DNA of 64,000 bases, taken from the NCBI RefSeq assembly GCF_014645015.1, contig NZ_BMLC01000001.1, positions 820,585 to 884,584 on the forward strand, read 5' to 3'. The translations under genes were made by a program, and so were the position numbers. The notes beneath the pieces are model-generated. The model made no database searches. It was not told the origin of the DNA and saw only the letters and a program-made list of their open reading frames with translations. This DNA is from Salinibacterium xinjiangense. GTDB taxonomy: Bacteria > Actinomycetota > Actinomycetes > Actinomycetales > Microbacteriaceae. This document shows positions 1-64,000 of the stretch, one piece after another; position 1 is the first letter of the stretch; the number at the start of each line of letters is the position of its first letter.

Positions 1-30
1 GGGGGGGGGGGCGAAAGAGAAGAAGCTTGA

Positions 31-76
31 GCAGGAGATGACGGAAGGGAGAAGCAGGAGGTGACGGAAGGGAGAA
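31..76. repeat. Two 23-bp direct repeats at the purine-rich left end
   Basis: A 23-nt unit (gcaggag, a or g, tgacggaagggagaa) occurs twice in a row with one mismatch. It follows an 11-base G run at positions 1-11 and is followed by more purine-rich sequence. No gene is visible in bases 1-149. The composition differs from the rest of the window, so this may be a contig edge or an assembly artefact. Confidence 0.6.
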
Positions 77-149
77 GAAAAAGAAGAACGCGGTGGATGC
101 AGGGGGAGGTAGAGCCTGTGGAGGAGCAGACGTCGGAGCACAATGGGGC

Positions 150-563
150 TCATTCCGGCGGCGCATTCGGGCGTGAAGTCGGCGGCGTCGCTGGGGCACG
201 GCGGGCGGGCTCGATAGCCATGCATGCAAGTGGCTCGATCCCGTCGATCGGGGCCAGTGCCTGAACGACGGTCAGGTCATCCTGAGTCAGGAGCGTCTGC
301 CTGCCGTCGAAGTTCACTGCCGTCGAAGTTCATCCCCACGCAGAAGGAACATGAGACGGCGAATGACACCACCGTGCGCACGAGCTCGAGAGCTCGTTCG
401 GCGAGCCAGCCATCGTCGTGCACGATGAGCGACTCGAGCACGGCCGCACCGGCTGCGACGTGGCTGCGGCTGCCGCGAACCACGCTGGCAGCTGCGCCGG
501 AAACAACTCAATGCCCGAGCGTCGCTGCGCGATCCTCAATCCCTGACGCGGGGTGAACGGCAT
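150..563 (-). pseudogene. Broken carboxymuconolactone decarboxylase-like gene
   Basis: No intact frame exists, but three frames read in order give a protein-like string. It begins MPFTPRQGLRIAQRR (start at 563) and continues after a first frame change near 480 with a helical stretch ending in CSFCVGMNFDG. That Cys-x-x-Cys setting resembles the AhpD/carboxymuconolactone decarboxylase active site. A perfect 16-bp tandem duplication at 301-332 then breaks the frame. Removing one copy restores reading (GRQTLLTQDDLTVVQ) to a TGA at 150. The family assignment rests mainly on the CxxC context and is tentative; the frame breaks themselves are clear. Confidence 0.4.
301..332. repeat. Perfect 16-bp tandem duplication
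   Basis: The 16-mer ctgccgtcgaagttca occurs twice back to back (301-316 and 317-332). Sixteen is not a multiple of three, so the duplication shifts the frame of the minus-strand remnant it lies in. It looks like a recent slippage event. Confidence 0.9.
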
Positions 564-663
564 ACGGATCGGTGCGCTGAACTGCGCGGTCGTGCTCACG
601 CCTGCCACCGCGCGCCTGTGCAGTGACACAGCACCGCGCGGGCCGAGGTGTCAGACTCGTGGC

Positions 664-1242
664 ATGCCCCAACGCTTCAGGCCCGGAGTTCTGGTGCTGC
701 TCACTCTCATCGCGATCGTGATCGCGGTGCTGCTTGCAAGGCTCGCGGGCGTCGGCACGCCCGAGACGTCCGGCACGCCCGGCACGTCCGGCACGTCCGG
801 CACGCTCGGCACGACACCGGCCACACGACCGGAAGCGAGCGTCGTCCCGAGCGCAGCCACCGAGGCGACCGTCGAATATGTGCATGACGGGGACACCCTT
901 TTTCTCACCGACGGCCGCAAGGTCAGGATGCTCGGAATCAACACCCCCGAGATCGGTGACAATCTCGAATGCTACGGCGACGAAGCGACCAGCCTGCTGC
1001 GTCAACTCCTCCCCAAGGGCACCAACGTGCGAGTTCTCCCCGACGTTGAGCCGCTTGACAAATACGGTCGGTCCTTGCTGTTTATCTACTTGGATGATTC
1101 CACCAACGTCAATCTCGAGATGCTCAGGCAGGGCGCCGCCGAGGTCGAGATGTATCGCCCGAATCTGTTGTTCCAGGCTGAGATCGAGGCGGCAGAACAG
1201 GCTGCCATCGATTCCGGTGTCGGCATGTGGGGAGTGTGCTGA
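664..1242 (+). CDS. Membrane-anchored thermonuclease-like nuclease (SNase family)
   Basis: 192 aa. An N-terminal hydrophobic segment (about residues 6-28) without a lipobox or clear cleavage site suggests a membrane anchor. A short linker of repeated Gly-Thr-Ser/Pro units (about 35-55) follows, encoded by near-perfect 9-bp repeats at about 755-815. The rest is a staphylococcal-nuclease fold: YVHDGDTLFL, then VRMLGINTPE (the RL-x-GI-x-TPE signature) and DKYGRSLLFIYL with the second Arg region. Proteins of this family cleave DNA and RNA in a calcium-dependent way, here presumably outside the membrane. The ATG at 664 is chosen because it puts the hydrophobic segment at the N-terminus; no strong ribosome binding site is visible. 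The gene ends 24 bp before recQ. Confidence 0.85.
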   Translation: MPQRFRPGVLVLLTLIAIVIAVLLARLAGVGTPETSGTPGTSGTSGTLGTTPATRPEASVVPSAATEATVEYVHDGDTLFLTDGRKVRMLGINTPEIGDNLECYGDEATSLLRQLLPKGTNVRVLPDVEPLDKYGRSLLFIYLDDSTNVNLEMLRQGAAEVEMYRPNLLFQAEIEAAEQAAIDSGVGMWGVC

Positions 1243-1266
1243 CGGTAGCTGCTGGGAGACTCGAGT

Positions 1267-3342
1267 GTGACCGATACGCGAAGCGCAGCCCTGGCCATCC
1301 TCCGCACCCTGGTCGGCAGGGATGACGCCGACTTCCATGACGGGCAGTTCGAGGCGATCAGTGCACTTGTCGACGACGCGAGTCGGGCTCTCGTCGTACA
1401 GCGCACGGGGTGGGGCAAGTCTGCGGTCTACTTCGTCGCCACGCTGCTGCTGCGCCAGCGCGGCGCCGGCCCGACGATCCTGGTGTCGCCGCTGCTGGCG
1501 CTGATGCGCGACCAGATCGCCGCGGCATCCCGAGCCGGGGTGCGGGCGGTGGCAATCAACTCGACGAATCCGCACGAGTGGGCCGAGATCCAGTCGCGGC
1601 TTCAGGATGACTCGGTCGATGTGCTGCTCGTCAGCCCCGAGCGGCTCAACAACCCTTCTTTCCGCGAAACGCAGTTGCCTGCCCTCGTGGGGCGCACGGG
1701 ACTGCTCGTGGTGGACGAAGCACACTGCATCAGCGACTGGGGGCACGACTTTCGGCCCGACTATCGGCGACTGCGCGACCTGATCGCGGAACTGCCGAAC
1801 GGGGTCCCGGTGCTCGCGACCACGGCGACGGCCAATTCCCGCGTGGTGGCGGATGTCGCTGCGCAGCTCGGCTCTGCCGACACCGTGCGCACCATCCGGG
1901 GCCCGCTCGCGCGCCGCTCCCTGAGACTGGGCGTGCTGCGGCTGCCGGATGCGGCCGCGCGGCTCGCCTGGCTCCTGACCCACCTCAACGAGCTTCCCGG
2001 TAGCGGCATCATCTACACGCTCACGGTCAGCGCCGCCGAAGACACCGCGCGGCTGTTGCGCGATGCCGGCCACGATGTGCGGGCGTACACCGGCCAGACC
2101 GACACCGCGGAACGGCAGGATGCGGAGGAGGCACTGAAGCGCAACGAGGTCAAGGCGCTGGTCGCCACGTCCGCGCTGGGGATGGGTTTCGACAAGCCCG
2201 ACCTCGGGTTCGTGCTGCATCTGGGCGCTCCATCCTCTCCCGTCGCGTACTACCAGCAGGTGGGCCGTGCCGGTCGCGCGACAGATAACGCTGACGTCGT
2301 GCTTCTGCCCGGGCCGGAAGACGAGGCGATCTGGAATTTCTTTGCCACGGCATCCATGCCCAGCCAGGAACGGGCCGAGGCGGTGCTCGCCCAACTCGGC
2401 GACCAGCCGCTCAGCACCCCCGCGCTCGAGGCTCGGGTCAACATCAAGCGCACGCCGCTGGAGCTGCTGCTGAAGGTGCTCGACGTCGACGGCGCGGTGC
2501 AGAAGGTGCAGGGCGGGTGGGTGTCGACGGGGCGCCCGTGGCAGTACGACCGTGAGCGCTACGAGCACATCGCCGCGGAGCGCAAAGCCGAGCAGCAGCA
2601 CATGCTCGACTACGAGGCGCTGCCGGCCGGGGCATCCGGGTGCCGCATGGAGTTTCTGCAGCGCTCGCTCGACGACGACACCGCGACACCGTGCGGGCGG
2701 TGCGACAACTGTGCCGGCGCCTGGTTCTCCGCAGATTTGGGGGTGGATGCCGCGGCGCAGGCCGCCTCGTCGCTCGACCGTGTCGGGGTGCCGATCGACC
2801 CGCGCGCGCAGTGGCCGACCGGCTCGGCTGTCGCCCGGGGCAACATCCCCGCCGCCGAACGGATGCTGGAGGGCCGGGCCCTTGCGCGCCTCACCGACCT
2901 CGGCTGGGGCGGAACGCTCCGCTCCCTCTTCGCGATCGACGCCCCGGATGCACCGGCCTCCCCCGCGATGCTCGCCGCGTGCGTGCGAGTGCTGGCGGGC
3001 TGGGGTTGGGCCGAGCGCCCGGTGGGTGTCGTCGCGATGCCGTCGCGCGGTCATCCACTGCTCATCGACTCGGTGGCGAAGGGGCTGGCAACCGCCGGGA
3101 AGCTTCCCTATCTGGGCTCGCTCGGCTACGCCCATCCCCCGCAGGGCGGGCCCGGCGGTAACAGTGCGTTCCGTCTCGCGCAGGTGTTCGACGCTTTCGA
3201 GGTGCCGTTTGACGTCACGGGCGGCCCGATCCTGCTCGTGGATGACCTCGCCGACAGCCGCTGGACGCTCACCGTCGCCTCCCGCCAGCTCCTGCGCGCT
3301 GGCGCGGGCGGCGTGCTGCCGTTCGCGCTCGCGCTGCGGTAG
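1267..3342 (+). CDS. recQ: RecQ-family DNA helicase with C-terminal phosphoribosyltransferase-like domain
   Basis: 691 aa, GTG start. A superfamily 2 helicase core is clear: motif I RTGWGKS (46-52), DEAH at 150-153 followed by [13 protein letters not shown], motif III ATTATAN, then motif [11 protein letters not shown] Cys cluster (CGRCDNC) marks the RecQ zinc-binding region. The last 40 residues read [20 protein letters not shown], which resembles a PRPP-binding loop of type I phosphoribosyltransferases such as ComF. This tail is found on RecQ-like helicases of actinobacteria in place of an HRDC domain. Expected role: 3'-5' unwinding in recombination and repair; the job of the tail is unknown. 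A decayed copy of the 3' end lies at 4826-5165. Confidence 0.92.
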
Positions 3343-3399
3343 CGGAGCCCTCTGGCGCGGCTAGGGACACCGCGGCAAAACCCGCCCCGGGCTATCACA

Positions 3400-3457
3400 G
3401 CGGGGGTTTGTCGAGGGTGCGTAGGTTGCAACATCCGCACGGTTGACGAACCCCCGC
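3400..3457 (+). terminator. Long hairpin downstream of recQ
   Basis: gcgggggtttgtc (3400-3412) pairs with gacgaacccccgc (3445-3457) over 13 positions with one G-U pair. The loop contains a second self-complementary core (gttgcaac). It lies 58 bp after the recQ stop. No T-run follows, so it may be a factor-assisted terminator or a palindromic element rather than a classic terminator. Confidence 0.4.
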
Positions 3458-3492
3458 GCGGTTGGGTGGGCGCGGCTGAGGCCGCGCGGCGG

Positions 3493-4679
3493 CTACCGGC
3501 GAGTGACGGCGCGGCGTACATCCACCCTGGGACAGGTCGCCCGGATGGATGCCTCGAGCTCGTCGTCTGCGGTGATGACGCGAACCGGGCGACGGGCGTG
3601 AGCAGCAACAACGTGACCACGACGACGGGGATGAGGGCTGGCAGGCCGTGACCGGGGATCACGAACGCCCCGCTGTCGCTGGCCAGCGCGGGCGCGGAGG
3701 CCAGGGCCAGCCACACGATGGCGGGCACGACGGAGACGATCACGGGAAGGGCGGTGCGGGCATCCATTGTTCTGAGGGTTGACCAGTGGCGCACGGCGAG
3801 CGCGACGATCAACCCGGCAGGCAGCAGCACCCACGGGCTCTAGGTGGCCAGCAGCAGGGTGGCGATGCAGAACTGCACGGCGAGTGCGGCCACGACGCGG
3901 CCGGGCGAGGCGAGGTAGATGAGCCAAGCGGCGAGCACGATCGGCAGCGCCACGTGCGCGTTGAGGTAGCCGTATTCGATGGGCAGGCCGGCATGAAAAG
4001 GCTGACGAACCAAAGGAGCAGCAGCAGCGATCCGGTGGTGCTGGCGACGGCCACAAGGCCAACGCGCGATCGATCGATGATGGATGCCGCCACCGCTCCC
4101 ATACCGAGGCTCGTTGCGGCGAGAAGCGCCACCCACACCGCCCCGAAACCGGCAAAGTCGTGAGCGAGCAGTGCGGCGGCACCCCCGGCGAGCCTGCCCG
4201 GCGCGATGCCGAGGGCGAGCAGCGCGGAGGGCAGCGGCACGGGGTTCTCGGCCGCTCCGAGGGCGATTCCGCTGGTCGATGATGCGCTCGGTGAAGTACA
4301 GGCTGTCGTTGGCGTCGCCGTTGAGCGCCCACGTGAGCGGCGCCGCGCCCGGCAGCACCTCCACTATCACGAGCGTGCCCAGCCACGCGGCGCCTCCCGG
4401 CATCGCCGGAACCCACACCGCCACCGCATGCCGCCCGGGCCTGCGCCACGCCCCGGCCCGGGTAGCCAGCGCGACCCCGACGCCCCCACCGACGATGACG
4501 ACCACGCCGGTTGACACCAGGATGCTCGCCCCCGTGAGCCGCCCCAGGATCATGGATGCCAGCACCGTCAGCAACCCGACCGCGGGCACACAGAACAGGT
4601 GCCCGAACCGCCGACTCGCGAGCATCGCCCACAGCAGCGCGCACACGCCGATGATGGCGAACGGGATGAGGGCGGTCAC
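3493..4679 (-). pseudogene. Decayed polytopic membrane protein gene
   Basis: Several frames in order give one multi-span membrane protein. It starts MTALIPFAIIGVCALLW at 4679 and runs to about 4268 (ending near NGDANDSLYFTERIIDQ). After a frameshift it continues as VPLPSALLALGIAPGR to about 3990, then shifts back (QPFHAGLPIEYGYLNAHVAL). It then meets an in-frame TAG at 3840, after which the same frame goes on as SPWVLLPAGLIVALAV. A last shift near 3600 leads to VITADDELEASIRATCPRVD and a stop at 3493. That is at least three frameshifts and one nonsense codon, with the protein-level signal still easy to read. The family is not recognised; the layout would fit a large uncharacterised actinobacterial membrane protein. 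Confidence 0.75.
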
Positions 4680-4776
4680 GATCTACCTGCGCGCGGGCGA
4701 CAGTCGCGCGGGCGAGGTAACAGTGGCAGCGTAGGTGCGTGGGTGCGGGCCGGGTGCGGTCGAGCGCACCGGTTTC

Positions 4777-4812
4777 TGTCGAGCGCAGTGAAAGTTATCG
4801 CAGCGCTCGACA
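4777..4812. repeat. Perfect 10-bp inverted repeat
   Basis: tgtcgagcgc (4777-4786) and gcgctcgaca (4803-4812) form a perfect stem with a 16-nt loop. A further half copy (gtcgagcgc) starts at 4759. It sits in non-coding sequence between the decayed membrane protein gene and the recQ remnant. Function unknown; possibly a remnant terminator. Confidence 0.45.
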
Positions 4813-4825
4813 ATCGCGCTCGCGG

Positions 4826-5165
4826 AGTGGGGTTGGTCCGAGCGACCGGGCGCCAGCGTGGCGATGCCTTCCTGGAGATATCCGGTGCAGATCGAGTCGG
4901 TAGCGCGCGGGCTCCCCGGGGCGCGGCGGCTCCCCCATCTCGGAGCGCACACCTCCGTCGCATCCGCAGGTCGGCCCTGACTACAACGGCGCTTTCCGGC
5001 TGGCGCAGGTACTCGACGCGTTCGGGTTTCCGAAACCGTGAAGGTCACTATCCTGCTCGTCGATGACCTCGCGAACAGCCGCTGGACCCTCACTGTGGCG
5101 TCCTAGCTGCTTCGCCGGGCGGCGCGGATGTGCCACTCCCGTTCGCCGTGACGCTGCGGAGTCTG
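4826..5165 (+). pseudogene. Decayed second copy of the recQ 3' end
   Basis: This stretch aligns by eye with the recQ segment at about 3000-3345. Examples are ggggttggtccgagcg against ggttgggccgagcg, then cgctttccggctggcgcagg against gcgttccgtctcgcgcagg, and gctcgtcgatgacctcgc against gctcgtggatgacctcgc in the phosphoribosyltransferase-like loop. Frame breaks and stops prevent translation. Similarity is imperfect (roughly 70-75% at a glance), so it looks like the end of a diverged recQ rather than a fresh duplication. It ends about 100 bp before the defence island. Confidence 0.8.
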
Positions 5166-5265
5166 TGGGAACCGCCTGCTGGAGCTAGTGTCGCGGCCGT
5201 CGCATGACCTTTGACAGGCGCGAAACCTGGTACCCTCGCCTTGGTCCTGGAAGAGAAAGTTACAA

Positions 5266-6726
5266 ATGAAAAAGCCCATTCCGGTCATCGACCTGTTTGC
5301 CGGCCCCGGGGGTCTCAACGAGGGCTTCTCGAGGCTCGGAGAAGACGAAGGCGACCCGGATTTTGACACAATTGGGTCGTTCGAAATGGAGTCGTCCGCG
5401 ATCAAGACCTTGACCCTCCGAGCCGTCTATCGGCAACTACTTCGCAACGGCGGCGTCCCACCCAGCTATTACGACCACATCCGTGGAGACCTCGCTTGGG
5501 AATCCTTCGTCGCTGACGAACGAGTGGCTGAAGCGCTGGAGGTGGCAAGCGATCACATTCACCAAGTGGAGTTGGGCAGTGAGGATGACGACTCAGACGA
5601 CCTAATTCGAGGAGCGCTGGATTCATCGGGAGTGACTTTGGAGTCGCCTTGGGTTCTAATCGGCGGGCCGCCGTGTCAGGCATACTCACTTGCTGGCCGC
5701 TCACGACGCGTCAATGACGACTCCTTCGCAAGCGACAAAAAGCACTTTTTATATCGCGAGTATCTCCGAATCATCAGCACTTTCGCCCCTCCGGTTTTTG
5801 TAATGGAAAACGTCAAGGGATTGCTTTCATCTCAAAGCGAGGGGTCGGGGACGTTCGACCGCATCATGAGAGATCTGTGTGAACCTGGCGACGGCCTGAA
5901 GTACGAGGTGCACTCCCTAGTGATAGACAAGAGGCCGAGCCAGCTCAAGCCGAGCGATTTCGTAATCCGTGCTGAGCAATACGGAGTGCCTCAACGGCGT
6001 CATCGCATCATCCTAGTTGGCGTGCGGGAAGGCTTCTTCGATCAAGCGCAAGTCGGAAAACTCACTCCATCCAACCCGGTAACCGTAGCCGACGCACTTC
6101 TCGGGATGCCCGAAATACGTTCCGGTATCAGTAGATCGAAGACTGACGACCAAGCGGAGTGGGAGGCGGTCAGGACTTTGGCCTCGTCACCAGCACAGCT
6201 CCCTCCTGCCCCCACGTCGCGAGGTGGCAAGTCTCTTCGACGACAATCGGTTCCAGCCGGGCTATTCGGTGAATGGACTATGGATGACGATCTCAAAGAA
6301 GTTATCCAGCATGAATCTCGCGACCACATGGTTGAAGATTTGAAGCGTTATTGGTTCGCCGCCGACAAAGCCAGACGAGACGGCGTATCGCCGAAACTCG
6401 CTCAATTTCCTCCCCATCTCCAGCCGAAACACAAGAACGCCGACAACGAAGCACGCCCCTTTCAAGATCGTTTTCGAGTTCAGGTCGCGAACGACCCAGG
6501 CACGACGGTCGTTTCTCACATCTCAAAGGATGGGCACTATTACATTCATCCGGATCCGAACCAAATGAGAAGCCTCACAGTTCGCGAGGCAGCGCGACTT
6601 CAGTCGTTCCCTGACAACTATTTTTTCGTGGGCAGTCGAACGCAGCAATACCACCAAGTTGGCAATGCTGTCCCTCCACTCCTCGCCAATCAAATCGCGA
6701 AGGTAATACGCGAGCTATTTCACTGA
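5266..6726 (+). CDS. DNA (cytosine-5)-methyltransferase
   Basis: 486 aa. All main motifs of m5C methyltransferases are present: motif I DLFAGPGGLNEGF (9-21), motif IV GGPPCQAYS with catalytic Cys137, motif VI ENVKG (181-185), motif VIII QRRHR (243-247), and C-terminal TVREAARLQSFP and QVGNAVPP for motifs IX and X. It transfers a methyl group from S-adenosylmethionine to C5 of cytosine in a target sequence that cannot be read from the protein. The target recognition region is about residues 255-425. It converges on the AIPR gene, overlapping it tail to tail by 12 bp. With Vsr at the other end of the island it is best read as the modification arm of the system. Motif spacing is otherwise complete, so it should be active. 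Confidence 0.93.
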   Translation: MKKPIPVIDLFAGPGGLNEGFSRLGEDEGDPDFDTIGSFEMESSAIKTLTLRAVYRQLLRNGGVPPSYYDHIRGDLAWESFVADERVAEALEVASDHIHQVELGSEDDDSDDLIRGALDSSGVTLESPWVLIGGPPCQAYSLAGRSRRVNDDSFASDKKHFLYREYLRIISTFAPPVFVMENVKGLLSSQSEGSGTFDRIMRDLCEPGDGLKYEVHSLVIDKRPSQLKPSDFVIRAEQYGVPQRRHRIILVGVREGFFDQAQVGKLTPSNPVTVADALLGMPEIRSGISRSKTDDQAEWEAVRTLASSPAQLPPAPTSRGGKSLRRQSVPAGLFGEWTMDDDLKEVIQHESRDHMVEDLKRYWFAADKARRDGVSPKLAQFPPHLQPKHKNADNEARPFQDRFRVQVANDPGTTVVSHISKDGHYYIHPDPNQMRSLTVREAARLQSFPDNYFFVGSRTQQYHQVGNAVPPLLANQIAKVIRELFH

Positions 6727-8787
6727 CACCGCATCTAGCTGCGGACGCTCCATCCGAAATCCAAGACGCTCAACCTCAACAGCTATCTTCACGCCCTGGA
6801 CAACCTGTTTTGCACTAAGAGCACGGTCTTGCGTTAGGTAGGAACCGATGGAGAAAGCTAAGCCCCGCTGCCAAGACTGGAGATTGCCGGTTTGCTTCGC
6901 CCACGCCGCGATACCGATCCATGCTTCAGGGCCGAGACTTAAAATTAAGGCTCGACCAGCAATCTCGTCGTCGGACGCAGGGAGAGACGTTTCGGGTTGG
7001 GAAGCTGCAGTGGCGGATCTTGAGGTGGAGGCGACTGCCCCTATCATCAGGTCGCTCGGCGCAACCCAAGAAATTTCTTTCACGGCCGCCCAACAATCCT
7101 TCTTTTTTGCCCATTCAAGTACGTTCTTTGACCCGGCGGATGAGATCAACTTCGCGTGAATCAGGGGAGCAAGTTCATTTACCGATGACGCCCAATGCGG
7201 AGACACCGCCTGCTCACGCCAAACCTGATCCAAGTTGAGTCGCATAGAGATTCGGTTCGATACTAGAGCGACTGTATAAGCAACAACCGCTGACCTGTAG
7301 CCGCCCAGCTTCAACGCGTTGACGAGCAGTTCAGTCTGTTTCCAGAGAATTGCCTTTGATATCAAGTCTTGGAAATACGGAGCATCGGGTGAGGTCGATT
7401 GTTTCGACTCTGCCATTGCCTGCGAGAATTCATTGAAATTCTTCTCGGCGCCTAGGGCGACAGAGAACGGCAATTGCCGCCAGGCGTTTTCATATTTTGC
7501 GACGTCCGTCTTGGCAAAAAGCTGCTTGCGCGGATGACTCAACAGGAACTGGCGCTTCTGCGCCGGGGTCCGCTCCCTGCCCACGGCATCGGCAAATTGC
7601 CCCCGCGAGCGCTCGTAGAACCACCGGGTCATTTCATGACTACCTTCGGGTGCCGGTGCCCAGATGCTCCGGGATAGCTTTTCGAGCTCTACGTGGAATG
7701 GATCGTTTGCACTGAAATCAGCCATTCTGATCAGGTTCTGCGTATTTGCAAAGCGTGATATCAGTGGGGCCAACGAGCTTCGGGCGTCATCTTCCAGTAT
7801 GGAAAGCTTCGCTTGAACTAATACGTTCGAGAGGTCGACTCCTGGTTTGCGAGAGGCGTAGTACAGCGAAGCTGTCGTCTGACCGCCGTTGACAATCTGC
7901 AAGCCAATCAGTCGGGAGATCACGGTTTCACCGCTGGACGTCTTTCTACGCTCAACCGACGTAGCTGTCATTGACAGCCCATTGTTGTAAGCGAGAAACC
8001 TCGAAGGGTCGTCCTTCAGCGTGGTTTGCATCCCTTGATTCGTCTTTCCGCGCGCCTGCAAAAACGAGCGAACATTTAGCTCCAGAAGTCGAGGGCCAAA
8101 CTCTTCATAAACGTCGGCCAAGAACTTACCCGGTATCACCAGCAGATATGCCTCGTAGTCCTTGCCCTCGAAGGGTCCGATCGACGCCAGACCGTCTACC
8201 CCGAAATCAGAGGTCAGCACTTCAACCGGTTCTTGGGTTTTTCCAGAGCCGATGAGGCGCTCCAACCGCTCCAAATCCCAAACTTCGTAACGCGCGGGAT
8301 GTCCCTCGAACTCCTCGGGGGCCGGAGGGGTAGTCCGGAGCAGCGAATTGGTCAGCACCACGAACCGGATCGCTCGAGCGTGGGTCCATACGTCAAAGAC
8401 AAACTGCGCGGTGTCGAAGACGTCCGTTGACTCCTCGATCTGTCGATAGAGGCCTTTCACACACGCAGCCGCGAACCGGTTCAATCGAGCAAAAAGGCGC
8501 GAAAGGTCTGCCTTGGTAAGCGTCGGGACTTCATCTTTCGAGGTGAAATGTGCCACGTAAAAGGTAAGCAGCGCCCGCTCCTCGTCCCAATCGAATGCGC
8601 TGATCTGCATTCGTGAACTTTCGAAGACGGCCTCCGTCACACGAGGATCGTTGGCCTCACCCGCATCAATGAGAATGTCGAGGGCCGTCTTGGTGAAGGC
8701 GCTCGCCAGACTCGATTCCTCGCCTTCAGCGTCAGCAGTTATACGCACCAACTGTTGCAGTTCGACCTGGAACAGATCGAGATTCAT
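6715..8787 (-). CDS. AIPR-family protein (abortive infection/phage resistance)
   Basis: 690 aa, last gene of a four-gene leftward operon. The AIPR signature is clear: VRSFLQARGKTNQGM (239-253), RFLAYNNGLSMTA (263-275) and GLQIVNGGQTTASLYY (295-310). AIPR proteins are linked to abortive infection and restriction-type loci; their biochemical activity is not settled. The start ATG at 8787 overlaps the stop of the upstream PD-(D/E)XK gene by 4 bp (ATGA), which points to coupled translation. Together with the Z1, DUF4420 and MutL-type ATPase genes it makes the conserved core of Mza-like defence operons. No truncation is visible. Confidence 0.9.
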   Translation of the reverse strand: MNLDLFQVELQQLVRITADAEGEESSLASAFTKTALDILIDAGEANDPRVTEAVFESSRMQISAFDWDEERALLTFYVAHFTSKDEVPTLTKADLSRLFARLNRFAAACVKGLYRQIEESTDVFDTAQFVFDVWTHARAIRFVVLTNSLLRTTPPAPEEFEGHPARYEVWDLERLERLIGSGKTQEPVEVLTSDFGVDGLASIGPFEGKDYEAYLLVIPGKFLADVYEEFGPRLLELNVRSFLQARGKTNQGMQTTLKDDPSRFLAYNNGLSMTATSVERRKTSSGETVISRLIGLQIVNGGQTTASLYYASRKPGVDLSNVLVQAKLSILEDDARSSLAPLISRFANTQNLIRMADFSANDPFHVELEKLSRSIWAPAPEGSHEMTRWFYERSRGQFADAVGRERTPAQKRQFLLSHPRKQLFAKTDVAKYENAWRQLPFSVALGAEKNFNEFSQAMAESKQSTSPDAPYFQDLISKAILWKQTELLVNALKLGGYRSAVVAYTVALVSNRISMRLNLDQVWREQAVSPHWASSVNELAPLIHAKLISSAGSKNVLEWAKKKDCWAAVKEISWVAPSDLMIGAVASTSRSATAASQPETSLPASDDEIAGRALILSLGPEAWIGIAAWAKQTGNLQSWQRGLAFSIGSYLTQDRALSAKQVVQGVKIAVEVERLGFRMERPQLDAVSVK

Positions 8788-9788
8788 CGGTACTGCTCCA
8801 ATACCGGCTCAACCATTGCTTCAAATGTGACTCGCCACTCCTGACACTGGTCAATGTTTAGTTGGTACTTGGTTCGGGAGACGGCCGGCGGCAGGTCAGT
8901 TGTTCGGAGCGAAGGGAAATCTTGCCGCACGGCAAAAACTTCTTCTCGAGTCGACTCATAGTGCGAAAAGTAAAGCGAGGCATGAATATCCAAATATCCA
9001 ACGTCTATCAACAGATCTTCAAAGTGGTCTGCTTCATTTGCGAAATTAGCGAGTGACTTCCGGACCCGACCGACGATTTGTGGGAGAGTCAGACCCTGGC
9101 TGTGAGGTCGCACGTCGTAACCGAGGAAGATCAGGAACAAAGGCGAGATTTCGCCAGGGTCCAATTGCCTTTCGCTGTTTATCGTCGCGCTGGCAGACGC
9201 GAGTGATGCACTTGCTTTAACTTCAAGCGCCCAATCTTGAGCGGAGAAGTCGTGGACCTCTGAGTGGGGACCTTCCCACAAGGCGACCGAGCGGTCGACC
9301 GGGACGCCCGCTGCTTGGAGCTCTTGCAGAACGACCAGCTCGGCGAAGAGACCGAGCTGCTCTTCGCGCGTGAGCCCTTCAACGTTCCTGCTAAAGAATG
9401 CTTTCCATCGAGAAAGTCGCTCGGAGACCTTCTTTGCTTCTTCACCTGTGGAGGGCGTCACAGCCCTAACTAAGTCCTGCACCACGACGCCAAACAAAAC
9501 GCTGTCACCCGGCCTGACTTGGTCGATTCTCAGTTGTTGCGCCTTTGGCGTCGAACTAACCAAGGAAAACTTCAGTCCGCGGACTTGGTCTACTTGGCTA
9601 ACCAATGACGATTGGTGCTCGAATTCGAACCGGACACCTCGCATACGCGATTCCGTGTCCACGGTGAGTACCAAGTTCACTGTTCGAGACAGCATCACTC
9701 GGCGAGATACCTGGCCGAGCCCTACGTCAACACTTTCAAGCTCTGCGTAGGTTCCCTCGATGTCCATGAAGCCCGCCTCAGTCGTCAT
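8784..9788 (-). CDS. PD-(D/E)XK motif protein (DUF4420 family)
   Basis: 334 aa from the preferred start. Family hallmarks are LGLFAELVVLQEL, WEGPHSEVHDFSA and WALEVKASAS; the E of FAEL, D of HDF and E-x-K of EVKAS would form the nuclease-type active site. Two ATGs lie close together (9794 and 9788). The second is preferred because AGGAGG on this strand is 9 bases before it but only 3 before the first. The start overlaps the end of the Z1 gene by 11 bp. Family members sit next to Z1 and AIPR genes and are thought to be the nuclease of the system; cleavage itself is an inference. Confidence 0.88.
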   Translation of the reverse strand: MTTEAGFMDIEGTYAELESVDVGLGQVSRRVMLSRTVNLVLTVDTESRMRGVRFEFEHQSSLVSQVDQVRGLKFSLVSSTPKAQQLRIDQVRPGDSVLFGVVVQDLVRAVTPSTGEEAKKVSERLSRWKAFFSRNVEGLTREEQLGLFAELVVLQELQAAGVPVDRSVALWEGPHSEVHDFSAQDWALEVKASASLASASATINSERQLDPGEISPLFLIFLGYDVRPHSQGLTLPQIVGRVRKSLANFANEADHFEDLLIDVGYLDIHASLYFSHYESTREEVFAVRQDFPSLRTTDLPPAVSRTKYQLNIDQCQEWRVTFEAMVEPVLEQYR

Positions 9789-12618
9789 TGTCATCCGCCT
9801 CCTGAAATGCCCGAACCATTTCAAGGTCCCAATAGATCTCGTTTACGCGGTAGTTCACTGAGGGGGCTTCTTCGCTCCACGGAAATGCAATCGCAAACCC
9901 TACATAAGGCGTTTCATCTGCATCCAACCCAGCGGCGTCACGCTCGAGCGGATAAATCAACAAATATCCCCGCTTCGGACTTCTGATCCGGCGCTCAGCT
10001 AGCGCGGTCGGCGCAGTTGGCACCCCGGCCTTGTTTACGCGGCTGGATCCCTCCCAATTGCTTATGGCTTGCTGAAGGGCTCGAGACATTTCTTCGGCAT
10101 CGTCTTTGATCGGGAAAAGCTCGTCGGCGCTGCTTACGAGACGACCGATAACATATGTGGGCGGGTTTCCGTCTGGGCGTGTGTCGGGATTTCGCTCAAT
10201 TAGTCCAAAGCTGTCGTTCGGAAGATTTAGCTCCTCACCCGCACCGTCTTTGGATGCGATATACACGTCCCAAGTGGTCAACTCGGAATCTTCTAATCCG
10301 TTACATGAACGGACATACTCAGACATCGCCGCGGGGAGTGCGCGATAGGCACCGCGATGTGCATCGTATCCATCCAGGAACGCCAGGATGGTTGTCGGCC
10401 TAACGCCTCTCCAATAGTGCTTTCGATTGGTGGTGGCTACTGCATGCGGATCATTCTTCATCGACTCGAGGAGTGTCGTAAGGGCAGCTACGTTCCGTTT
10501 CCGCACAATCTCATCGTCAACAAACAAGATGGTTTCTGTGATTGTGCCGCTGAAGCTGGCGCGAATGTTCTTGGCGAATCGGGACTTGTTCGCTGCGGTT
10601 ACCATTAGGCCATCAGGATGGGACTGCACCCGCAGACCGAAATCAATAGGAGTTTTTCCGAGTGCTGCCATGAGCTCAAACTCTTTATATAGTCGCTCAG
10701 AAGCGCCGGTGATCCTGCGATACCAGCGGACGAGCTGCTCTGTCGTGTACAGCCGGCAAACATCCAGGTAGCCCGGTCTGTATCCGAACCATCTACCCAT
10801 CTGCATCAACGTGTCGTACATCTTGCTCGCTCGCAAGTAATAAGAGGTAGTGAGGCCTTCGAGAGTCAACCCTCGGGAGAGCTTGTCTCCACCCACTGCG
10901 ATTACAGTAATTCCGTCTGGATTTTCCTCGTATAAAAGAGCGTCTTTCGCCTCCCCGTTGATCGCTTTGACCTGCATCTGTCCAACTACTTGCTCAATGA
11001 AGGGCTGAAGTTCGACGAATGATGCAAAGCCAGAGGATTGTGCGTCAAGGGTTCCCTGCGCCTCCATGAGCTCGTGGGTTGCTCGGAAGTCGCCCTCATA
11101 CAGATCGCGCAGCATCAGCCACGCTTGAGTATCAAGGCCTTCGGCCGGAAGGTATAAAATTTCGTTCCTGATCGAAAGCACAAAATCGGTGACCTGTTCC
11201 GCGACGGCAGTTTGTACGTCGACGTATTTGGTGACATGGAGCAACATCGAATTGTGCTTCATCCGCGCTCGTCGGGCCCGCTTAACTGCGGAGGATAGGA
11301 CGAAGGAACATATCGCTTCTCGGACACTTTTGGGCAGGGGTCCCTTTGGCAGTTCACCTTTCTTGTGTCCGTCCGGCAGCCAAGAGTCGTAGTCCTTGAC
11401 TTCTCGATTCGTAGGAAGCGCCTCGACCCCCTCCACACCTGCCGAGTCGTCTTCCTTAAGTCCGAATATTTTTGCCGGCCCTGAATACGCCGAGGTCTCC
11501 GGCAAAGTCACAATGAAGTGCTCCGGGAACAACCCCTTTCCAAAGATCTCGTGATCCGCAGAGGGATTAATAAAGATGTTGGCGAAGGGGGTAGCCGTAT
11601 ATCCGACGTAGGCGGTCTTTTCGAAAGCATTCAGCAGTTGGCGGATCAACGCGTTGGTCGCCGAGGGACTACTCTCGTCGCCCGTCACTTTGTCGACGAT
11701 CGAGCCGGTATCGATAGATGCGTGGTCCGCCTCGTCATCGATGAGCAGCATTGGAACATTGCGCACAATCTTCTGACCGGTTTCGGGGTCCAACTCATGG
11801 TGAAGACCGGTTGACCAGGCATAAAGGTTTTTCAAGATGGCGGTATTTTTCTTCACGACAAGAATCACCGGATCGCCACCAAGGGCGCCAACTCCTTGCG
11901 CAAGCCGTCGGTTAAAGTCGCCCTTCTGATCTGACGACGTAGGGCAATTGATTCGGGGCTTCCGGGCGTCTTTTAGTCCAACTCCTACGCGCATCCCCAG
12001 ACTGCCGTTTATATTTCCCTGGGTATTGAACCCCAAAACACCGCTGTTGATTCGTAACTGGGTTTGGCTTCGAAGGTTGTCATGTGTCCCCGCCAACACA
12101 ATGACCAATTTGTATCCGGCATCAAGCGCCTTGTTGATCAAGCCAACGTAGTTTGACGTCTTGCCGGACTGGACCTGGCCGGCGACGAGCCCACGTCGGC
12201 TCCAGGCCCCCGGTCGTCGTGGGTCTTCCAACATCCCTAGGATGCGATCGGTGATGGGGTGAAGCGATCCATCGATGACGGTTTCCGGCCGATGTTCGTC
12301 CTCGATCAGCCACTGCCGGTACCTGCTCCAGTACTCCCAACTGATTTCGTTCTTTTGAGTTTCCAGCCACTCGACGTGTCCTTCATTGTTTACGAGGAGG
12401 TGCTCGTTACCGACGTAGACGTTGAACAGAGTTTCTAACTGCAAGGCGGCGTCGTGCATCTGCTCTTCGCTTACCTCGTAGCCGGAACGAGACTCGGTGA
12501 ACTCTTTCGCAGCCGCGAGAGCCTCGTCAAACAGCTCCTGGGGAACGACTCCGAATTCCCGGTACTGCTCGGCCAACTCCACACGTGCGTAACTGACTAT
12601 CTTTTCAGAGACGTTCAT
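9778..12618 (-). CDS. Z1-domain helicase-like ATPase
   Basis: 946 aa. The P-loop GQVQSGKT (147-154), Walker B IDDEAD (293-298), motif III-like YVGYTATPFAN (337-347) and the C-terminal VGGDKLSRGLTLEGLTTSYY followed by MGRWFGYRPGY define the Z1 branch of superfamily 2. In this branch the last block replaces the usual arginine-finger motif. Z1 proteins occur almost only in restriction or defence operons and probably translocate on or remodel DNA. The ATG at 12618 overlaps the stop of the upstream MutL-type ATPase gene by 4 bp. The N-terminal 130 residues are helical and unassigned. Confidence 0.92.
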   Translation of the reverse strand: MNVSEKIVSYARVELAEQYREFGVVPQELFDEALAAAKEFTESRSGYEVSEEQMHDAALQLETLFNVYVGNEHLLVNNEGHVEWLETQKNEISWEYWSRYRQWLIEDEHRPETVIDGSLHPITDRILGMLEDPRRPGAWSRRGLVAGQVQSGKTSNYVGLINKALDAGYKLVIVLAGTHDNLRSQTQLRINSGVLGFNTQGNINGSLGMRVGVGLKDARKPRINCPTSSDQKGDFNRRLAQGVGALGGDPVILVVKKNTAILKNLYAWSTGLHHELDPETGQKIVRNVPMLLIDDEADHASIDTGSIVDKVTGDESSPSATNALIRQLLNAFEKTAYVGYTATPFANIFINPSADHEIFGKGLFPEHFIVTLPETSAYSGPAKIFGLKEDDSAGVEGVEALPTNREVKDYDSWLPDGHKKGELPKGPLPKSVREAICSFVLSSAVKRARRARMKHNSMLLHVTKYVDVQTAVAEQVTDFVLSIRNEILYLPAEGLDTQAWLMLRDLYEGDFRATHELMEAQGTLDAQSSGFASFVELQPFIEQVVGQMQVKAINGEAKDALLYEENPDGITVIAVGGDKLSRGLTLEGLTTSYYLRASKMYDTLMQMGRWFGYRPGYLDVCRLYTTEQLVRWYRRITGASERLYKEFELMAALGKTPIDFGLRVQSHPDGLMVTAANKSRFAKNIRASFSGTITETILFVDDEIVRKRNVAALTTLLESMKNDPHAVATTNRKHYWRGVRPTTILAFLDGYDAHRGAYRALPAAMSEYVRSCNGLEDSELTTWDVYIASKDGAGEELNLPNDSFGLIERNPDTRPDGNPPTYVIGRLVSSADELFPIKDDAEEMSRALQQAISNWEGSSRVNKAGVPTAPTALAERRIRSPKRGYLLIYPLERDAAGLDADETPYVGFAIAFPWSEEAPSVNYRVNEIYWDLEMVRAFQEADDNDD

Positions 12619-14162
12619 TCGAGGTCCTCTCGGAAGGCTTGAACAATTTCGAGGTAGTAGATGAAGGGCTCGGCAGTAGCCAAAAAATCGAGGGCTTCAG
12701 AAGAAGATTTGCCCTTGGCGATTTGTCGTTGATGCATGAATTCCAATTGATCCCGTACTTCGAGGCCCTCGTCTTGAAAAGGGCCTTTGGTTGAATCCAA
12801 CGACTCGGCTACTGCTATCCCAATCTGAGTGACGGGGACCGTCTCTTCAACAAATCGCAAAAGCCGCTCTACTGCGGTTTTGTTGACGAGTCCGTCACTC
12901 AGTGCATCGGCCACTAGCGGATGCCTACGATTCACCCGATAGGAAGTGCCACCGCTCCTGTGCCCAATTGCATCCCAAGCGACCACATACTCCTTTGCCA
13001 GACGGGACGCGGTCTGCTTGCCGCGGAATCTATAGACCTCTTCGGCATCCTTCTTCGTGGCTCTTGCAATACGCCGCAAATCACCCAACATCCCGCTGGG
13101 CGCCTTGATTGATGACTTCCTGACATCTACCTGCCATAGGTGATCCAGCGTTGACGGGATTTCGATGGCGATCCGGGCGAGCTTGCTGTGCTCCTCCTTA
13201 GCGCCGCCCACCCCCAGCCATGATCCGCCCACAAGCAAGCGATCTTTTCGATACACGTAGAACCCTTGGCTTGCGTTCCAACCATCCAAACCGGCAGCCG
13301 CTTCGTGCTCCGCTTCGCTCAACTTCGACTTGTGAGGCAGCACAAACGGCTCGACCACGACTTCGTAACCTGCCAACCAAATGGACTCTTTGCCAGTAGT
13401 CGAGGTAGCCATGTGGCTACGTAGAAACGGATCCCATGGGATTAGTTGCTGACCGTTCACCCATATCCGCACAGGTCGACTGCGGGAAAGGTATCGGTGG
13501 AAGACCAATTCGAGGTGCCTTCGAACGGAGTCGACGATTTTTAGAAAGTCAGCTTGCGATCCCGCCGACTCTGCGCCGAACACCTTATCGAGCATGCGAT
13601 CCAGTTTCCCCAATGCGACTACGGTGCCCGAATCTGGTAATAACTCCGCCATACTTTCCGAAATTTCGCTGGGCGCTTCCGTGAGAAGTCTCCACTCGTC
13701 CGTCCTTTGCACGACGTCTAAGTCCCATTGGCGCACGTGTAAATTCTCGGCCTTCGGGGTTCGGGACATCACCGTCAACTGACGTCCCTGAGAGAACGAG
13801 GCTGTCTTGAGCCCGAGTCCGAACCTGCCAAGGTCGCCCTTGCTTCGATCATTCAGCGGGCTCTGACTTCCAAGCCGCATCGCCGCGACGAGGGTTTTCT
13901 CGTCCATCCCATCTCCGTTGTCAGTGATGGATATCCAAGAACTGGAACCCATCCAGTGCAACTGGACACGAATTTCGAACGCACTAGCAGAAATGCTGTT
14001 ATCGATCAGATCCGCAAGGGCGGTCTGGGGGCTGTAGCCGAACGCACGAAGCGATTCGAGGATTGGGCTAGCGCTTGGCTCAACAATCTCGTAGTCATGG
14101 CCACCGGCTCTAGCGTCTTCGATTGTCGCGTGTGGCTCCCTATGCGTCACCGGGTCACACAT
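12615..14162 (-). CDS. MutL/MORC-type GHKL ATPase of the defence operon
   Basis: 515 aa from the chosen ATG. The Bergerat ATP-binding fold is complete: N-box ALADLIDNSISA (48-59), G1 DNGDGMD (81-87) and G2 GRFGLGLKTASFS (112-124). Sequence similarity starts at YEIVEPSASPILESLRAFGYSP (about residue 24), so the ATG at 14162 is favoured. The frame is open upstream to 14411 and an earlier start at 14273 is possible; no strong ribosome binding site decides. It heads the leftward operon and is divergent from vsr, leaving about 290 bp for two promoters. In related systems this ATPase is expected to act as a clamp or sensor together with the Z1 protein. Confidence 0.88.
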   Translation of the reverse strand: MCDPVTHREPHATIEDARAGGHDYEIVEPSASPILESLRAFGYSPQTALADLIDNSISASAFEIRVQLHWMGSSSWISITDNGDGMDEKTLVAAMRLGSQSPLNDRSKGDLGRFGLGLKTASFSQGRQLTVMSRTPKAENLHVRQWDLDVVQRTDEWRLLTEAPSEISESMAELLPDSGTVVALGKLDRMLDKVFGAESAGSQADFLKIVDSVRRHLELVFHRYLSRSRPVRIWVNGQQLIPWDPFLRSHMATSTTGKESIWLAGYEVVVEPFVLPHKSKLSEAEHEAAAGLDGWNASQGFYVYRKDRLLVGGSWLGVGGAKEEHSKLARIAIEIPSTLDHLWQVDVRKSSIKAPSGMLGDLRRIARATKKDAEEVYRFRGKQTASRLAKEYVVAWDAIGHRSGGTSYRVNRRHPLVADALSDGLVNKTAVERLLRFVEETVPVTQIGIAVAESLDSTKGPFQDEGLEVRDQLEFMHQRQIAKGKSSSEALDFLATAEPFIYYLEIVQAFREDLE

Positions 14163-14451
14163 TTGAATGCGATGCCAGCAAAGTAACGGGAAACGCAACC
14201 TCTTGCTGGGATGGGGGCAGAAAGAGCGTTCTTGTCCCCCGAACTGTGATAATGACGGCGATGAGATCGGCATCCGACGCTCGGTATTGCAAGATGCTTT
14301 CCCCCATTGCGCCCCGGCCGGATCGCTCACTACGAATATATTGGAGTCTGCTGACATTCGCTCGACTTCGCTAACCCCAATCCGGGTGACTTCGCCAACA
14401 TAGGCCCGCAATTGGCCAGATTTCCGGACAAGTAGGGCGTAAATTGATCAT

Positions 14452-14862
14452 GTGGCTGATGTTCACTCCCCTGAGCAACGCAGCCGGAATATGGCAGGAA
14501 TCCGATCAGCGAACACTAAGCCAGAACTTCGGCTTCGAAGGGCCCTTCACGCGCAAGGCTTTCGATACAGGCTCAACTCGGCGAAGCTGCCGGGCAAACC
14601 TGATCTAGTGTTCCCGAGCCGCAAAAAAGTGATTTTTGTTAACGGCTGCTTCTGGCACGTGCATGACTGCAGGTACGGTCAGGTCGTGCCTGCAACCCGA
14701 CCAGAGTTCTGGGCTGAGAAGCGCAACGGGACAGTTGGGCGTGACGCACGTAAAAACTCCGAACTGGAAGCGCTTGGGTGGCAGGTGCACACGGTTTGGG
14801 AGTGCGAACTTCGAATACCTGAACAGGCCATCGCAGATGCAGTTCAATTCCTTAAATCGTAA
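14452..14862 (+). CDS. vsr: Very short patch repair endonuclease Vsr
   Basis: 136 aa, GTG start that gives the family's usual opening (ADVHSPEQRSRNMAGIR, compare MTDVLTPEQRxxNM). The catalytic Asp51 lies in KLPGKPDLVFP, and the cluster GCFWHVHDC (65-73) carries the zinc and active-site Cys and His residues. Vsr nicks next to T in T:G mismatches that arise when 5-methylcytosine deaminates. Its presence fits the m5C methyltransferase at the far end of the island. Length is normal for the family. It is transcribed away from the ATPase-Z1-DUF4420-AIPR operon. Confidence 0.95.
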   Translation: MADVHSPEQRSRNMAGIRSANTKPELRLRRALHAQGFRYRLNSAKLPGKPDLVFPSRKKVIFVNGCFWHVHDCRYGQVVPATRPEFWAEKRNGTVGRDARKNSELEALGWQVHTVWECELRIPEQAIADAVQFLKS

Positions 14863-14887
14863 TGACTTCAGGTGCCACTACCCCTTA

Positions 14888-15190
14888 CTGGCGTCCGTGG
14901 CACCGCCACTGTGGCGACGGCGACCACCAGCATCGCGATGAAGACCGCGGCCGAGCCAGCGGTGATCCTCGCGGGTAAGAGGTCATCGGCATCCCCCTTC
15001 CCCGAAGATGGAGTTAGCTATCCCACCGAAGATGGAAACCCCGATCGCGCTGCCGATGGAGCGGGCGAACAGGTTCGTCCCGGTGACGACACTGCGCTCA
15101 TCCCATCCGACGATGGATCGGCCGGCGCTAAGGGTGGGTACAGCCACCAGTCACATAGCGAGGCAGACGATGAAGCAAGCGATCACGAGA
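14888..15190 (-). pseudogene. Remnant of an MFS transporter gene (3' part)
   Basis: This stretch matches the 3' portion of the intact DHA2-type transporter gene (about 35560-35870, same strand) by eye at roughly 80%. Shared runs include gccgatcgcgctgccgatggagcggg-like sequence and gaccaccagca with cgcgatgaa. Indels break every frame. It lies just past vsr, so the right edge of the defence island is a transporter remnant, as the left edge is a recQ remnant. Confidence 0.75.
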
Positions 15191-15520
15191 CAGTAATTGG
15201 ATCGGTCTGTTGAGGCCGAGTGACGACACGCTATCGACCATTGAGGAAGCCTGTGGGGTGCTTCGTGCGGGAACGTGGTTCGCATCTGAGCCACTGGGGT
15301 GGCGCTCGAAGCCAGCGACGTGCGCAGGCGCGGGAGATGAGGCAGCGTCTGCCCGCGCCACCGACCTGCCCAGCACCAGCCCTAGTGGATGCCATCCAGC
15401 GTGTCGGTCGCGGTGTTGCCGATGTTCGCCCAAAACTCCGGCTACCCCACTGGGCCGAAGTTCTGCGTTCATGCGGTTAATCTTCCTCGACTAAAAGACA
15501 GCCTCCGCCGGTAGCCTCCG
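15191..15520. other. Unassigned decayed sequence
   Basis: About 330 bp with no convincing gene. The minus strand carries protein-like pieces interrupted by stops (for example PEFWANIGNTATDTLDGI near 15400), so it may be another remnant. The family is not recognised. Confidence 0.3.
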
Positions 15521-15523
15521 GGC

Positions 15524-15740
15524 ATGGCGCTGTTAAATCGCATAATCGTTGACCCGGAGGTCGCGCACGGTCGGCCGCGGCACGCGAATTCGCGTGACTG
15601 ACGTGCTTTCGCGTCTAGCTCAAGGCGCCTCAGAAACAGAGATGCTTGAGCACTACCCACATCTCGCCGCCGAGGACATCCGCACATGCCTCGCGTATGC
15701 CGCTGCACAGACCGACCACGCGATCGTGGTTGCTTCGTAG
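15524..15740 (+). pseudogene. Frameshifted DUF433 antitoxin gene
   Basis: The N-terminus MALLNRIIVDPEVAHGRP starts at 15524 and runs into a TGA. The adjacent frame carries the rest of the family pattern, RGTRIRVTDVLSRLAQGASETEMLEHYPHL and EDIRTCLAYAA, to the TAG at 15740. A short indel near 15580 separates the halves (family pattern: DPE-x-GKPxIRGTRIRV). DUF433 proteins are antitoxins of the VapB45 type, normally followed by a DUF5615 PIN-like toxin, which is what remains just downstream. Confidence 0.8.
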
Positions 15741-15830
15741 CTGGTGCGTTTTCCTGCCGCCGAGCTGCGGTGACGGGCGCAGGTGGGAGGCACGAGGCAT
15801 CCACTGGCCCCATAATGAAGCCGCCACAGC
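15741..15830 (+). pseudogene. Remnant of a DUF5615 PIN-like toxin gene
   Basis: Directly after the DUF433 stop, reading across a frame gives VRFLPPSC and RRWEARGIHWP. This resembles the start of DUF5615 toxins (RFLVDAQLPPALARWLxxRG). Only about 30 codons remain and the frame is broken. Position right behind a DUF433 gene supports the call. Confidence 0.5.
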
Positions 15831-15837
15831 ACCCGCC

Positions 15838-17274
15838 CTACCCGATCCCTCCCAGGGTCTCCATCTCGGTGTTGCCGATGCGCGCGATGACGTCGGGACG
15901 GTTGCGTCGAAGGTAGACGTACCTGATGACCGTGAGCAACACGAGCCCAAGGAAGATCCACGGCAGCACGTTGAACGGAAATGTCGGCACCGGGAACACG
16001 TTCGCATAAAAAACGTACGCCATACCCACAACCGACAGGACGGTCGTGAGCCACACCAGTGGGGTGGCCTTTCCCATCCTGCGCAAGACGATGAGCGAGG
16101 CCACCGCGACCAGCGCATAGGCGAACATGTAGCCGTAGGTTCCCGTCGTGTTGATCCAAACCAGCACGCTGATGCCATCGACGCCCGCAAGATAGAAGAG
16201 CACGGGCAGCAGGATGATGAACGGCGCCACCATGAGGATCGCCCGGTGCGGCGTCAGGTGCGTGGGGTGGGTGCGACCGATGGATTCGTGCACCACTCCC
16301 TCCTTGCCCATCACGTACACGATGCGTCCGATGACGTTGATCGGAGCGACGACGACGGCGAAGAACGACGCGGCGATACCGAAATTGAGGATCGGGTAGA
16401 ACCAGGTGGGGAAACCCGCGAAGGCCGCGATGTCATCCATGGGGCTCGCCGACGCTCCGAGACCGTCACCGAGCACGGCGACCTGGGAGTAGGCGGCGAA
16501 GATATACAGCAGGCCCACGCCGAGCGCACTCCACATGATGACGCGAGGGATGGTGCGGAACGGATTGCGTGCCTCGCGACCCAAAGCATCAGCTGATGAG
16601 AAGCCGACGAAACCAAGGATGGCCAGCACCATACCGGCGGCGACACCGTTGAAGGTGATGTTCTCGAAAGCGAACTGTGACAGATCCAGCGCGTTCGGCC
16701 CGAGGGCGACGAGACCGGAGATCAGCACGATCGTGATGATGGTGATCGACACGAGCTCGAGCGCGAGCGAAACCCGGGCCGACAGCCTGATCGAGCGGAT
16801 CGTGAAGTAGGTGGCCAGCGACCCCAGCAGGATCGCAATGACAACCTGCGACAGCACGCCCTCGACAGGAATCCCCAGGTCATTGAGCACCGTGGTCATG
16901 TACACGACGGAGCCGCTGAGCGAGGCCGCCGCAATGCCGAAGCAACCGAGCACGAGGGTCACGCCCGTCAGGAAGGCGCCGGTCGGGCCGAGACCCGCCG
17001 CCGAGTAGCTATAGAGCGACCCCGCCGATGCGCGCGTCTTCGCGAACTGGGCGATGTTGTAGCCGACAGCGAGGATGATGATGGTGGCGATCGCAAAAGA
17101 AAGCCACGTCGCTTTTCCTGCGGTCAGAAATATTGCCGCCGCGGTGAAGGCGATGACAGCGCTGGGCGCAATGTTGGCGAGCGCCTGGGCGGCGAGTTCC
17201 GCGCCGCCCATGACGCCCGAGCGAAGGCCGGCGTCGGCTTTCTGCCCGGTCGCCTCGGTTTTTTCTGTGGTCAT
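15838..17274 (-). CDS. APC-superfamily amino acid/amine permease
   Basis: 478 aa with about 12 hydrophobic helices. The N-terminal pattern GGAELAAQALANIAPSAVIAF and GLGPTGAFLTGVTLVLG are typical of the amino acid-polyamine-organocation transporters. It would import an amino acid or amine by proton symport; the substrate is not readable. The ATG at 17274 follows AAAGGAAC. It lies 60 bp after the zinc alcohol dehydrogenase gene on the same strand, so the two probably form an operon. A PucR-type regulator is divergent from it. This setting suggests use of an amino alcohol or amine, which is an inference. Confidence 0.88.
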   Translation of the reverse strand: MTTEKTEATGQKADAGLRSGVMGGAELAAQALANIAPSAVIAFTAAAIFLTAGKATWLSFAIATIIILAVGYNIAQFAKTRASAGSLYSYSAAGLGPTGAFLTGVTLVLGCFGIAAASLSGSVVYMTTVLNDLGIPVEGVLSQVVIAILLGSLATYFTIRSIRLSARVSLALELVSITIITIVLISGLVALGPNALDLSQFAFENITFNGVAAGMVLAILGFVGFSSADALGREARNPFRTIPRVIMWSALGVGLLYIFAAYSQVAVLGDGLGASASPMDDIAAFAGFPTWFYPILNFGIAASFFAVVVAPINVIGRIVYVMGKEGVVHESIGRTHPTHLTPHRAILMVAPFIILLPVLFYLAGVDGISVLVWINTTGTYGYMFAYALVAVASLIVLRRMGKATPLVWLTTVLSVVGMAYVFYANVFPVPTFPFNVLPWIFLGLVLLTVIRYVYLRRNRPDVIARIGNTEMETLGGIG

Positions 17275-17334
17275 GATGATGTTCCTTTCACTGGAGAGAC
17301 AGGGTGATTCTTCGGGTGGAGCACGGCAGAAGCG

Positions 17335-18441
17335 CTACCGGGGGTCAGGGATGAGCAGGGTGCGCAGCGCCGTGCCGTCCTCGAGAGCATCGAGAGCGGC
17401 GACCGCCTCAGACAGCGGTCGCCGGGCCGAGACGAGGGCCTCGAGCTCAAGGTCACCATCCATGAAGCGGTCTACCAGGGCCGGGATATCGATCGAGGGT
17501 CGCACGCTGCCGTAGTTGGAACCGAGGATGCGCTGGTCAGACTCTGCGAGAACGAGCGGCTCGAAAGAGGCGCGGGCCCCCGTCGGAGGCAGCCCGACAA
17601 TGACGGCCGCACCGCCGAGCCCGAGCATCCGGATCGCCTGCTCCGTCGTCGCGGTGTTACCTATCGCGTCGAACGCATAGTCGACCCCATCGGGGAAAAG
17701 TTCGAATAGAGCCGCTACCGGATCACCCGTGGCAGCGTTGATCTCATCGGTGGCCCCCAGTTTCGTGGCGAGTGCCGTCTTCTCGAGGCGGAGGTCGATC
17801 GCGACAATGCGGCTCGCGCCCGCAAGGCGCGCACCCTGCACGACAGACAGCCCCACCCCGCCGCAGCCGATGACGACCACGGTGGCTCCCGGTTCGACCC
17901 GGGCAGTGTTCGTGACGGCCCCCACTCCGGTAGCAACCGCACAACCGACCAGGGCAATAACGTCGAGGGGCGCGTCGTCCCGCACCTTGATGGCGCCGGA
18001 TGCCGGAACGACGACCTCTTCGGCGAACGATGACACCCCGAGATAGTGGTGAAGGGGTTCACCGTCAACGCTGAGGCGGGACGTGCCATCCTGCAGCACC
18101 CCGAGTGGTGCGACGACCTTGGCGGCGACCTGGCAGCGCGCCTCATGGCCGACCAGGCAGTACCGGCATTTTCCGCAGGGCGCGACCCAGGAGAGCACGA
18201 CATGGTCGCCGATCGAGAGATTGTTGACGCCGGGCCCGACCGCGCTGACGACTCCGGAACCCTCGTGCCCCATCACGAGCGGGCTCGGCACGTCCCACTC
18301 GCCCCGGCGCACGTGCAGGTCGGAGTGGCAAACGCCGGCGGCGGCAATGCGCACACGCACCTCGCCAGCCTTCGGGTCTGCGAGCTCAACATCCTGGTAA
18401 GAAATGCTCCTGGTATCTGACGAAAAAACGATGGCCTTCAT
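17335..18441 (-). CDS. Zinc-dependent medium-chain alcohol dehydrogenase
   Basis: 368 aa. Catalytic zinc ligands Cys38 (GVCHSD) and His59-Glu60 (MGHEG), a structural zinc cluster Cys89, Cys92, Cys95 and Cys103, and a Rossmann motif (VVVIGCGGVGLS, about 185-196) are all present. It oxidises an alcohol with an NAD-type cofactor. The ATG at 18441 has AGGAG ten bases upstream (gcaggagaaaagtcacc). The frame is open further upstream but without similarity. First gene of an operon with the APC permease; divergent from the PucR-type regulator gene. Confidence 0.93.
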   Translation of the reverse strand: MKAIVFSSDTRSISYQDVELADPKAGEVRVRIAAAGVCHSDLHVRRGEWDVPSPLVMGHEGSGVVSAVGPGVNNLSIGDHVVLSWVAPCGKCRYCLVGHEARCQVAAKVVAPLGVLQDGTSRLSVDGEPLHHYLGVSSFAEEVVVPASGAIKVRDDAPLDVIALVGCAVATGVGAVTNTARVEPGATVVVIGCGGVGLSVVQGARLAGASRIVAIDLRLEKTALATKLGATDEINAATGDPVAALFELFPDGVDYAFDAIGNTATTEQAIRMLGLGGAAVIVGLPPTGARASFEPLVLAESDQRILGSNYGSVRPSIDIPALVDRFMDGDLELEALVSARRPLSEAVAALDALEDGTALRTLLIPDPR

Positions 18442-18642
18442 GGTGACTTTTCTCCTGCTCGCTGGTCGAGACGTCGGTGCGTATCCTGAGTGTAGAAAAA
18501 GACGCGCCAGTTTCTCGCCTGACCAAATGCACCGTTTGCGAGCACATCGTGCCGTTATGTCCACCCACCTCCCGACTGGAGTTTCGCCATCCCACTGCGG
18601 ACGACCGCACATACCCCCGAGGGTGAGAGCCGCTTCACCGGC

Positions 18643-19749
18643 GTGGCGGGGCACGATCATGCCCTGGCAGAAGACCGGCTGATCAGCGAAGCTCTCGCCC
18701 GCCTCACGGCAGCCGCCCGACGCGGCGGAACCGAGGCGATCCTCACCGAAATCGCTCGGCTGCTTGATGGATGGGCGGCCCTCATAGACCGCTACGGTAA
18801 ACCGGTATCGGCGTTCGGTGCGGCGCGAGTTCACCTCGACGATGCCACCAGCTTCGCCCTGAACCGCACGCGCAAAATTCGCAACACGACGATGCAACTC
18901 CAGCCGGTGGGGCATGGCCAGGACCCGCGCGCATTCCTCGTGGTTTCGGCGCGGGGTGGCAGCGAGGGTCGCACTCGGGCACTCGCAGTGCAGGCGGCCT
19001 CACTGCTGGATCTCACCTTCTTCGCCCAACGCGACGGCAAGGTCGACGAAATCGCTCGTGCTGACATCGTCGACGTGCTGCTCAGCGGAAACGCCCCCCT
19101 GGCCCGAAAGCTTGCCAATCGGTGGGGACTCACCGGAGAGAAACTGGTCGCAATTGCACTGAAGTCGAGGTCTCGGGCTGTCGTGCTCGAAACGCAGGTA
19201 CTCGACTGGCTGATCGAACTCCAGGTGCCACTCACCACGCGTGCGCTCGATGGCGAGATCGTCGTTTTTCTTGCCCCCGAGGTCGTGCCCACCTGGATAC
19301 ACAAGGTCGAACACGAAGCGCAGGCTGGCGTTCCCGTGCGATGTGGCATCGGCAAACCCACGGTGCTCGCTGACCTCGCCGTGAGCCTCGAGCAGGCCAG
19401 GCAGGCTCTGGATGTAGCCATCGCTGACCCTCGACCGTGCCTGCTGTTCGAGCAACTGCCCATGGTCGACCTGGTCATTCGAAACCTCAGCCCCACGACG
19501 ATCAGCGCCCTCTACGACCCTCTGCGCGCGCTAGGCGACGAGGATTCCGGCAACCAGCTCGCCCTGTCGCTGCGCGTATTCCTCGCCGAAAACGGGTCAT
19601 GGGAAACCGCGGCCTCGCAGCTTGGCATTCATCGTCACACGCTGAAAAACCGCATGCACCGCGTCGAAGAGCTCACCGGGCTCTCGATGTCGCGCGCCGA
19701 TGATAGATTCCGGGCCTGGCTTGCGCTGCAGTCCAAGGCATCGGGGTAG
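18643..19749 (+). CDS. PucR/CdaR-type transcriptional regulator
   Basis: 368 aa, probable GTG start. The C-terminus holds the HTH_30 domain typical of PucR proteins (ETAASQLGIHRHTLKNRMHRVEELTG, about 320-345). The middle (about 150-290) fits the GGDEF-like CdaR sensory region. It is divergent from the dehydrogenase-permease operon with about 200 bp between, so it probably controls that operon in response to its substrate. A short remnant of a similar HTH sits at 32259-32350. The N-terminal region is short and the exact start is uncertain. Confidence 0.85.
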   Translation: MAGHDHALAEDRLISEALARLTAAARRGGTEAILTEIARLLDGWAALIDRYGKPVSAFGAARVHLDDATSFALNRTRKIRNTTMQLQPVGHGQDPRAFLVVSARGGSEGRTRALAVQAASLLDLTFFAQRDGKVDEIARADIVDVLLSGNAPLARKLANRWGLTGEKLVAIALKSRSRAVVLETQVLDWLIELQVPLTTRALDGEIVVFLAPEVVPTWIHKVEHEAQAGVPVRCGIGKPTVLADLAVSLEQARQALDVAIADPRPCLLFEQLPMVDLVIRNLSPTTISALYDPLRALGDEDSGNQLALSLRVFLAENGSWETAASQLGIHRHTLKNRMHRVEELTGLSMSRADDRFRAWLALQSKASG

Positions 19750-19769
19750 TCGCGAGCAGCCGCCCCGGG

Positions 19770-19973
19770 CTACGCAGCGAGCGCGTGCCCGCGATCCTGC
19801 TCAACGGCCTCGCTTAGTGTGCCGTCGTCATTCATGCGCAGCCTTGCTGCTGAGCTCGGTGGCGGGTCGAACCGGGTGCGCGCGATGAGCACGAACACCA
19901 ACGCGACGACGATCGCGGCGACGATCGGCATGCCGAACAGGAGCAATCGATCCACCATCGACAATTGCAGCAT
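19770..19973 (-). CDS. Small single-span membrane protein
   Basis: 67 aa. One hydrophobic helix (LLLFGMPIVAAIVVALVFVLIA, about residues 9-30) is followed by a basic then polar tail. The ATG at 19973 has GGGAG eight bases upstream. It converges on the PucR-type gene. No family recognised; it could be a small membrane regulator or transporter partner. Confidence 0.6.
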   Translation of the reverse strand: MLQLSMVDRLLLFGMPIVAAIVVALVFVLIARTRFDPPPSSAARLRMNDDGTLSEAVEQDRGHALAA

Positions 19974-20139
19974 GTGATCTCCCGTTATCGCGCCCCCGAC
20001 CGAGGCCTTCTTCACGGTAACGGCCGGGCTGAACCTGCACGATCCCCAGTCGGGGTGGCGCCAATCCGCGGGTAGACCGCTTCTCCTCAGGCCCGCGCCC
20101 CGCCCGCGTGCGCCGCATTGCGAATGTGGCAACGGATAA

Positions 20140-20170
20140 AGGAGGGCGGCCCATTGGGGGCCGCCCTCCT
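20140..20170 (-). terminator. Rho-independent-type terminator
   Basis: aggagggcggccc (20140-20152) and gggccgccctcct (20158-20170) form a perfect 13-bp GC-rich stem with a 5-nt loop. It lies 20 bp past the stop of the secreted protein gene on the minus strand. Short T-rich tracts flank it on both sides (ctttct and, on the minus strand, ttatcc), so it may work in both directions. Confidence 0.8.
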
Positions 20171-20191
20171 CTTTCTAGCGCGCTCGCTTTT

Positions 20192-21466
20192 CTAGCAGGC
20201 TCGCTCTCGAGCGCGGTCCAGACCCGTCTGGGTCCCCGGGCGATCAGTCGCCCGCGCACCACCGGCGTGCGGCGACGGGAAGACCCCGGCACGGCACAGC
20301 CGCGACTGACTCTTTGAACCAGCCGGTGCGGTCGGCGCGGTGGCCGCAATACCGGCGAGCATGAACCAACCCGCCTCGTTGTTGTACCACTGGCCGCACA
20401 CGGCGACGCTGCAGGAGCTTGGCAGCGTGAATCCCGGGGCGTAGCGGGAGTGCACGTCGGTGAGATAGGCCTCGGCATTGGCCGTGTCCCCCATCAACTG
20501 TGCGACACGGCTGACCGAGACCCAGGGATATCCATCCGGTATCCCGCCCTGGAACCAGGTCGGGTAGGCGGCGGAGAACTGACTCCATGCCGAGATGGCC
20601 TTCGGATCGCTCGGCGACACAACCCCGTACAGGATCGGCCAGAGTTGCGCCGTTGCCTGGGCGTAGAACACGTTGATGTTGCTCTCGTTTGCGAAGGCCC
20701 AGTCCCAATTGTTTTTCGTGGGGTTCCATAGCTTCGCCAGGATGGCGTCCCTGGTCAGGGTGGCCCACGAGGCGTAGTACGAGGCTTCTGCGCTACGACC
20801 GAGCGCTGTCTGCAACTGCGCGAAGTCGGCGAGACCCGAATACACCTCGACGTTGTCCATCGTGTACGCGACCGCATAGCTCGGCTTGGCGATGGTGAGA
20901 CCAGCGTCGAGACCGGTTTCGATCCGCACCCCGATCGGTGCGCCAAAGTTCAGGATGTTGGCAATCGCCTCGTACTTTCCGATGTTTGCGCTGACGAAGC
21001 TCTGGAGCGCGGGATCACCGCTGGAATATGCTTCGAACGCCAGGTTCAACGTCGTCGATGCGTAGCTGTCGACGGAGTCGAAATCACCGGTCGGTGTTTC
21101 GACACCGGTGGCCGCGTCATAGGTGTAATCGAACACGCTGTTGGCGGGCACATTGGGCGCGGCCGTGTTGAGGTGATCGAGATACCACCGCATCCATTTG
21201 AGTGCCCCGGATCGCGACGCTGCGGTGTTCGCCTCGATGAGCCCCAGGGCGGCGATGTTCGCGAAGTACGGGGTTATTCTGGTGTCGAAGCTGGTGATCG
21301 CCCCGCTCGCCAGCTGCTCGCCGAGAACAAAATTAACCTGTTCGTCAACCCAGCTGGCCGGCACTGCTGCATTCGCCGATGCCGGGACTAACGTCGCTCC
21401 GGCAAGTATCGTGACGGCCACAGCCGCACCGCCCCAACGCCGATACGAGCGAGATGTGAAGTCCAT
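20192..21466 (-). CDS. Secreted protein, possible alpha/alpha-barrel carbohydrate-active enzyme
   Basis: 424 aa. A signal peptide is evident (RRWGGAAVAVTILAGATLVPASANA, cleavage near residue 33). The mature part is rich in aromatic and helical repeats (YFANIAALGLIEAN, WMRWYLDHLN, YASTTLNLAFEAY, WPILYGVVSP, WYNNEAGWFMLAG), as in six-hairpin glycosidase folds. No catalytic motif is recognised, so this is a structural guess. The start has a strong AAAGGAGA site seven bases upstream. The last 40 residues look unrelated to the rest. A dre-like palindrome at 21559 sits just after a TTGACT -35 element on this strand, suggesting control with the amino-sugar genes. Confidence 0.7.
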   Translation of the reverse strand: MDFTSRSYRRWGGAAVAVTILAGATLVPASANAAVPASWVDEQVNFVLGEQLASGAITSFDTRITPYFANIAALGLIEANTAASRSGALKWMRWYLDHLNTAAPNVPANSVFDYTYDAATGVETPTGDFDSVDSYASTTLNLAFEAYSSGDPALQSFVSANIGKYEAIANILNFGAPIGVRIETGLDAGLTIAKPSYAVAYTMDNVEVYSGLADFAQLQTALGRSAEASYYASWATLTRDAILAKLWNPTKNNWDWAFANESNINVFYAQATAQLWPILYGVVSPSDPKAISAWSQFSAAYPTWFQGGIPDGYPWVSVSRVAQLMGDTANAEAYLTDVHSRYAPGFTLPSSCSVAVCGQWYNNEAGWFMLAGIAATAPTAPAGSKSQSRLCRAGVFPSPHAGGARATDRPGTQTGLDRARERAC

Positions 21467-21558
21467 CAGTTGTCTCCTTTGTCAATGATTTCGTGGTCAG
21501 TGATGTCGAACTGGAACTCAAGCGAGGCACAAAGCCACGGTCACCAGTCAAGCTATTG

Positions 21559-21570
21559 TGGTACAGACCA
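21559..21570 (-). promoter_or_regulatory. dre-like operator before the secreted protein gene
   Basis: tggtacagacca keeps the TGGT and ACCA arms of the DasR/NagR operator TGGTCTAGACCA. On the minus strand it directly follows TTGACT (21574-21579), a good -35 match, so a bound repressor would cover the promoter of the secreted protein gene. Confidence 0.5.
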
Positions 21571-21574
21571 TTAA

Positions 21575-21593
21575 GTCAAGGAAGCTCCTTGAC
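21575..21593. promoter_or_regulatory. Perfect 8-bp inverted repeat, possible operator
   Basis: gtcaagga-agc-tccttgac is a perfect palindrome with a 3-nt centre. It lies in the divergent promoter region between the secreted protein gene and the aldo/keto reductase gene and overlaps the presumed -35 element of the former. The protein that would bind it is unknown. Confidence 0.45.
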
Positions 21594-21633
21594 CCGACGA
21601 ACATTCGGTATAGATTCGGTTCTTCTACAGAAT

Positions 21634-21645
21634 TGGTCTAGATAA
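21634..21645 (+). promoter_or_regulatory. dre-like half operator before the aldo/keto reductase gene
   Basis: tggtctagataa matches the first nine bases of TGGTCTAGACCA, then diverges. It is 43 bp before the aldo/keto reductase start. It could be a weak site for the GntR regulator encoded at 23646-24422. Confidence 0.4.
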
Positions 21646-21687
21646 ACTGCGATTGCACGCGTTCCCCGCGCCGGGCATTATGGAGTT

Positions 21688-22659
21688 ATGGAGTACACCC
21701 ACCTCGGCCGTTCCGGCCTCACAGTCTCACGCCTGTGCCTCGGCACGATGAATTTCGGCGACGAAACAACAGAGTCAGACTCTCACGCGATCATGGACTC
21801 GGCGCATGACCACGGAATGAATTATTTCGACACCGCCAACTCCTACGGCGGCAGCCTCGGCCCGGGGGCGACTGAGAAGATCATCGGTAATTGGTTCACC
21901 CAGGGAGGGCAACGTCGGGAGCGCACGGTACTCGCCACCAAGGTGTACGGGGATATGTCTGATTGGCCTAACGATGCCAGGCTCTCGGCGCTGAACATCC
22001 GCAAGGCTCTCGATGCGAGCTTGACACGGTTGAAGACCGACTACATCGACGTGTACCAGTTTCATCACGTGGATCGAGCGACACCGTGGGACGAAATCTG
22101 GCAGGCGATGGAGACGGCAGTCGCCCAGGGCAAGGTCATCTACGCGGGGAGCAGCAACTTTGCCGGATGGCACATTGCCACTGCCCAGGCGGAGGCCCGG
22201 CGGCGTAATTTCGGCGGACTCATCAGCGAACAGTCCGTCTACAACCTGCTGGCACGAACCATCGAGCTCGAGGTGATTCCGGCTGCGCTGGACCACGGCA
22301 TCGGAATTGTGCCGTGGTCCCCCCTGGCGGGTGGCCTCCTCGGTGGCGTACTGGGTAAGCAGCGCGACGGCAAACGACGCCTCACCGATGGGGTCGTCCG
22401 TCGGCTCGCGAAGCATCGCGATGCCATCGAGCAGTACGAGAACCTCGCCACCGAACTCGGGCACGAGCCGGGAGAGATCGGCCTTGCCTGGCTGCTTCAT
22501 CAGCCGGCGGTCACGGCTCCGATCATCGGGCCGCGGACAGCGAGCCAGCTGGATGCCGCTGTCCGCGCGCTGGGTGTCACTCTCGATGCGGATGTTCTCG
22601 GTCGCCTCGACGACATCTTCCCCGGTCACAAGCCAGCCCCGGAGGACTACGCCTGGTAG
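21688..22659 (+). CDS. Aldo/keto reductase
   Basis: 323 aa. The protein is a complete TIM-barrel oxidoreductase of the AKR family. The expected tetrad is Asp48 and Tyr53 (YFDTANSYG), Lys85 (ATKVYG) and His126 (YQFHHVD). The C-terminal IIGPRTASQLDAAV is the NADPH-phosphate binding region. It reduces an aldehyde or ketone, possibly a sugar. The start ATG is at 21688 with GGAG only two bases before it, so the leader may be short. It is divergent from the secreted protein gene, and a dre-like half site lies in its upstream region. Confidence 0.92.
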   Translation: MEYTHLGRSGLTVSRLCLGTMNFGDETTESDSHAIMDSAHDHGMNYFDTANSYGGSLGPGATEKIIGNWFTQGGQRRERTVLATKVYGDMSDWPNDARLSALNIRKALDASLTRLKTDYIDVYQFHHVDRATPWDEIWQAMETAVAQGKVIYAGSSNFAGWHIATAQAEARRRNFGGLISEQSVYNLLARTIELEVIPAALDHGIGIVPWSPLAGGLLGGVLGKQRDGKRRLTDGVVRRLAKHRDAIEQYENLATELGHEPGEIGLAWLLHQPAVTAPIIGPRTASQLDAAVRALGVTLDADVLGRLDDIFPGHKPAPEDYAW

Positions 22660-22695
22660 AGCCGGTGAATCGAGCTACCCGGCGCGCAACTCCAC

Positions 22696-23550
22696 TCAGA
22701 GTCGCAGGTAGCCGGAACCAATCTGCCAGGGTTCACCTTTTTCGGCCCGGTCCAGCACCAACCGCCGCAGCGTGGTGTCTCGCGGCAGGGCGGGCAGCTC
22801 ATCGAGGTCCCGAGTGCGGAAGAGGAAGAACAGGGCCGAGGTCGCATCATCGTAAGGCTGCCCGATGGGCGTAAACCGACGGGCGAAGGAGGCAATATTG
22901 GTCCCGGCCAGATGCTCAAGAAGATACGGATCCAGCAGCCAGGAAACGCACGCCACGGTCGCTATGGGCTTATCTGGAAAGTGCCTAGGGAAAAATTCTT
23001 TGGCCTGCGCCAGGCTCGCGTCGACCGCCTCGGCAGTCAGCGGGCCGAATTCGGGAATGTGAATACCCGGCACCCATTCACCCGGCGCCATCGCACCCTC
23101 GATCGTCTCCTTCGCTGGATGCACCATGAAGTTGAGCCGACCGAGCGCAAACATCATCCCGGTGTAATGCGCGATCATCCAATCCCAGGTCTCAAGACCG
23201 AACTCCGCATGCGCGCGACGATGCAGCGCAAGGTTGCGGCCGACGTCTGCCAGGGTGGCGCGGGTCACGCTCGCTGAGACCCCCAAATGGCGGTGAAAGT
23301 CGACGATCATTGGCGTCAACTGCAGATATGCGGTGAGCCAGGCCATCGGGTCCGTGGTGATCGCGTCGGGCGGTTCCTCCCTGAAGCTGCCGAGTCTTGC
23401 GGTCAGCCACGCTGTCACTTCGGCCACGGCCGCCTGATCGACGGCGCCAGCAAGCAATCGTGCGCATCCGATGCGGTCTTCTTCGGCGATGGCAAGCACA
23501 TCGAAAAGCTCATCCTGGGCCATGGGCCTGGCGCGGTCCGGATTCTTCAC
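22696..23550 (-). CDS. GNAT-like acyltransferase (DUF5596 type)
   Basis: 284 aa, GTG start with GAGGA eight bases upstream. The pattern GIHIPEFGPLTAEAVDASLAQAKEFF, CVSWLLDPYLLEHL and the terminal LRRLVLDRAEKGEPWQIGSGYLRL fits the acyltransferase-domain proteins with split GNAT N and C domains. Their substrates are not known. It lies 95 bp behind the GntR regulator gene on the same strand. Transcription with the regulator would tie it to amino-sugar metabolism; an N- or O-acylation of a sugar would fit, but this is a guess. Confidence 0.75.
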   Translation of the reverse strand: MKNPDRARPMAQDELFDVLAIAEEDRIGCARLLAGAVDQAAVAEVTAWLTARLGSFREEPPDAITTDPMAWLTAYLQLTPMIVDFHRHLGVSASVTRATLADVGRNLALHRRAHAEFGLETWDWMIAHYTGMMFALGRLNFMVHPAKETIEGAMAPGEWVPGIHIPEFGPLTAEAVDASLAQAKEFFPRHFPDKPIATVACVSWLLDPYLLEHLAGTNIASFARRFTPIGQPYDDATSALFFLFRTRDLDELPALPRDTTLRRLVLDRAEKGEPWQIGSGYLRL

Positions 23551-23645
23551 CGTGCAGTTCCTCTCGAATCACACAGCCCGCATGTCACGGAACGCTCACC
23601 GCGCGCTCATGACGGGCTGGACGTTCACTCAATAGTCATGGTGGA

Positions 23646-24422
23646 TTAGGCAGCGCCGCGTTTCACGGTAAGACGAATGTCGTACCGGTCGCCTCGGTAG
23701 ATCGATTCTGCGCGTTCTATCGGGCGTCGCTTTTTATCGTAGGCAAGCCTTTTGACAATGAGAGCCGGGCTGTGGACGGGGACGTGAAGGAGTCCGGCCT
23801 GCTCCTGGTCGACAACCGTTGGCGTGATGACCTGATCGGCCTCGAAGAGCTTGATGCCGTAGGTCGTGGCGAGAATCTCGTACAGCGATTGGTCCAGGGG
23901 CTGTTGGTCGAGTCCGGGGGCGAGGTGTGCGGGAATGTCGATCGACTCCAGGCACATCGGGATGCCATCGGCCATCCGGACTCGTTCGATGTGGTACACC
24001 ATGTCGGCAGGGCTGAGCACGAGTTCGTGACCCAGGGCAGCGCCGGCCGGCCGGTGGCTGACCTTGAGCAGGCGGGATGAGGCACTGAAACCGCGCGCGC
24101 TCATATCCTCAGAAAAGCCCGTGAGTTCGGTGTTCTTCGAGATGGTGCGGTCGGCGACAAAGGTGCCAGCACCCTGAAGGCGAGAAACATAGCCAGAGGT
24201 CGCCAGGCTCGAGATGGCCTGCCTCAGCGTCATTCGGCTCACGCCGAATTGTGCAGCGAGTTCGCGTTCGGGTGACAGCCGGTCACCGGTCTTCATTGTC
24301 ATGATGACCTCAATCAGCCGGCTGCGCACCTGCTCGTGCTTTGCCTTGTCCGGATCAAGTGTGACCGAGCCGGGAAGCTCGACAAGAATTCCAGTCCGAC
24401 TGCTGTCCTTCGGATGGCTCAT
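23646..24422 (-). CDS. GntR/HutC-family transcriptional regulator (DasR/NagR-like)
   Basis: 258 aa. Winged helix HTH at about 30-88 (SPERELAAQFGVSRMTLRQAISSLATSGYVSRLQGAGTFVA) and a UTRA effector domain from about 105 to the end. The ATG at 24422 gives the usual HutC length; the frame is open upstream to 24596 without similarity. Regulators of this group bind palindromes like TGGTCTAGACCA and release them on binding GlcN-6-P or related sugar phosphates. A perfect aggtctagacct lies in the divergent region (24601-24612). It probably represses the transporter operon and perhaps nagB and the secreted protein gene. Confidence 0.9.
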   Translation of the reverse strand: MSHPKDSSRTGILVELPGSVTLDPDKAKHEQVRSRLIEVIMTMKTGDRLSPERELAAQFGVSRMTLRQAISSLATSGYVSRLQGAGTFVADRTISKNTELTGFSEDMSARGFSASSRLLKVSHRPAGAALGHELVLSPADMVYHIERVRMADGIPMCLESIDIPAHLAPGLDQQPLDQSLYEILATTYGIKLFEADQVITPTVVDQEQAGLLHVPVHSPALIVKRLAYDKKRRPIERAESIYRGDRYDIRLTVKRGAA

Positions 24423-24556
24423 CGTTCCATGCTCTCTGTGATGGCGACGGGCGACGCCCGCGCACTGCTTTGGCACAGTACCACTGGAACAGTCGAAATT
24501 CCGGCGTGGGCGCGGGCGGGCCATGAGACGGCCGCGATAATGGGCGTCTTTGTTAC

Positions 24557-24612
24557 TTGACAACGCTTCGAAGCGGGCAGTACAGTCAAATTGCATTCAG
24601 AGGTCTAGACCT
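24557..24612 (+). promoter_or_regulatory. Promoter and dre operator of the amino-sugar operon
   Basis: TTGACA (24557-24562) and TACAGT (24581-24586), 18 bp apart, look like a sigma-70-type promoter. The perfect 12-bp palindrome aggtctagacct (24601-24612) starts about 14 bp after the -10 box, over the start site region, as expected for repression. It differs from the actinobacterial dre consensus only at its outer bases. AAGGAGGA at 24683-24690 is a strong ribosome binding site for the ATG at 24695. Confidence 0.75.
24564..24575. promoter_or_regulatory. Palindrome between -35 and -10 boxes
   Basis: cgcttcgaagcg is a perfect 12-bp palindrome inside the spacer of the operon promoter. It is a good position for a second repressor or an activator, in addition to the GntR site 25 bp downstream. 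The binding protein is unknown. Confidence 0.45.
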
Positions 24613-24694
24613 TCTATCACGTATACCGGGTCTGACAGCATCGTGCCAGATCCCGTGATCCCGCACTTTCCAACCCACGCTCAAGGAGGAGTTC

Positions 24695-26008
24695 ATGGCA
24701 ATGGCCACTTCAATCGCCACGGTGCGTCGCAGAAGGTTTGCGGCGGCCACGACGGGCATTCTCGCTCTCGCACTCGCAGTGACCGGCTGTTCCAGCGGAA
24801 CCGGCGAAGCGCCGACGACAAGCATCACGTTCTGGCACTACTGGACGGACCGGGCCGAGGTCCTACAGAGCCTCGCCACCGAATACCAGGAGGAAACGGG
24901 CGTCGAGGTCAAGCTCGAGCTCGTTCCGGGTGACGCGATGGGGCAAAAGTTCCAGGCAGCAGCCCAGGCTGACAAGCTCCCCGATATCGCGGCGTCCTGG
25001 GAGCCAGCAGGTGAGGTGCTCGCGGTGTACGCAAACGAAGGCCAAGTGCAGAACCTGTCAGCACTGGATGGTGGGCAGGACTGGTTTGATCGATTCGAAC
25101 CAGCGACGGTAGCGGGGGTCTCCTACGCACCCGACAACCCGTGGAAGGTAGACCCTGGCGCCTACCTCGTTCCGTTCGATACCAACAACATGCAGTTTCT
25201 CTACAACAAGGATCTCTTCGACCAGGCGGGCATATCAAAGCTGCCGACCACACTGAATGAATTTGTCGATGCCTCCGAAAAGCTGCGCGCCATCGGCGCT
25301 CAGCCCTTCATTTCTGGGTTCTCATCGTGGCCCCTCGAATCGATGGCGTCGATGTACATCGACAACGCAATCTCACCGGAAACTCGGAGCGCCGCATACG
25401 CGGGAGAGGGTCGCTATGACACCAAGGAATGGACCGAATTCCTCGGCATCTTCGAGACACTCGCGGCCGCGGGCGTCTTCGCTGACGGAATTGTGGGATA
25501 CGACATGCCTGCCGCTGAGACCCTGTTTGCATCGGGCCAGGCTGGCATGATCTTCGACGGCTCGTGGGCGCTGGGTGTGTTCAACCAAACGAACCCTGAC
25601 TTCACGAACTACGGAGTGTTCCTCCCGCCGAGCCTGGGTGACGAAGAACTGCGAATTCCCGGAGGCGTCGGCTCCACGGCATTCGTCGTCGGATCCTCAC
25701 CCCATGTGGATGAAGCTGCCGCTTTTCTCGAGTGGCTGACAGATGCTCCGCAGCAGAAAAAATATGCCGAGTCCAGCTTCAATATCCCCGCCAATCGCGA
25801 AGTGGCCACCGAGCTTGCTCTCGATGAAAACATCGCCGCATTTGCGGAGGGAGCCGACAAGCTCATCGCGCCCACAACAGAGGTGATGCAAGCGCCGGTC
25901 ATCACGACGATGGCGAAGGGACTCCAGCTCATAATCGCGGGAACTGACACTCCGGCCGCCGTCGCGGCAAGAATGCAGTTGGCGCTGGAAACCGGCCAGC
26001 CTCAGTGA
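24695..26008 (+). CDS. ABC sugar-binding lipoprotein
   Basis: 437 aa. A lipoprotein signal is clear: twin arginines RRRR at 11-14, a hydrophobic run, and lipobox LAVTGC with the lipidated Cys32. The mature part is a family 1 solute-binding protein (TSITFWHYWTDRAEVLQSLATEYQEETG, then PAAETLFASGQAGMIFDGSW). It captures a sugar outside the membrane for the two permeases that follow. From the downstream kinase, NanE and nearby nagB the ligand is probably an amino sugar or its oligomer. Strong ribosome binding site (AAGGAGGA, four bases before ATG). First gene of the operon under the dre operator. Confidence 0.92.
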   Translation: MAMATSIATVRRRRFAAATTGILALALAVTGCSSGTGEAPTTSITFWHYWTDRAEVLQSLATEYQEETGVEVKLELVPGDAMGQKFQAAAQADKLPDIAASWEPAGEVLAVYANEGQVQNLSALDGGQDWFDRFEPATVAGVSYAPDNPWKVDPGAYLVPFDTNNMQFLYNKDLFDQAGISKLPTTLNEFVDASEKLRAIGAQPFISGFSSWPLESMASMYIDNAISPETRSAAYAGEGRYDTKEWTEFLGIFETLAAAGVFADGIVGYDMPAAETLFASGQAGMIFDGSWALGVFNQTNPDFTNYGVFLPPSLGDEELRIPGGVGSTAFVVGSSPHVDEAAAFLEWLTDAPQQKKYAESSFNIPANREVATELALDENIAAFAEGADKLIAPTTEVMQAPVITTMAKGLQLIIAGTDTPAAVAARMQLALETGQPQ

Positions 26009-26030
26009 TCGGTTAGTTCGCTGGTGAACA

Positions 26031-26070
26031 GCGGGTGCGCTCATCTCGCGAAGAGAATGAGCGCACCCGC
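26031..26070 (+). promoter_or_regulatory. Intercistronic stem-loop after the binding protein gene
   Basis: gcgggtgcgctcat (26031-26044) and atgagcgcacccgc (26057-26070) form a perfect 14-bp stem, extended inward by ctc/gag with one bulge. It lies between the binding protein stop and the first permease start. There is no T-run. Such hairpins are known to protect the upstream mRNA end and damp downstream expression, giving more binding protein than permease. Confidence 0.75.
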
Positions 26071-26088
26071 CCCATGAAAGGAGGCGCG

Positions 26089-27102
26089 GTGAACAGCGCA
26101 CGCGTACTGGCGAAAGCCCAGAGAATATCCTTGGTTGAGACACAGGTCTCGGCGCCACTAGCCGCCGGCATCGCCAAGCGATCCGGACAATTGCCCGGGC
26201 CGAGGCGATTCAGCCGCCGTCGGCGCGCCGAGATGATCACGGCCTACCTCTTCATTCTTCCGACGCTTGCGCTCTTTTCGGTTTTCAGCGTCTACCCGTT
26301 CGCGCGCACGGTCGAGCTGAGTTTCACCGACTGGGACGGGTTGTCCAGGACGTTCAATGGCGTCGGCCTGGACAACTACTTCGCGGCCTTCCGGGATGGC
26401 ATTTGGTGGGGTTCGATCTGGAATGGCCTCATCCTCGCCGTGGTCGCGCTCGTCCTCATGCAGGGCCTGGGGCTCTTGCTCGCTATCGCAGTCGATCGGA
26501 AGCTCGTCGGGCAGACGATCTACCGGACCGTCTTCTATATCCCGCCGATCCTGTCGGGCATCGTCGTTGCAACAATCTGGAAGTGGCTCTACGAACCCAA
26601 TAACGGTGTGATCAACTCGACCCTGGAGAGCATCGGCCTTGGCGAGCTGGCGCAACCGTGGCTCGGCAATCCCGCTACGGCGCTGTGGGCGATTTCGCTC
26701 GTGTCGATCTGGCAGGGCGTTGGTTACCCGTTCCTGCTTTTCCTGGCCGGCCTGCAGGGCATCTCCGGCGAGATTTATGAGGCCGCCAAAATGGATGGGG
26801 CCAGCGGCTCGCAGATCTTCCGCACGATCACGATCCCGCTGCTTCGCCCGGTTATCGGCATCGTCAGCGTGCTGACCTTCCTTGGCGCGATGCAGACCTT
26901 CAACCTCGTCATCGCTATGACCGGCGGTGGGCCAGGTTACGCAACCGAGGTTCCGATTCTTCATATCTATCGGGCGGCTTTCGGAGGAACCCCGGACTTT
27001 GGCTACGCGTCGGCATTGTCCATCATCTTCGGAATGATGCTGTTCGGGGTGTCGATGATCTCGCTGTATCTGACCCGCCGATCCCGAGACGAGCAATCAT
27101 GA
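26089..27102 (+). CDS. ABC sugar transporter permease, MalF type
   Basis: 337 aa. Six hydrophobic helices with an N-terminal one (AYLFILPTLALFSVFSVYPFA), and the cytoplasmic EAA loop EIYEAAKMDGASGSQIF, which contacts the ATPase. The GTG at 26089 is chosen because AAAGGAGG lies just before it; the frame is open upstream into the hairpin. It pairs with the next permease. No ATPase gene is present in the operon, so a shared MsiK-type ATPase from elsewhere is expected, as is usual in actinobacteria. Confidence 0.92.
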   Translation: MNSARVLAKAQRISLVETQVSAPLAAGIAKRSGQLPGPRRFSRRRRAEMITAYLFILPTLALFSVFSVYPFARTVELSFTDWDGLSRTFNGVGLDNYFAAFRDGIWWGSIWNGLILAVVALVLMQGLGLLLAIAVDRKLVGQTIYRTVFYIPPILSGIVVATIWKWLYEPNNGVINSTLESIGLGELAQPWLGNPATALWAISLVSIWQGVGYPFLLFLAGLQGISGEIYEAAKMDGASGSQIFRTITIPLLRPVIGIVSVLTFLGAMQTFNLVIAMTGGGPGYATEVPILHIYRAAFGGTPDFGYASALSIIFGMMLFGVSMISLYLTRRSRDEQS

Positions 27103-27983
27103 CACTCTTGTCCACCAAGTCCAGTCTTCCCGTGTCGAGGCCGACGCGACGAGCGGCCAAGAGGCTCACGGTGCCGCGAGTCTTCCTTCACCTCGGCTTG
27201 ATCGCCTGGGGCCTGGCATCCATCCTTCCCCTCGTCTGGATGATCTCAGCGTCGCTGCAGACCAATGCTGAGATCTATGGAGGGGTGCACCTCATCCCTG
27301 AAAACCCACAGTGGGGCAACTATGTGCGGGCCTGGGACCAATCGTCATTCAGCGATTACTTCTTCAACAGCGTTCTCTACACGGTGTCGGTCGTGGGGGG
27401 AACGGTCCTCTTCGCCTCGCTATCTGCCTATGCATTCGCTCGGATGCAGTTCCCGGGCAAACGGGTGCTGTACGGGGCGTTCCTGGTCTTCCTGTTCATC
27501 CCCATTCCGGGAGCGTTCATACCGCTTTACCTGGTTCTCGCGAACATGGGGTTACTCGACACCCAGCTCGGCTACATCCTCCCGATGATCAATGGAAGCC
27601 TCCCGGTCGCGATGTTCATCCTTCGGGCGTTCTTCGAGCAAATACCGAAGGAGCTGGAAGAAGCCGCATTCATCGACGGCGCATCGCGACTGCAGGTCTT
27701 CACCATGATCGCGTTCCCGCTCGCGCGCCCCGCGGTTGCAACCGTGGTGATCCTCACCGTTCTCGGCGTGTGGAACGAGTATGTGCTTGCCTCGGTCGTC
27801 TTCAGCAACCAGGCACTGCTGCCGCTCCAGGTCGGGCTTCTCAGCTTCCAGGGAAGCTATTTCAGCCAGTACGGGCTCATGATGGCCGCGACGACCATCA
27901 CGACGCTTCCGATCATCATCGTCTACCTCATGTTTCAGAAGAACATCATTCGCGGCGTGATGGCGGGAGCGGTGAAGGGATGA
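27099..27983 (+). CDS. ABC sugar transporter permease, MalG type
   Basis: 294 aa. Six hydrophobic helices; EAA loop EELEEAAFIDGASRLQVFTMIAFPLARP; typical C-terminus MFQKNIIRGVMAGAVKG. The ATG overlaps the stop of the first permease by 4 bp, and its own stop overlaps the kinase start, so translation is coupled through the operon. Forms the channel together with the MalF-type protein. Confidence 0.93.
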   Translation: MTLLSTKSSLPVSRPTRRAAKRLTVPRVFLHLGLIAWGLASILPLVWMISASLQTNAEIYGGVHLIPENPQWGNYVRAWDQSSFSDYFFNSVLYTVSVVGGTVLFASLSAYAFARMQFPGKRVLYGAFLVFLFIPIPGAFIPLYLVLANMGLLDTQLGYILPMINGSLPVAMFILRAFFEQIPKELEEAAFIDGASRLQVFTMIAFPLARPAVATVVILTVLGVWNEYVLASVVFSNQALLPLQVGLLSFQGSYFSQYGLMMAATTITTLPIIIVYLMFQKNIIRGVMAGAVKG

Positions 27984-29026
27984 GCGAGCTGTTTCTGTCC
28001 GTCGACGGCGGGCAATCGGGAACCGTCGCCGTGGTGGCACATGCCGACGGCACAATCCTCGGTGTCGGTCGGGGCGGACCCATTCGCCATCATGAAGAGC
28101 CCGATGCCGAACGTTTCGTGCGGCAGGGTCTTTCCTCCGCGATCAGCGAGGCCATGAGCGATGCGCAGGGCCACGGGACGGTGGCGGTGTGTTGCCTCGC
28201 GATGACGGGATCCGCCGGCATCGCGGACCGCGTGGTTCGTGAGTTGGTCGCGGCTGAGCGCTACATCACGTTGGAGAACGATATTTTTGCCGCGCTGGCC
28301 AGCGGCACGGGGGGCGGAGGCGGGGTCGGCCTCATCTCCGGCACCGGCACCGTCGCGCTCGCGAAGACTCGTACCGGCGAGCACATCATCCGGGGCGGCT
28401 GGGGGTGGATGCTCGGCGATGAGGGTGGCGGATTCTGGATCGCCATGGAGGCGCTGAAGGCGGCGGCACGCGACATCGACGGAACGGGCGCACCGACGGT
28501 CCTCACGCGCACCCTGCCGGGAATCCTGGGTCAACAGGACCTGCGCGAGGTCTACAACATCGTTACCGGTCAACGGCTCGACCGAACTGCCATCGCCGCG
28601 CTCACTACGACGGTGGTGCGGATCGCCGAGGCCGGCGACGGCGTCGCCGCTGGCATTCTCGACAGTGCGGCGAGACATCTGGCAAAGCTGGTGCTGGCGA
28701 CAGTCGCCGCAGCCCCCTTTCTCACACCAGACGAACGTGTGATCGTCGCCTGTGGTGGGGTACTGAATCCTGGCGGCTGGGTCGTCAGCCGAGTCACCGA
28801 GCATCTTGCCGAAAGTGCGCCCGGATTCCGGATGATCGCACCAGCCGTTCCACCGGTCATCGGCGCTTACTACCTCGCCCTGGCCGAAGTCGGCAACCCG
28901 GTCGGTTCTGGGCTGATGGCCCACGTGACAGATCAGGTTCGTTCACTCCCAGTCCTCACCGCCAAGACGCCCATCGCGGCGCCTGATCAACCAAAGGAGA
29001 TTGCAGATGTACAACAACCCAGATGA
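27980..29026 (+). CDS. BadF/BcrA-type sugar kinase (probable N-acetylhexosamine kinase)
   Basis: 348 aa. An ASKHA-fold kinase: phosphate-1 loop LSVDGGQSGT at the N-terminus, phosphate-2 GLISGTGTVAL, and GGWGWMLGDEGGGFWI, which is characteristic of the BadF/BadG group that includes human-type GlcNAc kinase. It would phosphorylate the incoming GlcNAc or ManNAc at C6 with ATP. The ATG at 27980 overlaps the permease stop (ATGA). Its 3' end overlaps the NanE start by 20 bp. With NanE directly downstream, ManNAc as well as GlcNAc is a plausible substrate. Confidence 0.85.
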   Translation: MSELFLSVDGGQSGTVAVVAHADGTILGVGRGGPIRHHEEPDAERFVRQGLSSAISEAMSDAQGHGTVAVCCLAMTGSAGIADRVVRELVAAERYITLENDIFAALASGTGGGGGVGLISGTGTVALAKTRTGEHIIRGGWGWMLGDEGGGFWIAMEALKAAARDIDGTGAPTVLTRTLPGILGQQDLREVYNIVTGQRLDRTAIAALTTTVVRIAEAGDGVAAGILDSAARHLAKLVLATVAAAPFLTPDERVIVACGGVLNPGGWVVSRVTEHLAESAPGFRMIAPAVPPVIGAYYLALAEVGNPVGSGLMAHVTDQVRSLPVLTAKTPIAAPDQPKEIADVQQPR

Positions 29027-29744
29027 ATCGCAGCGGCTACGCAATGCCATTGTGGAGACACTGAAGGGTGCCGTCATCGCATCATGTCAGGCGGGGCCGG
29101 AGAGCCCACTCAACCAGCCGTCGATAATCGCAGCCCTCGCACGGAGCGCTGAACTGGGAGGTGCGCGGGCTTTCCGAGTCGATGGGCCCGCGAATGTTGC
29201 TGCCGTACGGGCATTGAGTGCACTCCCTATCCTCGGAATCAACAAGGTCGATCGCGAGGGGTATGACGTTCGAATCACCTCCACTACGGCCGACGCGATG
29301 GAGGTGGTTGAAGCAGGGGCAACCGTCGTCGCACTCGATGGCACAGACCGCCAACGACCCCATGGCGAGACCCTCGCCCAGATCATTTCGGCACTGCACG
29401 CCATCGGAGTTCCGGTGATGGCGGATATCTCCACGCCTGCGGAGGCCCGATTCGCGGTCGATGCCGGGGCCGACATTGTGGCGACGACCCTCTCCGGCTA
29501 CACCGATTACACATCAGACGTCGATAAGCATGGGCCCGCTTTTCCGCTCCTCGATGCCATTCATGATCTTCCGGTTCCTGTCATCGTCGAGGGTCGAATC
29601 TGGACAACCGAGCATGTCGCTGATTGCTTCCTGGGCGGAGCCTTTGCCGTCATCATCGGTTCGGCAATCACCGTGCCCGAGCTCATCACGCGTCGTTTCG
29701 TGGCAGCCGCTCGCGAAGCGCAGCACACGTTGGTGCAGGCATGA
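29007..29744 (+). CDS. nanE: N-acetylmannosamine-6-phosphate 2-epimerase
   Basis: 245 aa, a TIM barrel. Family marks are GAVIASCQAGPESPLNQP near the N-terminus, catalytic Lys in GINKVDR, ALDGTDRQRPHG, and the acidic residue in VIVEGRIWTTE. It converts ManNAc-6-P to GlcNAc-6-P. The ATG at 29007 has AAAGGAGA six bases upstream; a TTG six bases earlier is less likely. It starts inside the kinase gene end and overlaps the next SIS gene by 4 bp. Confidence 0.93.
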   Translation: MYNNPDESQRLRNAIVETLKGAVIASCQAGPESPLNQPSIIAALARSAELGGARAFRVDGPANVAAVRALSALPILGINKVDREGYDVRITSTTADAMEVVEAGATVVALDGTDRQRPHGETLAQIISALHAIGVPVMADISTPAEARFAVDAGADIVATTLSGYTDYTSDVDKHGPAFPLLDAIHDLPVPVIVEGRIWTTEHVADCFLGGAFAVIIGSAITVPELITRRFVAAAREAQHTLVQA

Positions 29745-30490
29745 GCGCGGTCGCGGATTACTTCTCGGATGTTCACACGCGCCTCGACGATCTCGCGGTC
29801 AGTCAAGCCGGCTCGATCGACGAGGCTGCCGCGCTCGGCTCGGCGGCGATCATAGCCAGGCGCCCCATTCACGTCTATGACACGGGCCACCTGATCAGCC
29901 ACGAATTCATCGACCGGACGGGTGGCCTTGCGGCATACACTGCCCTGTCATTCGGGGCCACGGTGGCTCGAGGGAATGAGTGGATAGCAGCAGAGCGCAA
30001 CCCGCTCGATTCCTCAGGGGAACGCTCCGCCAGCCTGCTGGTGGAATGGCTGTTCGAACAGGGGACGATTCAACCGGGTGATCCTCTTATCCTGAGCTCA
30101 GTGTCAGGCACGAACGCCCTGCTTATCGAGCTCGCCCTACAGGCTCGCGTACGCGGAGTCAGCGTGGTGGCGGTCACCGGTGTTGACTTCTCGAAAGAAC
30201 TCGTGAGCAATCATTCGTCGGACAAGCGACTCTTCGAGCTTGCTGACGTCGTACTCGACAATCGAGTGCCGTATGGTGACGCCGCCCTCACGCTTGATGG
30301 GGCGCAGGCGCAGGTTGCGGCCTGGTCTGGTCTCGCCGGTGCCGCTTTGATGTGGGCGGTCACGGTGGGAATTATCGAAAAGAGTCTCGCAGCGGGGACG
30401 GTCCCGACAATTTACACAAGCTACAACCTGCCCGGTGGCGGCGAGCAGTACGCAGCAGCACGCGCGCGGTATCGAGCGTCGGGCCAGTGA
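29741..30490 (+). CDS. SIS-domain protein 1 of the amino-sugar operon
   Basis: 249 aa. A single sugar isomerase (SIS) fold, with LILSSVSGTNALLIELALQA and GVSVVAVTGVDFSKE as the phosphosugar-binding strand-loop. The start ATG overlaps the nanE stop (ATGA), and the end overlaps the next SIS gene (GTGA). It resembles the next protein in length and in the core pattern SVSG-x-N...E..L.A..RG..V.A.T.V..S, so the two look like paralogues. SIS proteins isomerise or bind phosphosugars. It might be an isomerase, a MurQ-like etherase, or a regulatory sugar-phosphate binder; the sequence does not decide. Confidence 0.82.
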   Translation: MSAVADYFSDVHTRLDDLAVSQAGSIDEAAALGSAAIIARRPIHVYDTGHLISHEFIDRTGGLAAYTALSFGATVARGNEWIAAERNPLDSSGERSASLLVEWLFEQGTIQPGDPLILSSVSGTNALLIELALQARVRGVSVVAVTGVDFSKELVSNHSSDKRLFELADVVLDNRVPYGDAALTLDGAQAQVAAWSGLAGAALMWAVTVGIIEKSLAAGTVPTIYTSYNLPGGGEQYAAARARYRASGQ

Positions 30491-31233
30491 CGAGGCCTGC
30501 GGGTTACGAGCGTTACATCGCGGTCGTCAAGTCACTGCTCGACGCTTCTCTCGACGATGGCATCACCTCTGCCGTGACGGCTGCTGCAGGGCTGATCGCG
30601 GATCGGATCGCGGACGGAGGGATTCTTTACGCGTTCGGTGCAAGCCACGCCGGGCTGCTGGTTCAGGATCAGTTTTACCGGGCAGGTGGCCTCGTCCCCA
30701 TCCAGCCGATCCTGCCAGCCGCGCTTATGCTCAACATCACTCCGGTCACCTCCACGAGCGCCCTGGAGCAAACCCCTGGAGTAGCGCAGGGTTTCCTGGA
30801 GAACGTTCCCCTCGGCAAGGGTGACCTGCTCCTCGTCGTGTCGGTGTCCGGTCGAAACCCGGTACCGGTGGAGATGTGCCTGCTTGCCCAGCAACGAGGG
30901 GCTACCGTGATCGCGCTCACGAGCGTGACCTACTCATCAGCCGTCGACGGGCGCGGGGTGCCCCGCCTGTTCGAAGTGGCTGACATTGTGATTGATCTCC
31001 CGGGGGCGGTGGGCGACGCGGCGATCCCCCTGGAAAACGGAGTTCCACCGGTTGGTCCGACGTCCTCCAGCATCGGCGCCGCAATCCTGCACGGCCTCAT
31101 GGTCGAAACCGCCATGCAGCTTATCCAGCGTGGGGTCACTCCCCCGGTCTTCGCGAGTGCCAATCTCGATGACTCCGCCGCGTGGAACGAGCATTGGACA
31201 AAGATCTACCGGGATCGACTCGATTACCTGTAG
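30487..31233 (+). CDS. SIS-domain protein 2 of the amino-sugar operon
   Basis: 248 aa, GTG start overlapping the preceding stop by 4 bp. SIS core: GGILYAFGASHAGLLVQDQFYRAGGLVPIQP, LLLVVSVSGRNPVPVEMCLLAQQRGATVIALTSVTYSS. It fits the UPF0309-type single SIS proteins found with sugar kinases and binding proteins. Last gene of the rightward operon; it converges on nagB with a 59-bp gap. Two SIS genes in a row suggest a heteromer or two successive steps on a phosphosugar. Confidence 0.83.
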   Translation: MTRPAGYERYIAVVKSLLDASLDDGITSAVTAAAGLIADRIADGGILYAFGASHAGLLVQDQFYRAGGLVPIQPILPAALMLNITPVTSTSALEQTPGVAQGFLENVPLGKGDLLLVVSVSGRNPVPVEMCLLAQQRGATVIALTSVTYSSAVDGRGVPRLFEVADIVIDLPGAVGDAAIPLENGVPPVGPTSSSIGAAILHGLMVETAMQLIQRGVTPPVFASANLDDSAAWNEHWTKIYRDRLDYL

Positions 31234-31292
31234 CGCATCGCATCGTGAACACGGGTCTGGAGGTTCACCCGCACGCAACTGCCGATCAGCGG

Positions 31293-32078
31293 CTAGATTC
31301 CCTGCCAGGCGTACTTATGGGCGAAAGCATGCCGGTAGTACGCCACATTCGCCAGCCCTGCCGCCGCAGCCTCGTCGATCACGACGGTCACATGCGGGTG
31401 CATCTGGATCGACGACGCCGGCTGGCTCGCCGTCATCGGGCCCTCGACGGCGGCAGCGATGGCGCCCGCCTTGGCGCTGCCGAAGGCGAGCAGCACGAGG
31501 TGGCGTGCACGTCCGATCGTGCCGAGGCCCTGGGTGATGCAGTGCATCGGCACCTCGTCGGGGGTGTCGAAGAATCGCGCGTTGTCGGCCCGCGTCTTTT
31601 CAGTGAGGGTTTTCATGCGCGTCAATGACCCGAAGGATGACCCTGGTTCGTTGAAACCGATGTGGCCCGTACGCCCGATGCCGAGAATCTGCAGGTCGAC
31701 TCCACCGGCCTCGGTGATCTCACGCTCGTAGTCAGGCCCGGCCGTCTCGATCGTGTCGACGGCGCCGTTCGGAACCCGAACGTTCGCGGGAGTCAGGTGC
31801 AGCGGCTCCACAACATCGCGGGTTATCACCGTCCGATAGCTCTCCGGATGCCCCGCAGGCAACCCGACATACTCGTCAAGCGCAAATCCGCGCACCCGCG
31901 ACACATCGATGGAATCCTCCCGGAGCAGCCGGGCGAGGGCACGGTAGGTGTGCAGCGGGGTCGAGCCGGTCGCGAGCCCCAGCACGGCATCGGGCTTCGA
32001 CACGATCAGATTCCGGATGGCACGGGCCACAAGTTCGCCGGCTGCCTGCTCGTTCGCGACGATAACTACTTCAGCCAT
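31293..32078 (-). CDS. nagB: Glucosamine-6-phosphate deaminase
   Basis: 261 aa. Typical NagB: LGLATGSTPLHTYRAL, FALDEYVGLPAGHPESY (catalytic Asp-Glu) and LGIGRTGHIGFNEPGSSF. It turns GlcN-6-P into fructose-6-P and ammonia, sending amino sugars into glycolysis. ATG at 32078 with GGAGA upstream. It is convergent to the amino-sugar operon. A dre-like palindrome lies 60 bp upstream (32138-32149). The deacetylase NagA that would feed it is not in the window. Confidence 0.95.
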   Translation of the reverse strand: MAEVVIVANEQAAGELVARAIRNLIVSKPDAVLGLATGSTPLHTYRALARLLREDSIDVSRVRGFALDEYVGLPAGHPESYRTVITRDVVEPLHLTPANVRVPNGAVDTIETAGPDYEREITEAGGVDLQILGIGRTGHIGFNEPGSSFGSLTRMKTLTEKTRADNARFFDTPDEVPMHCITQGLGTIGRARHLVLLAFGSAKAGAIAAAVEGPMTASQPASSIQMHPHVTVVIDEAAAAGLANVAYYRHAFAHKYAWQGI

Positions 32079-32137
32079 TCAGTAATCTCCGCTCATTGAA
32101 CCCAGATAGTGGGACCAGTTTATCCATCTCGGGTCAA

Positions 32138-32149
32138 TGGTCCGTACCA
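32138..32149 (-). promoter_or_regulatory. dre-like operator before nagB
   Basis: tggtccgtacca has the TGGT and ACCA arms of the dre palindrome with a different centre. It is 60 bp upstream of the nagB start. A second partial copy (agtgggaccagt, 32108-32119) lies nearer. Probable sites for the GntR regulator at 23646-24422. Confidence 0.5.
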
Positions 32150-32258
32150 GTTTTCAACTCTGCGGCCGGAGGCTCCATTGGCCTGCGCGGCACCGCCATG
32201 GTGGGGGCGGCAGCGACGATGGCGACGCCGATCAGCCGGCCTGGCTTGCTGGCAAAAG

Positions 32259-32350
32259 CTGCGCCGACTGCTGGTTCACAACGCGGCGGCCTCGGAGCTC
32301 GGCGCCCATCGTCACACGCTGAGAAACCGCATGTATGGCGTCGCACCAGC
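32259..32350 (+). pseudogene. Remnant of a PucR-type helix-turn-helix
   Basis: About 30 codons read VHNAAASELGAHRHTLRNRMYGV. This closely follows the HTH_30 pattern of the intact PucR-type regulator at 18643-19749 (TAASQLGIHRHTLKNRMHRV). No further regulator sequence is recognisable on either side, so only the DNA-binding part survives. The rest of 32079-32368 shows no gene. Confidence 0.65.
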
Positions 32351-32368
32351 GGCCGACTACCGCACGTC

Positions 32369-32761
32369 TCAGGGCTGCGGCGAAAGGTGCTCGTGCACGG
32401 CCAGCCACGCGCCCGCGCGGTGGTGGAACACGATGGTCTCACGTTCACTGACGGTCGACTGTTCGCCATCCATCTGGAGGGTCGTCTCGACGTCGTGGAC
32501 GAAAACGCCCACATCGCCGTAGACCTGCACGCGCCCATTGCTCGAGGAACACCCGATCACCCTGAACCCCGCCGACTGCTCCCATTCACGCCACAGTCGC
32601 TCATAGGCTTCTCTAGATTCCAGTCGCTCGGAAGTGGTGTAAAAAACGAACGACGCGTCATCAGCGAAGCCCGCGAAGTACGCCTCGGAGTCATGCGATC
32701 CGAAGGCGGTGACGATCGCGGCAGCGGCGGCCGCCACCTGTCGTTCGAGTTGCTCTGTCAT
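32369..32761 (-). CDS. SnoaL/DUF4440-like small protein
   Basis: 130 aa. An NTF2-like cone fold is suggested by IVTAFGSHDSEAYFAGFADDASFVFYTTSERLESREAYERLWREWE and the closing ETIVFHHRAGAWLAVHEHLSP. Members are small enzymes or binding proteins of varied function. ATG at 32761 with AGGGAG upstream. It starts 1 bp after the stop of a broken gene on the same strand, so it was part of an operon with it. Confidence 0.8.
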   Translation of the reverse strand: MTEQLERQVAAAAAAIVTAFGSHDSEAYFAGFADDASFVFYTTSERLESREAYERLWREWEQSAGFRVIGCSSSNGRVQVYGDVGVFVHDVETTLQMDGEQSTVSERETIVFHHRAGAWLAVHEHLSPQP

Positions 32762-32762
32762 G

Positions 32763-33050
32763 TTATTTCTCCCTTGCATAGCCGGCCAGTGGGCGGGTGC
32801 GGTCGCGCTTCGCCCCGCGGATAGGGCTCATCGTCGAGATGATCTCGTACATTACATGGGCGGTCGCCACGCCCATCGAAACGGCGTGCCGTGCGTGAAC
32901 TCAGCACCGAAACAGGTATCCCCGGTGTCGAGAAGCGGGGTAGTGGCTGCCTCGACCAACCCGAGTACCTCGTCGAGGTCAGAAAGGTGCGCGAACATTG
33001 CCGCACCGGCATGCCCGGGCCCGAGAGAGGCAGCTACCTGTCCGCGTCTT
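32763..33050 (-). pseudogene. C-terminal fragment of an unrecognised enzyme gene, frameshifted
   Basis: Reading from about 33050 down gives a protein-like string: GQVAASLGPGHAGAAMFAHLSD, then EVLGLVEAATTPLLDTGD, CFGAEFTHGTPFRWAWRPPM and a TAA near 32857. The neighbouring frame then continues YEIISTMSPIRGAKRDR and PLAGYAREK to a stop at 32763, right at the SnoaL-like start. This looks like one C-terminal region split by a small indel. The 5' part is missing between here and the NCS1 gene. Family not recognised. Confidence 0.5.
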
Positions 33051-33095
33051 CCCCGCCTGACCCCGTGGTCAATCCGTGGTCAGACGGGGGTCGGC

Positions 33096-34673
33096 TCAGC
33101 CATGGTCCCTTATCTGTCGGCGGACGGCGGCACGCGCTGCTTCCGAACCGTGGTCCATAACAATCTTCTGGGCAACGCTGTCGCGAGAGCCCACCAGCCG
33201 TGGCCCCTTCGGGCCAAAGGTGTATGACGGCTCCGGAAACACCAGCAGGGCGGCGAGGTACAGCACGATCGCCGTAACGATCGCCGCAATCAGGCTGAGA
33301 TCGATGCCGCCTGCCGCGTTCGCGAACGGACCGATCACCACCGGTGGATAGTTCGCGAAAAGCAGGCCGACCACCGCCGCGACGATCCAGGCGACAAGCC
33401 CACGCCAATTGAACCCCGCCGCGAACCAGTACTTCCCGCCGGTTTCACCGCGGTTGAAAACCTGTAGCTCACGAGCGTCGTAATGCCCGCGATGCACAAA
33501 GTACCCGATGGTCATGATGATCATCCACGGCAGCGTCGTCACGATGATGGCCCCGACGAAGGCGTTGACCGCGCCGAGCAGGTCGAAGACAAGTCGGCCG
33601 ACCAGGATGAAGACAAATGCGACAGCCCCGATCGCCAGCGTCGCCTGCACCCGGCTGAAGCGGGGGAACACCGATGAGAAGTCGAGACCGGTTCCGTAGA
33701 GCGAGGTCGTGCCGGTCGACAGGCCGCCGATGAAGGCCACGACGATGAGTACGACCGCGTACCACAGCGGCGAGGCCTGGATCAGGGCGACGACGTAGTC
33801 AGTCTGCCCAGCAACGATCGTCGCGGTCACAACGCCGAACAGGAAGGGAACCAGGGTGGCGAGTTGTCCGAGCAGAGTGGCGCCGAGCAGCTGCCGTGTT
33901 GGCGTGTTCTTGGGAATGTAGCGCGACCAGTCACCGAGGAAGGCGCCGAAGGAGATCGGATTGCTCATGACGATGAGAGTCGCCAGGATGAAGGTCGGCC
34001 AAAAGGACCCCAGGGCGTACTGCTCGGGGCCGGGGTTGTATGACGGGTCGAAGACTCCCGCGAAAGCGACGATCGCCAGCAGAAACATCGCCGTGTTCGC
34101 GATCACGGCTGTCTTGTTCACCAGGAGCATGAACTGATAGCCGTAGACCACCACCACGACGACGATCGCCCCGATGATCGCGTAGATAACGGTCCTGAGC
34201 ACAGCGGAATCAGGAATACCGACGAGTCGAGTGAGGGCCCCCACTATCGCGTCGCCGCTGACCCACACCGAGATCGAGTAGAACGCGATGGCAGTGAGCA
34301 GTGAGAGGAATGACCCGACCACCCGACCCCTGACGCCAAAATGGGCCCCGGACGATACGGCGTTGTTCGTCCCTGTTTTTGGCCCAAAGAGGCCCATCGG
34401 CATGAGGAAGAGTGCTCCGATGACGACGCCTGTGACGGTGGCAGCGACAGCCTGCCAGAAAGACAGCCCCAGCGCGATGGAGAAGGTGCCGAGAAGAACG
34501 GTCGCGAAGGTGTTTGCACCACCGAACTGGATTCGGAACAGGTCGAATGGTTTCGACGTGCGATCGGCATCCGGAATGGTCTCGATGCCATGGACCTCGA
34601 CCTCCGTCACCTTCGGTCGAGGGTTGAGGGTAGTCGCCGCAGCGTCTTTGCCGGTGGCGTTCGTTGTGGTCAT
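33096..34673 (-). CDS. NCS1-family nucleobase/cytosine-type permease
   Basis: 525 aa with about 12 hydrophobic helices. The N-terminus VHGIETIPDADRTSKPFDLFRIQFGGANTFATVLLG and the later PISFGAFLGDWSRYIPKNT are typical of cytosine-purine-allantoin permeases. Imports a nucleobase, hydantoin or related ring compound with a cation. The ATG at 34673 follows AAAGG and is preferred over an upstream in-frame start at 34748. It is divergent from the cyclase-family gene, with a palindrome between them, and the pair may serve one catabolic route. Confidence 0.88.
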   Translation of the reverse strand: MTTTNATGKDAAATTLNPRPKVTEVEVHGIETIPDADRTSKPFDLFRIQFGGANTFATVLLGTFSIALGLSFWQAVAATVTGVVIGALFLMPMGLFGPKTGTNNAVSSGAHFGVRGRVVGSFLSLLTAIAFYSISVWVSGDAIVGALTRLVGIPDSAVLRTVIYAIIGAIVVVVVVYGYQFMLLVNKTAVIANTAMFLLAIVAFAGVFDPSYNPGPEQYALGSFWPTFILATLIVMSNPISFGAFLGDWSRYIPKNTPTRQLLGATLLGQLATLVPFLFGVVTATIVAGQTDYVVALIQASPLWYAVVLIVVAFIGGLSTGTTSLYGTGLDFSSVFPRFSRVQATLAIGAVAFVFILVGRLVFDLLGAVNAFVGAIIVTTLPWMIIMTIGYFVHRGHYDARELQVFNRGETGGKYWFAAGFNWRGLVAWIVAAVVGLLFANYPPVVIGPFANAAGGIDLSLIAAIVTAIVLYLAALLVFPEPSYTFGPKGPRLVGSRDSVAQKIVMDHGSEAARAAVRRQIRDHG

Positions 34674-34729
34674 GGGGAGCCTTTCGGGCACACTCAAAGG
34701 AAAAGCGATTGTGTGCATATTATGGCGAA

Positions 34730-34747
34730 TGTTACCTGTGGGCAACA
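34730..34747. promoter_or_regulatory. Palindromic operator candidate between permease and cyclase genes
   Basis: tgttacctgtgggcaaca has arms TGTT-a-CC and GG-gc-AACA around TGTG. It is 10 bp before the cyclase start and 57 bp before the NCS1 start, in the only space available for the two promoters. An AT-rich stretch (gtgcatattatgg) lies next to it. Confidence 0.4.
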
Positions 34748-34757
34748 TAATTATCGT

Positions 34758-35423
34758 ATGAGAATAGTCCGCATCGTTGACCTGTCAGTGACCGTCGGGA
34801 ACGACACTCAAACTTATCCAGGCGATCCTGCTCCAAAATTCGAGGTGCACAGCACCGTGGCGAAGGATGGATTCAACCTGCTGTCGGTGCAGATGGGCTC
34901 TCAGACCGGCACCCATGTCGACGCACCATTCCACTTCCAGGATGATGCCGCGAAGCTCGACGAGGTGCCGCTCGCGAATTTTGTCGGCACGGGAGTGATC
35001 GTCGATGCGACTGATCTGGGAGCCCGAGGGCGAATCACCTGGCGACATATAGAGCCGGTAGCCGCCAGGATCCACCCCGGCTGCATCGTACTTCTACATA
35101 CCGGATGGAGCAGGCATTACGGAACCGCACGATACTTCGAGAATCCCTTCCTCGACGCCGAAGCCTGTCGGCGGCTGCTGGCCCTCGGGGTTCGGGCCTT
35201 CGGCATCGACGCACTGAACATCGATGAAACCCCCGACTCGATGCACCCGGGTGAGGGCTTTCCTGTGCACCACCTCATCGCTGACGCGGTGGGCGTCATC
35301 TGCGAGAACCTCACGAATCTGGCCGCCATCACCTTTGAAGACCCCTTCATCTCGTTGCTACCCATCGCCATCGAAGGAGCAGACGGCGCACCAGTACGCG
35401 CGGTTGCGATGCACCTCGAATAG
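34758..35423 (+). CDS. Cyclase-family metal-dependent hydrolase (KynB/isatin hydrolase type)
   Basis: 221 aa. The family signature HxGTHxDAPxHF appears as SQTGTHVDAPFHF with metal ligands His53, Asp55 and His59. DLSVTVGNDTQTYPGDP near the N-terminus and FGIDALNIDETPDSMHPGE near the C-terminus also fit. Such enzymes hydrolyse formylkynurenine, isatin or related cyclic amides. The ATG at 34758 has no strong ribosome binding site. Divergent from the NCS1 permease, which may bring in its substrate. Confidence 0.85.
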   Translation: MRIVRIVDLSVTVGNDTQTYPGDPAPKFEVHSTVAKDGFNLLSVQMGSQTGTHVDAPFHFQDDAAKLDEVPLANFVGTGVIVDATDLGARGRITWRHIEPVAARIHPGCIVLLHTGWSRHYGTARYFENPFLDAEACRRLLALGVRAFGIDALNIDETPDSMHPGEGFPVHHLIADAVGVICENLTNLAAITFEDPFISLLPIAIEGADGAPVRAVAMHLE

Positions 35424-35512
35424 CATCGCCCCGATGGTGGAGCACGCTCATCGAGAGTGCATGCGGTCGTGCGGTGCGGTCGTGCGGTGTGGCTTCGGCC
35501 GCGATCCGAACC

Positions 35513-36949
35513 TCAGCTGGGTATGTCGCCCGACGCGGGCTCACGCTGCTGACCGAGTACCGGCGTGCGCGGCATCGCCACGGTCGCGATCACGGTCACC
35601 ACCGCGACCACCAGCACCGCGATGAACACCGCAGCCGAACCGGCTGTGATGGTCGCAGCTGAGAGGGATGCGGCATCCTTCTCCCCGAAGATCGAGTTGG
35701 CTATCGCGCCGAAGATCGCGACGCCGATCGCGCTGCCGATGGAGCGGGCAAACAGGTTGGCGCCGGTGACGACTCCACGCTCGTCCCATCCGACGCTGGC
35801 CTGGGCAGCGATCAGGGTCGGCACCGCAACAAAACCCATGCCGAGGCCGACGATGAAGCAGCCGATCGCTACGATCGCGATCGAGGGGGCTGTGCCGAAG
35901 ATCGCGATCGTTAAGGTGCCGAGCACCACGAAGCTGATGCCGATGAGCCCGGTGTTCTTGAACCCGATGCGAAGGTACAACCGCCCACAGAGGGCCGCGG
36001 CGATGGGCCAGCCGACCGTGAGCGCGCCGAGGGCGAGGCCGGCGACCAATGGCGGGGCACCCACCGAGCCTTCGAGGTAGGTGGGCACATATGAGGTGAG
36101 GCCGATCAGGATCGCACCGACCCCGAGACCCACGAGCGTGGTCGTGAGCAGCAGCCGCCGCGAGAAAACCCACAGCGGCAGGATCGGTTCGGCCGCCCGC
36201 CTCTCTGCGAAGACGAACGCCACGAGCACCGTCCCACCGATCGCGAACGCGCCGATCGACTGGGGGGAATTCCACGCCCAGGCCTGCCCGCCCTGGAGCA
36301 CCGCCAGGATGATGAGGGTCAGTGAAATGGTCAACAGCACCGCTCCGAGGTAGTCGACCGTGTGGCGGCGCGGCTCCACTTTCTCGTGGAACGACCTGAC
36401 GAGCATCCACCCGGCAATAATGCACAGCGGGATGTTGATGAAGAACACCCCGCGCCAGGCATCGAGCTGCGAGAAGATGCCGCCCAGCAGCGGGCCGACC
36501 ACCGATGAGATACCCCACACACTGGCGAGGTACCCCTGCACTTTGGCGCGCTCGGTCAGCGAATAGATGTCGCCCACGATCGTGATCGCCATCGGCTGCA
36601 CAGCTCCGGCACCGAGACCCTGCACTGCCCGGAACGCGATCAGGGCAGGCATGCTCCACGCGAAACCGCACAGGATCGACCCCAGCAGAAACAGGCCGAC
36701 ACCGATCAGGATGATCGGCTTGCGCCCCACCACGTCGGACAGCTTCGCGTAGATCGGCACGGTCACCGCCTGTGCCAGCAGGTAGACGCTGAACAGCCAC
36801 GGAAACAACGCGAAATCGCCCAGGTCGTTAACGATCGTCGGGATCGCGGTGGCAAGAACCGTCGCGTCGATCGCCACGAGCCCGGTCGTCACCATCAGCG
36901 AAATGAGGATGGGGCCTCGCTCAGAGCGGAAGCCAACGTCGGAGGTCAC
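35513..36949 (-). CDS. MFS multidrug exporter, DHA2 (14-helix) type
   Basis: 478 aa. The first helix and motif A region (PTIVNDLGDFALFPWLFSVYLLAQ, KLSDVVGRKPII) and motif C (GPLLGG) are those of EmrB/QacA-like drug:proton antiporters. GTG start at 36949 without a clear ribosome binding site. A decayed relative of its 3' part lies at 14888-15190. Divergent from the CPBP protein gene. Confidence 0.9.
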   Translation of the reverse strand: MTSDVGFRSERGPILISLMVTTGLVAIDATVLATAIPTIVNDLGDFALFPWLFSVYLLAQAVTVPIYAKLSDVVGRKPIILIGVGLFLLGSILCGFAWSMPALIAFRAVQGLGAGAVQPMAITIVGDIYSLTERAKVQGYLASVWGISSVVGPLLGGIFSQLDAWRGVFFINIPLCIIAGWMLVRSFHEKVEPRRHTVDYLGAVLLTISLTLIILAVLQGGQAWAWNSPQSIGAFAIGGTVLVAFVFAERRAAEPILPLWVFSRRLLLTTTLVGLGVGAILIGLTSYVPTYLEGSVGAPPLVAGLALGALTVGWPIAAALCGRLYLRIGFKNTGLIGISFVVLGTLTIAIFGTAPSIAIVAIGCFIVGLGMGFVAVPTLIAAQASVGWDERGVVTGANLFARSIGSAIGVAIFGAIANSIFGEKDAASLSAATITAGSAAVFIAVLVVAVVTVIATVAMPRTPVLGQQREPASGDIPS

Positions 36950-37001
36950 TGTGAGGGCAAGTCTGGGGGAAGCTCACACATTCCCGTGACAGCATGACGG
37001 G

Positions 37002-37910
37002 ATGCTCGACCCGAACTGGGCCGCCACCCGGCCACTGCTGTGGATCGCGCTCGTGGCCATGCTCGTGCTGCTCACGCTGCGCACGATCCGCAAAGACCGC
37101 CGCGAATACCAGCGCTTCAAACGGTATCGCGGCACCGTGAAACGGCAGGCGACGTTTCGACGATGGTTGCGGGAATCGTTCCTGACGTTCGGCGGGCTCT
37201 CGGTCGTGCTGCTGCTGCTCGCCGGGTCGTACGTCGGCCCGCTACTGGCTGAGCTGCAGGGCGGAAGCTGGGTCAGCGGCATCCGGAGCAATCTCTGGAT
37301 TCCTGCGGTTATCGCCGTGATCGTCATCGTGCTCACCTGGATTGGCATCCGCGCGGCGCGACATGACGACGATGGCATCGCGGCTGTGGGCGATATCGCG
37401 GCACTGCTGCCCCGCAACCGGCAGGAGGTGCGGCTCGGCGCGCTGCTGTCGATCAACGCCGGAATCGTGGAAGAGCTCGCGTTCCGCCTCGCCATCCCCG
37501 CCCTCGTGTTCGGCGCGAGCGGCAGCGCGATCGCCGCGGTCGCCGTCTCCGTGCTGCTGTTCGGCGCGCTGCACCTCTACCAGGGCGCCGCCGGCATCAT
37601 CGGCACCACCATCGTCGGCATCGCCATGATGGCGCTCTACGTGGTCTCGGGCAGCATCGTCGCGCCCATCGTGCTGCACGTGCTCATCGACCTGCGCTCG
37701 CTCGTGCTCATCCCGGTCGCCGTCATGGGCGTGCACAAAGTGGATGGCCGCCTGCACCCGTGGCTGCCGGCCGTGCCGCGCACCCCGCCGGCCACGCCGC
37801 GTACCCCTCCGGCTGCAGCTGCCGCACCCGAGGCCGCGCCTGCCGCCGCTACCTCAGCCGACGGGCCGGCCCCGCCGCAGCCACACGGCGACCACGATGA
37901 TCATCGCTAG
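37002..37910 (+). CDS. CPBP-family intramembrane protease-like protein
   Basis: 302 aa with several hydrophobic helices. The CPBP (CaaX protease and bacteriocin-processing) motifs are present: EELAFR with Glu157, Glu158 and Arg162, FGALH with His191, and HVLID. The C-terminal 60 residues are Pro-Ala-rich and end in HGDHDDHR, an unusual tail. The last 57 bp overlap the 3' end of the convergent MFS gene, so the tail may be an extension into the neighbour. Possible roles are membrane protein processing or self-immunity. Confidence 0.85.
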   Translation: MLDPNWAATRPLLWIALVAMLVLLTLRTIRKDRREYQRFKRYRGTVKRQATFRRWLRESFLTFGGLSVVLLLLAGSYVGPLLAELQGGSWVSGIRSNLWIPAVIAVIVIVLTWIGIRAARHDDDGIAAVGDIAALLPRNRQEVRLGALLSINAGIVEELAFRLAIPALVFGASGSAIAAVAVSVLLFGALHLYQGAAGIIGTTIVGIAMMALYVVSGSIVAPIVLHVLIDLRSLVLIPVAVMGVHKVDGRLHPWLPAVPRTPPATPRTPPAAAAAPEAAPAAATSADGPAPPQPHGDHDDHR

Positions 37911-39059
37911 ACCGACGACGGTGATCGTGACATCCACGAAGGGCAGTACACCGATGCCCCACCCATCGAGCAGCACACCACCCAGCAGCGCACCACCACC
38001 GATTGCCACGTTGAACGAGGTCGTGAAGTAGGCGGCAGCGGCATCCCGTACCCGCAGTGATGCCGTGTGCATCATGCGCGCCTGCATGAGCGACGGCAAC
38101 GCGCCGAACGCCATGCCCCACACGAAGATCGCCACGAGCGCGACAGGAGTAATCGAGGCGAAGGTGCCGATGACCAGCACGGCCACCATCACGAGTGCCA
38201 CAGAGCCGATCAGCGTCGACTGCGGAAACCTGTCGCCGAGGGTTCCGGCGAGAACGAGGCCGAGAGCGCCAGCGACCCCATAGAGCAACAGCACTCCGGC
38301 GATGGATCCGGAATCGATCCCGACCGGGCCGATCAGGTACGGCGCGATGTACGTGTAGAAGAGGTTGTGCCCCAGCGCCACCAGGATCAGGATCAGGCCG
38401 ACCGCGATGACCGCCGGCACCGTGCGGTCTTTGCGCATAGGAATCGGGATCTCCCCCGTCGACAGCACCACGCCATGTGACACCGCGGGCAGGAGCTTCG
38501 CCGTGACGAGAGTCAGGATGACGATAATCGCCGCGATGATGGCGAACGCGAGCCTCCAGCCGACCGCATGGCCGATGGCGGTGCCGAGGGGCACGCCGAG
38601 CACGAACGCAGCGGTTCCCCCGCCGCCGGTGATGGCGATCGCGCGACCGAGCTGGTGCTTGGGCACGAGGTGCGCCGAATAGGCGCCGACCACGGCCCAG
38701 AACAGGCCGTGCGCGAGCCCGCCGATCACGCGAGCGCCCACGAGCATCTCGTAGGTGGGAGCGAGCGCCGCGAGCACGTTCGCGATGGCGAAGACCATGA
38801 GCACCACGATGACGAGGGACTTGCGGGAGTAGCGACGCGTGAGCACGCTGAGCGGCGCGGCGCTCAGCACGACGGTGCCGGCGAAAACCGTGACGAGCAG
38901 GCCGACCTGGGATTCGGAGACCCTGAGCTCTGCGGCGATATCCGGAAGCAAGCCGGTCGGAAGGAACTCGCTGGTCACCGACGTGAAGATCAGTGCGGAG
39001 AGGGTAAGCAAGCCCGCCCAGGGAAAAGTGGTTGACGTGGTAGATCGTGGCGCGCCCAT
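37854..39059 (-). CDS. MFS transporter, DHA1 sugar/drug efflux type
   Basis: 401 aa, 12 helices. TSEFLPTGLLPDIAAELRVSESQVGLLVTVFAG and GGLAHGLFWAVVGAYSAHLVPKHQLGRA are close to the AraJ/YdhP/SotB branch of exporters. ATG at 39059. Its 3' end overlaps the CPBP gene tail to tail. The substrate is not readable. Confidence 0.9.
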   Translation of the reverse strand: MGAPRSTTSTTFPWAGLLTLSALIFTSVTSEFLPTGLLPDIAAELRVSESQVGLLVTVFAGTVVLSAAPLSVLTRRYSRKSLVIVVLMVFAIANVLAALAPTYEMLVGARVIGGLAHGLFWAVVGAYSAHLVPKHQLGRAIAITGGGGTAAFVLGVPLGTAIGHAVGWRLAFAIIAAIIVILTLVTAKLLPAVSHGVVLSTGEIPIPMRKDRTVPAVIAVGLILILVALGHNLFYTYIAPYLIGPVGIDSGSIAGVLLLYGVAGALGLVLAGTLGDRFPQSTLIGSVALVMVAVLVIGTFASITPVALVAIFVWGMAFGALPSLMQARMMHTASLRVRDAAAAYFTTSFNVAIGGGALLGGVLLDGWGIGVLPFVDVTITVVGLAMIIVVAVWLRRGRPVG

Positions 39060-39184
39060 TAAGGCGGAATCCGTTCGGTGGAAGTGGTGCGTTCGCCGCC
39101 CGCGGGACGACGCGGGCCATGCGCCGTCTCCGCCAGCCTACTTGCCATATTCTGAGGATGGGGCCGAGCGAAGGAGACGAACTC

Positions 39185-40384
39185 ATGGGCGGACGGCGCG
39201 GCGGCCTGCTTCGTGAGGAGAAGAACGGCCGTTACGAACCGTCGCCGGTGGAGCTGCTGTTCGACCTCGTCTTCGTCTTCGCCGCGACCCAGCTGTCGGT
39301 GTTCCTGCTGAAGCATCTCGACCTCACGGGGCTGCTGGAGGCGTTCGTGCTTCTGCTGGCGGTCTGGTGGTTCTGGGATCACATCGTCTGGACCACCAAC
39401 TGGTTCAACCCGGACAAGTGGCCCGTGCGCCTTGTGCTGTTCGTTGCGATGGGGCTCGGGCTGGTCATGAGCACCTCGATCCTCGGGGCCTTCGAAGACC
39501 TCGGCGTCGTGTTCGTGGTCGGGTACCTCGGCATGCACGTGCTGCGGGGGGCGTTCATCATCGTGGCCGCGTGGCGCGAGAGCCGCGAGCTGGCGATGAA
39601 CCTGGTGCGGGCATCCATCTGGGTCGCCATCTCGTCGCCGCTCTGGATCATCGGTGCAGTGGCAGACCCCCAGCAGCGCGTCTGGTGGTGGCTCGCCGCC
39701 ATCGCCCTCAACTACTTCGGGCCCGCCGTGCGGTACTGGCTTCCCGTGATAGGGCGCTCCCCGGTCGAGAGCTGGGCGGTCTCCGGCCACCACATCTCCG
39801 AGCGTGCACAGCTGTTCGTGATCATCGCGCTCGGCGAATCGGTGCTGGTCATGGGCTTCACCTTCCGGGGCGACTGGATGAACCCCGCGAGCGCCTTCGC
39901 CCTGTTTGCCACCCTCGTGGGAACCCTTCTGCTCTGGCTCATCTACTTCAACAACACGGCAGGTGTGGCGCAGAAGTTCTTCGAGAAGGCCAGGGAGTCG
40001 GGGCGGCTCGCAGCCAATGCTTACACCTACCTGCACCTGGTGATCGTGGCCGGGATCGTGCTGGTGGCGGTGGGCGACGAGCTCGTGCTCGCGCACCCCG
40101 ACGACCCACTCGACCCTTCGACGGCCGCTGTCGTCTTCGGCGGCCCTGCCCTCTACATCCTCGGTAACCTGCTGTTCAAACATTCGGTCGGCTACCGCTG
40201 GCTGAAGTCGAACATCATCGGCATCCTGGTGTTGATCCTCCTCTTCCTCCTGACCACAGCACTGGGCAGCCTCACCCCGCTCATTGCCAGCTGGCTCGCG
40301 AACGCGGTCATCCTGGCCGTCGTGATCGGCGAGGAGGTGGCGCACCGCAGAAGCCCCGCCGTCGGCGCTAACCTTGCACCGTGA
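39185..40384 (+). CDS. LtrA-family membrane protein
   Basis: 399 aa, about 10-12 helices. Opening YEPSPVELLFDLVFVFAATQLS, then WWFWDHIVWTTNWFNPDKWPVR and later ERAQLFVIIALGESVLVMG are the marks of the low temperature requirement A family. Its molecular function is not established. The ATG at 39185 has AAGGAG eight bases upstream. Its stop overlaps the purU GTG start (GTGA), so the two are translationally coupled. Confidence 0.92.
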   Translation: MGGRRGGLLREEKNGRYEPSPVELLFDLVFVFAATQLSVFLLKHLDLTGLLEAFVLLLAVWWFWDHIVWTTNWFNPDKWPVRLVLFVAMGLGLVMSTSILGAFEDLGVVFVVGYLGMHVLRGAFIIVAAWRESRELAMNLVRASIWVAISSPLWIIGAVADPQQRVWWWLAAIALNYFGPAVRYWLPVIGRSPVESWAVSGHHISERAQLFVIIALGESVLVMGFTFRGDWMNPASAFALFATLVGTLLLWLIYFNNTAGVAQKFFEKARESGRLAANAYTYLHLVIVAGIVLVAVGDELVLAHPDDPLDPSTAAVVFGGPALYILGNLLFKHSVGYRWLKSNIIGILVLILLFLLTTALGSLTPLIASWLANAVILAVVIGEEVAHRRSPAVGANLAP

Positions 40385-41235
40385 CCGCAACCACCCACTG
40401 GATCCTGACTCTCGTCTGCGACGACAAGCCCGGCATCGTCAAGGCCGTGAGCGGCGCGATCGTCGAAGCCGACGGCAACATCACCGAATCCCAGCAGTTT
40501 TCAAGCGCAGACACGGGGCGCTTCTTCATGCGACTGCAGGTCGAATCCGCGGCATCCCGCAGCACCTTCGAGGCGGCACTGGCGCCGGTGACAGACCGGT
40601 ACAGGATGATCTCGCAGCTCGACATCGTCGGGCGCCCGCTTCGTACCCTCGTGCTCGTCTCGAAAGCCGGCCACTGCCTCAACGACCTGCTCTACCGCGA
40701 GCGTGCCGGGCAGCTCGCGATGGATCTTCCGCTGGTCATGAGCAATCATTCCGACCTCGGCAGCCTCGCCGCGTTCTACGACGTGCCCTTCGAGGCGCAC
40801 CCCGTCACGAGTCCCGGCCAGAAGCTCGCGTTCGAGCAACGAGTGCTCGAGGTCGTCGAGGAACACGACATCGAGCTCGTCGTGCTCGCGCGCTACATGC
40901 AGATCCTCTCCCCCGAGCTCTGCGCGGCTCTCAACGGTCGGGCCATCAACATCCACCACTCGTTCCTGCCCGGCTTCAAGGGCGCGAACCCCTATAAGCA
41001 GGCGCACGCCCGCGGCGTGAAGCTCATCGGGGCGACGGCTCACTTTGTGACGAGCGACCTCGACGAAGGGCCGATCATCGAGCAGAACGTGGTACGGGTC
41101 GATCACTCACGCGATGCGAGCGAACTGGTCGCCATCGGCCAGGATGAAGAATCGCGCACCCTCACGCAGGCCGTGAAATGGTTCGCCGAGCACCGGGTGC
41201 TGCTTGACGGCGCGCGGACGATCATCTTCCGCTAG
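40381..41235 (+). CDS. purU: Formyltetrahydrofolate deformylase
   Basis: 284 aa, GTG start. An N-terminal ACT domain (WILTLVCDDKPGIVKAVSGAIVEADGNI) is followed by a formyltransferase-like domain with MSNHSDL, INIHHSFLPGFKGANPY and DLDEGPIIEQ, which carry the Asn, His and Asp of the active site. It releases formate from 10-formyl-tetrahydrofolate and balances the one-carbon pool. Coupled to the LtrA gene; convergent with asd. Confidence 0.95.
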   Translation: MTATTHWILTLVCDDKPGIVKAVSGAIVEADGNITESQQFSSADTGRFFMRLQVESAASRSTFEAALAPVTDRYRMISQLDIVGRPLRTLVLVSKAGHCLNDLLYRERAGQLAMDLPLVMSNHSDLGSLAAFYDVPFEAHPVTSPGQKLAFEQRVLEVVEEHDIELVVLARYMQILSPELCAALNGRAINIHHSFLPGFKGANPYKQAHARGVKLIGATAHFVTSDLDEGPIIEQNVVRVDHSRDASELVAIGQDEESRTLTQAVKWFAEHRVLLDGARTIIFR

Positions 41236-41240
41236 TCGGT

Positions 41241-43654
<2,414 letters not shown>

Positions 43655-43713
43655 GTGGTTCTCCTGCGGAAAGGGATGGGCTGTTAGATGGCCCGAAAGG
43701 CGATTCTAGCTGC

Positions 43714-44313
43714 TCAATTCTGCGCGAGCCTGCGGCCCTCGAAGGCGCGACCGAGGGTTACCTCGTCGGCGTACTCCAGGTCACCGCCGACGGGAAGGCC
43801 GGACGCGAGTCGTGTGACGCGCAGGTTCGGATACTGCAGCAGCCGTGTGAGATAGGTGGCTGTGGCCTCCCCCTCGAGGTTCGGGTCAGTGGCGAGGATG
43901 ACCTCGGTGACCGATCCGTCGGCGAGCCTGCCGACCAGCTGCTTGATGCGCAGGTCGTCGGGGCCCACGCCGTCGATGGGACTGATCGCACCGCCGAGCA
44001 CGTGATACAGGCCCTTGAATTCGCGGGTGCGCTCGATCGCGACAACGTCTTTGGCTTCCTCGACCACGCAGATCGTGACATGGGAGCGACGCGGATCACG
44101 GCAGATAGAACAGGTCTGTCCCTCGGTGACGTTGCCGCAGATGTCGCAGAAGCGCACCTTATCGCGAACATCGCGCAGCACCTCGGAGAGTCGCGTGACG
44201 TCGAAACTCTCGGTCTGCAGGATGTGGAACGCGATGCGCTGGGCCGACTTCGGGCCGATGCCGGGGAGGCGACCGAGTTCATCGATCAACTCCTGGACGA
44301 TTCCGTCATACAT
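43714..44313 (-). CDS. recR: Recombination mediator RecR
   Basis: 199 aa. Helix-hairpin-helix [20 protein letters not shown], a four-Cys zinc finger (Cys56, 59, 68, 71) and a Toprim domain ([27 protein letters not shown]). With RecO and RecF it loads RecA at gaps. Placed 3 bp after dnaX, the usual actinobacterial arrangement. Confidence 0.97.
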
Positions 44314-44316
44314 CGC

Positions 44317-46335
44317 TTAGTCGTCTCTCGGCATGGGAACAACGCGGGGAACAACGACCTGCTCCTCGATGAAGGTGGCTCCGAGCAACTGGCGCACCAC
44401 GGCTTCACCGTAGCGTGCGTTGACAGGAGGCGCCGTGGTCTGGGTAGCTGCGGGAGATGGAACCGGCGCCTTCGCCTTCGGAGGTTCTGGCGCGGGTGCT
44501 GGCGCTGGTACTGCCGCTGGCTTCGAATCGCGCAGCCCTGAAACCTGCGCGGGCTCGGGCATCGGCTCTGAGTCCGGGATGGAGACGACGGCCCAGCCAC
44601 CACCCTCCGTGGGCGGGAACTCGTCGGCGGGAGGCTCTTCGGTGGAGACCTGCGGCACGACGTGCTGCTGGGCGGCCGAGGAATCCACTCTCGCAATGAA
44701 CGCAGGCTCGAACCCGAGCACCTGCACGAAAGCCTTCTTGAGCAGCTCCCCCACGCCCTGGCCCGGTGCCGCCTGCTGCTTCAGCGCGTCGACATCTTTC
44801 TGGCTCGCGAACGAGAGCACGAGCACGTTGTTCTCACGAAGTTCGAGGGGTTTGGCCGTGAAGACGACCATCCAGGCGTTCAGTCGAGCGTCTTTGACGA
44901 CGTCGAGGATCTCGGTCCAGGCATCCTTGACCTGCGCGAGCGTGACCGGGCCGACCGGAACGGAGACCACGGGAACGGACGCCACCGGAGCGACCGACAC
45001 CGGAGCGGACGCCACGATGCCAGCCGTCGGCTGGGCGGTCGGGGGTTCGACGGGTGTGGCCGCCGGCTTCTCGACAGGGGGCGCTGCGGCCTGCGTGGCG
45101 GCGACCGCTGGCGCGGCTTTCTCGGGCGTTGCGGTCTGCGCTGCGGCCTGCGCGGCGGCACCCGGCGTCTCCACTCCGATGCGGCGCTCCAGGCGCTCCA
45201 CCCGAGCGAGCGCTCCACGCTGGCTGTCATCGCTGGCCGGGACCAGGATGCGCGCGATCATGAGCTCGAGATGGAGCCTCGGCGAGGTGGCACCCGTCAT
45301 TTCCGTCAGGGCGGCGTTGACGACATCCGCAGCCCTCGAAAGCTCTGCCTGGCCGAAGGTCGCCGACTGGGCAGCCATGCGATCGAGCTGGTCCTGGGGC
45401 ACGCCCCTGAGCACGGATGCCGCATTGCCGGAGGTCGCGGCGACGATGATGAGATCGCGCAACCGCTCGAGCAGGTCTTCGACGAATCGACGCGGATCCT
45501 GGCCGGTCTGGATGACGCGATCCACCGATCCGAACGCCGCAGCCGCGTCGCGCGCACCGAGGGAGTCGACAACCTCGTCGAGCAGGGCTCCGTGGGTGTA
45601 GCCGAGCAGCGCGACGGCCCGTTCGTAATCGACTGAGTCGCTCTCGGAACCGGCGATCAGCTGGTCGAGCAGCGATAGCGTGTCGCGCACAGAGCCACCG
45701 CCGGCGCGAACCACGAGCGGCAGCACACCGGCCTCAACGTGCACCTTCTCGCTTTCGCACAGCTGCTGCACGTAGTCGAGCATCTGCGCGGGCGGCACGA
45801 GGCGGAACGGGTAGTGGTGGGTGCGGGAGCGGATCGTGCCGATGACCTTCTCGGGCTCGGTCGTCGCAAAAATGAACTTGACGTGCTCCGGCGGCTCTTC
45901 CACGATCTTGAGCAGGGCGTTGAAACCCTGCGGCGTGACCATGTGGGCCTCGTCCAGGATGAAGATCTTGAACCTGTCGCGAGCGGGGGCGAACACCGCG
46001 CGCTCTCGCAGGTCGCGGGCGTCATCCACTCCGTTATGGGACGCCGCGTCGATCTCGACAACATCGAGGGAGCCGCTGCCGTCACGCGCAAGCTCGACGC
46101 AACTGGCGCAGACACCGCAGGGCGTGTCTGTCGGGCCTTCCGCGCAATTGAGGCAACGGGCCAGAATGCGGGCCGACGTCGTCTTGCCACACCCTCGAGG
46201 CCCGCTGAACAGGTACGCGTGGTTGACGCGGTCGGTGCGCAGTGCCGTGCGCAGCGGATCGGTCACCTGTGATTGGCCGATCAATTCGGCAAACGTCTCC
46301 GGCCGGTAACGGCGATACAGGGCAGCAACCACCAC
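44317..46335 (-). CDS. dnaX: DNA polymerase III gamma/tau subunit
   Basis: 672 aa, GTG start (a second GTG follows at once). AAA+ clamp loader: GPRGCGKT (45-52), zinc Cys residues 64, 73, 76 and 79, DEAH 128-131, then domain III. A long Ala-Pro-Val-rich linker (about 375-480) with repeated PVASVP-like units precedes the tau-type C-terminal domain. No obvious A-rich slippery site was seen, so a shortened gamma form by frameshifting is not supported. Confidence 0.96.
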   Translation of the reverse strand: MVVAALYRRYRPETFAELIGQSQVTDPLRTALRTDRVNHAYLFSGPRGCGKTTSARILARCLNCAEGPTDTPCGVCASCVELARDGSGSLDVVEIDAASHNGVDDARDLRERAVFAPARDRFKIFILDEAHMVTPQGFNALLKIVEEPPEHVKFIFATTEPEKVIGTIRSRTHHYPFRLVPPAQMLDYVQQLCESEKVHVEAGVLPLVVRAGGGSVRDTLSLLDQLIAGSESDSVDYERAVALLGYTHGALLDEVVDSLGARDAAAAFGSVDRVIQTGQDPRRFVEDLLERLRDLIIVAATSGNAASVLRGVPQDQLDRMAAQSATFGQAELSRAADVVNAALTEMTGATSPRLHLELMIARILVPASDDSQRGALARVERLERRIGVETPGAAAQAAAQTATPEKAAPAVAATQAAAPPVEKPAATPVEPPTAQPTAGIVASAPVSVAPVASVPVVSVPVGPVTLAQVKDAWTEILDVVKDARLNAWMVVFTAKPLELRENNVLVLSFASQKDVDALKQQAAPGQGVGELLKKAFVQVLGFEPAFIARVDSSAAQQHVVPQVSTEEPPADEFPPTEGGGWAVVSIPDSEPMPEPAQVSGLRDSKPAAVPAPAPAPEPPKAKAPVPSPAATQTTAPPVNARYGEAVVRQLLGATFIEEQVVVPRVVPMPRDD

Positions 46336-46407
46336 TCAACAGTAGCCGCCACCGCCGACCTTGCGAGTCTGGGAACCGGGCCGCCCCACCGCTCGACCGG
46401 CCCTCCC

Positions 46408-46490
46408 ATCCAAATGAAGGAGATTTCGCGAACAGGGGCCGAGAATCCGCGCGCAGCGAGCCCAGAAGCAGAAATCTCCTTCATTTGGAT
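46408..46490. repeat. Perfect 20-bp inverted repeat between ackA and dnaX
   Basis: atccaaatgaaggagatttc (46408-46427) is exactly complementary to 46471-46490, with a 43-nt loop. It lies between the ackA stop and the dnaX start. It is AT-rich compared with its flanks and has no T-run. It may be a terminator, a palindromic repeat (REP or MITE-like), or a protein-binding site. Confidence 0.85.
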
Positions 46491-46525
46491 CAGACGGGCG
46501 GGACTGCCTTCCACCGAGGCCGAGC

Positions 46526-47641
46526 TCAGCGCAGGACCGCGATCGCCTGCCGCGCGATCTCGAGCTCCTCGTTCGTCGGGATGACGAGGATCTTCACGGG
46601 CGAGGCGTCGGTCGAGATCACCCTCGCGTTGCGCGAGATCGTGTCGTTGCGATGCTCGTCGAGTTCGATCCCGAGCCAGGCGAGGCCGCTCATCGCTCCG
46701 GCCCGGGTCGGCGCGCTGTTCTCTCCGACGCCGGCCGTAAACACGACGGCGTCGGCACCGCCCAGCGTGACGAGGTAGGCGCCGAGGTAGTGGCGGAGGC
46801 GGTGATAGTAGACATCGAGCGCGAGCCTCGACGCGGCATCCCCCGATTCAGCCGCAGCCTGCACGTCGCGCATGTCGCCGTCCCCCGCGACACCGAGCAG
46901 CCCACTGCGGCGATTCAGCATGGTGTCGAGTTCGGCCAGCGAGAACCCGGCACGACCGAGATGGAACAGGATGCCCGCATCCAGGTCGCCCGAACGGGTT
47001 CCCATCACGAGGCCTTCGAGCGGGGTCATCCCCATCGAGGTGTCGACGGATCGACCGCCGTCGATCGCGGCGACTGATGCCCCATTACCGAGGTGGAACA
47101 CGATGAGCTTCAGTTCGGTGAGCGGCCGCCCGAGCAGTTCTGCGGCTCGGCCCGAGACGAAGTTATACGAGGTTCCGTGGAATCCGTAGCGCCGCACGCT
47201 GTGTTCGGCCGCGACACCGGCATCAACTGCGTACGTGTAGGCCGCTGGCTGCAGCGACTGGTGGAACGCGGTGTCGAACACCGCGACGTTCGCGACCCCG
47301 GGGAACGCGGCACGGGCCGCCCTGATTCCGGCCAGGTTCGCGGGGTTGTGCAGGGGCGCGAGGGCGGCCAGTCGTTCGATCGCCGCTTCGACGTCGGCTG
47401 TCACCAGGGTCGCAGAGGTGAACTCGCTGCCGCCGTGCACCACGCGATGGCCGATGACCGATGGATTCTCGCCGCCGAGCTCACCCAGGATGCCCTCCAT
47501 CGCCTGGGCGTGGTCCGCCGCGGCTCCCGACTCTCCGATACGCTCGACGATCCCGCCCCGCAATCGGCGCTCGGTGTCGACATCGACGAGCTCCCACTTG
47601 ATGGACGACGAGCCGGAGTTGACGACGAACGCGGTGATCAT
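46526..47641 (-). CDS. ackA: Acetate kinase
   Basis: 371 aa. VVNSGSSSIKWELVD, IGHRVVHGG, VFDTAFHQ, RRYGFHGTSY, IVFHLGNGAS and VFTAGVGEN are the standard motifs. Interconverts acetyl phosphate and acetate with ATP gain. Its ATG overlaps the pta stop by 4 bp (ATGA). Confidence 0.97.
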   Translation of the reverse strand: MITAFVVNSGSSSIKWELVDVDTERRLRGGIVERIGESGAAADHAQAMEGILGELGGENPSVIGHRVVHGGSEFTSATLVTADVEAAIERLAALAPLHNPANLAGIRAARAAFPGVANVAVFDTAFHQSLQPAAYTYAVDAGVAAEHSVRRYGFHGTSYNFVSGRAAELLGRPLTELKLIVFHLGNGASVAAIDGGRSVDTSMGMTPLEGLVMGTRSGDLDAGILFHLGRAGFSLAELDTMLNRRSGLLGVAGDGDMRDVQAAAESGDAASRLALDVYYHRLRHYLGAYLVTLGGADAVVFTAGVGENSAPTRAGAMSGLAWLGIELDEHRNDTISRNARVISTDASPVKILVIPTNEELEIARQAIAVLR

Positions 47642-49725
47642 GCCGACATCCCCTGGGCCTGGATCGCCGTGATCGCGACGGTGTTGACGATGTCGCGCAC
47701 CAGTGCACCACGCGAAAGATCGTTCACGGGTTTGCGAAGACCCTGCAGTACGGGCCCGATCGCGACGGCGCCCGAGCTGCGCTGCACCGCCTTGTACGTG
47801 TTGTTGCCGGTGTTGAGGTCGGGGAAGATGAACACCGTCGCGCGACCGGCAACCTGCGAGTTGGGCATCTTCGCCTTCGCGACGGCGGCGTCCGCCGCGG
47901 CGTCGTACTGGATGGGCCCCTCGACCAGCAGGTCGGGGCGGCGCTCGCGCACGAGCGCGGTGGCGGCGCGAACCTTGTCGACGTCGACCCCGGAGCCAGA
48001 CTCCCCCGTCGAATACGACAGCATCGCAATCCTCGGGTCTATCCCGAACTGCGAGGCCGTTCCGGATGACGAGATCGCGATGTCGGCGAGCTGTCCGGCG
48101 TCGGGATCGGGGACGATGGCGCAGTCGCCGTAGACCAGCACACGGTCATCGAGCGCCATGAAGAAGACGCTTGACACCACGTCAACGCCGTCCGAGGTTT
48201 TAATGAACTGCAATGCCGGGGTGATGGTGTGCGCGGTCGTGTGGGCGGCTCCGGAGACCATACCGTCGGCGAGGCCGAGGTGCACCATCATGGTGCCGAA
48301 GTACGACACGTCGGTGACGATGTCGCGAGCCCGCTCGACAGTCATGCCCTTATGGGCGCGAAGCCGTGAGTACTCCTGCGCGAACCGCTCCCGCAGTTCA
48401 GTAGTCGTGGGGTCGATGACGATCGCCGCACTGATGTCGACACCAAGCCCGGCGGCCCTGGCTCGAACCTCGGCCTCGTCACCGAGAATCGTCAGGTCGA
48501 CGACGTCGCGCCGCAGGAGGGTTCCCGCGGCGAGCAGGATGCGGTCATCCGAACCCTCGGGCAGCACGATATGACGGCGATTCGACCTGGCACGCTCGAG
48601 CAGCGCGTATTCGAACATCAGCGGGGTGACGGCCGTGGTCTCACCAGCGCCAAGTTCCGTTGCCAGCAGGTCTGAATCGATGTGCTTCTCGAACAGGGCG
48701 AGTGCCGTATCGATCTTGCGCTGGGATGTCGCGGTCAGCCGCCCTCGCGTCTGCACGATGCGTTGCGCGGTGGCGTACGTTCCGTACTCGGTCGTCACGA
48801 TCGGCAAAGTCTCATCGAGACCCGCGATGAGGCGCTGGATCACCGGGGAGAGGTCGAATCCGCCGTTCAGCACGATGCCGGCCAGTGATGGGAAGGTTCC
48901 GGATGCGTGCGCCGTCAGTGCGGCGAGCACCATCTCACTGCGGTCCCCCGGGATGACCACCACACTGCCCTCGATAAGTCTTGGGAGCACGTTCTCCATC
49001 GACATCGCGGCGATCACAACCCCGAGGCTCTCGCGGGCGAGAAGTGCTGTATCGCCCTTCAGCAGCGTGCCGTCGACGGCATCCATGATCGCCTCAACGG
49101 TCGGCGCCACCATGAACGGGTCTTCCGGCACGGCCCAGACCTGCACGCTGGTGACGGTCGCAATTGCGTCGATGATCTCGTCGAGATGGTCGGGATCGGC
49201 GCGGTTGGCGATGACGGCGAGCAGGCTCGCGTGGGCCGCGGTCAGCTCGGGCAGGCTCAGTTCGGCCACCTGGCGCAGCTCGTCTGCAGTTCTGGCGCGA
49301 GACTCTGAGGGCTCACGGCCAGTCAGCACGAGCAGCACCGGCGCACCGAGGTTTGCAGCAATGCGGGCGTTGAAGCCGAGCTCGGTGGGCGTGGCGACAT
49401 CCGTGTAATCAGAACCGACTATCACCACGGCGTCGCACTTGCTCTCGACAGCTTTGAACCGGTCGACTATCCGCGAGAGGGCGGCATCCGGATCGTCGTG
49501 CACGGCCTCATAGGTCACGCCGACGCACTCGTCGTAGTCGAGGTTGACGCCGTCGCGCCCGAGCAGCAACTCGAGCACATAGTCGGGTTCGTCTGACGTC
49601 CTGGCGACGGGCCGGAACACGCCCACCGTCTCGACGCTGCGAAGCAGGGTGTCGAGCACCCCCAGCGCGATCGAGGATTTGCCCGAGTGACCTTCAGCAG
49701 ACGTGATATAAATCGAACGAGCCAT
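47638..49725 (-). CDS. pta: Phosphate acetyltransferase (long form)
   Basis: 695 aa. N-terminal P-loop domain (YITSAEGHSGKSSIALGVLD), DRTGG domain in the middle, and the catalytic PTA domain from about residue 375 (RRHIVLPEGSDDRILLAA, DGMVSGAAHTTAHTI, LNTGNNTYKAVQR). Converts acetyl-CoA and phosphate to acetyl phosphate. Operon with ackA. Confidence 0.97.
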   Translation of the reverse strand: MARSIYITSAEGHSGKSSIALGVLDTLLRSVETVGVFRPVARTSDEPDYVLELLLGRDGVNLDYDECVGVTYEAVHDDPDAALSRIVDRFKAVESKCDAVVIVGSDYTDVATPTELGFNARIAANLGAPVLLVLTGREPSESRARTADELRQVAELSLPELTAAHASLLAVIANRADPDHLDEIIDAIATVTSVQVWAVPEDPFMVAPTVEAIMDAVDGTLLKGDTALLARESLGVVIAAMSMENVLPRLIEGSVVVIPGDRSEMVLAALTAHASGTFPSLAGIVLNGGFDLSPVIQRLIAGLDETLPIVTTEYGTYATAQRIVQTRGRLTATSQRKIDTALALFEKHIDSDLLATELGAGETTAVTPLMFEYALLERARSNRRHIVLPEGSDDRILLAAGTLLRRDVVDLTILGDEAEVRARAAGLGVDISAAIVIDPTTTELRERFAQEYSRLRAHKGMTVERARDIVTDVSYFGTMMVHLGLADGMVSGAAHTTAHTITPALQFIKTSDGVDVVSSVFFMALDDRVLVYGDCAIVPDPDAGQLADIAISSSGTASQFGIDPRIAMLSYSTGESGSGVDVDKVRAATALVRERRPDLLVEGPIQYDAAADAAVAKAKMPNSQVAGRATVFIFPDLNTGNNTYKAVQRSSGAVAIGPVLQGLRKPVNDLSRGALVRDIVNTVAITAIQAQGMSA

Positions 49726-49748
49726 GCTGATCAGCCTACGGAGGTAGC

Positions 49749-49840
49749 GGCCCCTCGCGCACCCGCCAGAGCCCGGTTACCCTTGCTACGTTTCCGTCCT
49801 GGGGGAGTTGGCCAAGGTGGCGCCACGCGAGGAGCCACCC
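49749..49840 (-). ncRNA. ffs: Signal recognition particle RNA (small bacterial type)
   Basis: On the minus strand the apical part reads ACTCCCCCAGG, ACGGAAACGT, AGCAAGGGTAACC. That is a GAAA tetraloop closed by ACG/CGT, with CCAG opposite AGCA as the symmetric internal loop that binds Ffh. The ends pair as well (GGCTCCTCGCG with CGCGAGGGGCC). TAGAAT on this strand (49843-49848) is a good -10 box a few bases before the start. Position near dnaX and tRNA-Ser is as in mycobacteria. End points are approximate. Confidence 0.85.
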
Positions 49841-49921
49841 CAATTCTAACCCGTGCGGGTGGTTCGTCATTCAACGGCTATGATTTCGAGAGGTCATCGC
49901 GGCGACGTGGGTGACTGGCCA

Positions 49922-50006
49922 GGAGAATTCGCCTAGTGGCCTATGGCGCCAGCTTGGAAAGTTGGTTGGGTGCAAGCCCTCGGGGGTTCGAATCCCCCAT
50001 TCTCCG
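49922..50006 (+). tRNA. tRNA-Ser (anticodon GGA)
   Basis: Acceptor stem GGAGAAT/ATTCTCC with discriminator G, anticodon stem CCAGC/GTTGG enclosing TTGGAAA (GGA at 49956-49958), a long variable arm, and T arm GGGGGTTCGAATCCCCC. The long variable arm is as expected for serine. CCA is not encoded. Confidence 0.95.
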
Positions 50007-50061
50007 CGAAAGCTGCAGCATCTATGGCCCCCGATCCGTTGGTTCATCGGGGTTGGGGGGA

Positions 50062-50702
50062 ATGTGGCGACTGCGCTTGCGGGTGATGCGGGTGTCTGAC
50101 ACCATCCGTTTGCGGCCCCATCCTTCCCTCCTTTCGCGGGGCCTCATCGCCGCGATCGCCTTCCTGGGCCCGGTGTTCCTGGTGCTGTATTACCTCACCG
50201 CTCCCGAAGGCCCGTGGCTGTTCATCGTCTACCTGCAGGTTGCAGCGAGCCTGCTCATTGGCATAGCGGTGTCTCGTTACTTCGGTACAGCGATCTGGGT
50301 CGACGCCAACGGCATTTCCGAGCGGGGATTCTTCCGCAGGAAGACCCGCTTCGACGCCTCCCAGGTCGGATCGGTGGTGTTCGTCATCACGCTCTACTCG
50401 TCCCTGCCTCAGGGTGCTCCGCAGCTGTTCATCTGCGGCCACGAGGGGCACCAGCTGGTCAGGATGCGCGGACGATTCTGGCCACTCGCCGCCATGGACA
50501 CGGTGATGAACACCCTCAACGCGCCACTGGTGCGCCTCCCGCAGCCGATGACGTCGAAGGAGATCCACGGGCAGTACCCCGGTATCGGCTATTGGTTCGA
50601 GCGTCGCCCCGTGCTGGCGGTGCTGTTATTCGTCGTGTCGAGCGTCATCGGCGGCGCCATCAGCATCCTGGTCGCGGAGCTCGTGGGTCCGCTTCCCGGC
50701 GA

Positions 50703-50706
<4 letters not shown>
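50062..50706 (+). CDS. Membrane protein with PH-like region
   Basis: 214 aa. Two hydrophobic helices near the N-terminus (LIAAIAFLGPVFLVLYYL, LFIVYLQVAASLLIGIAV) and one at the C-terminus (VLAVLLFVVSSVIGGAISILVAEL). Between them a beta-rich stretch (AIWVDANGISERGFFRRKTRFDASQVGSVVFV) resembles bacterial PH domains. ATG at 50062 after GGGGGGA; 50086 is an alternative. The stop overlaps that of the convergent HerA-like gene. Function unknown. Confidence 0.7.
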
Positions 50707-52427
<1,721 letters not shown>

Positions 52428-52640
52428 GGTGGTCAGTTTATGGCTCGCAGGGCGGTGGCCCGTGCGAACACGTGTCGTCGATCGCAGTCCCTTGTCACGG
52501 TCTGTCGGGCGATAATTCCTGGTCTCGAGATGTTCGGCGTTGGCCCCCATCACCAAAACGGCAGGTCTCAACCACAGCCTTGCGCGATCAGCACCCCAGC
52601 CTCGAACGCCCGCCGCGAGTGGGTCCTCGCGACCCCGGCG

Positions 52641-53912
52641 TCACGCGAGGCGGTCTTCCATCCCCCACGCCTGCCCGAACCCGCCATCGGCCACCGGCAA
52701 GGCCATCAGGTCGAGGAACGGCTTGGCATCGAAGGCCTCCGGGCCGAGCACTCCAATGCCCGTCCAGACTCCGGTCGCGAGCATCTCCAGCGCGATGACG
52801 GGGTTGAGGGCGGTCTGCCAGACGACGCACTGGGCGTCGTACTCGGCCATCGTCCACTCGTTATCGCTCACGTGGTAGAGATAGACCTCACGCGGCTCGC
52901 CGTCGACCCCGGTGCCAGTGACCCACAGGCCCGCGCAGGTTTTGCCGGTCATCCGCGGCCCAAGGGTCGCCGGGTCGGGCAGGCCTGCCGCCACGACGTC
53001 ACGCGGGGCGACCATCACGGGGCCGTCTGCCGACCGCACGCGCACGGGCTCTGTCTTGTCCAGCCCGAGCTGGTTCAGGGTCTTCAGGATGGCGATGAAC
53101 TCGTCGCCGAGCCCGTACTTGAAGGTCACTCGCTTCGCGTCGACCCAGCGCGGCATGAGCAGCACTTCCTCGTGCTCGACGTTGACACACTCGACCGGCC
53201 CGATGCCCTCCGGGAACACGAAGATCTCGGGCTCGCTGAAAGGCGCCGTCGTGAACCAGCCACGATCCTTCTCCCAGATCACCGGTGGGTTCAGGCATTC
53301 CTCGATGGTCGTCCAGATGCTGAAGGATGGCGCGAAGATCTCGTTGCCAGACTCATCGCGCACCACGAGGTTCGCGCCGTCGCGGGTGCCGAGCTCGTCG
53401 ATTTCGCTGAACAGGTGGTCTGCCGCATAGCGCGCGAACACGTCGCTGAGCCCCGGCTCCACGCCCATGCCGACGAGGGCCAGCCTGCCCGCGGTCTCCC
53501 AGTCCGGAGACTGCGCGAACTGGTCGTCGCCGAGCTTCACCCCGGTCTCAGTGTGCGGGTCTGTCGGATGCGGCTCAGACAGGCTCATCGCCATATCGAG
53601 GTAGTCTGCGCCGGCGGCGAGCGCACCCGCGAAGATCGTGGGCACGAATTTCGGCTCCACCGCATTCATGACGTGGGTCGCGCCATGCTCCCTCGCGACA
53701 GTCGCGACGTTGTCGGGGTCTGATGCGTCGATACGGGCGGCCACGAATCGCGCACCATGGTTGCCGTGCCGCTGGGTGATCCAGGCGATCGTGCGCTCGG
53801 CCCTCGACAGGTCGTAATCACTGACGATCATCGTCTCGAAGAAGTCGCGACGAGCCGCAATCTTTGCAATCGCGTCACCGACGCCGCCGGCGCCAACCAG
53901 GAGGATTTTCAT
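52641..53912 (-). CDS. Saccharopine dehydrogenase-family protein
   Basis: 423 aa. Rossmann start KILLVGAGGVGDAIAKIAARRDFF and the family's middle pattern MNAVEPKFVPTIFAGALAAGADYLDMAMS, then GVEPGLSDVFARYAADHLF. Related actinobacterial proteins are annotated as saccharopine dehydrogenases or carboxynorspermidine synthases; the substrate is not settled. Ten bases separate it from the PAP2 gene downstream of it on the same strand in order, so co-transcription is possible. Confidence 0.85.
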   Translation of the reverse strand: MKILLVGAGGVGDAIAKIAARRDFFETMIVSDYDLSRAERTIAWITQRHGNHGARFVAARIDASDPDNVATVAREHGATHVMNAVEPKFVPTIFAGALAAGADYLDMAMSLSEPHPTDPHTETGVKLGDDQFAQSPDWETAGRLALVGMGVEPGLSDVFARYAADHLFSEIDELGTRDGANLVVRDESGNEIFAPSFSIWTTIEECLNPPVIWEKDRGWFTTAPFSEPEIFVFPEGIGPVECVNVEHEEVLLMPRWVDAKRVTFKYGLGDEFIAILKTLNQLGLDKTEPVRVRSADGPVMVAPRDVVAAGLPDPATLGPRMTGKTCAGLWVTGTGVDGEPREVYLYHVSDNEWTMAEYDAQCVVWQTALNPVIALEMLATGVWTGIGVLGPEAFDAKPFLDLMALPVADGGFGQAWGMEDRLA

Positions 53913-53921
53913 AATGTGACG

Positions 53922-54572
53922 CTATCGCGCCTTCGCGGCTGGCGCACTCCATTCACGCTGCAGTCTCGACGCCAGCGGCGCCCACAACAGCACGGCCACG
54001 GCCGCGCCGACCAGCAACCCTCCGACGGTGTCACTGAGCCAGTGCGCGCCGAGATAGGTGCGGCTCAGCATCATCGCCATCACGTAGACGCCCCCGGCCG
54101 CCCACACCCACGTCCGTTGGAGCAGGATGGCGAGAGCCACCGCCATGGTCGCCGCATTGGCCACATGCCCGGACGGGAATGACCCGAAGTCGGCAGTCAC
54201 CAGTATCTCGAGTGGGCGAGAGCGCCCGAACAGCGATTTGAGCAACTGCACCATGCCTGCACTGACCACTGTCGCGATCACGAAATACAGGGCTGACCTG
54301 GGCTTCTTCACCACCAACAGGATGACGGCAATGGTGATCGGTACCACGAAGACGCCGAACCAGCCTCCGCCCAGAAAGTCCATCGCGAACGCCGGCACGT
54401 CCCAGATCGGGTTGCGGTGTTCCACGAGCTCGCCGAGCCACCTGGTGTCGAAGCTGTACGGTCCAGCCCTGAACGCGACGATCGCACCGAGTGCCAGGGC
54501 CAGTACGACGGCCGTGCCGCCGCTGATCAGCGGCCAGCGACGCGACACCTGCCGCGCGCGCTCGTGATTCAT
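53922..54572 (-). CDS. PAP2-family phosphatase
   Basis: 216 aa from the chosen ATG. The three PAP2 motifs are seen: KSLFGRSRP, FPSGH and SRTYLGAHWLSD. Six hydrophobic helices. Acts on a lipid phosphate such as undecaprenyl pyrophosphate. A GTG at 54584 is only two bases after AGAGG, so the ATG at 54572 fits better. It is followed on the same strand by the saccharopine dehydrogenase-like gene. Confidence 0.9.
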   Translation of the reverse strand: MNHERARQVSRRWPLISGGTAVVLALALGAIVAFRAGPYSFDTRWLGELVEHRNPIWDVPAFAMDFLGGGWFGVFVVPITIAVILLVVKKPRSALYFVIATVVSAGMVQLLKSLFGRSRPLEILVTADFGSFPSGHVANAATMAVALAILLQRTWVWAAGGVYVMAMMLSRTYLGAHWLSDTVGGLLVGAAVAVLLWAPLASRLQREWSAPAAKAR

Positions 54573-54607
54573 GCGGGTAGACACCCTCTCACGCTACCCG
54601 CTTCGGG

Positions 54608-55849
54608 TCAGAGGGCAGCGGTTCGGGATGCCCGTGGCGTACCGCTCGACCGGGCAGGGTCGGCGATGAGGTCGGCGAAAACCAACTCGGCAGCTCCCAC
54701 CATCAGGATGCTCGCTCCCAGCCCCGCCTGCGCCAGTGTCACGTCACGATCCGGCCCCGACATGGTGCGCGCGCGTACTGCTGCGGTGAGCCCCACCGGG
54801 TCGACGGCATAGAGCGACTGCAGGAATCCGCCGAACACGATCAGATTCGGATTCAGGATGTTGGCGACGTTTCCGAGGGCGACGGCGAGGTACTTCCGCT
54901 GCCTGTTCACGATGGCACGCACCGGGTCATCAGCGGAGGCGTGGGAGAGATGCTCGAGAAGAACATCGTTCAATCGCTCCGACTCGTGCGGTGCGAGATC
55001 GAGTGCTTCGAGCAGCGGTGCGCGAGCGACCTCGGTCTCAAGGCATCCCGCCGAACCGCAGTGGCAGGGATCGCCATCGTTCCTGACCAGGGTGTGCCCG
55101 ATCTCACCCGCGAATCCGGATGCACCACCGATCGGTGAGCCACTGGACATGATTCCCCCGCCGATGCCGCTGGCCCCACCGTTCAGGTAGACCAGCTGTC
55201 CGACGCCTCGCCCAACCCCTCGGACGCTCTCGGCGATGGCGCCAAGACTGGCGTCGTTGGCCGCGGCGACCCTGTAGCCGGTGGCATCCTGGAGCATCTC
55301 AGCGACCGGTTCATCTCGCCATCCCAGATGGGGCGCGACAGCAACAACCCCATTGCTTGCCCGGACCAGGCCGGGAATCACCAGCCCGATACCCACGGTA
55401 TGAAAAGCGTCGAGCTCACCTCGCATGCCGTCGATGACGGCCGCCGCGATGTTCACGGCCTCGCGCGGCGAAGGAACCCGCTCTGTGTCGAATCGAACGC
55501 GACGCAGCACCCTTCCCCCGAGAGCGACGAGACCGATCTCCACGGAGTCCATCTCGGGATGCACGACCACGGCTACCGTACGATCACTGGGCACAATGAC
55601 CGGGCTGGGCCTGCCCACCTGCTGGTGTGCCTGGTCAGGGTCAGTCTCGATGACGTGTTCGAGCAGCACGAGTTCGTTGACGAGCGCCGCGATGGTCGAT
55701 CGGTTCAGCCCGGTCTCTTTCGTGAGCCTCGCGCGAGACACCGCCCCGAGCTCATGCACCCGGCCGAGCACAAGCGAGAGATTTCGCCGACGAACCATGT
55801 CGAGGTTGCTTCCCCGCATCGCCGACAGAACCACTGAGCCCGTTGCCAT
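54608..55849 (-). CDS. ROK-family transcriptional regulator
   Basis: 413 aa. N-terminal winged HTH (GAVSRARLTKETGLNRSTIAALVNEL), then an ROK sugar-kinase-like domain with the zinc motif CHCGSAGCLE and GEIGHTLV. Such XylR/NagC-type regulators repress sugar genes. Nearby xylosidase-like and esterase genes (57.6-64 kb) are a plausible target. A palindrome and promoter-like boxes lie upstream at 55978-55998. Confidence 0.9.
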   Translation of the reverse strand: MATGSVVLSAMRGSNLDMVRRRNLSLVLGRVHELGAVSRARLTKETGLNRSTIAALVNELVLLEHVIETDPDQAHQQVGRPSPVIVPSDRTVAVVVHPEMDSVEIGLVALGGRVLRRVRFDTERVPSPREAVNIAAAVIDGMRGELDAFHTVGIGLVIPGLVRASNGVVAVAPHLGWRDEPVAEMLQDATGYRVAAANDASLGAIAESVRGVGRGVGQLVYLNGGASGIGGGIMSSGSPIGGASGFAGEIGHTLVRNDGDPCHCGSAGCLETEVARAPLLEALDLAPHESERLNDVLLEHLSHASADDPVRAIVNRQRKYLAVALGNVANILNPNLIVFGGFLQSLYAVDPVGLTAAVRARTMSGPDRDVTLAQAGLGASILMVGAAELVFADLIADPARSSGTPRASRTAAL

Positions 55850-55977
55850 AGCTACATCCTCCCGGTTTGTCGGCTATCGAGCCACTAACGACTCCCCGAC
55901 GGCGTCGAGACTGACGGCAAGCGAGTACTCCGGGGTATCGCGAACGTGAGCGGGCTGATCGCCCGACCTGTCGACCT

Positions 55978-55998
55978 TATGTTGATGTGTAAAACATA
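55978..55998 (-). promoter_or_regulatory. Promoter with inverted repeat upstream of the ROK gene
   Basis: tatgtt and aacata flank a 9-bp spacer as a perfect AT-rich inverted repeat. On the minus strand TTGCTA, 17 bp, CATAAG overlap it and look like -35 and -10 boxes for the ROK gene. Autoregulation is possible. Nothing else is visible in 55850-56161 except a weak hairpin (ggtaccctcccgggtgcc) behind the MFS gene. Confidence 0.45.
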
Positions 55999-56161
55999 TA
56001 GCAACGAATCCCACACACAGCGACACAGGTTGCCCTCGTTGTGTGCGTGTCTCTTGAAGCTGGACCGACGAATCCAGCGGGAAAGTAGGGGACCGCAGAG
56101 ATCCACGACGTTATGTTGTTCGGTACCCTCCCGGGTGCCGGCATGGTCGTGCGCTTCGACA

Positions 56162-57391
56162 TCAGCGTGAGAGTGCAGGTACTGATCGGGGGCGCACGAC
56201 GGTCCACATCACGATGATCGAGACCATCGCGGTGAGCCCCATGATCACACCCATGGGAATCGCGTTGACAATGCCGAATAGCCCCACGATGGGCGAGATG
56301 ATGCCGGCGAGTCCGAAATTGAGTGCTCCCAGCAGCGACGCGGCGGTTCCAGCCTCGCTGCCGTGACCATTGAGAGCGAGCACCTGGGTGGCCGGGAACG
56401 AAAATCCGCACGCCATGATGAAGAAGAACAGCGGTATCAGGATTCCGAACAGCCCCACGGCCTGCATGTCGAGTACCACGATGGTTGCCGACGTGACAAG
56501 AAGCGCGACGCCTGCTCCGACGAGGATCCACTGCGGGCCGATGAATCGCATGAGGAACGCGCTGGCCTGCACCCCCGAGACGATGCCCAGGGAATTGACC
56601 GCGAACAGAAGGCCGAACTGCTGGGGATCGAGCCCGTACACACCCTGGAACAGGAACGACGATGACGACAGGTAGGTGAACAACCCCGAGAAGGTCATGC
56701 CGCCGATGATCGCCACACCGATGAACACCCGGTCGCCCAGCAGGGACCTGTAACGCTGCCGCATGGTGCTGTGACCGAGATCCATTCGCCGTGCCGGTGG
56801 CAGGGTCTCGACGATGAAGAACACCGCCGCGAGCACGACGAGCACCCCGTAAGCGGCGAGGAAGATGAAGATCCCGCGCCACGGAAAGATCAACAGAAGC
56901 TGGGAGCCGATCAGGGGCGCCAGAATCGGCGCGAGGCCGTTCACGAGGGCGAGCCGGGACAGCATCCTGACCAGCGGAAGCCCGCCGAAAAGATCGCGCA
57001 CAACGGCCAGTGCGACCACACCGCCGGCCGCGGCTCCGGCCCCCTGCAGCACACGGAACACCATCAGCAACTCGATCGACGGCGCGATCGCCACACCAAG
57101 ACTCGCAAAGACATGAACGGAGGTGGCGATGATCAGCGGCATTCGTCGACCGATTTTATCGCTCCATGGGCCGACCACCAGCTGCCCGAGAGCGAAGCCG
57201 AGGGTCGTCGCCGTGAGGGTCAGCTGGATGGCTGCGGTCGAGACATCCAGATCCGCTTCGATCGTCGGGAAAGCCGGCAGGTAGAGGTCGATCGTGAACG
57301 GCCCGAGTGCCGTGAGGGCACCCAGGACGAGCACGTACACGAGCCGCTCGCGAGGAAGAAGGGAATCACCGGGGTGAACGACAGTAGTCAA
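56162..57391 (-). CDS. Bcr/CflA-type MFS multidrug exporter
   Basis: 409 aa, 12 helices, TTG start preceded by AGGA. LTALGPFTIDLYLPAFPTIEADLDVSTAAIQLTLTATTLGFALGQLVVGPWSDKIGRR is the characteristic opening of the Bcr/CflA family (bicyclomycin and chloramphenicol resistance type). Extrudes drugs in exchange for protons. Divergent from the acetyl esterase gene. Confidence 0.92.
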   Translation of the reverse strand: MTTVVHPGDSLLPRERLVYVLVLGALTALGPFTIDLYLPAFPTIEADLDVSTAAIQLTLTATTLGFALGQLVVGPWSDKIGRRMPLIIATSVHVFASLGVAIAPSIELLMVFRVLQGAGAAAGGVVALAVVRDLFGGLPLVRMLSRLALVNGLAPILAPLIGSQLLLIFPWRGIFIFLAAYGVLVVLAAVFFIVETLPPARRMDLGHSTMRQRYRSLLGDRVFIGVAIIGGMTFSGLFTYLSSSSFLFQGVYGLDPQQFGLLFAVNSLGIVSGVQASAFLMRFIGPQWILVGAGVALLVTSATIVVLDMQAVGLFGILIPLFFFIMACGFSFPATQVLALNGHGSEAGTAASLLGALNFGLAGIISPIVGLFGIVNAIPMGVIMGLTAMVSIIVMWTVVRPRSVPALSR

Positions 57392-57575
57392 GGTGTCCTA
57401 GCAGGAGGGGAAGTCGGGAGGGTGAGACCGAAACGGGCACCGCGTCTAGTCTGCAGGCTGGCGCTCACCCCGCCTGACCGCGCGCGCCTTCCGGGTCGGC
57501 AGTGGGCAGGTCATAGATTGGGTCCTGTTGCCCCGGCCCGCCACGGCCGCTGGCTTCCCGAAACGGAGTGCAGCA

Positions 57576-58538
57576 ATGCCAATGACTGACCTTTCCCTCG
57601 CCGAACTGGAGAAATACCGACCCGACGTGGTGCAGCCTGCCGACTTCGACTCGTTCTGGTCGACCACGATCGAGGAGTCCCGTGCCGTGGGCGGCCACGT
57701 CTCCCTCGCGCCAGCAGACACCCCGATCAGTGAGCTGATCGTGGAAGACCTGACATTCCCGGGCTTCGCGGGCGACCCGGTGCGCGGCTGGGTGACCCGC
57801 CCGCGCACTCCTGGTGCGCTGCCGACCGTCGTGGAGTTTCTCGGGTACGGCGGCGGCCGCGGCCTGGCTCACGAGCACCTCGCCTGGGCGGCGAGCGGAT
57901 TCGTGCACATCCTCATGGACACCCGCGGGCAGGGCAGCGCGTGGGGTTCTGGCGGCGAGACCGCCGATCCGCACGGTTCCGGCGGTGCATTCCCGGGCGT
58001 CATGACTCGCGGCATCCTGGATCCAGCCGACTACTACTATCGCCGCCTGTTCACAGATGGGGTGCGGGCAGTGGATGCCGCCCGCGACCTGCCGTTCGTC
58101 GACGAATCGCGTATCGCGGTCACCGGTGGCAGCCAGGGCGGCGGGATCTCGCTCGCCGTGGCCGGGCTGCGCGACGACCTGTGGGGCGTGATGCCTGACG
58201 TCCCGTTTCTCAGTGACTTCCGCCGCGCGATAGCGGTGACCCCGAGCGCGCCATTCACCGAGATCACCCAGTACCTCGCTGTGCACCGCAACCGTGTCGG
58301 GCAGGTGCTCGACACGCTGTCCTACTTCGACGGGGTGAATTTTGCGCGCCGGGCAACGGCGCCCGCCCTGTTCTCGGTGGCACTGATGGACACGATCGTG
58401 ATGCCGTCGACGGTGTTCGCGGCGTTCAATCACTACGCTGGTGTCGACCGCGAGATCGAGGTCTATCCCTACAACAACCACGAGGGCGGCCAGGGTCACC
58501 AGTGGCTGCGCCAGGCGCGCTGGCTCGCAGCGCGCTGA
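57576..58538 (+). CDS. Acetyl xylan esterase/cephalosporin-C deacetylase family
   Basis: 320 aa, no signal peptide. Alpha/beta hydrolase with nucleophile Ser186 in TGGSQGGG, VVEFLGYGGGRG as the oxyanion region, DTRGQGSAWG, and the catalytic His in NNHEGG near the C-terminus. Removes acetyl groups from short xylo-oligosaccharides or related sugars inside the cell. The ATG at 57576 has GGAG seven bases upstream. Convergent with the GH43 gene of the same module. Confidence 0.93.
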   Translation: MPMTDLSLAELEKYRPDVVQPADFDSFWSTTIEESRAVGGHVSLAPADTPISELIVEDLTFPGFAGDPVRGWVTRPRTPGALPTVVEFLGYGGGRGLAHEHLAWAASGFVHILMDTRGQGSAWGSGGETADPHGSGGAFPGVMTRGILDPADYYYRRLFTDGVRAVDAARDLPFVDESRIAVTGGSQGGGISLAVAGLRDDLWGVMPDVPFLSDFRRAIAVTPSAPFTEITQYLAVHRNRVGQVLDTLSYFDGVNFARRATAPALFSVALMDTIVMPSTVFAAFNHYAGVDREIEVYPYNNHEGGQGHQWLRQARWLAAR

Positions 58539-58569
58539 CCCCTCGTCACTCATCACTGCCGTCGGCCGG

Positions 58570-60060
58570 CTAGCGACGGTCGTCATGGCTCCACCCGGTG
58601 AGGCGCACCCTCGCGCCCACAGGCCCTTCCACATAGGGGCCGAACGTCATGCCGACGAACCCTCCAGCCGTCTCTGTGCTCAGCGCACTGAGCGACACCC
58701 GGCCGAGCGTGACGGGCTCGCCCTTCCCGCTCGCGACATTCACGGTGATCTCGCCATCGGCCACCACCGCGGACAGGGTGAATGGGCCCGACGGAAGGGT
58801 CGCGGATCCGACCACGGTGTCGACCCCGTCGCGGCTGGCCAGCGAGACCCGCACCCCATCCGAGGTCGCGACGGCGGCCGCGCGCACCTGAGTCGAGTCG
58901 CTCTGTCTCAGCAACAGCCCGGCCGTGGCATCCTGCCCGTCCACGAGCTCGAGGGTGACAGCCACGGTGCTCTCGGTACTCGTGAGTCGTCTCAGCAGCG
59001 CCGCTGACACCGCACCTGAGCTCACCGATTCGCCCGTCGAGCGCAATTCGAGCGCCAGGTCCGTCTGCTCCGCGAACGTCGGAAAACCACGCACGCTGAG
59101 AAAGTCGGAGAGTTCGGGAACCCCGTCCGAGGCCCACCGTCCCGGCTGCTCCACCGGACTATCGAGTCGCCCCAGTCCAGGATTGATCACGGGCCAGCCT
59201 TCTTCCCATTCCACTGCCGCGAGATGGGTCTCACGCCCGAGGATGTGGTGGCCGTCAATCGGCCGGATGCCCAGCATCGCCATCCACCAGTCGTCGCCGT
59301 CGCCGTGCACCAGGTCGCCATGCCCGACGGCCTGAACATCGACGCCGTGGCCAAGGTGACGGTGGGTGAGCACCGGATTGCGCGGGCACGGCAGGAACGG
59401 ACCGGTGAGGGAACGCGACCGGGCAACCATGACCGAATGCTCGAACGCCGTGCCGCCCTCGGCGGTCACCAGGTAGAACCAGCCGTCGCGTTCGTAGCGA
59501 TGCGGGGCCTCAGCCCAGACCGCGCGGGCCATAGTGCGCGTCCAGATGACGGACTCCTCGCCCACCAGCATGCCGCGCTCCAGGTCGAGTTCGCGCATCC
59601 ACACCTCTGTCTCTCCCTCAAAACCCTGCGGAACCACCTCGCGGCAGCCGATCCACCACGCCCGCCCCTCATGGAAGAACAGCGAAGGATCGATTCCCGG
59701 CGCATCCGGGAGCATCACCGGCGACGACCAGGGGCCGGCGATATCGGTCGCGGTCACGTAGAAGTTGCCGGTCACCTCGCCGGCATCCATGAGCGTGCAC
59801 GCGATGTAGAACTTTCCGTCGTGATGACGGATGGTCGGGGCGAAGAGGCCGCGCGAATCCGGCACCGCACTGAAGTCGAACTGGCCCGGGTCATGGATGG
59901 CATGACCGACCAGCCGCCAGGTCACAAGGTCATCGCTGGCGTGGATCGGCAACCCCGGGAGGTATTCGAAGGTGGAGTTCACCAGGTAGTAGGTGCCGTC
60001 GACCCGGCAGATGCTCGGGTCAGGGTAGAGACCGGCCAGGATGGGGTTGGCGGGGCGCAA
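58570..60060 (-). CDS. Glycoside hydrolase family 43 enzyme (beta-xylosidase/arabinofuranosidase)
   Basis: 496 aa, TTG start with GAGGAG six bases upstream. A five-bladed beta-propeller opening NPILAGLYPDPSICRVDGTYYLVNSTFEY (base Asp14), with acid Glu in VWAEAPHRY, and a C-terminal beta-sandwich (from about 310). No signal peptide, so it acts on imported oligosaccharides. Operon with the GH3 gene and two permeases. Confidence 0.92.
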   Translation of the reverse strand: MRPANPILAGLYPDPSICRVDGTYYLVNSTFEYLPGLPIHASDDLVTWRLVGHAIHDPGQFDFSAVPDSRGLFAPTIRHHDGKFYIACTLMDAGEVTGNFYVTATDIAGPWSSPVMLPDAPGIDPSLFFHEGRAWWIGCREVVPQGFEGETEVWMRELDLERGMLVGEESVIWTRTMARAVWAEAPHRYERDGWFYLVTAEGGTAFEHSVMVARSRSLTGPFLPCPRNPVLTHRHLGHGVDVQAVGHGDLVHGDGDDWWMAMLGIRPIDGHHILGRETHLAAVEWEEGWPVINPGLGRLDSPVEQPGRWASDGVPELSDFLSVRGFPTFAEQTDLALELRSTGESVSSGAVSAALLRRLTSTESTVAVTLELVDGQDATAGLLLRQSDSTQVRAAAVATSDGVRVSLASRDGVDTVVGSATLPSGPFTLSAVVADGEITVNVASGKGEPVTLGRVSLSALSTETAGGFVGMTFGPYVEGPVGARVRLTGWSHDDRR

Positions 60061-60107
60061 CGAAACTCCTCAGGTCGAAAAGACAGGGTTTGCCAGACAG
60101 GCGCAGC

Positions 60108-62405
60108 TCAGACGCTGGATGCGACGTGCTCGACGCTCGCGGTCGCCAGCCGTTGATCTGCGGTAGTGAGCACGTACTCGGCGCCGCTGAAACGGAGCAT
60201 CGCCTCGGTCTCCCTGGCCGCACACGACGGACCCACCCACAGCTCCACATCCCCCGGTTCGATGACACGCACACCCGAGGCTGCCGTCATCGCGAACCTG
60301 GCCGGCGGCACGACGAAGGTCATGCGCACACGCTCCCCCGGCGCCAGCGTCAGCCTCTGGTAGGCGAGCAGCTGGGCCACTGGCCGGGTCACGGAGGCGA
60401 AGAGATCGTGACCGTAGAGCTGCACGACATCCGTCGACGTACGATCGCCGGAGTTCGTCACCTCGACCGTCACCTCGACCGTATCGCCCGGCGCCACATC
60501 GCCACTCACGGTGAGATTCTCGTGCGTGAATGTGCTGTACCCGAGACCATGACCGAAGGCGAAGACGGGCGTGGTGTCCACACTGGTCACCTCGGATGGG
60601 CCGCCGAGAATCGGATGCAGATAGGTGTAGGGCTGGGCGCCGGCCGAGCGTGGCATCGACACCGGCAGCCTGCCTGACGGGGCCACACGACCGGAAATAA
60701 TCGCCGCGAGTGCAGTGGCACCCTCCTCCCCTGGGAAGAACGATTGGATCACTGCCGCGGGAGCGCCGACGCCGATGGCCCAGTCGAGCACGTATGGCCG
60801 CCCGGTGAGCACCACCACGACCACCCTCGCTCCGGTAGCCACAACGGCGTCGACGAGTTCGCGCTGCACGCCCGGCAACTCCAGCGATTCGACGTCGTTG
60901 CCTTCACCGACGGTTCCGCGACCAAACAACCCGGCCCTGTCACCGACGACCACGACGGCCGTGCCCGCTGCGCGTGCCGCCTCGGCGGCTGCCGCGATGC
61001 CGGAGCGGTCGTCGCCCTCGACCTCGCACCCACGCGCGTACTCGAGTGCGGCATTCGGGAACTCCACACGCATAGCCTCGAGAATCGTGGGGATCTCGAA
61101 GCCCAGCTCGGTGCCGGGATGGTGGGCGAGAACATGGTTGGCGAAGGAATAGCAGCCCATGAGCGCATCGGTGGAGTCGGCATTCGGTCCGATCACGGCG
61201 ATGGTTCCCGCCGCCGTCGCCGACAGCGGGAGCAGCCCGTCGTTGGTCAGCAGCACGGTGGATTCCTCGGCCAGCTGCCGAGCGACGGCCCGGTGTTCAG
61301 CGCTGTCGAGGTCGACAGCGCTGGGCGGCGACTCGAAGGTCTCATCGAGCAGGCCCAGCTCCTCCTTCTGCGACAGGACGCGCAGAACGGCACGATCCAC
61401 GTCGACGAGGTCGGTCAACCCGTTCGCGATGCAGTCGGCGAGCTCGAGGAACGCGTCGCCGGTGGGGAGTTCGACGTCGATGCCTGCCGTGAGCGCGAGG
61501 CCTGCCGCTGCGGCACGGTCGACGGCGACAGCGTGCATGCTGTGCAGGAACACGACGGCGAAGTAGTCGGAGACGACGACGCCATCGAACCCCCAACGGG
61601 TCCGAAGGATGTCGGTCAGGTATCGAGGGGTGCCGCCGACGGGCTCGCCATCGATCTCGGCGTACGAGTTCATGACTGACCTGGCGCCGCCGTCACGGAT
61701 CGCCATCTCGAACGGGGGCAGCAGAACGTCCTCCAGCTCACGCGGCCCCGCGTGCACCGGTGCGTGGTTGCGACCGGACTGCGAAGCCGAGTAGCCGACG
61801 AAGTGCTTGAGCGTGGCGTGCACGCCGGCCGACTGGAGGCCGCGAACATAGGAGGTGCCGATGGTTCCGACGAGGTAGGGGTCTTCGGCGATGCACTCAT
61901 CCACTCGTCCCCAGCGTGCATCCCGAATCACATCGAGCACCGGCGCGAGGCCCTGGTGAATGCCCAGCGACCGCATCGACTCGCCGATCAGCCCGGCCAT
62001 GCGCTCCACGAGTTCGGGGTCGAACGCTGCACCCCAGGCCAGCGGGGTCGGGAAGGTCGCCGCCTTCCATGCGGCCAGGCCGGTAAGGCATTCCTCGTGC
62101 ACGATGGCAGGGATGCCCAGCCGCGAGTTCTCACGGAGCCTGCGCTGCTCTGCCCACAGCCAGCCCGCCCGCTCCACCGGGTCGACCGGTCTCGTGCCGT
62201 AGACCCGCGTGAGGTGCCCCATCCCATTGACGCTCGCGGCTTCGTAGCTGTTCGACGAGACCATCTCGCCCGCCATCGGGGCGACGACCTCATCACCCTG
62301 GTCGACCCAGTAGCCGACGAGTTGGGAGATTTTCTCCGCCAGAGTCATCTGGCTGTGAAGGTCACGTACCCGCTGTGAGACCGGGGGGAGTTCTGTTGCG
62401 ATCAC
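60108..62405 (-). CDS. Glycoside hydrolase family 3 enzyme (beta-xylosidase/beta-glucosidase)
   Basis: 765 aa, GTG start. KHF at 200-202 and nucleophile Asp280 in GFDGVVVSDY mark the GH3 barrel; the second domain and a C-terminal fibronectin III-like domain (VTVEVTNSGDRTSTDVVQLYGHD) follow. No signal peptide; cytoplasmic. Cleaves terminal beta-linked xylose or glucose from oligosaccharides brought in by the ABC permeases encoded just upstream. Confidence 0.94.
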   Translation of the reverse strand: MIATELPPVSQRVRDLHSQMTLAEKISQLVGYWVDQGDEVVAPMAGEMVSSNSYEAASVNGMGHLTRVYGTRPVDPVERAGWLWAEQRRLRENSRLGIPAIVHEECLTGLAAWKAATFPTPLAWGAAFDPELVERMAGLIGESMRSLGIHQGLAPVLDVIRDARWGRVDECIAEDPYLVGTIGTSYVRGLQSAGVHATLKHFVGYSASQSGRNHAPVHAGPRELEDVLLPPFEMAIRDGGARSVMNSYAEIDGEPVGGTPRYLTDILRTRWGFDGVVVSDYFAVVFLHSMHAVAVDRAAAAGLALTAGIDVELPTGDAFLELADCIANGLTDLVDVDRAVLRVLSQKEELGLLDETFESPPSAVDLDSAEHRAVARQLAEESTVLLTNDGLLPLSATAAGTIAVIGPNADSTDALMGCYSFANHVLAHHPGTELGFEIPTILEAMRVEFPNAALEYARGCEVEGDDRSGIAAAAEAARAAGTAVVVVGDRAGLFGRGTVGEGNDVESLELPGVQRELVDAVVATGARVVVVVLTGRPYVLDWAIGVGAPAAVIQSFFPGEEGATALAAIISGRVAPSGRLPVSMPRSAGAQPYTYLHPILGGPSEVTSVDTTPVFAFGHGLGYSTFTHENLTVSGDVAPGDTVEVTVEVTNSGDRTSTDVVQLYGHDLFASVTRPVAQLLAYQRLTLAPGERVRMTFVVPPARFAMTAASGVRVIEPGDVELWVGPSCAARETEAMLRFSGAEYVLTTADQRLATASVEHVASSV

Positions 62406-62481
62406 GAGTTCATCTCTCTATCTGAATTGCTGGCGACATGCGGCGACGCACCGGAGCCGAGCGGGCTCAGGTGGCGGTGGA

Positions 62482-63357
62482 TCAGCCCTTGACGGCACCC
62501 GTGAGGCCGCCGACGATCTTGCGCTCGAAGAGGCTGAAGAACACGAGTGCCGGAATCATCGACAGCGACGTGAACGCCAGCACCCTCGCCGTATCGACCG
62601 AGTACTGCGACGCGAAGGATTGCACTCCGAGCGGGAGCGTGTAGATGGCTTCGTCGCTCAGGATGAACAGGGGTAGCAGGTAGCTGTTCCAACTGGCGAT
62701 GAACGCGAGGATACCCACCGTGATCACCCCGGCCTTGGAGAGCGGGATGACCATGCGCCAGAAGAAGCCGATCCTGGAGCATCCATCGATGGATGCCGCC
62801 TCCTGCAGTTCGTTCGGAATCGCCTGCAGGAACGGCACCATGATGATGATCGTCACCGGCAGGGCGAACGCGATCTGCGGAATGATGACACCCCCGAGGG
62901 TGTTCATCAGCCCGAGGTTGCGCACGAGGATGTAGAGCGGGGTGATCGCGACTGTCATGGGGAACATGAGCCCGGCCGCGAAGACCGCATACATCGCACC
63001 GCGACCGCGGAAGTTGTACCGCGCCAGCGCGAAGCTCGCCATTAGGCCAAACACCACCACGAAGAAGGTCGTCACCGTCGCCGAGATCGCGGAGTTCCCG
63101 ACCTGGCGCCAGAACACATTGCTCGCCAGTACGTCGATGTAGTTGCCGAACTGCCATGAGATGGGGAACCCGGATGGGTCGAGCGTGATCTCCGAGTTGG
63201 TGCGGAATCCGCCGAGGATGATGTACCCGACCGGGGTGAGGGTGAGCGCAATGAGAATCAGCGCCAGGAAGTAGATCGCGGGCCCGCCGAGCGACCGCTT
63301 GGTGTGGCGATCGGGCTTGACCAGGCCGGTCGAGGCTCTGGGTGTCAGTGTAGACAT
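62482..63357 (-). CDS. ABC sugar transporter permease, MalG type
   Basis: 291 aa, six helices; EAA loop ELQEAASIDGCSRIGFFWRMVIPLSKAG and C-terminus FERKIVGGLTGAVKG. ATG at 63357 with GGGAGG nine bases upstream, overlapping the stop of the preceding permease by 1 bp. Imports the oligosaccharide for the GH3 and GH43 enzymes. Confidence 0.93.
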   Translation of the reverse strand: MSTLTPRASTGLVKPDRHTKRSLGGPAIYFLALILIALTLTPVGYIILGGFRTNSEITLDPSGFPISWQFGNYIDVLASNVFWRQVGNSAISATVTTFFVVVFGLMASFALARYNFRGRGAMYAVFAAGLMFPMTVAITPLYILVRNLGLMNTLGGVIIPQIAFALPVTIIIMVPFLQAIPNELQEAASIDGCSRIGFFWRMVIPLSKAGVITVGILAFIASWNSYLLPLFILSDEAIYTLPLGVQSFASQYSVDTARVLAFTSLSMIPALVFFSLFERKIVGGLTGAVKG

Positions 63358-64000
63358 CAGGACTTTCCTCCCGTGATTGCTCCCGCTGTGTCCCGCCGCA
63401 GCAGGAACCGCTGGTAGAACAGGGCTACCGTCAGCGAGATGAGGAACATGACGACGGCCACAGCATTGCCATAGCCGTAACTTCCGGCGTTTCGGCCGTT
63501 CGCGACCATGTACGTCGCCATGGTCGACGTTCCCGCGATCGACGACACGTACTGGCCCCAGATGATGTACACGAGGTCGAACAACTGCAGCGATCCGATG
63601 ATCGACAGGAACGCCCAGATCCGCACCGTCGGGCCGAGCAGCGGCAGCACGATCAGGCGCTGCACCTGCCAGAACGATGCACCGTCGATGGATGCCGCCT
63701 CCGACAGCTCCTCGGGAATCCCCTGCAGCCCCGCGAGGAACAGGATCACCGCGAAACCGACGTACTTCCAGGTGATGATCATGAGCAGCGACCAGATGGC
63801 GACGTCAGGATTGGACAGCCAGTCCTGCTGCAGTGACGCCAGCCCGAGCTTGTCGAGCAGGCCGTTGGCGGCGCCTCCGGACTGCAACATGAGACTCCAG
63901 CCGAGACCGACGACGACCTCGGAGATCACGTACGGCACGAAGATGAGCACCCGGATGACGGACTGGCCGCGCATCTTGCGGTTGAGCAGCAGCGCCAGTC
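63357..64000 (-). CDS. ABC sugar transporter permease, MalF type (cut by window end)
   Basis: Partial; the frame stays open to the right edge (LALLLNRKMRGQSVIRVLIFVPYVISEVVVGLGWSLM), so the N-terminus lies outside. EAA loop ELSEAASIDGASFWQVQRLIVLPLLGP is present. A binding protein gene is expected further right. Confidence 0.92.
   Translation of the reverse strand, partial: LALLLNRKMRGQSVIRVLIFVPYVISEVVVGLGWSLMLQSGGAANGLLDKLGLASLQQDWLSNPDVAIWSLLMIITWKYVGFAVILFLAGLQGIPEELSEAASIDGASFWQVQRLIVLPLLGPTVRIWAFLSIIGSLQLFDLVYIIWGQYVSSIAGTSTMATYMVANGRNAGSYGYGNAVAVVMFLISLTVALFYQRFLLRRDTAGAITGGKS

Follow-up and report, generated by a model that had tools for sequence, protein, structure and literature searches.

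The island at positions 5266-14862 of the window (the whole 64,000-nucleotide stretch that was analyzed) consists of a gene for an m5C DNA methyltransferase (MTase), a four-gene operon, and a divergent Vsr gene. Its GC content is approximately 55%, compared with approximately 65% for the genome, and each of the six genes forms an open reading frame at the coordinates below.

5266..6726, plus strand: MTase, 486 aa, DrmMII-like, convergent with the operon; target-recognition region at approximately residues 255-435
6715..8787, minus strand: mzaE-like gene, AIPR protein, 690 aa (PF10592, PF22879, MzaE models)
8784..9824, minus strand: mzaD-like gene, DUF4420 protein, predicted PD-(D/E)XK nuclease (PF14390)
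9778..12618, minus strand: mzaC-like gene, Z1-domain SF2-type ATPase, 946 aa (PF10593, PADLOC MzaC)
12615..14162, minus strand: mzaB-like gene, MutL/MORC-type GHKL ATPase (PF13589, MzaB models)
14163..14451, no strand: intergenic region between the divergent mzaB and vsr genes, derived from the revised mzaB start
14452..14862, plus strand: Vsr mismatch endonuclease, 136 aa (TIGR00632; aligned to 1cw0)

The earlier note gave the operon overlaps as 4-11 bp, which is correct for E/D and C/B (4 bp each) and incorrect for D/C, where the overlap is 47 bp with the TTG start at the 9824 end of mzaD and 17 bp with ATG 9794, the likelier start. The 3' ends of the convergent MTase and MzaE genes overlap by 12 bp. 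We place the mzaB start probably at ATG 14162 rather than at TTG 14411 of the ORF list, because the family models begin at residues 111-118 of the long form and because the short form, at 515 aa, is close in length to its nearest relatives (L058, 501 aa; L059, 533 aa). With this start, approximately 290 bp separate the MzaB and Vsr genes, and both promoters may lie in that interval.

The ends of the island are approximate, based on flank comparison with 14 same-genus genomes. The right flank had any match in 5 of these 14 and a long match in 2, both covering permease and dehydrogenase genes at 68% DNA identity; blastn matched neither the island nor the left flank in 20 kb from each of these two genomes. 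Among the matches listed for 394 genomes of the class, close MTase relatives at 1e-60 came from the window's own genome only (the genome of L038, a locus compared below, is not among them), and no plasmid matched the MTase at the same threshold. MzaC relatives occur in 27 plasmid records, kept outside our locus counts, and Z1 relatives in 5 phage records, all unannotated contigs from fecal samples. A Pfam scan also places a helicase gene at window positions 1267-3342.

Protein families and relation to known systems

All six proteins belong to the families named in the earlier note, with Pfam scores well above the cut-offs, which excludes chance: MTase, DNA_methylase PF00145, 165 bits (cut-off 22); MzaE, AIPR PF10592, 296 bits (25) and AIPR_N PF22879, 123 bits (28); MzaD, DUF4420 PF14390, 197 bits (27); MzaC, Z1 PF10593, 248 bits (25); MzaB, HATPase_c_3 PF13589, 108 bits (25); and Vsr, 116 bits (27). 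The four operon proteins are thus placed in the GHKL, Z1, DUF4420, and AIPR families. Vsr additionally exceeds the TIGR00632 cut-off (149 against 97.85 bits) and aligns to the solved E. coli Vsr, 1cw0 (E 6e-33).

Motifs that we take to be characteristic are retained in the MTase (PPCQ, ENV, QxRxR, GNxV), in MzaC (QSGKT, DDEAD), and in MzaB (the GHKL boxes), and the Walker-type motifs of MzaC are conserved. In MzaD, the residues E162, D192, E201, and K203 (E201xK203) are invariant in 54/54 aligned sequences. AlphaFold models reached a pLDDT of 90 for MzaD (residues 1-17 below 50) and 88 for MzaE, and PDB fold searches with both gave no match at E<=0.001. PDB sequence searches returned several m5C enzymes for the MTase and no match at E<=0.1 for MzaC. 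At the position of E. coli Vsr H64, the window protein has N (among 44 Vsr sequences: H 29, D 9, N 5, Q 1), and because of this replacement its catalytic activity is not assured.

The Mza-like reading of the island proved sound: relatives of MzaB, C, D, and E sit together in one operon, and their PADLOC models scored 345, 628, 104, and 279 bits, respectively. Against the NCBIfam Mza models (NF041931-NF041935), all four missed the equivalog cut-offs (MzaB 421/850, MzaC 709/1500, MzaD 150/420, MzaE 409/1050 bits), and judging from these scores the window core is an Mza relative, not an equivalog. MzaABCDE is reportedly the system of Gao 2020. The E. coli ET745 locus (L220) has B, C, D, and E relatives ordered as in the window, again with overlaps between the genes (identity to E. 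coli: MzaB 39%, MzaC 41%, MzaE 32%, and MzaD 28% over 248 aa) and differs in two respects. MzaA (sigma-70-type) was not found upstream of the window's MzaB, where vsr takes its place, and no sigma family appeared among the Pfam matches of 20 window proteins; conversely, in the four E. coli mzaABCDE loci examined, neither a cytosine MTase nor a Vsr is annotated within 12 kb. The linked module is therefore not obligatory.

The best PADLOC model for the window MTase is DrmMII (320 bits), a likeness to DISARM, whereas the ATPases and nuclease of the window are different; DrmA, DrmB (DUF1998), and DrmC were absent among the PADLOC matches listed for ten window proteins. In CglI/NgoAVII, the ATPase bears a Z1 domain and the nuclease is a separate PLD-type R-protein. 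No PLD-type nuclease was among the Pfam matches of the six island proteins. As far as the descriptions consulted go, what this three-gene restriction-modification (R-M) system shares with the window is a DNA MTase together with an ATPase of helicase-like type.

The kind of system is already known and the arrangement is already in print, which weakens the suggestion that Vsr together with an MTase is little studied here. In the parts consulted, Iyer 2008 (PMC2292703) describes MORC/paraMORC-helicase operons that often have cytosine methylases and Vsr-type endonucleases; like the window they combine a GHKL ATPase, an SF2 helicase (there with a distinct C-terminal domain), an RE-fold nuclease, and AIPR, and those parts contain no test of whether Vsr follows the MTase or the core. 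The consulted section of Miller 2022 (PMC9523054) describes a putative "type II" system of Z1, DUF4420 (printed DUF4220), a cytosine MTase, and AIPR, with a MORC-type protein associated and MzaA in a few only. The window has this full set; the same section gives DNA-repair endonucleases for type I, not type II, and includes no analysis of module exchange. The Corynebacterium diphtheriae BH8 island, in the portion of its report consulted (PMC5379612), and our locus L118 have Z1 and DUF4420 genes, an EcoRII-like endonuclease gene, and a Dcm-like MTase bearing a helix-turn-helix domain, whereas the window has no such endonuclease gene and a DrmMII-like MTase. The literature that we searched held no worked-out mechanism for an Mza-kind system.

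Vsr-MTase pairing and probable module exchange

From 128 loci, we left out 41 without one or more of B-E, giving 87 full BCDE loci. L204 (MzaC of 600 aa or less) and L179, L181, L184, and L195 (repeats of earlier contigs) were left out; L082 duplicates the L049 record but was retained (86 distinct loci), and L135 and L136 are near-identical, so that L082 and L136 were removed for disjoint-pair tests of MzaD against the target-recognition region. We sought m5C MTases and assigned to each locus the nearest within 9 kb, a rule that picks an EcoRII-like R-M enzyme in L118; L080 carries two MTases.

An MTase was found within 9 kb in 80/87 full loci. Of the seven others, L058 has an MTase fragment at a contig edge, L124 has an MTase beyond 9 kb, and L039, L063, L109, and L117 run into a contig end. 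PADLOC DrmMII matched 48/54 of the linked MTases scanned (E<=1e-60). Vsr was present in 44 of the 80 full loci with an MTase and in 0 of the 7 without (Fisher p 0.0055), and an MTase accompanied Vsr in 58/59 Vsr-bearing loci, the exception being L051, which has no called MTase and is without full BCDE. Relatives lacking Vsr are thus not the rule, as the earlier note had allowed they might be; about half have it. Mapping Vsr presence on the MTase tree gave 31 changes over 108 rows (a raw count), and Vsr has therefore often been gained or lost.

Where Vsr is present, its divergence tracks the MTase and not the core. Across the 44 loci, the partial correlation of Vsr with MTase divergence given the core was 0.55 (0/1000 permutations), compared with 0.03 for Vsr with the core given the MTase (338/1000 permutations). 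In 22 disjoint pairs, Vsr-MTase rho was 0.75 and 0.92, and the unadjusted Vsr-core rho was 0.43-0.50. Together with the 58/59 pairing, the co-divergence lends indirect support to the proposal of the earlier note that Vsr would limit mutation at the methylated sites.

The modules themselves are incongruent. The window and L038 have sister MTases (support 99, quick tree; identity 68-69% in the catalytic part and 51-55% in the target-recognition region) and sister Vsrs (support 100/96; identity 59%), and among the 58 loci with both genes they are the only 2 with Vsr divergent upstream and the MTase convergent downstream. Their cores fall in two deep clades (MzaB 34%, MzaC 30%, MzaD 17-18%, MzaE 33-34% identity), and joining them was rejected (AU p = 8e-5); blastn found no common match between L038 (20 kb) and the window beyond the island. 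In nine other pairs, MzaC is 86-95% and MzaD 76-93% identical, yet the target-recognition regions are just 21-41% alike; eight of these pairs are drawn from L121, L128, L131, L135, and L136, and the ninth is L076/L080. Because sister MTase-Vsr pairs have diverged cores and similar cores (76-95%) have very different MTases, the comparison suggests that the two recombine as separate modules. Independence is incomplete (core-MTase Spearman 0.24-0.28), with MzaB weakly tracking the catalytic part of the MTase (r 0.16, 4/200; r 0.10, 16/300), and the swap cases could mean that some MTase/core pairs are no longer cognate.

These pairs bear on a conventional R-M reading, in which MzaD would be a site-specific endonuclease matched to the MTase site and MzaB, C, and E its motors or accessories. 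MzaD carries an E-D-ExK motif, and in the first 62 loci it was the only subunit to track the target-recognition region once the other subunits and the catalytic part of the MTase were controlled for (r 0.24, 0/300). The signal persisted against variable columns of B, C, and E and appeared in 30 disjoint pairs (r 0.50-0.57; p 0.002-0.01, with no correction for the four subunits). However, it did not replicate in 18 further loci (MzaD r 0.09, 187/1000; MzaC there 0.30, 8/1000) and was weaker in the combined set (39 disjoint pairs, p 0.08-0.13). MzaB and MzaE at -0.47 (p 0.015) in one disjoint-pair set point to instability of these partial values. MzaD is 79% identical between L121 and L135, whose target-recognition regions are 21% alike, and 18% identical between the window and L038, where the figure for those regions is 55%. 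Given the non-replication and the same-core/different-MTase pairs, we rejected MzaD as the specificity subunit and retain this doubtful reading just as a rival. No local window of B, C, D, or E stood out in tracking the target-recognition region.

A proposed two-module mechanism and its alternatives

We think it somewhat more likely than not that the island is an Mza-type restriction defense system built from two exchangeable modules, MTase-Vsr and MzaB-C-D-E, with a core that probably lacks a site-matched nuclease. We infer that the MTase would mark host DNA and that Vsr would nick T:G mismatches arising from methylcytosine deamination, sparing the marked sites mutation. The second module, comprising the MzaB GHKL ATPase, the translocase-like Z1 ATPase MzaC, the predicted nuclease MzaD, and the AIPR protein MzaE, would attack incoming DNA without the mark. 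The core may read methylation generally, read it together with DNA structure (the proposal made for DISARM), or borrow specificity from the MTase. That near-identical cores carry unrelated MTases and that sister MTase-Vsr pairs accompany far-diverged cores makes a core without an MTase-matched nuclease most likely, and we favor a DISARM-like logic, in which the core would respond to missing methylation, rather than a nuclease fitted to the site of the MTase. In the parts of the reports consulted, the ATPase rate of DISARM DrmAB is lower on m5C DNA (PMC9142583), and GCAGC sites are modified in four Listeria strains that encode mza (PMC10687267).

The incongruence of the modules would also be expected if the MTase-Vsr pair were an independent housekeeping or selfish unit, like Dcm-Vsr, merely co-located with an Mza that does not need it, perhaps the situation in E. 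coli. The E. coli loci described above agree with this, as does L118, at least one case in which the "linked" MTase belongs to an adjoining EcoRII-like R-M system. Against it are the linkage in 80/87 loci, where six of the 7 exceptions reflect an MTase fragment, an MTase beyond 9 kb, or a contig end, and the survival of that linkage through repeated exchange, which suggests function; we regard this explanation as improbable. We attach similarly little weight to a core that is chiefly an AIPR-led abortive-infection device, with methylation as its off-switch, rather than a DNA-degrading restriction system: MzaE has both domains of a family named for abortive infection, but the nuclease motif of MzaD is invariant and MzaC retains helicase-like motifs.

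A further, speculative extension that we consider unlikely to hold is that the core of Mza acts as a plug-in effector, sensing missing 5-methylcytosine marks of any co-resident MTase-Vsr, so that its partner in E. coli would be the "orphan" Dcm-Vsr and Dcm would be a defense self-mark. ET745 has Mza without a linked cytosine MTase and dcm-vsr elsewhere on the same chromosome. L118 has an E. coli-like Mza, and the only m5C MTase called there is Dcm-like (52% identical to Dcm over 390 aa) and adjoins an EcoRII-C endonuclease gene. A dcm-vsr match occurs in 5316/5426 E. coli genomes and mzaC in 55; because dcm-vsr is near-universal, co-occurrence is no test of this idea.

To the published picture, the two-module reading adds the counts of MTase and Vsr linkage, the co-divergence of Vsr with the MTase, and the incongruence of the modules. 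A Vsr that travels with its MTase, in a pair traded against the core, narrows the mechanism, as a core that serves multiple MTases should not need one matched site. The reading predicts that experiments could combine modules of different origin, and it suggests for E. coli Dcm a role that can be tested directly.

The defence island and its proteins

Six genes occupy window positions 5266–14862, in the following order:

first, + strand: m5C DNA methyltransferase (MTase) gene
second, – strand: mzaE (AIPR)
third, – strand: mzaD (DUF4420)
fourth, – strand: mzaC (Z1)
fifth, – strand: mzaB (GHKL ATPase)
last, + strand: vsr, the mismatch endonuclease gene

Pfam, PADLOC, and NCBIfam concur on the family of each gene, with PADLOC recovering Mza families for MzaB–E, which bears out the proposal of the earlier note that this is an Mza-like island of known type. 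Its suggestion that the arrangement might be less studied has weaker support: the arrangement was already known. Vsr together with AIPR is described in Iyer 2008 (PMC2292703), and Mza is also treated in PMC9523054. The GC content of all six genes is 54–55%, compared with roughly 60–70% across most of the window, suggesting that this block was acquired. A search of 14 genomes of the same genus recovered the right flank (permease and dehydrogenase genes) in two, and blastn did not match the island near that flank in either. Directly left of the island (window 553–3342) are genes for an SNase-domain protein and for an SF2 helicase of DEAD/ResIII type. The stretch from vsr to the permease gene, window 14863–15837, wholly contains no frame of at least 120 aa and, judged by eye, resembles gene remnants.

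The window proteins retain their family motifs in alignments with up to 69 relatives, and MzaD retains E162, D192, E201, and K203, which are invariant across 54 sequences. The AlphaFold models of MzaD (pLDDT 90) and MzaE (pLDDT 88) are confident; neither matched a solved structure at E ≤ 0.001. Residues 2–129 of the window Vsr align with E. coli Vsr, and the position of E. coli H64, which we take to be catalytic, is N in the window protein (among 44 Mza-linked Vsrs: H 29, D 9, N 5 including the window, Q 1). The Vsr-like frame of one relative locus, L072 (15549–15983), could not be aligned with other Vsrs beyond the conserved GC-W motif, so some Mza-linked vsr genes may be degenerate. We conclude that the defence island is real and apparently intact, and that both its kind and its arrangement are already known.

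Linkage of the methyltransferase and Vsr to Mza cores

Relatives of MzaC were found at E ≤ 0.001 in 13 of 99 near genomes and 10 of 396 genomes of the phylum, and at E ≤ 1e–40 in 19/398, 12/345, and 5/348 genomes around three other centres (each count takes in its centre genome). A contig-wide MzaC search confirmed at least 582 stretches, of which the best 80 were retained. After gene calling, MzaB, C, D, and E were all present in 69 of 101 loci (window included) and in 18 of 28 further loci, for 87 full loci, 86 of them distinct. An MTase lies within 9 kb in 80 of the 87 full loci and Vsr is present in 44, all of them among the 80 (Fisher p 0.0055). Thus, an MTase near the core is the rule, and about half of the full loci have Vsr; in this comparison of gene neighbourhoods, of the sort the earlier note proposed, Vsr-lacking relatives are not the rule. 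Across the 128 loci with MzaC, incomplete ones included, Vsr occurs in 59 and is accompanied by an MTase in 58 of these, the sole exception being L051. For the seven full loci without an MTase within 9 kb, L058 has an MTase fragment at the contig edge, the MTase of L124 lies beyond 9 kb, the contigs of L039, L063, L109, and L117 end near the core, and no MTase was called in the locus DNA examined for L085.

The MTase of at least one locus among the 80 (L118) belongs to an EcoRII-like R-M system: at L118:1785–6327, next to Z1/DUF4420 genes, are an EcoRII-C gene and the gene of a Dcm-like MTase that bears a helix-turn-helix domain. This resembles the BH8 island of C. diphtheriae reported in PMC5379612 (Z1, DUF4420, Dcm-like MTase, EcoRII-like enzyme). 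In L092, L090, and L118, mzaB is preceded by a protein that combines ankyrin repeats with sigma-70 regions, and that of L118 matches MzaA at 384 bits, below the cut-off of 800. After mzaE, L060:15538–18546 holds a 1002-aa frame in which an RNA polymerase alpha C-terminal domain is combined with sigma region 4; next come an MTase and another GHKL ATPase. In L052, L055, L066, L067, L086, and L049 (five of the six with Vsr), MTases of 650–720 aa have beside them a GHKL ATPase frame of about 420–455 aa, which may form a separate MTase–ATPase unit.

Exchange between the core and the methyltransferase–Vsr pair

Pairwise distances across 62 loci indicated that MzaB, C, D, and E diverge together (Spearman 0.60–0.79), while the MTase, whole or in parts, is weakly correlated with the core (0.19–0.35); given the other subunits, MzaB remains weakly linked to the catalytic part of the MTase (r 0.16, 4/200). 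Across 44 loci, Vsr tracked the MTase with the core held constant (r 0.55, 0/1000 permutations) and had no tie to the core with the MTase held constant (r 0.03, 338/1000). The Vsr–MTase tie persisted when 844 far-core pairs were taken (0.51), and likewise among 22 disjoint pairs (0.75 and 0.92), for which the unadjusted Vsr–core rho was 0.43 and 0.50. Such tracking would be the pattern expected of a repair partner of the MTase.

Among the loci compared, the MTase and the Vsr closest to those of the window are both in L038, whose genome belongs to the same family, and of the 58 loci holding both genes these two alone share their layout. They group together with support of 99 (starred) in the quick MTase tree and 100/96 (starred) in the Vsr tree, whereas their cores fall in two deep clades of the core tree; forcing them together on the core was rejected (AU p 8e–5, the pair having been picked after the MTase result was known). 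By blastn, they match over MTase stretches (69–75%) and one Vsr stretch (75%); within the core, matches are confined to two short MzaC stretches. The simplest history would be that the core was replaced while its two ends were conserved, or that both ends were captured. L059 (Intrasporangium) groups with both by MTase (100, starred) and lies near the window by core (100, starred), making L038 the likelier of the two to have been exchanged. The reverse case appears in L121, L128, L131, L135, and L136, where eight pairs have MzaC 86–93% identical and MTase target-recognition regions 21–41% alike. Another crossing involves L187, which by core falls in the L038-side clade, and L101 and L107, which by core are on the side of the window: in the MTase tree, L187 and L188 join L101, L107, and L200 (99, starred), and in the Vsr tree they join L101 and L107 (94/85, without a star). 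We found no report of MTase–Vsr exchange among Mza cores in searches of open-licence PMC papers.

Proposed reading of methylation by the core

To look for a nuclease matched to the MTase, every core subunit was compared with the MTase target-recognition region. MzaD did track this region in 62 loci, but in 18 new loci there was no tie and MzaC tracked the region instead; because same-core pairs with unlike regions also oppose such matching, we do not claim it. We favor a core that would read the absence of methylation in general, by analogy with DISARM: MTases linked to Mza cores mostly match its DrmMII model (PADLOC, E ≤ 1e–60, 48 of the 54 scanned from the 80), DrmAB senses DNA structure and has a lower ATPase rate with m5C DNA (in part of PMC9142583), DISARM also blocks phages without the methylated motif (per a section of a review, PMC5957327), and the swaps point the same way. 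Modification at GCAGC in four mza-encoding Listeria strains, noted in a passage of PMC10687267, suggests that Mza-linked MTases are active.

Of 5426 E. coli genomes, 55 carry mzaC. Cytosine MTase and Vsr annotations were absent within 12 kb on each side of the four E. coli Mza loci examined. A type I restriction subunit gene is cut by the left edge in three of the four, so type I genes may extend beyond it. In two of the four, mzaB appears to be broken by an IS421 transposase gene; of the E. coli loci, ES5 (L222) has two adjacent Mza gene sets, and L219 and L221 are from G1/2 and 214-4. The ET745 (L220) chromosome carries dcm-vsr at a site away from Mza, and 5316 of the 5426 genomes have a dcm-vsr match. 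On the boldest reading, E. coli Mza may use the Dcm mark.

For the window strain, we infer marking, attack, and repair. The kind of system and its arrangement were already known; what is new is comparative, namely that Vsr accompanies the MTase and that, judging from sequence relationships, the MTase–Vsr pair is exchanged against the core.
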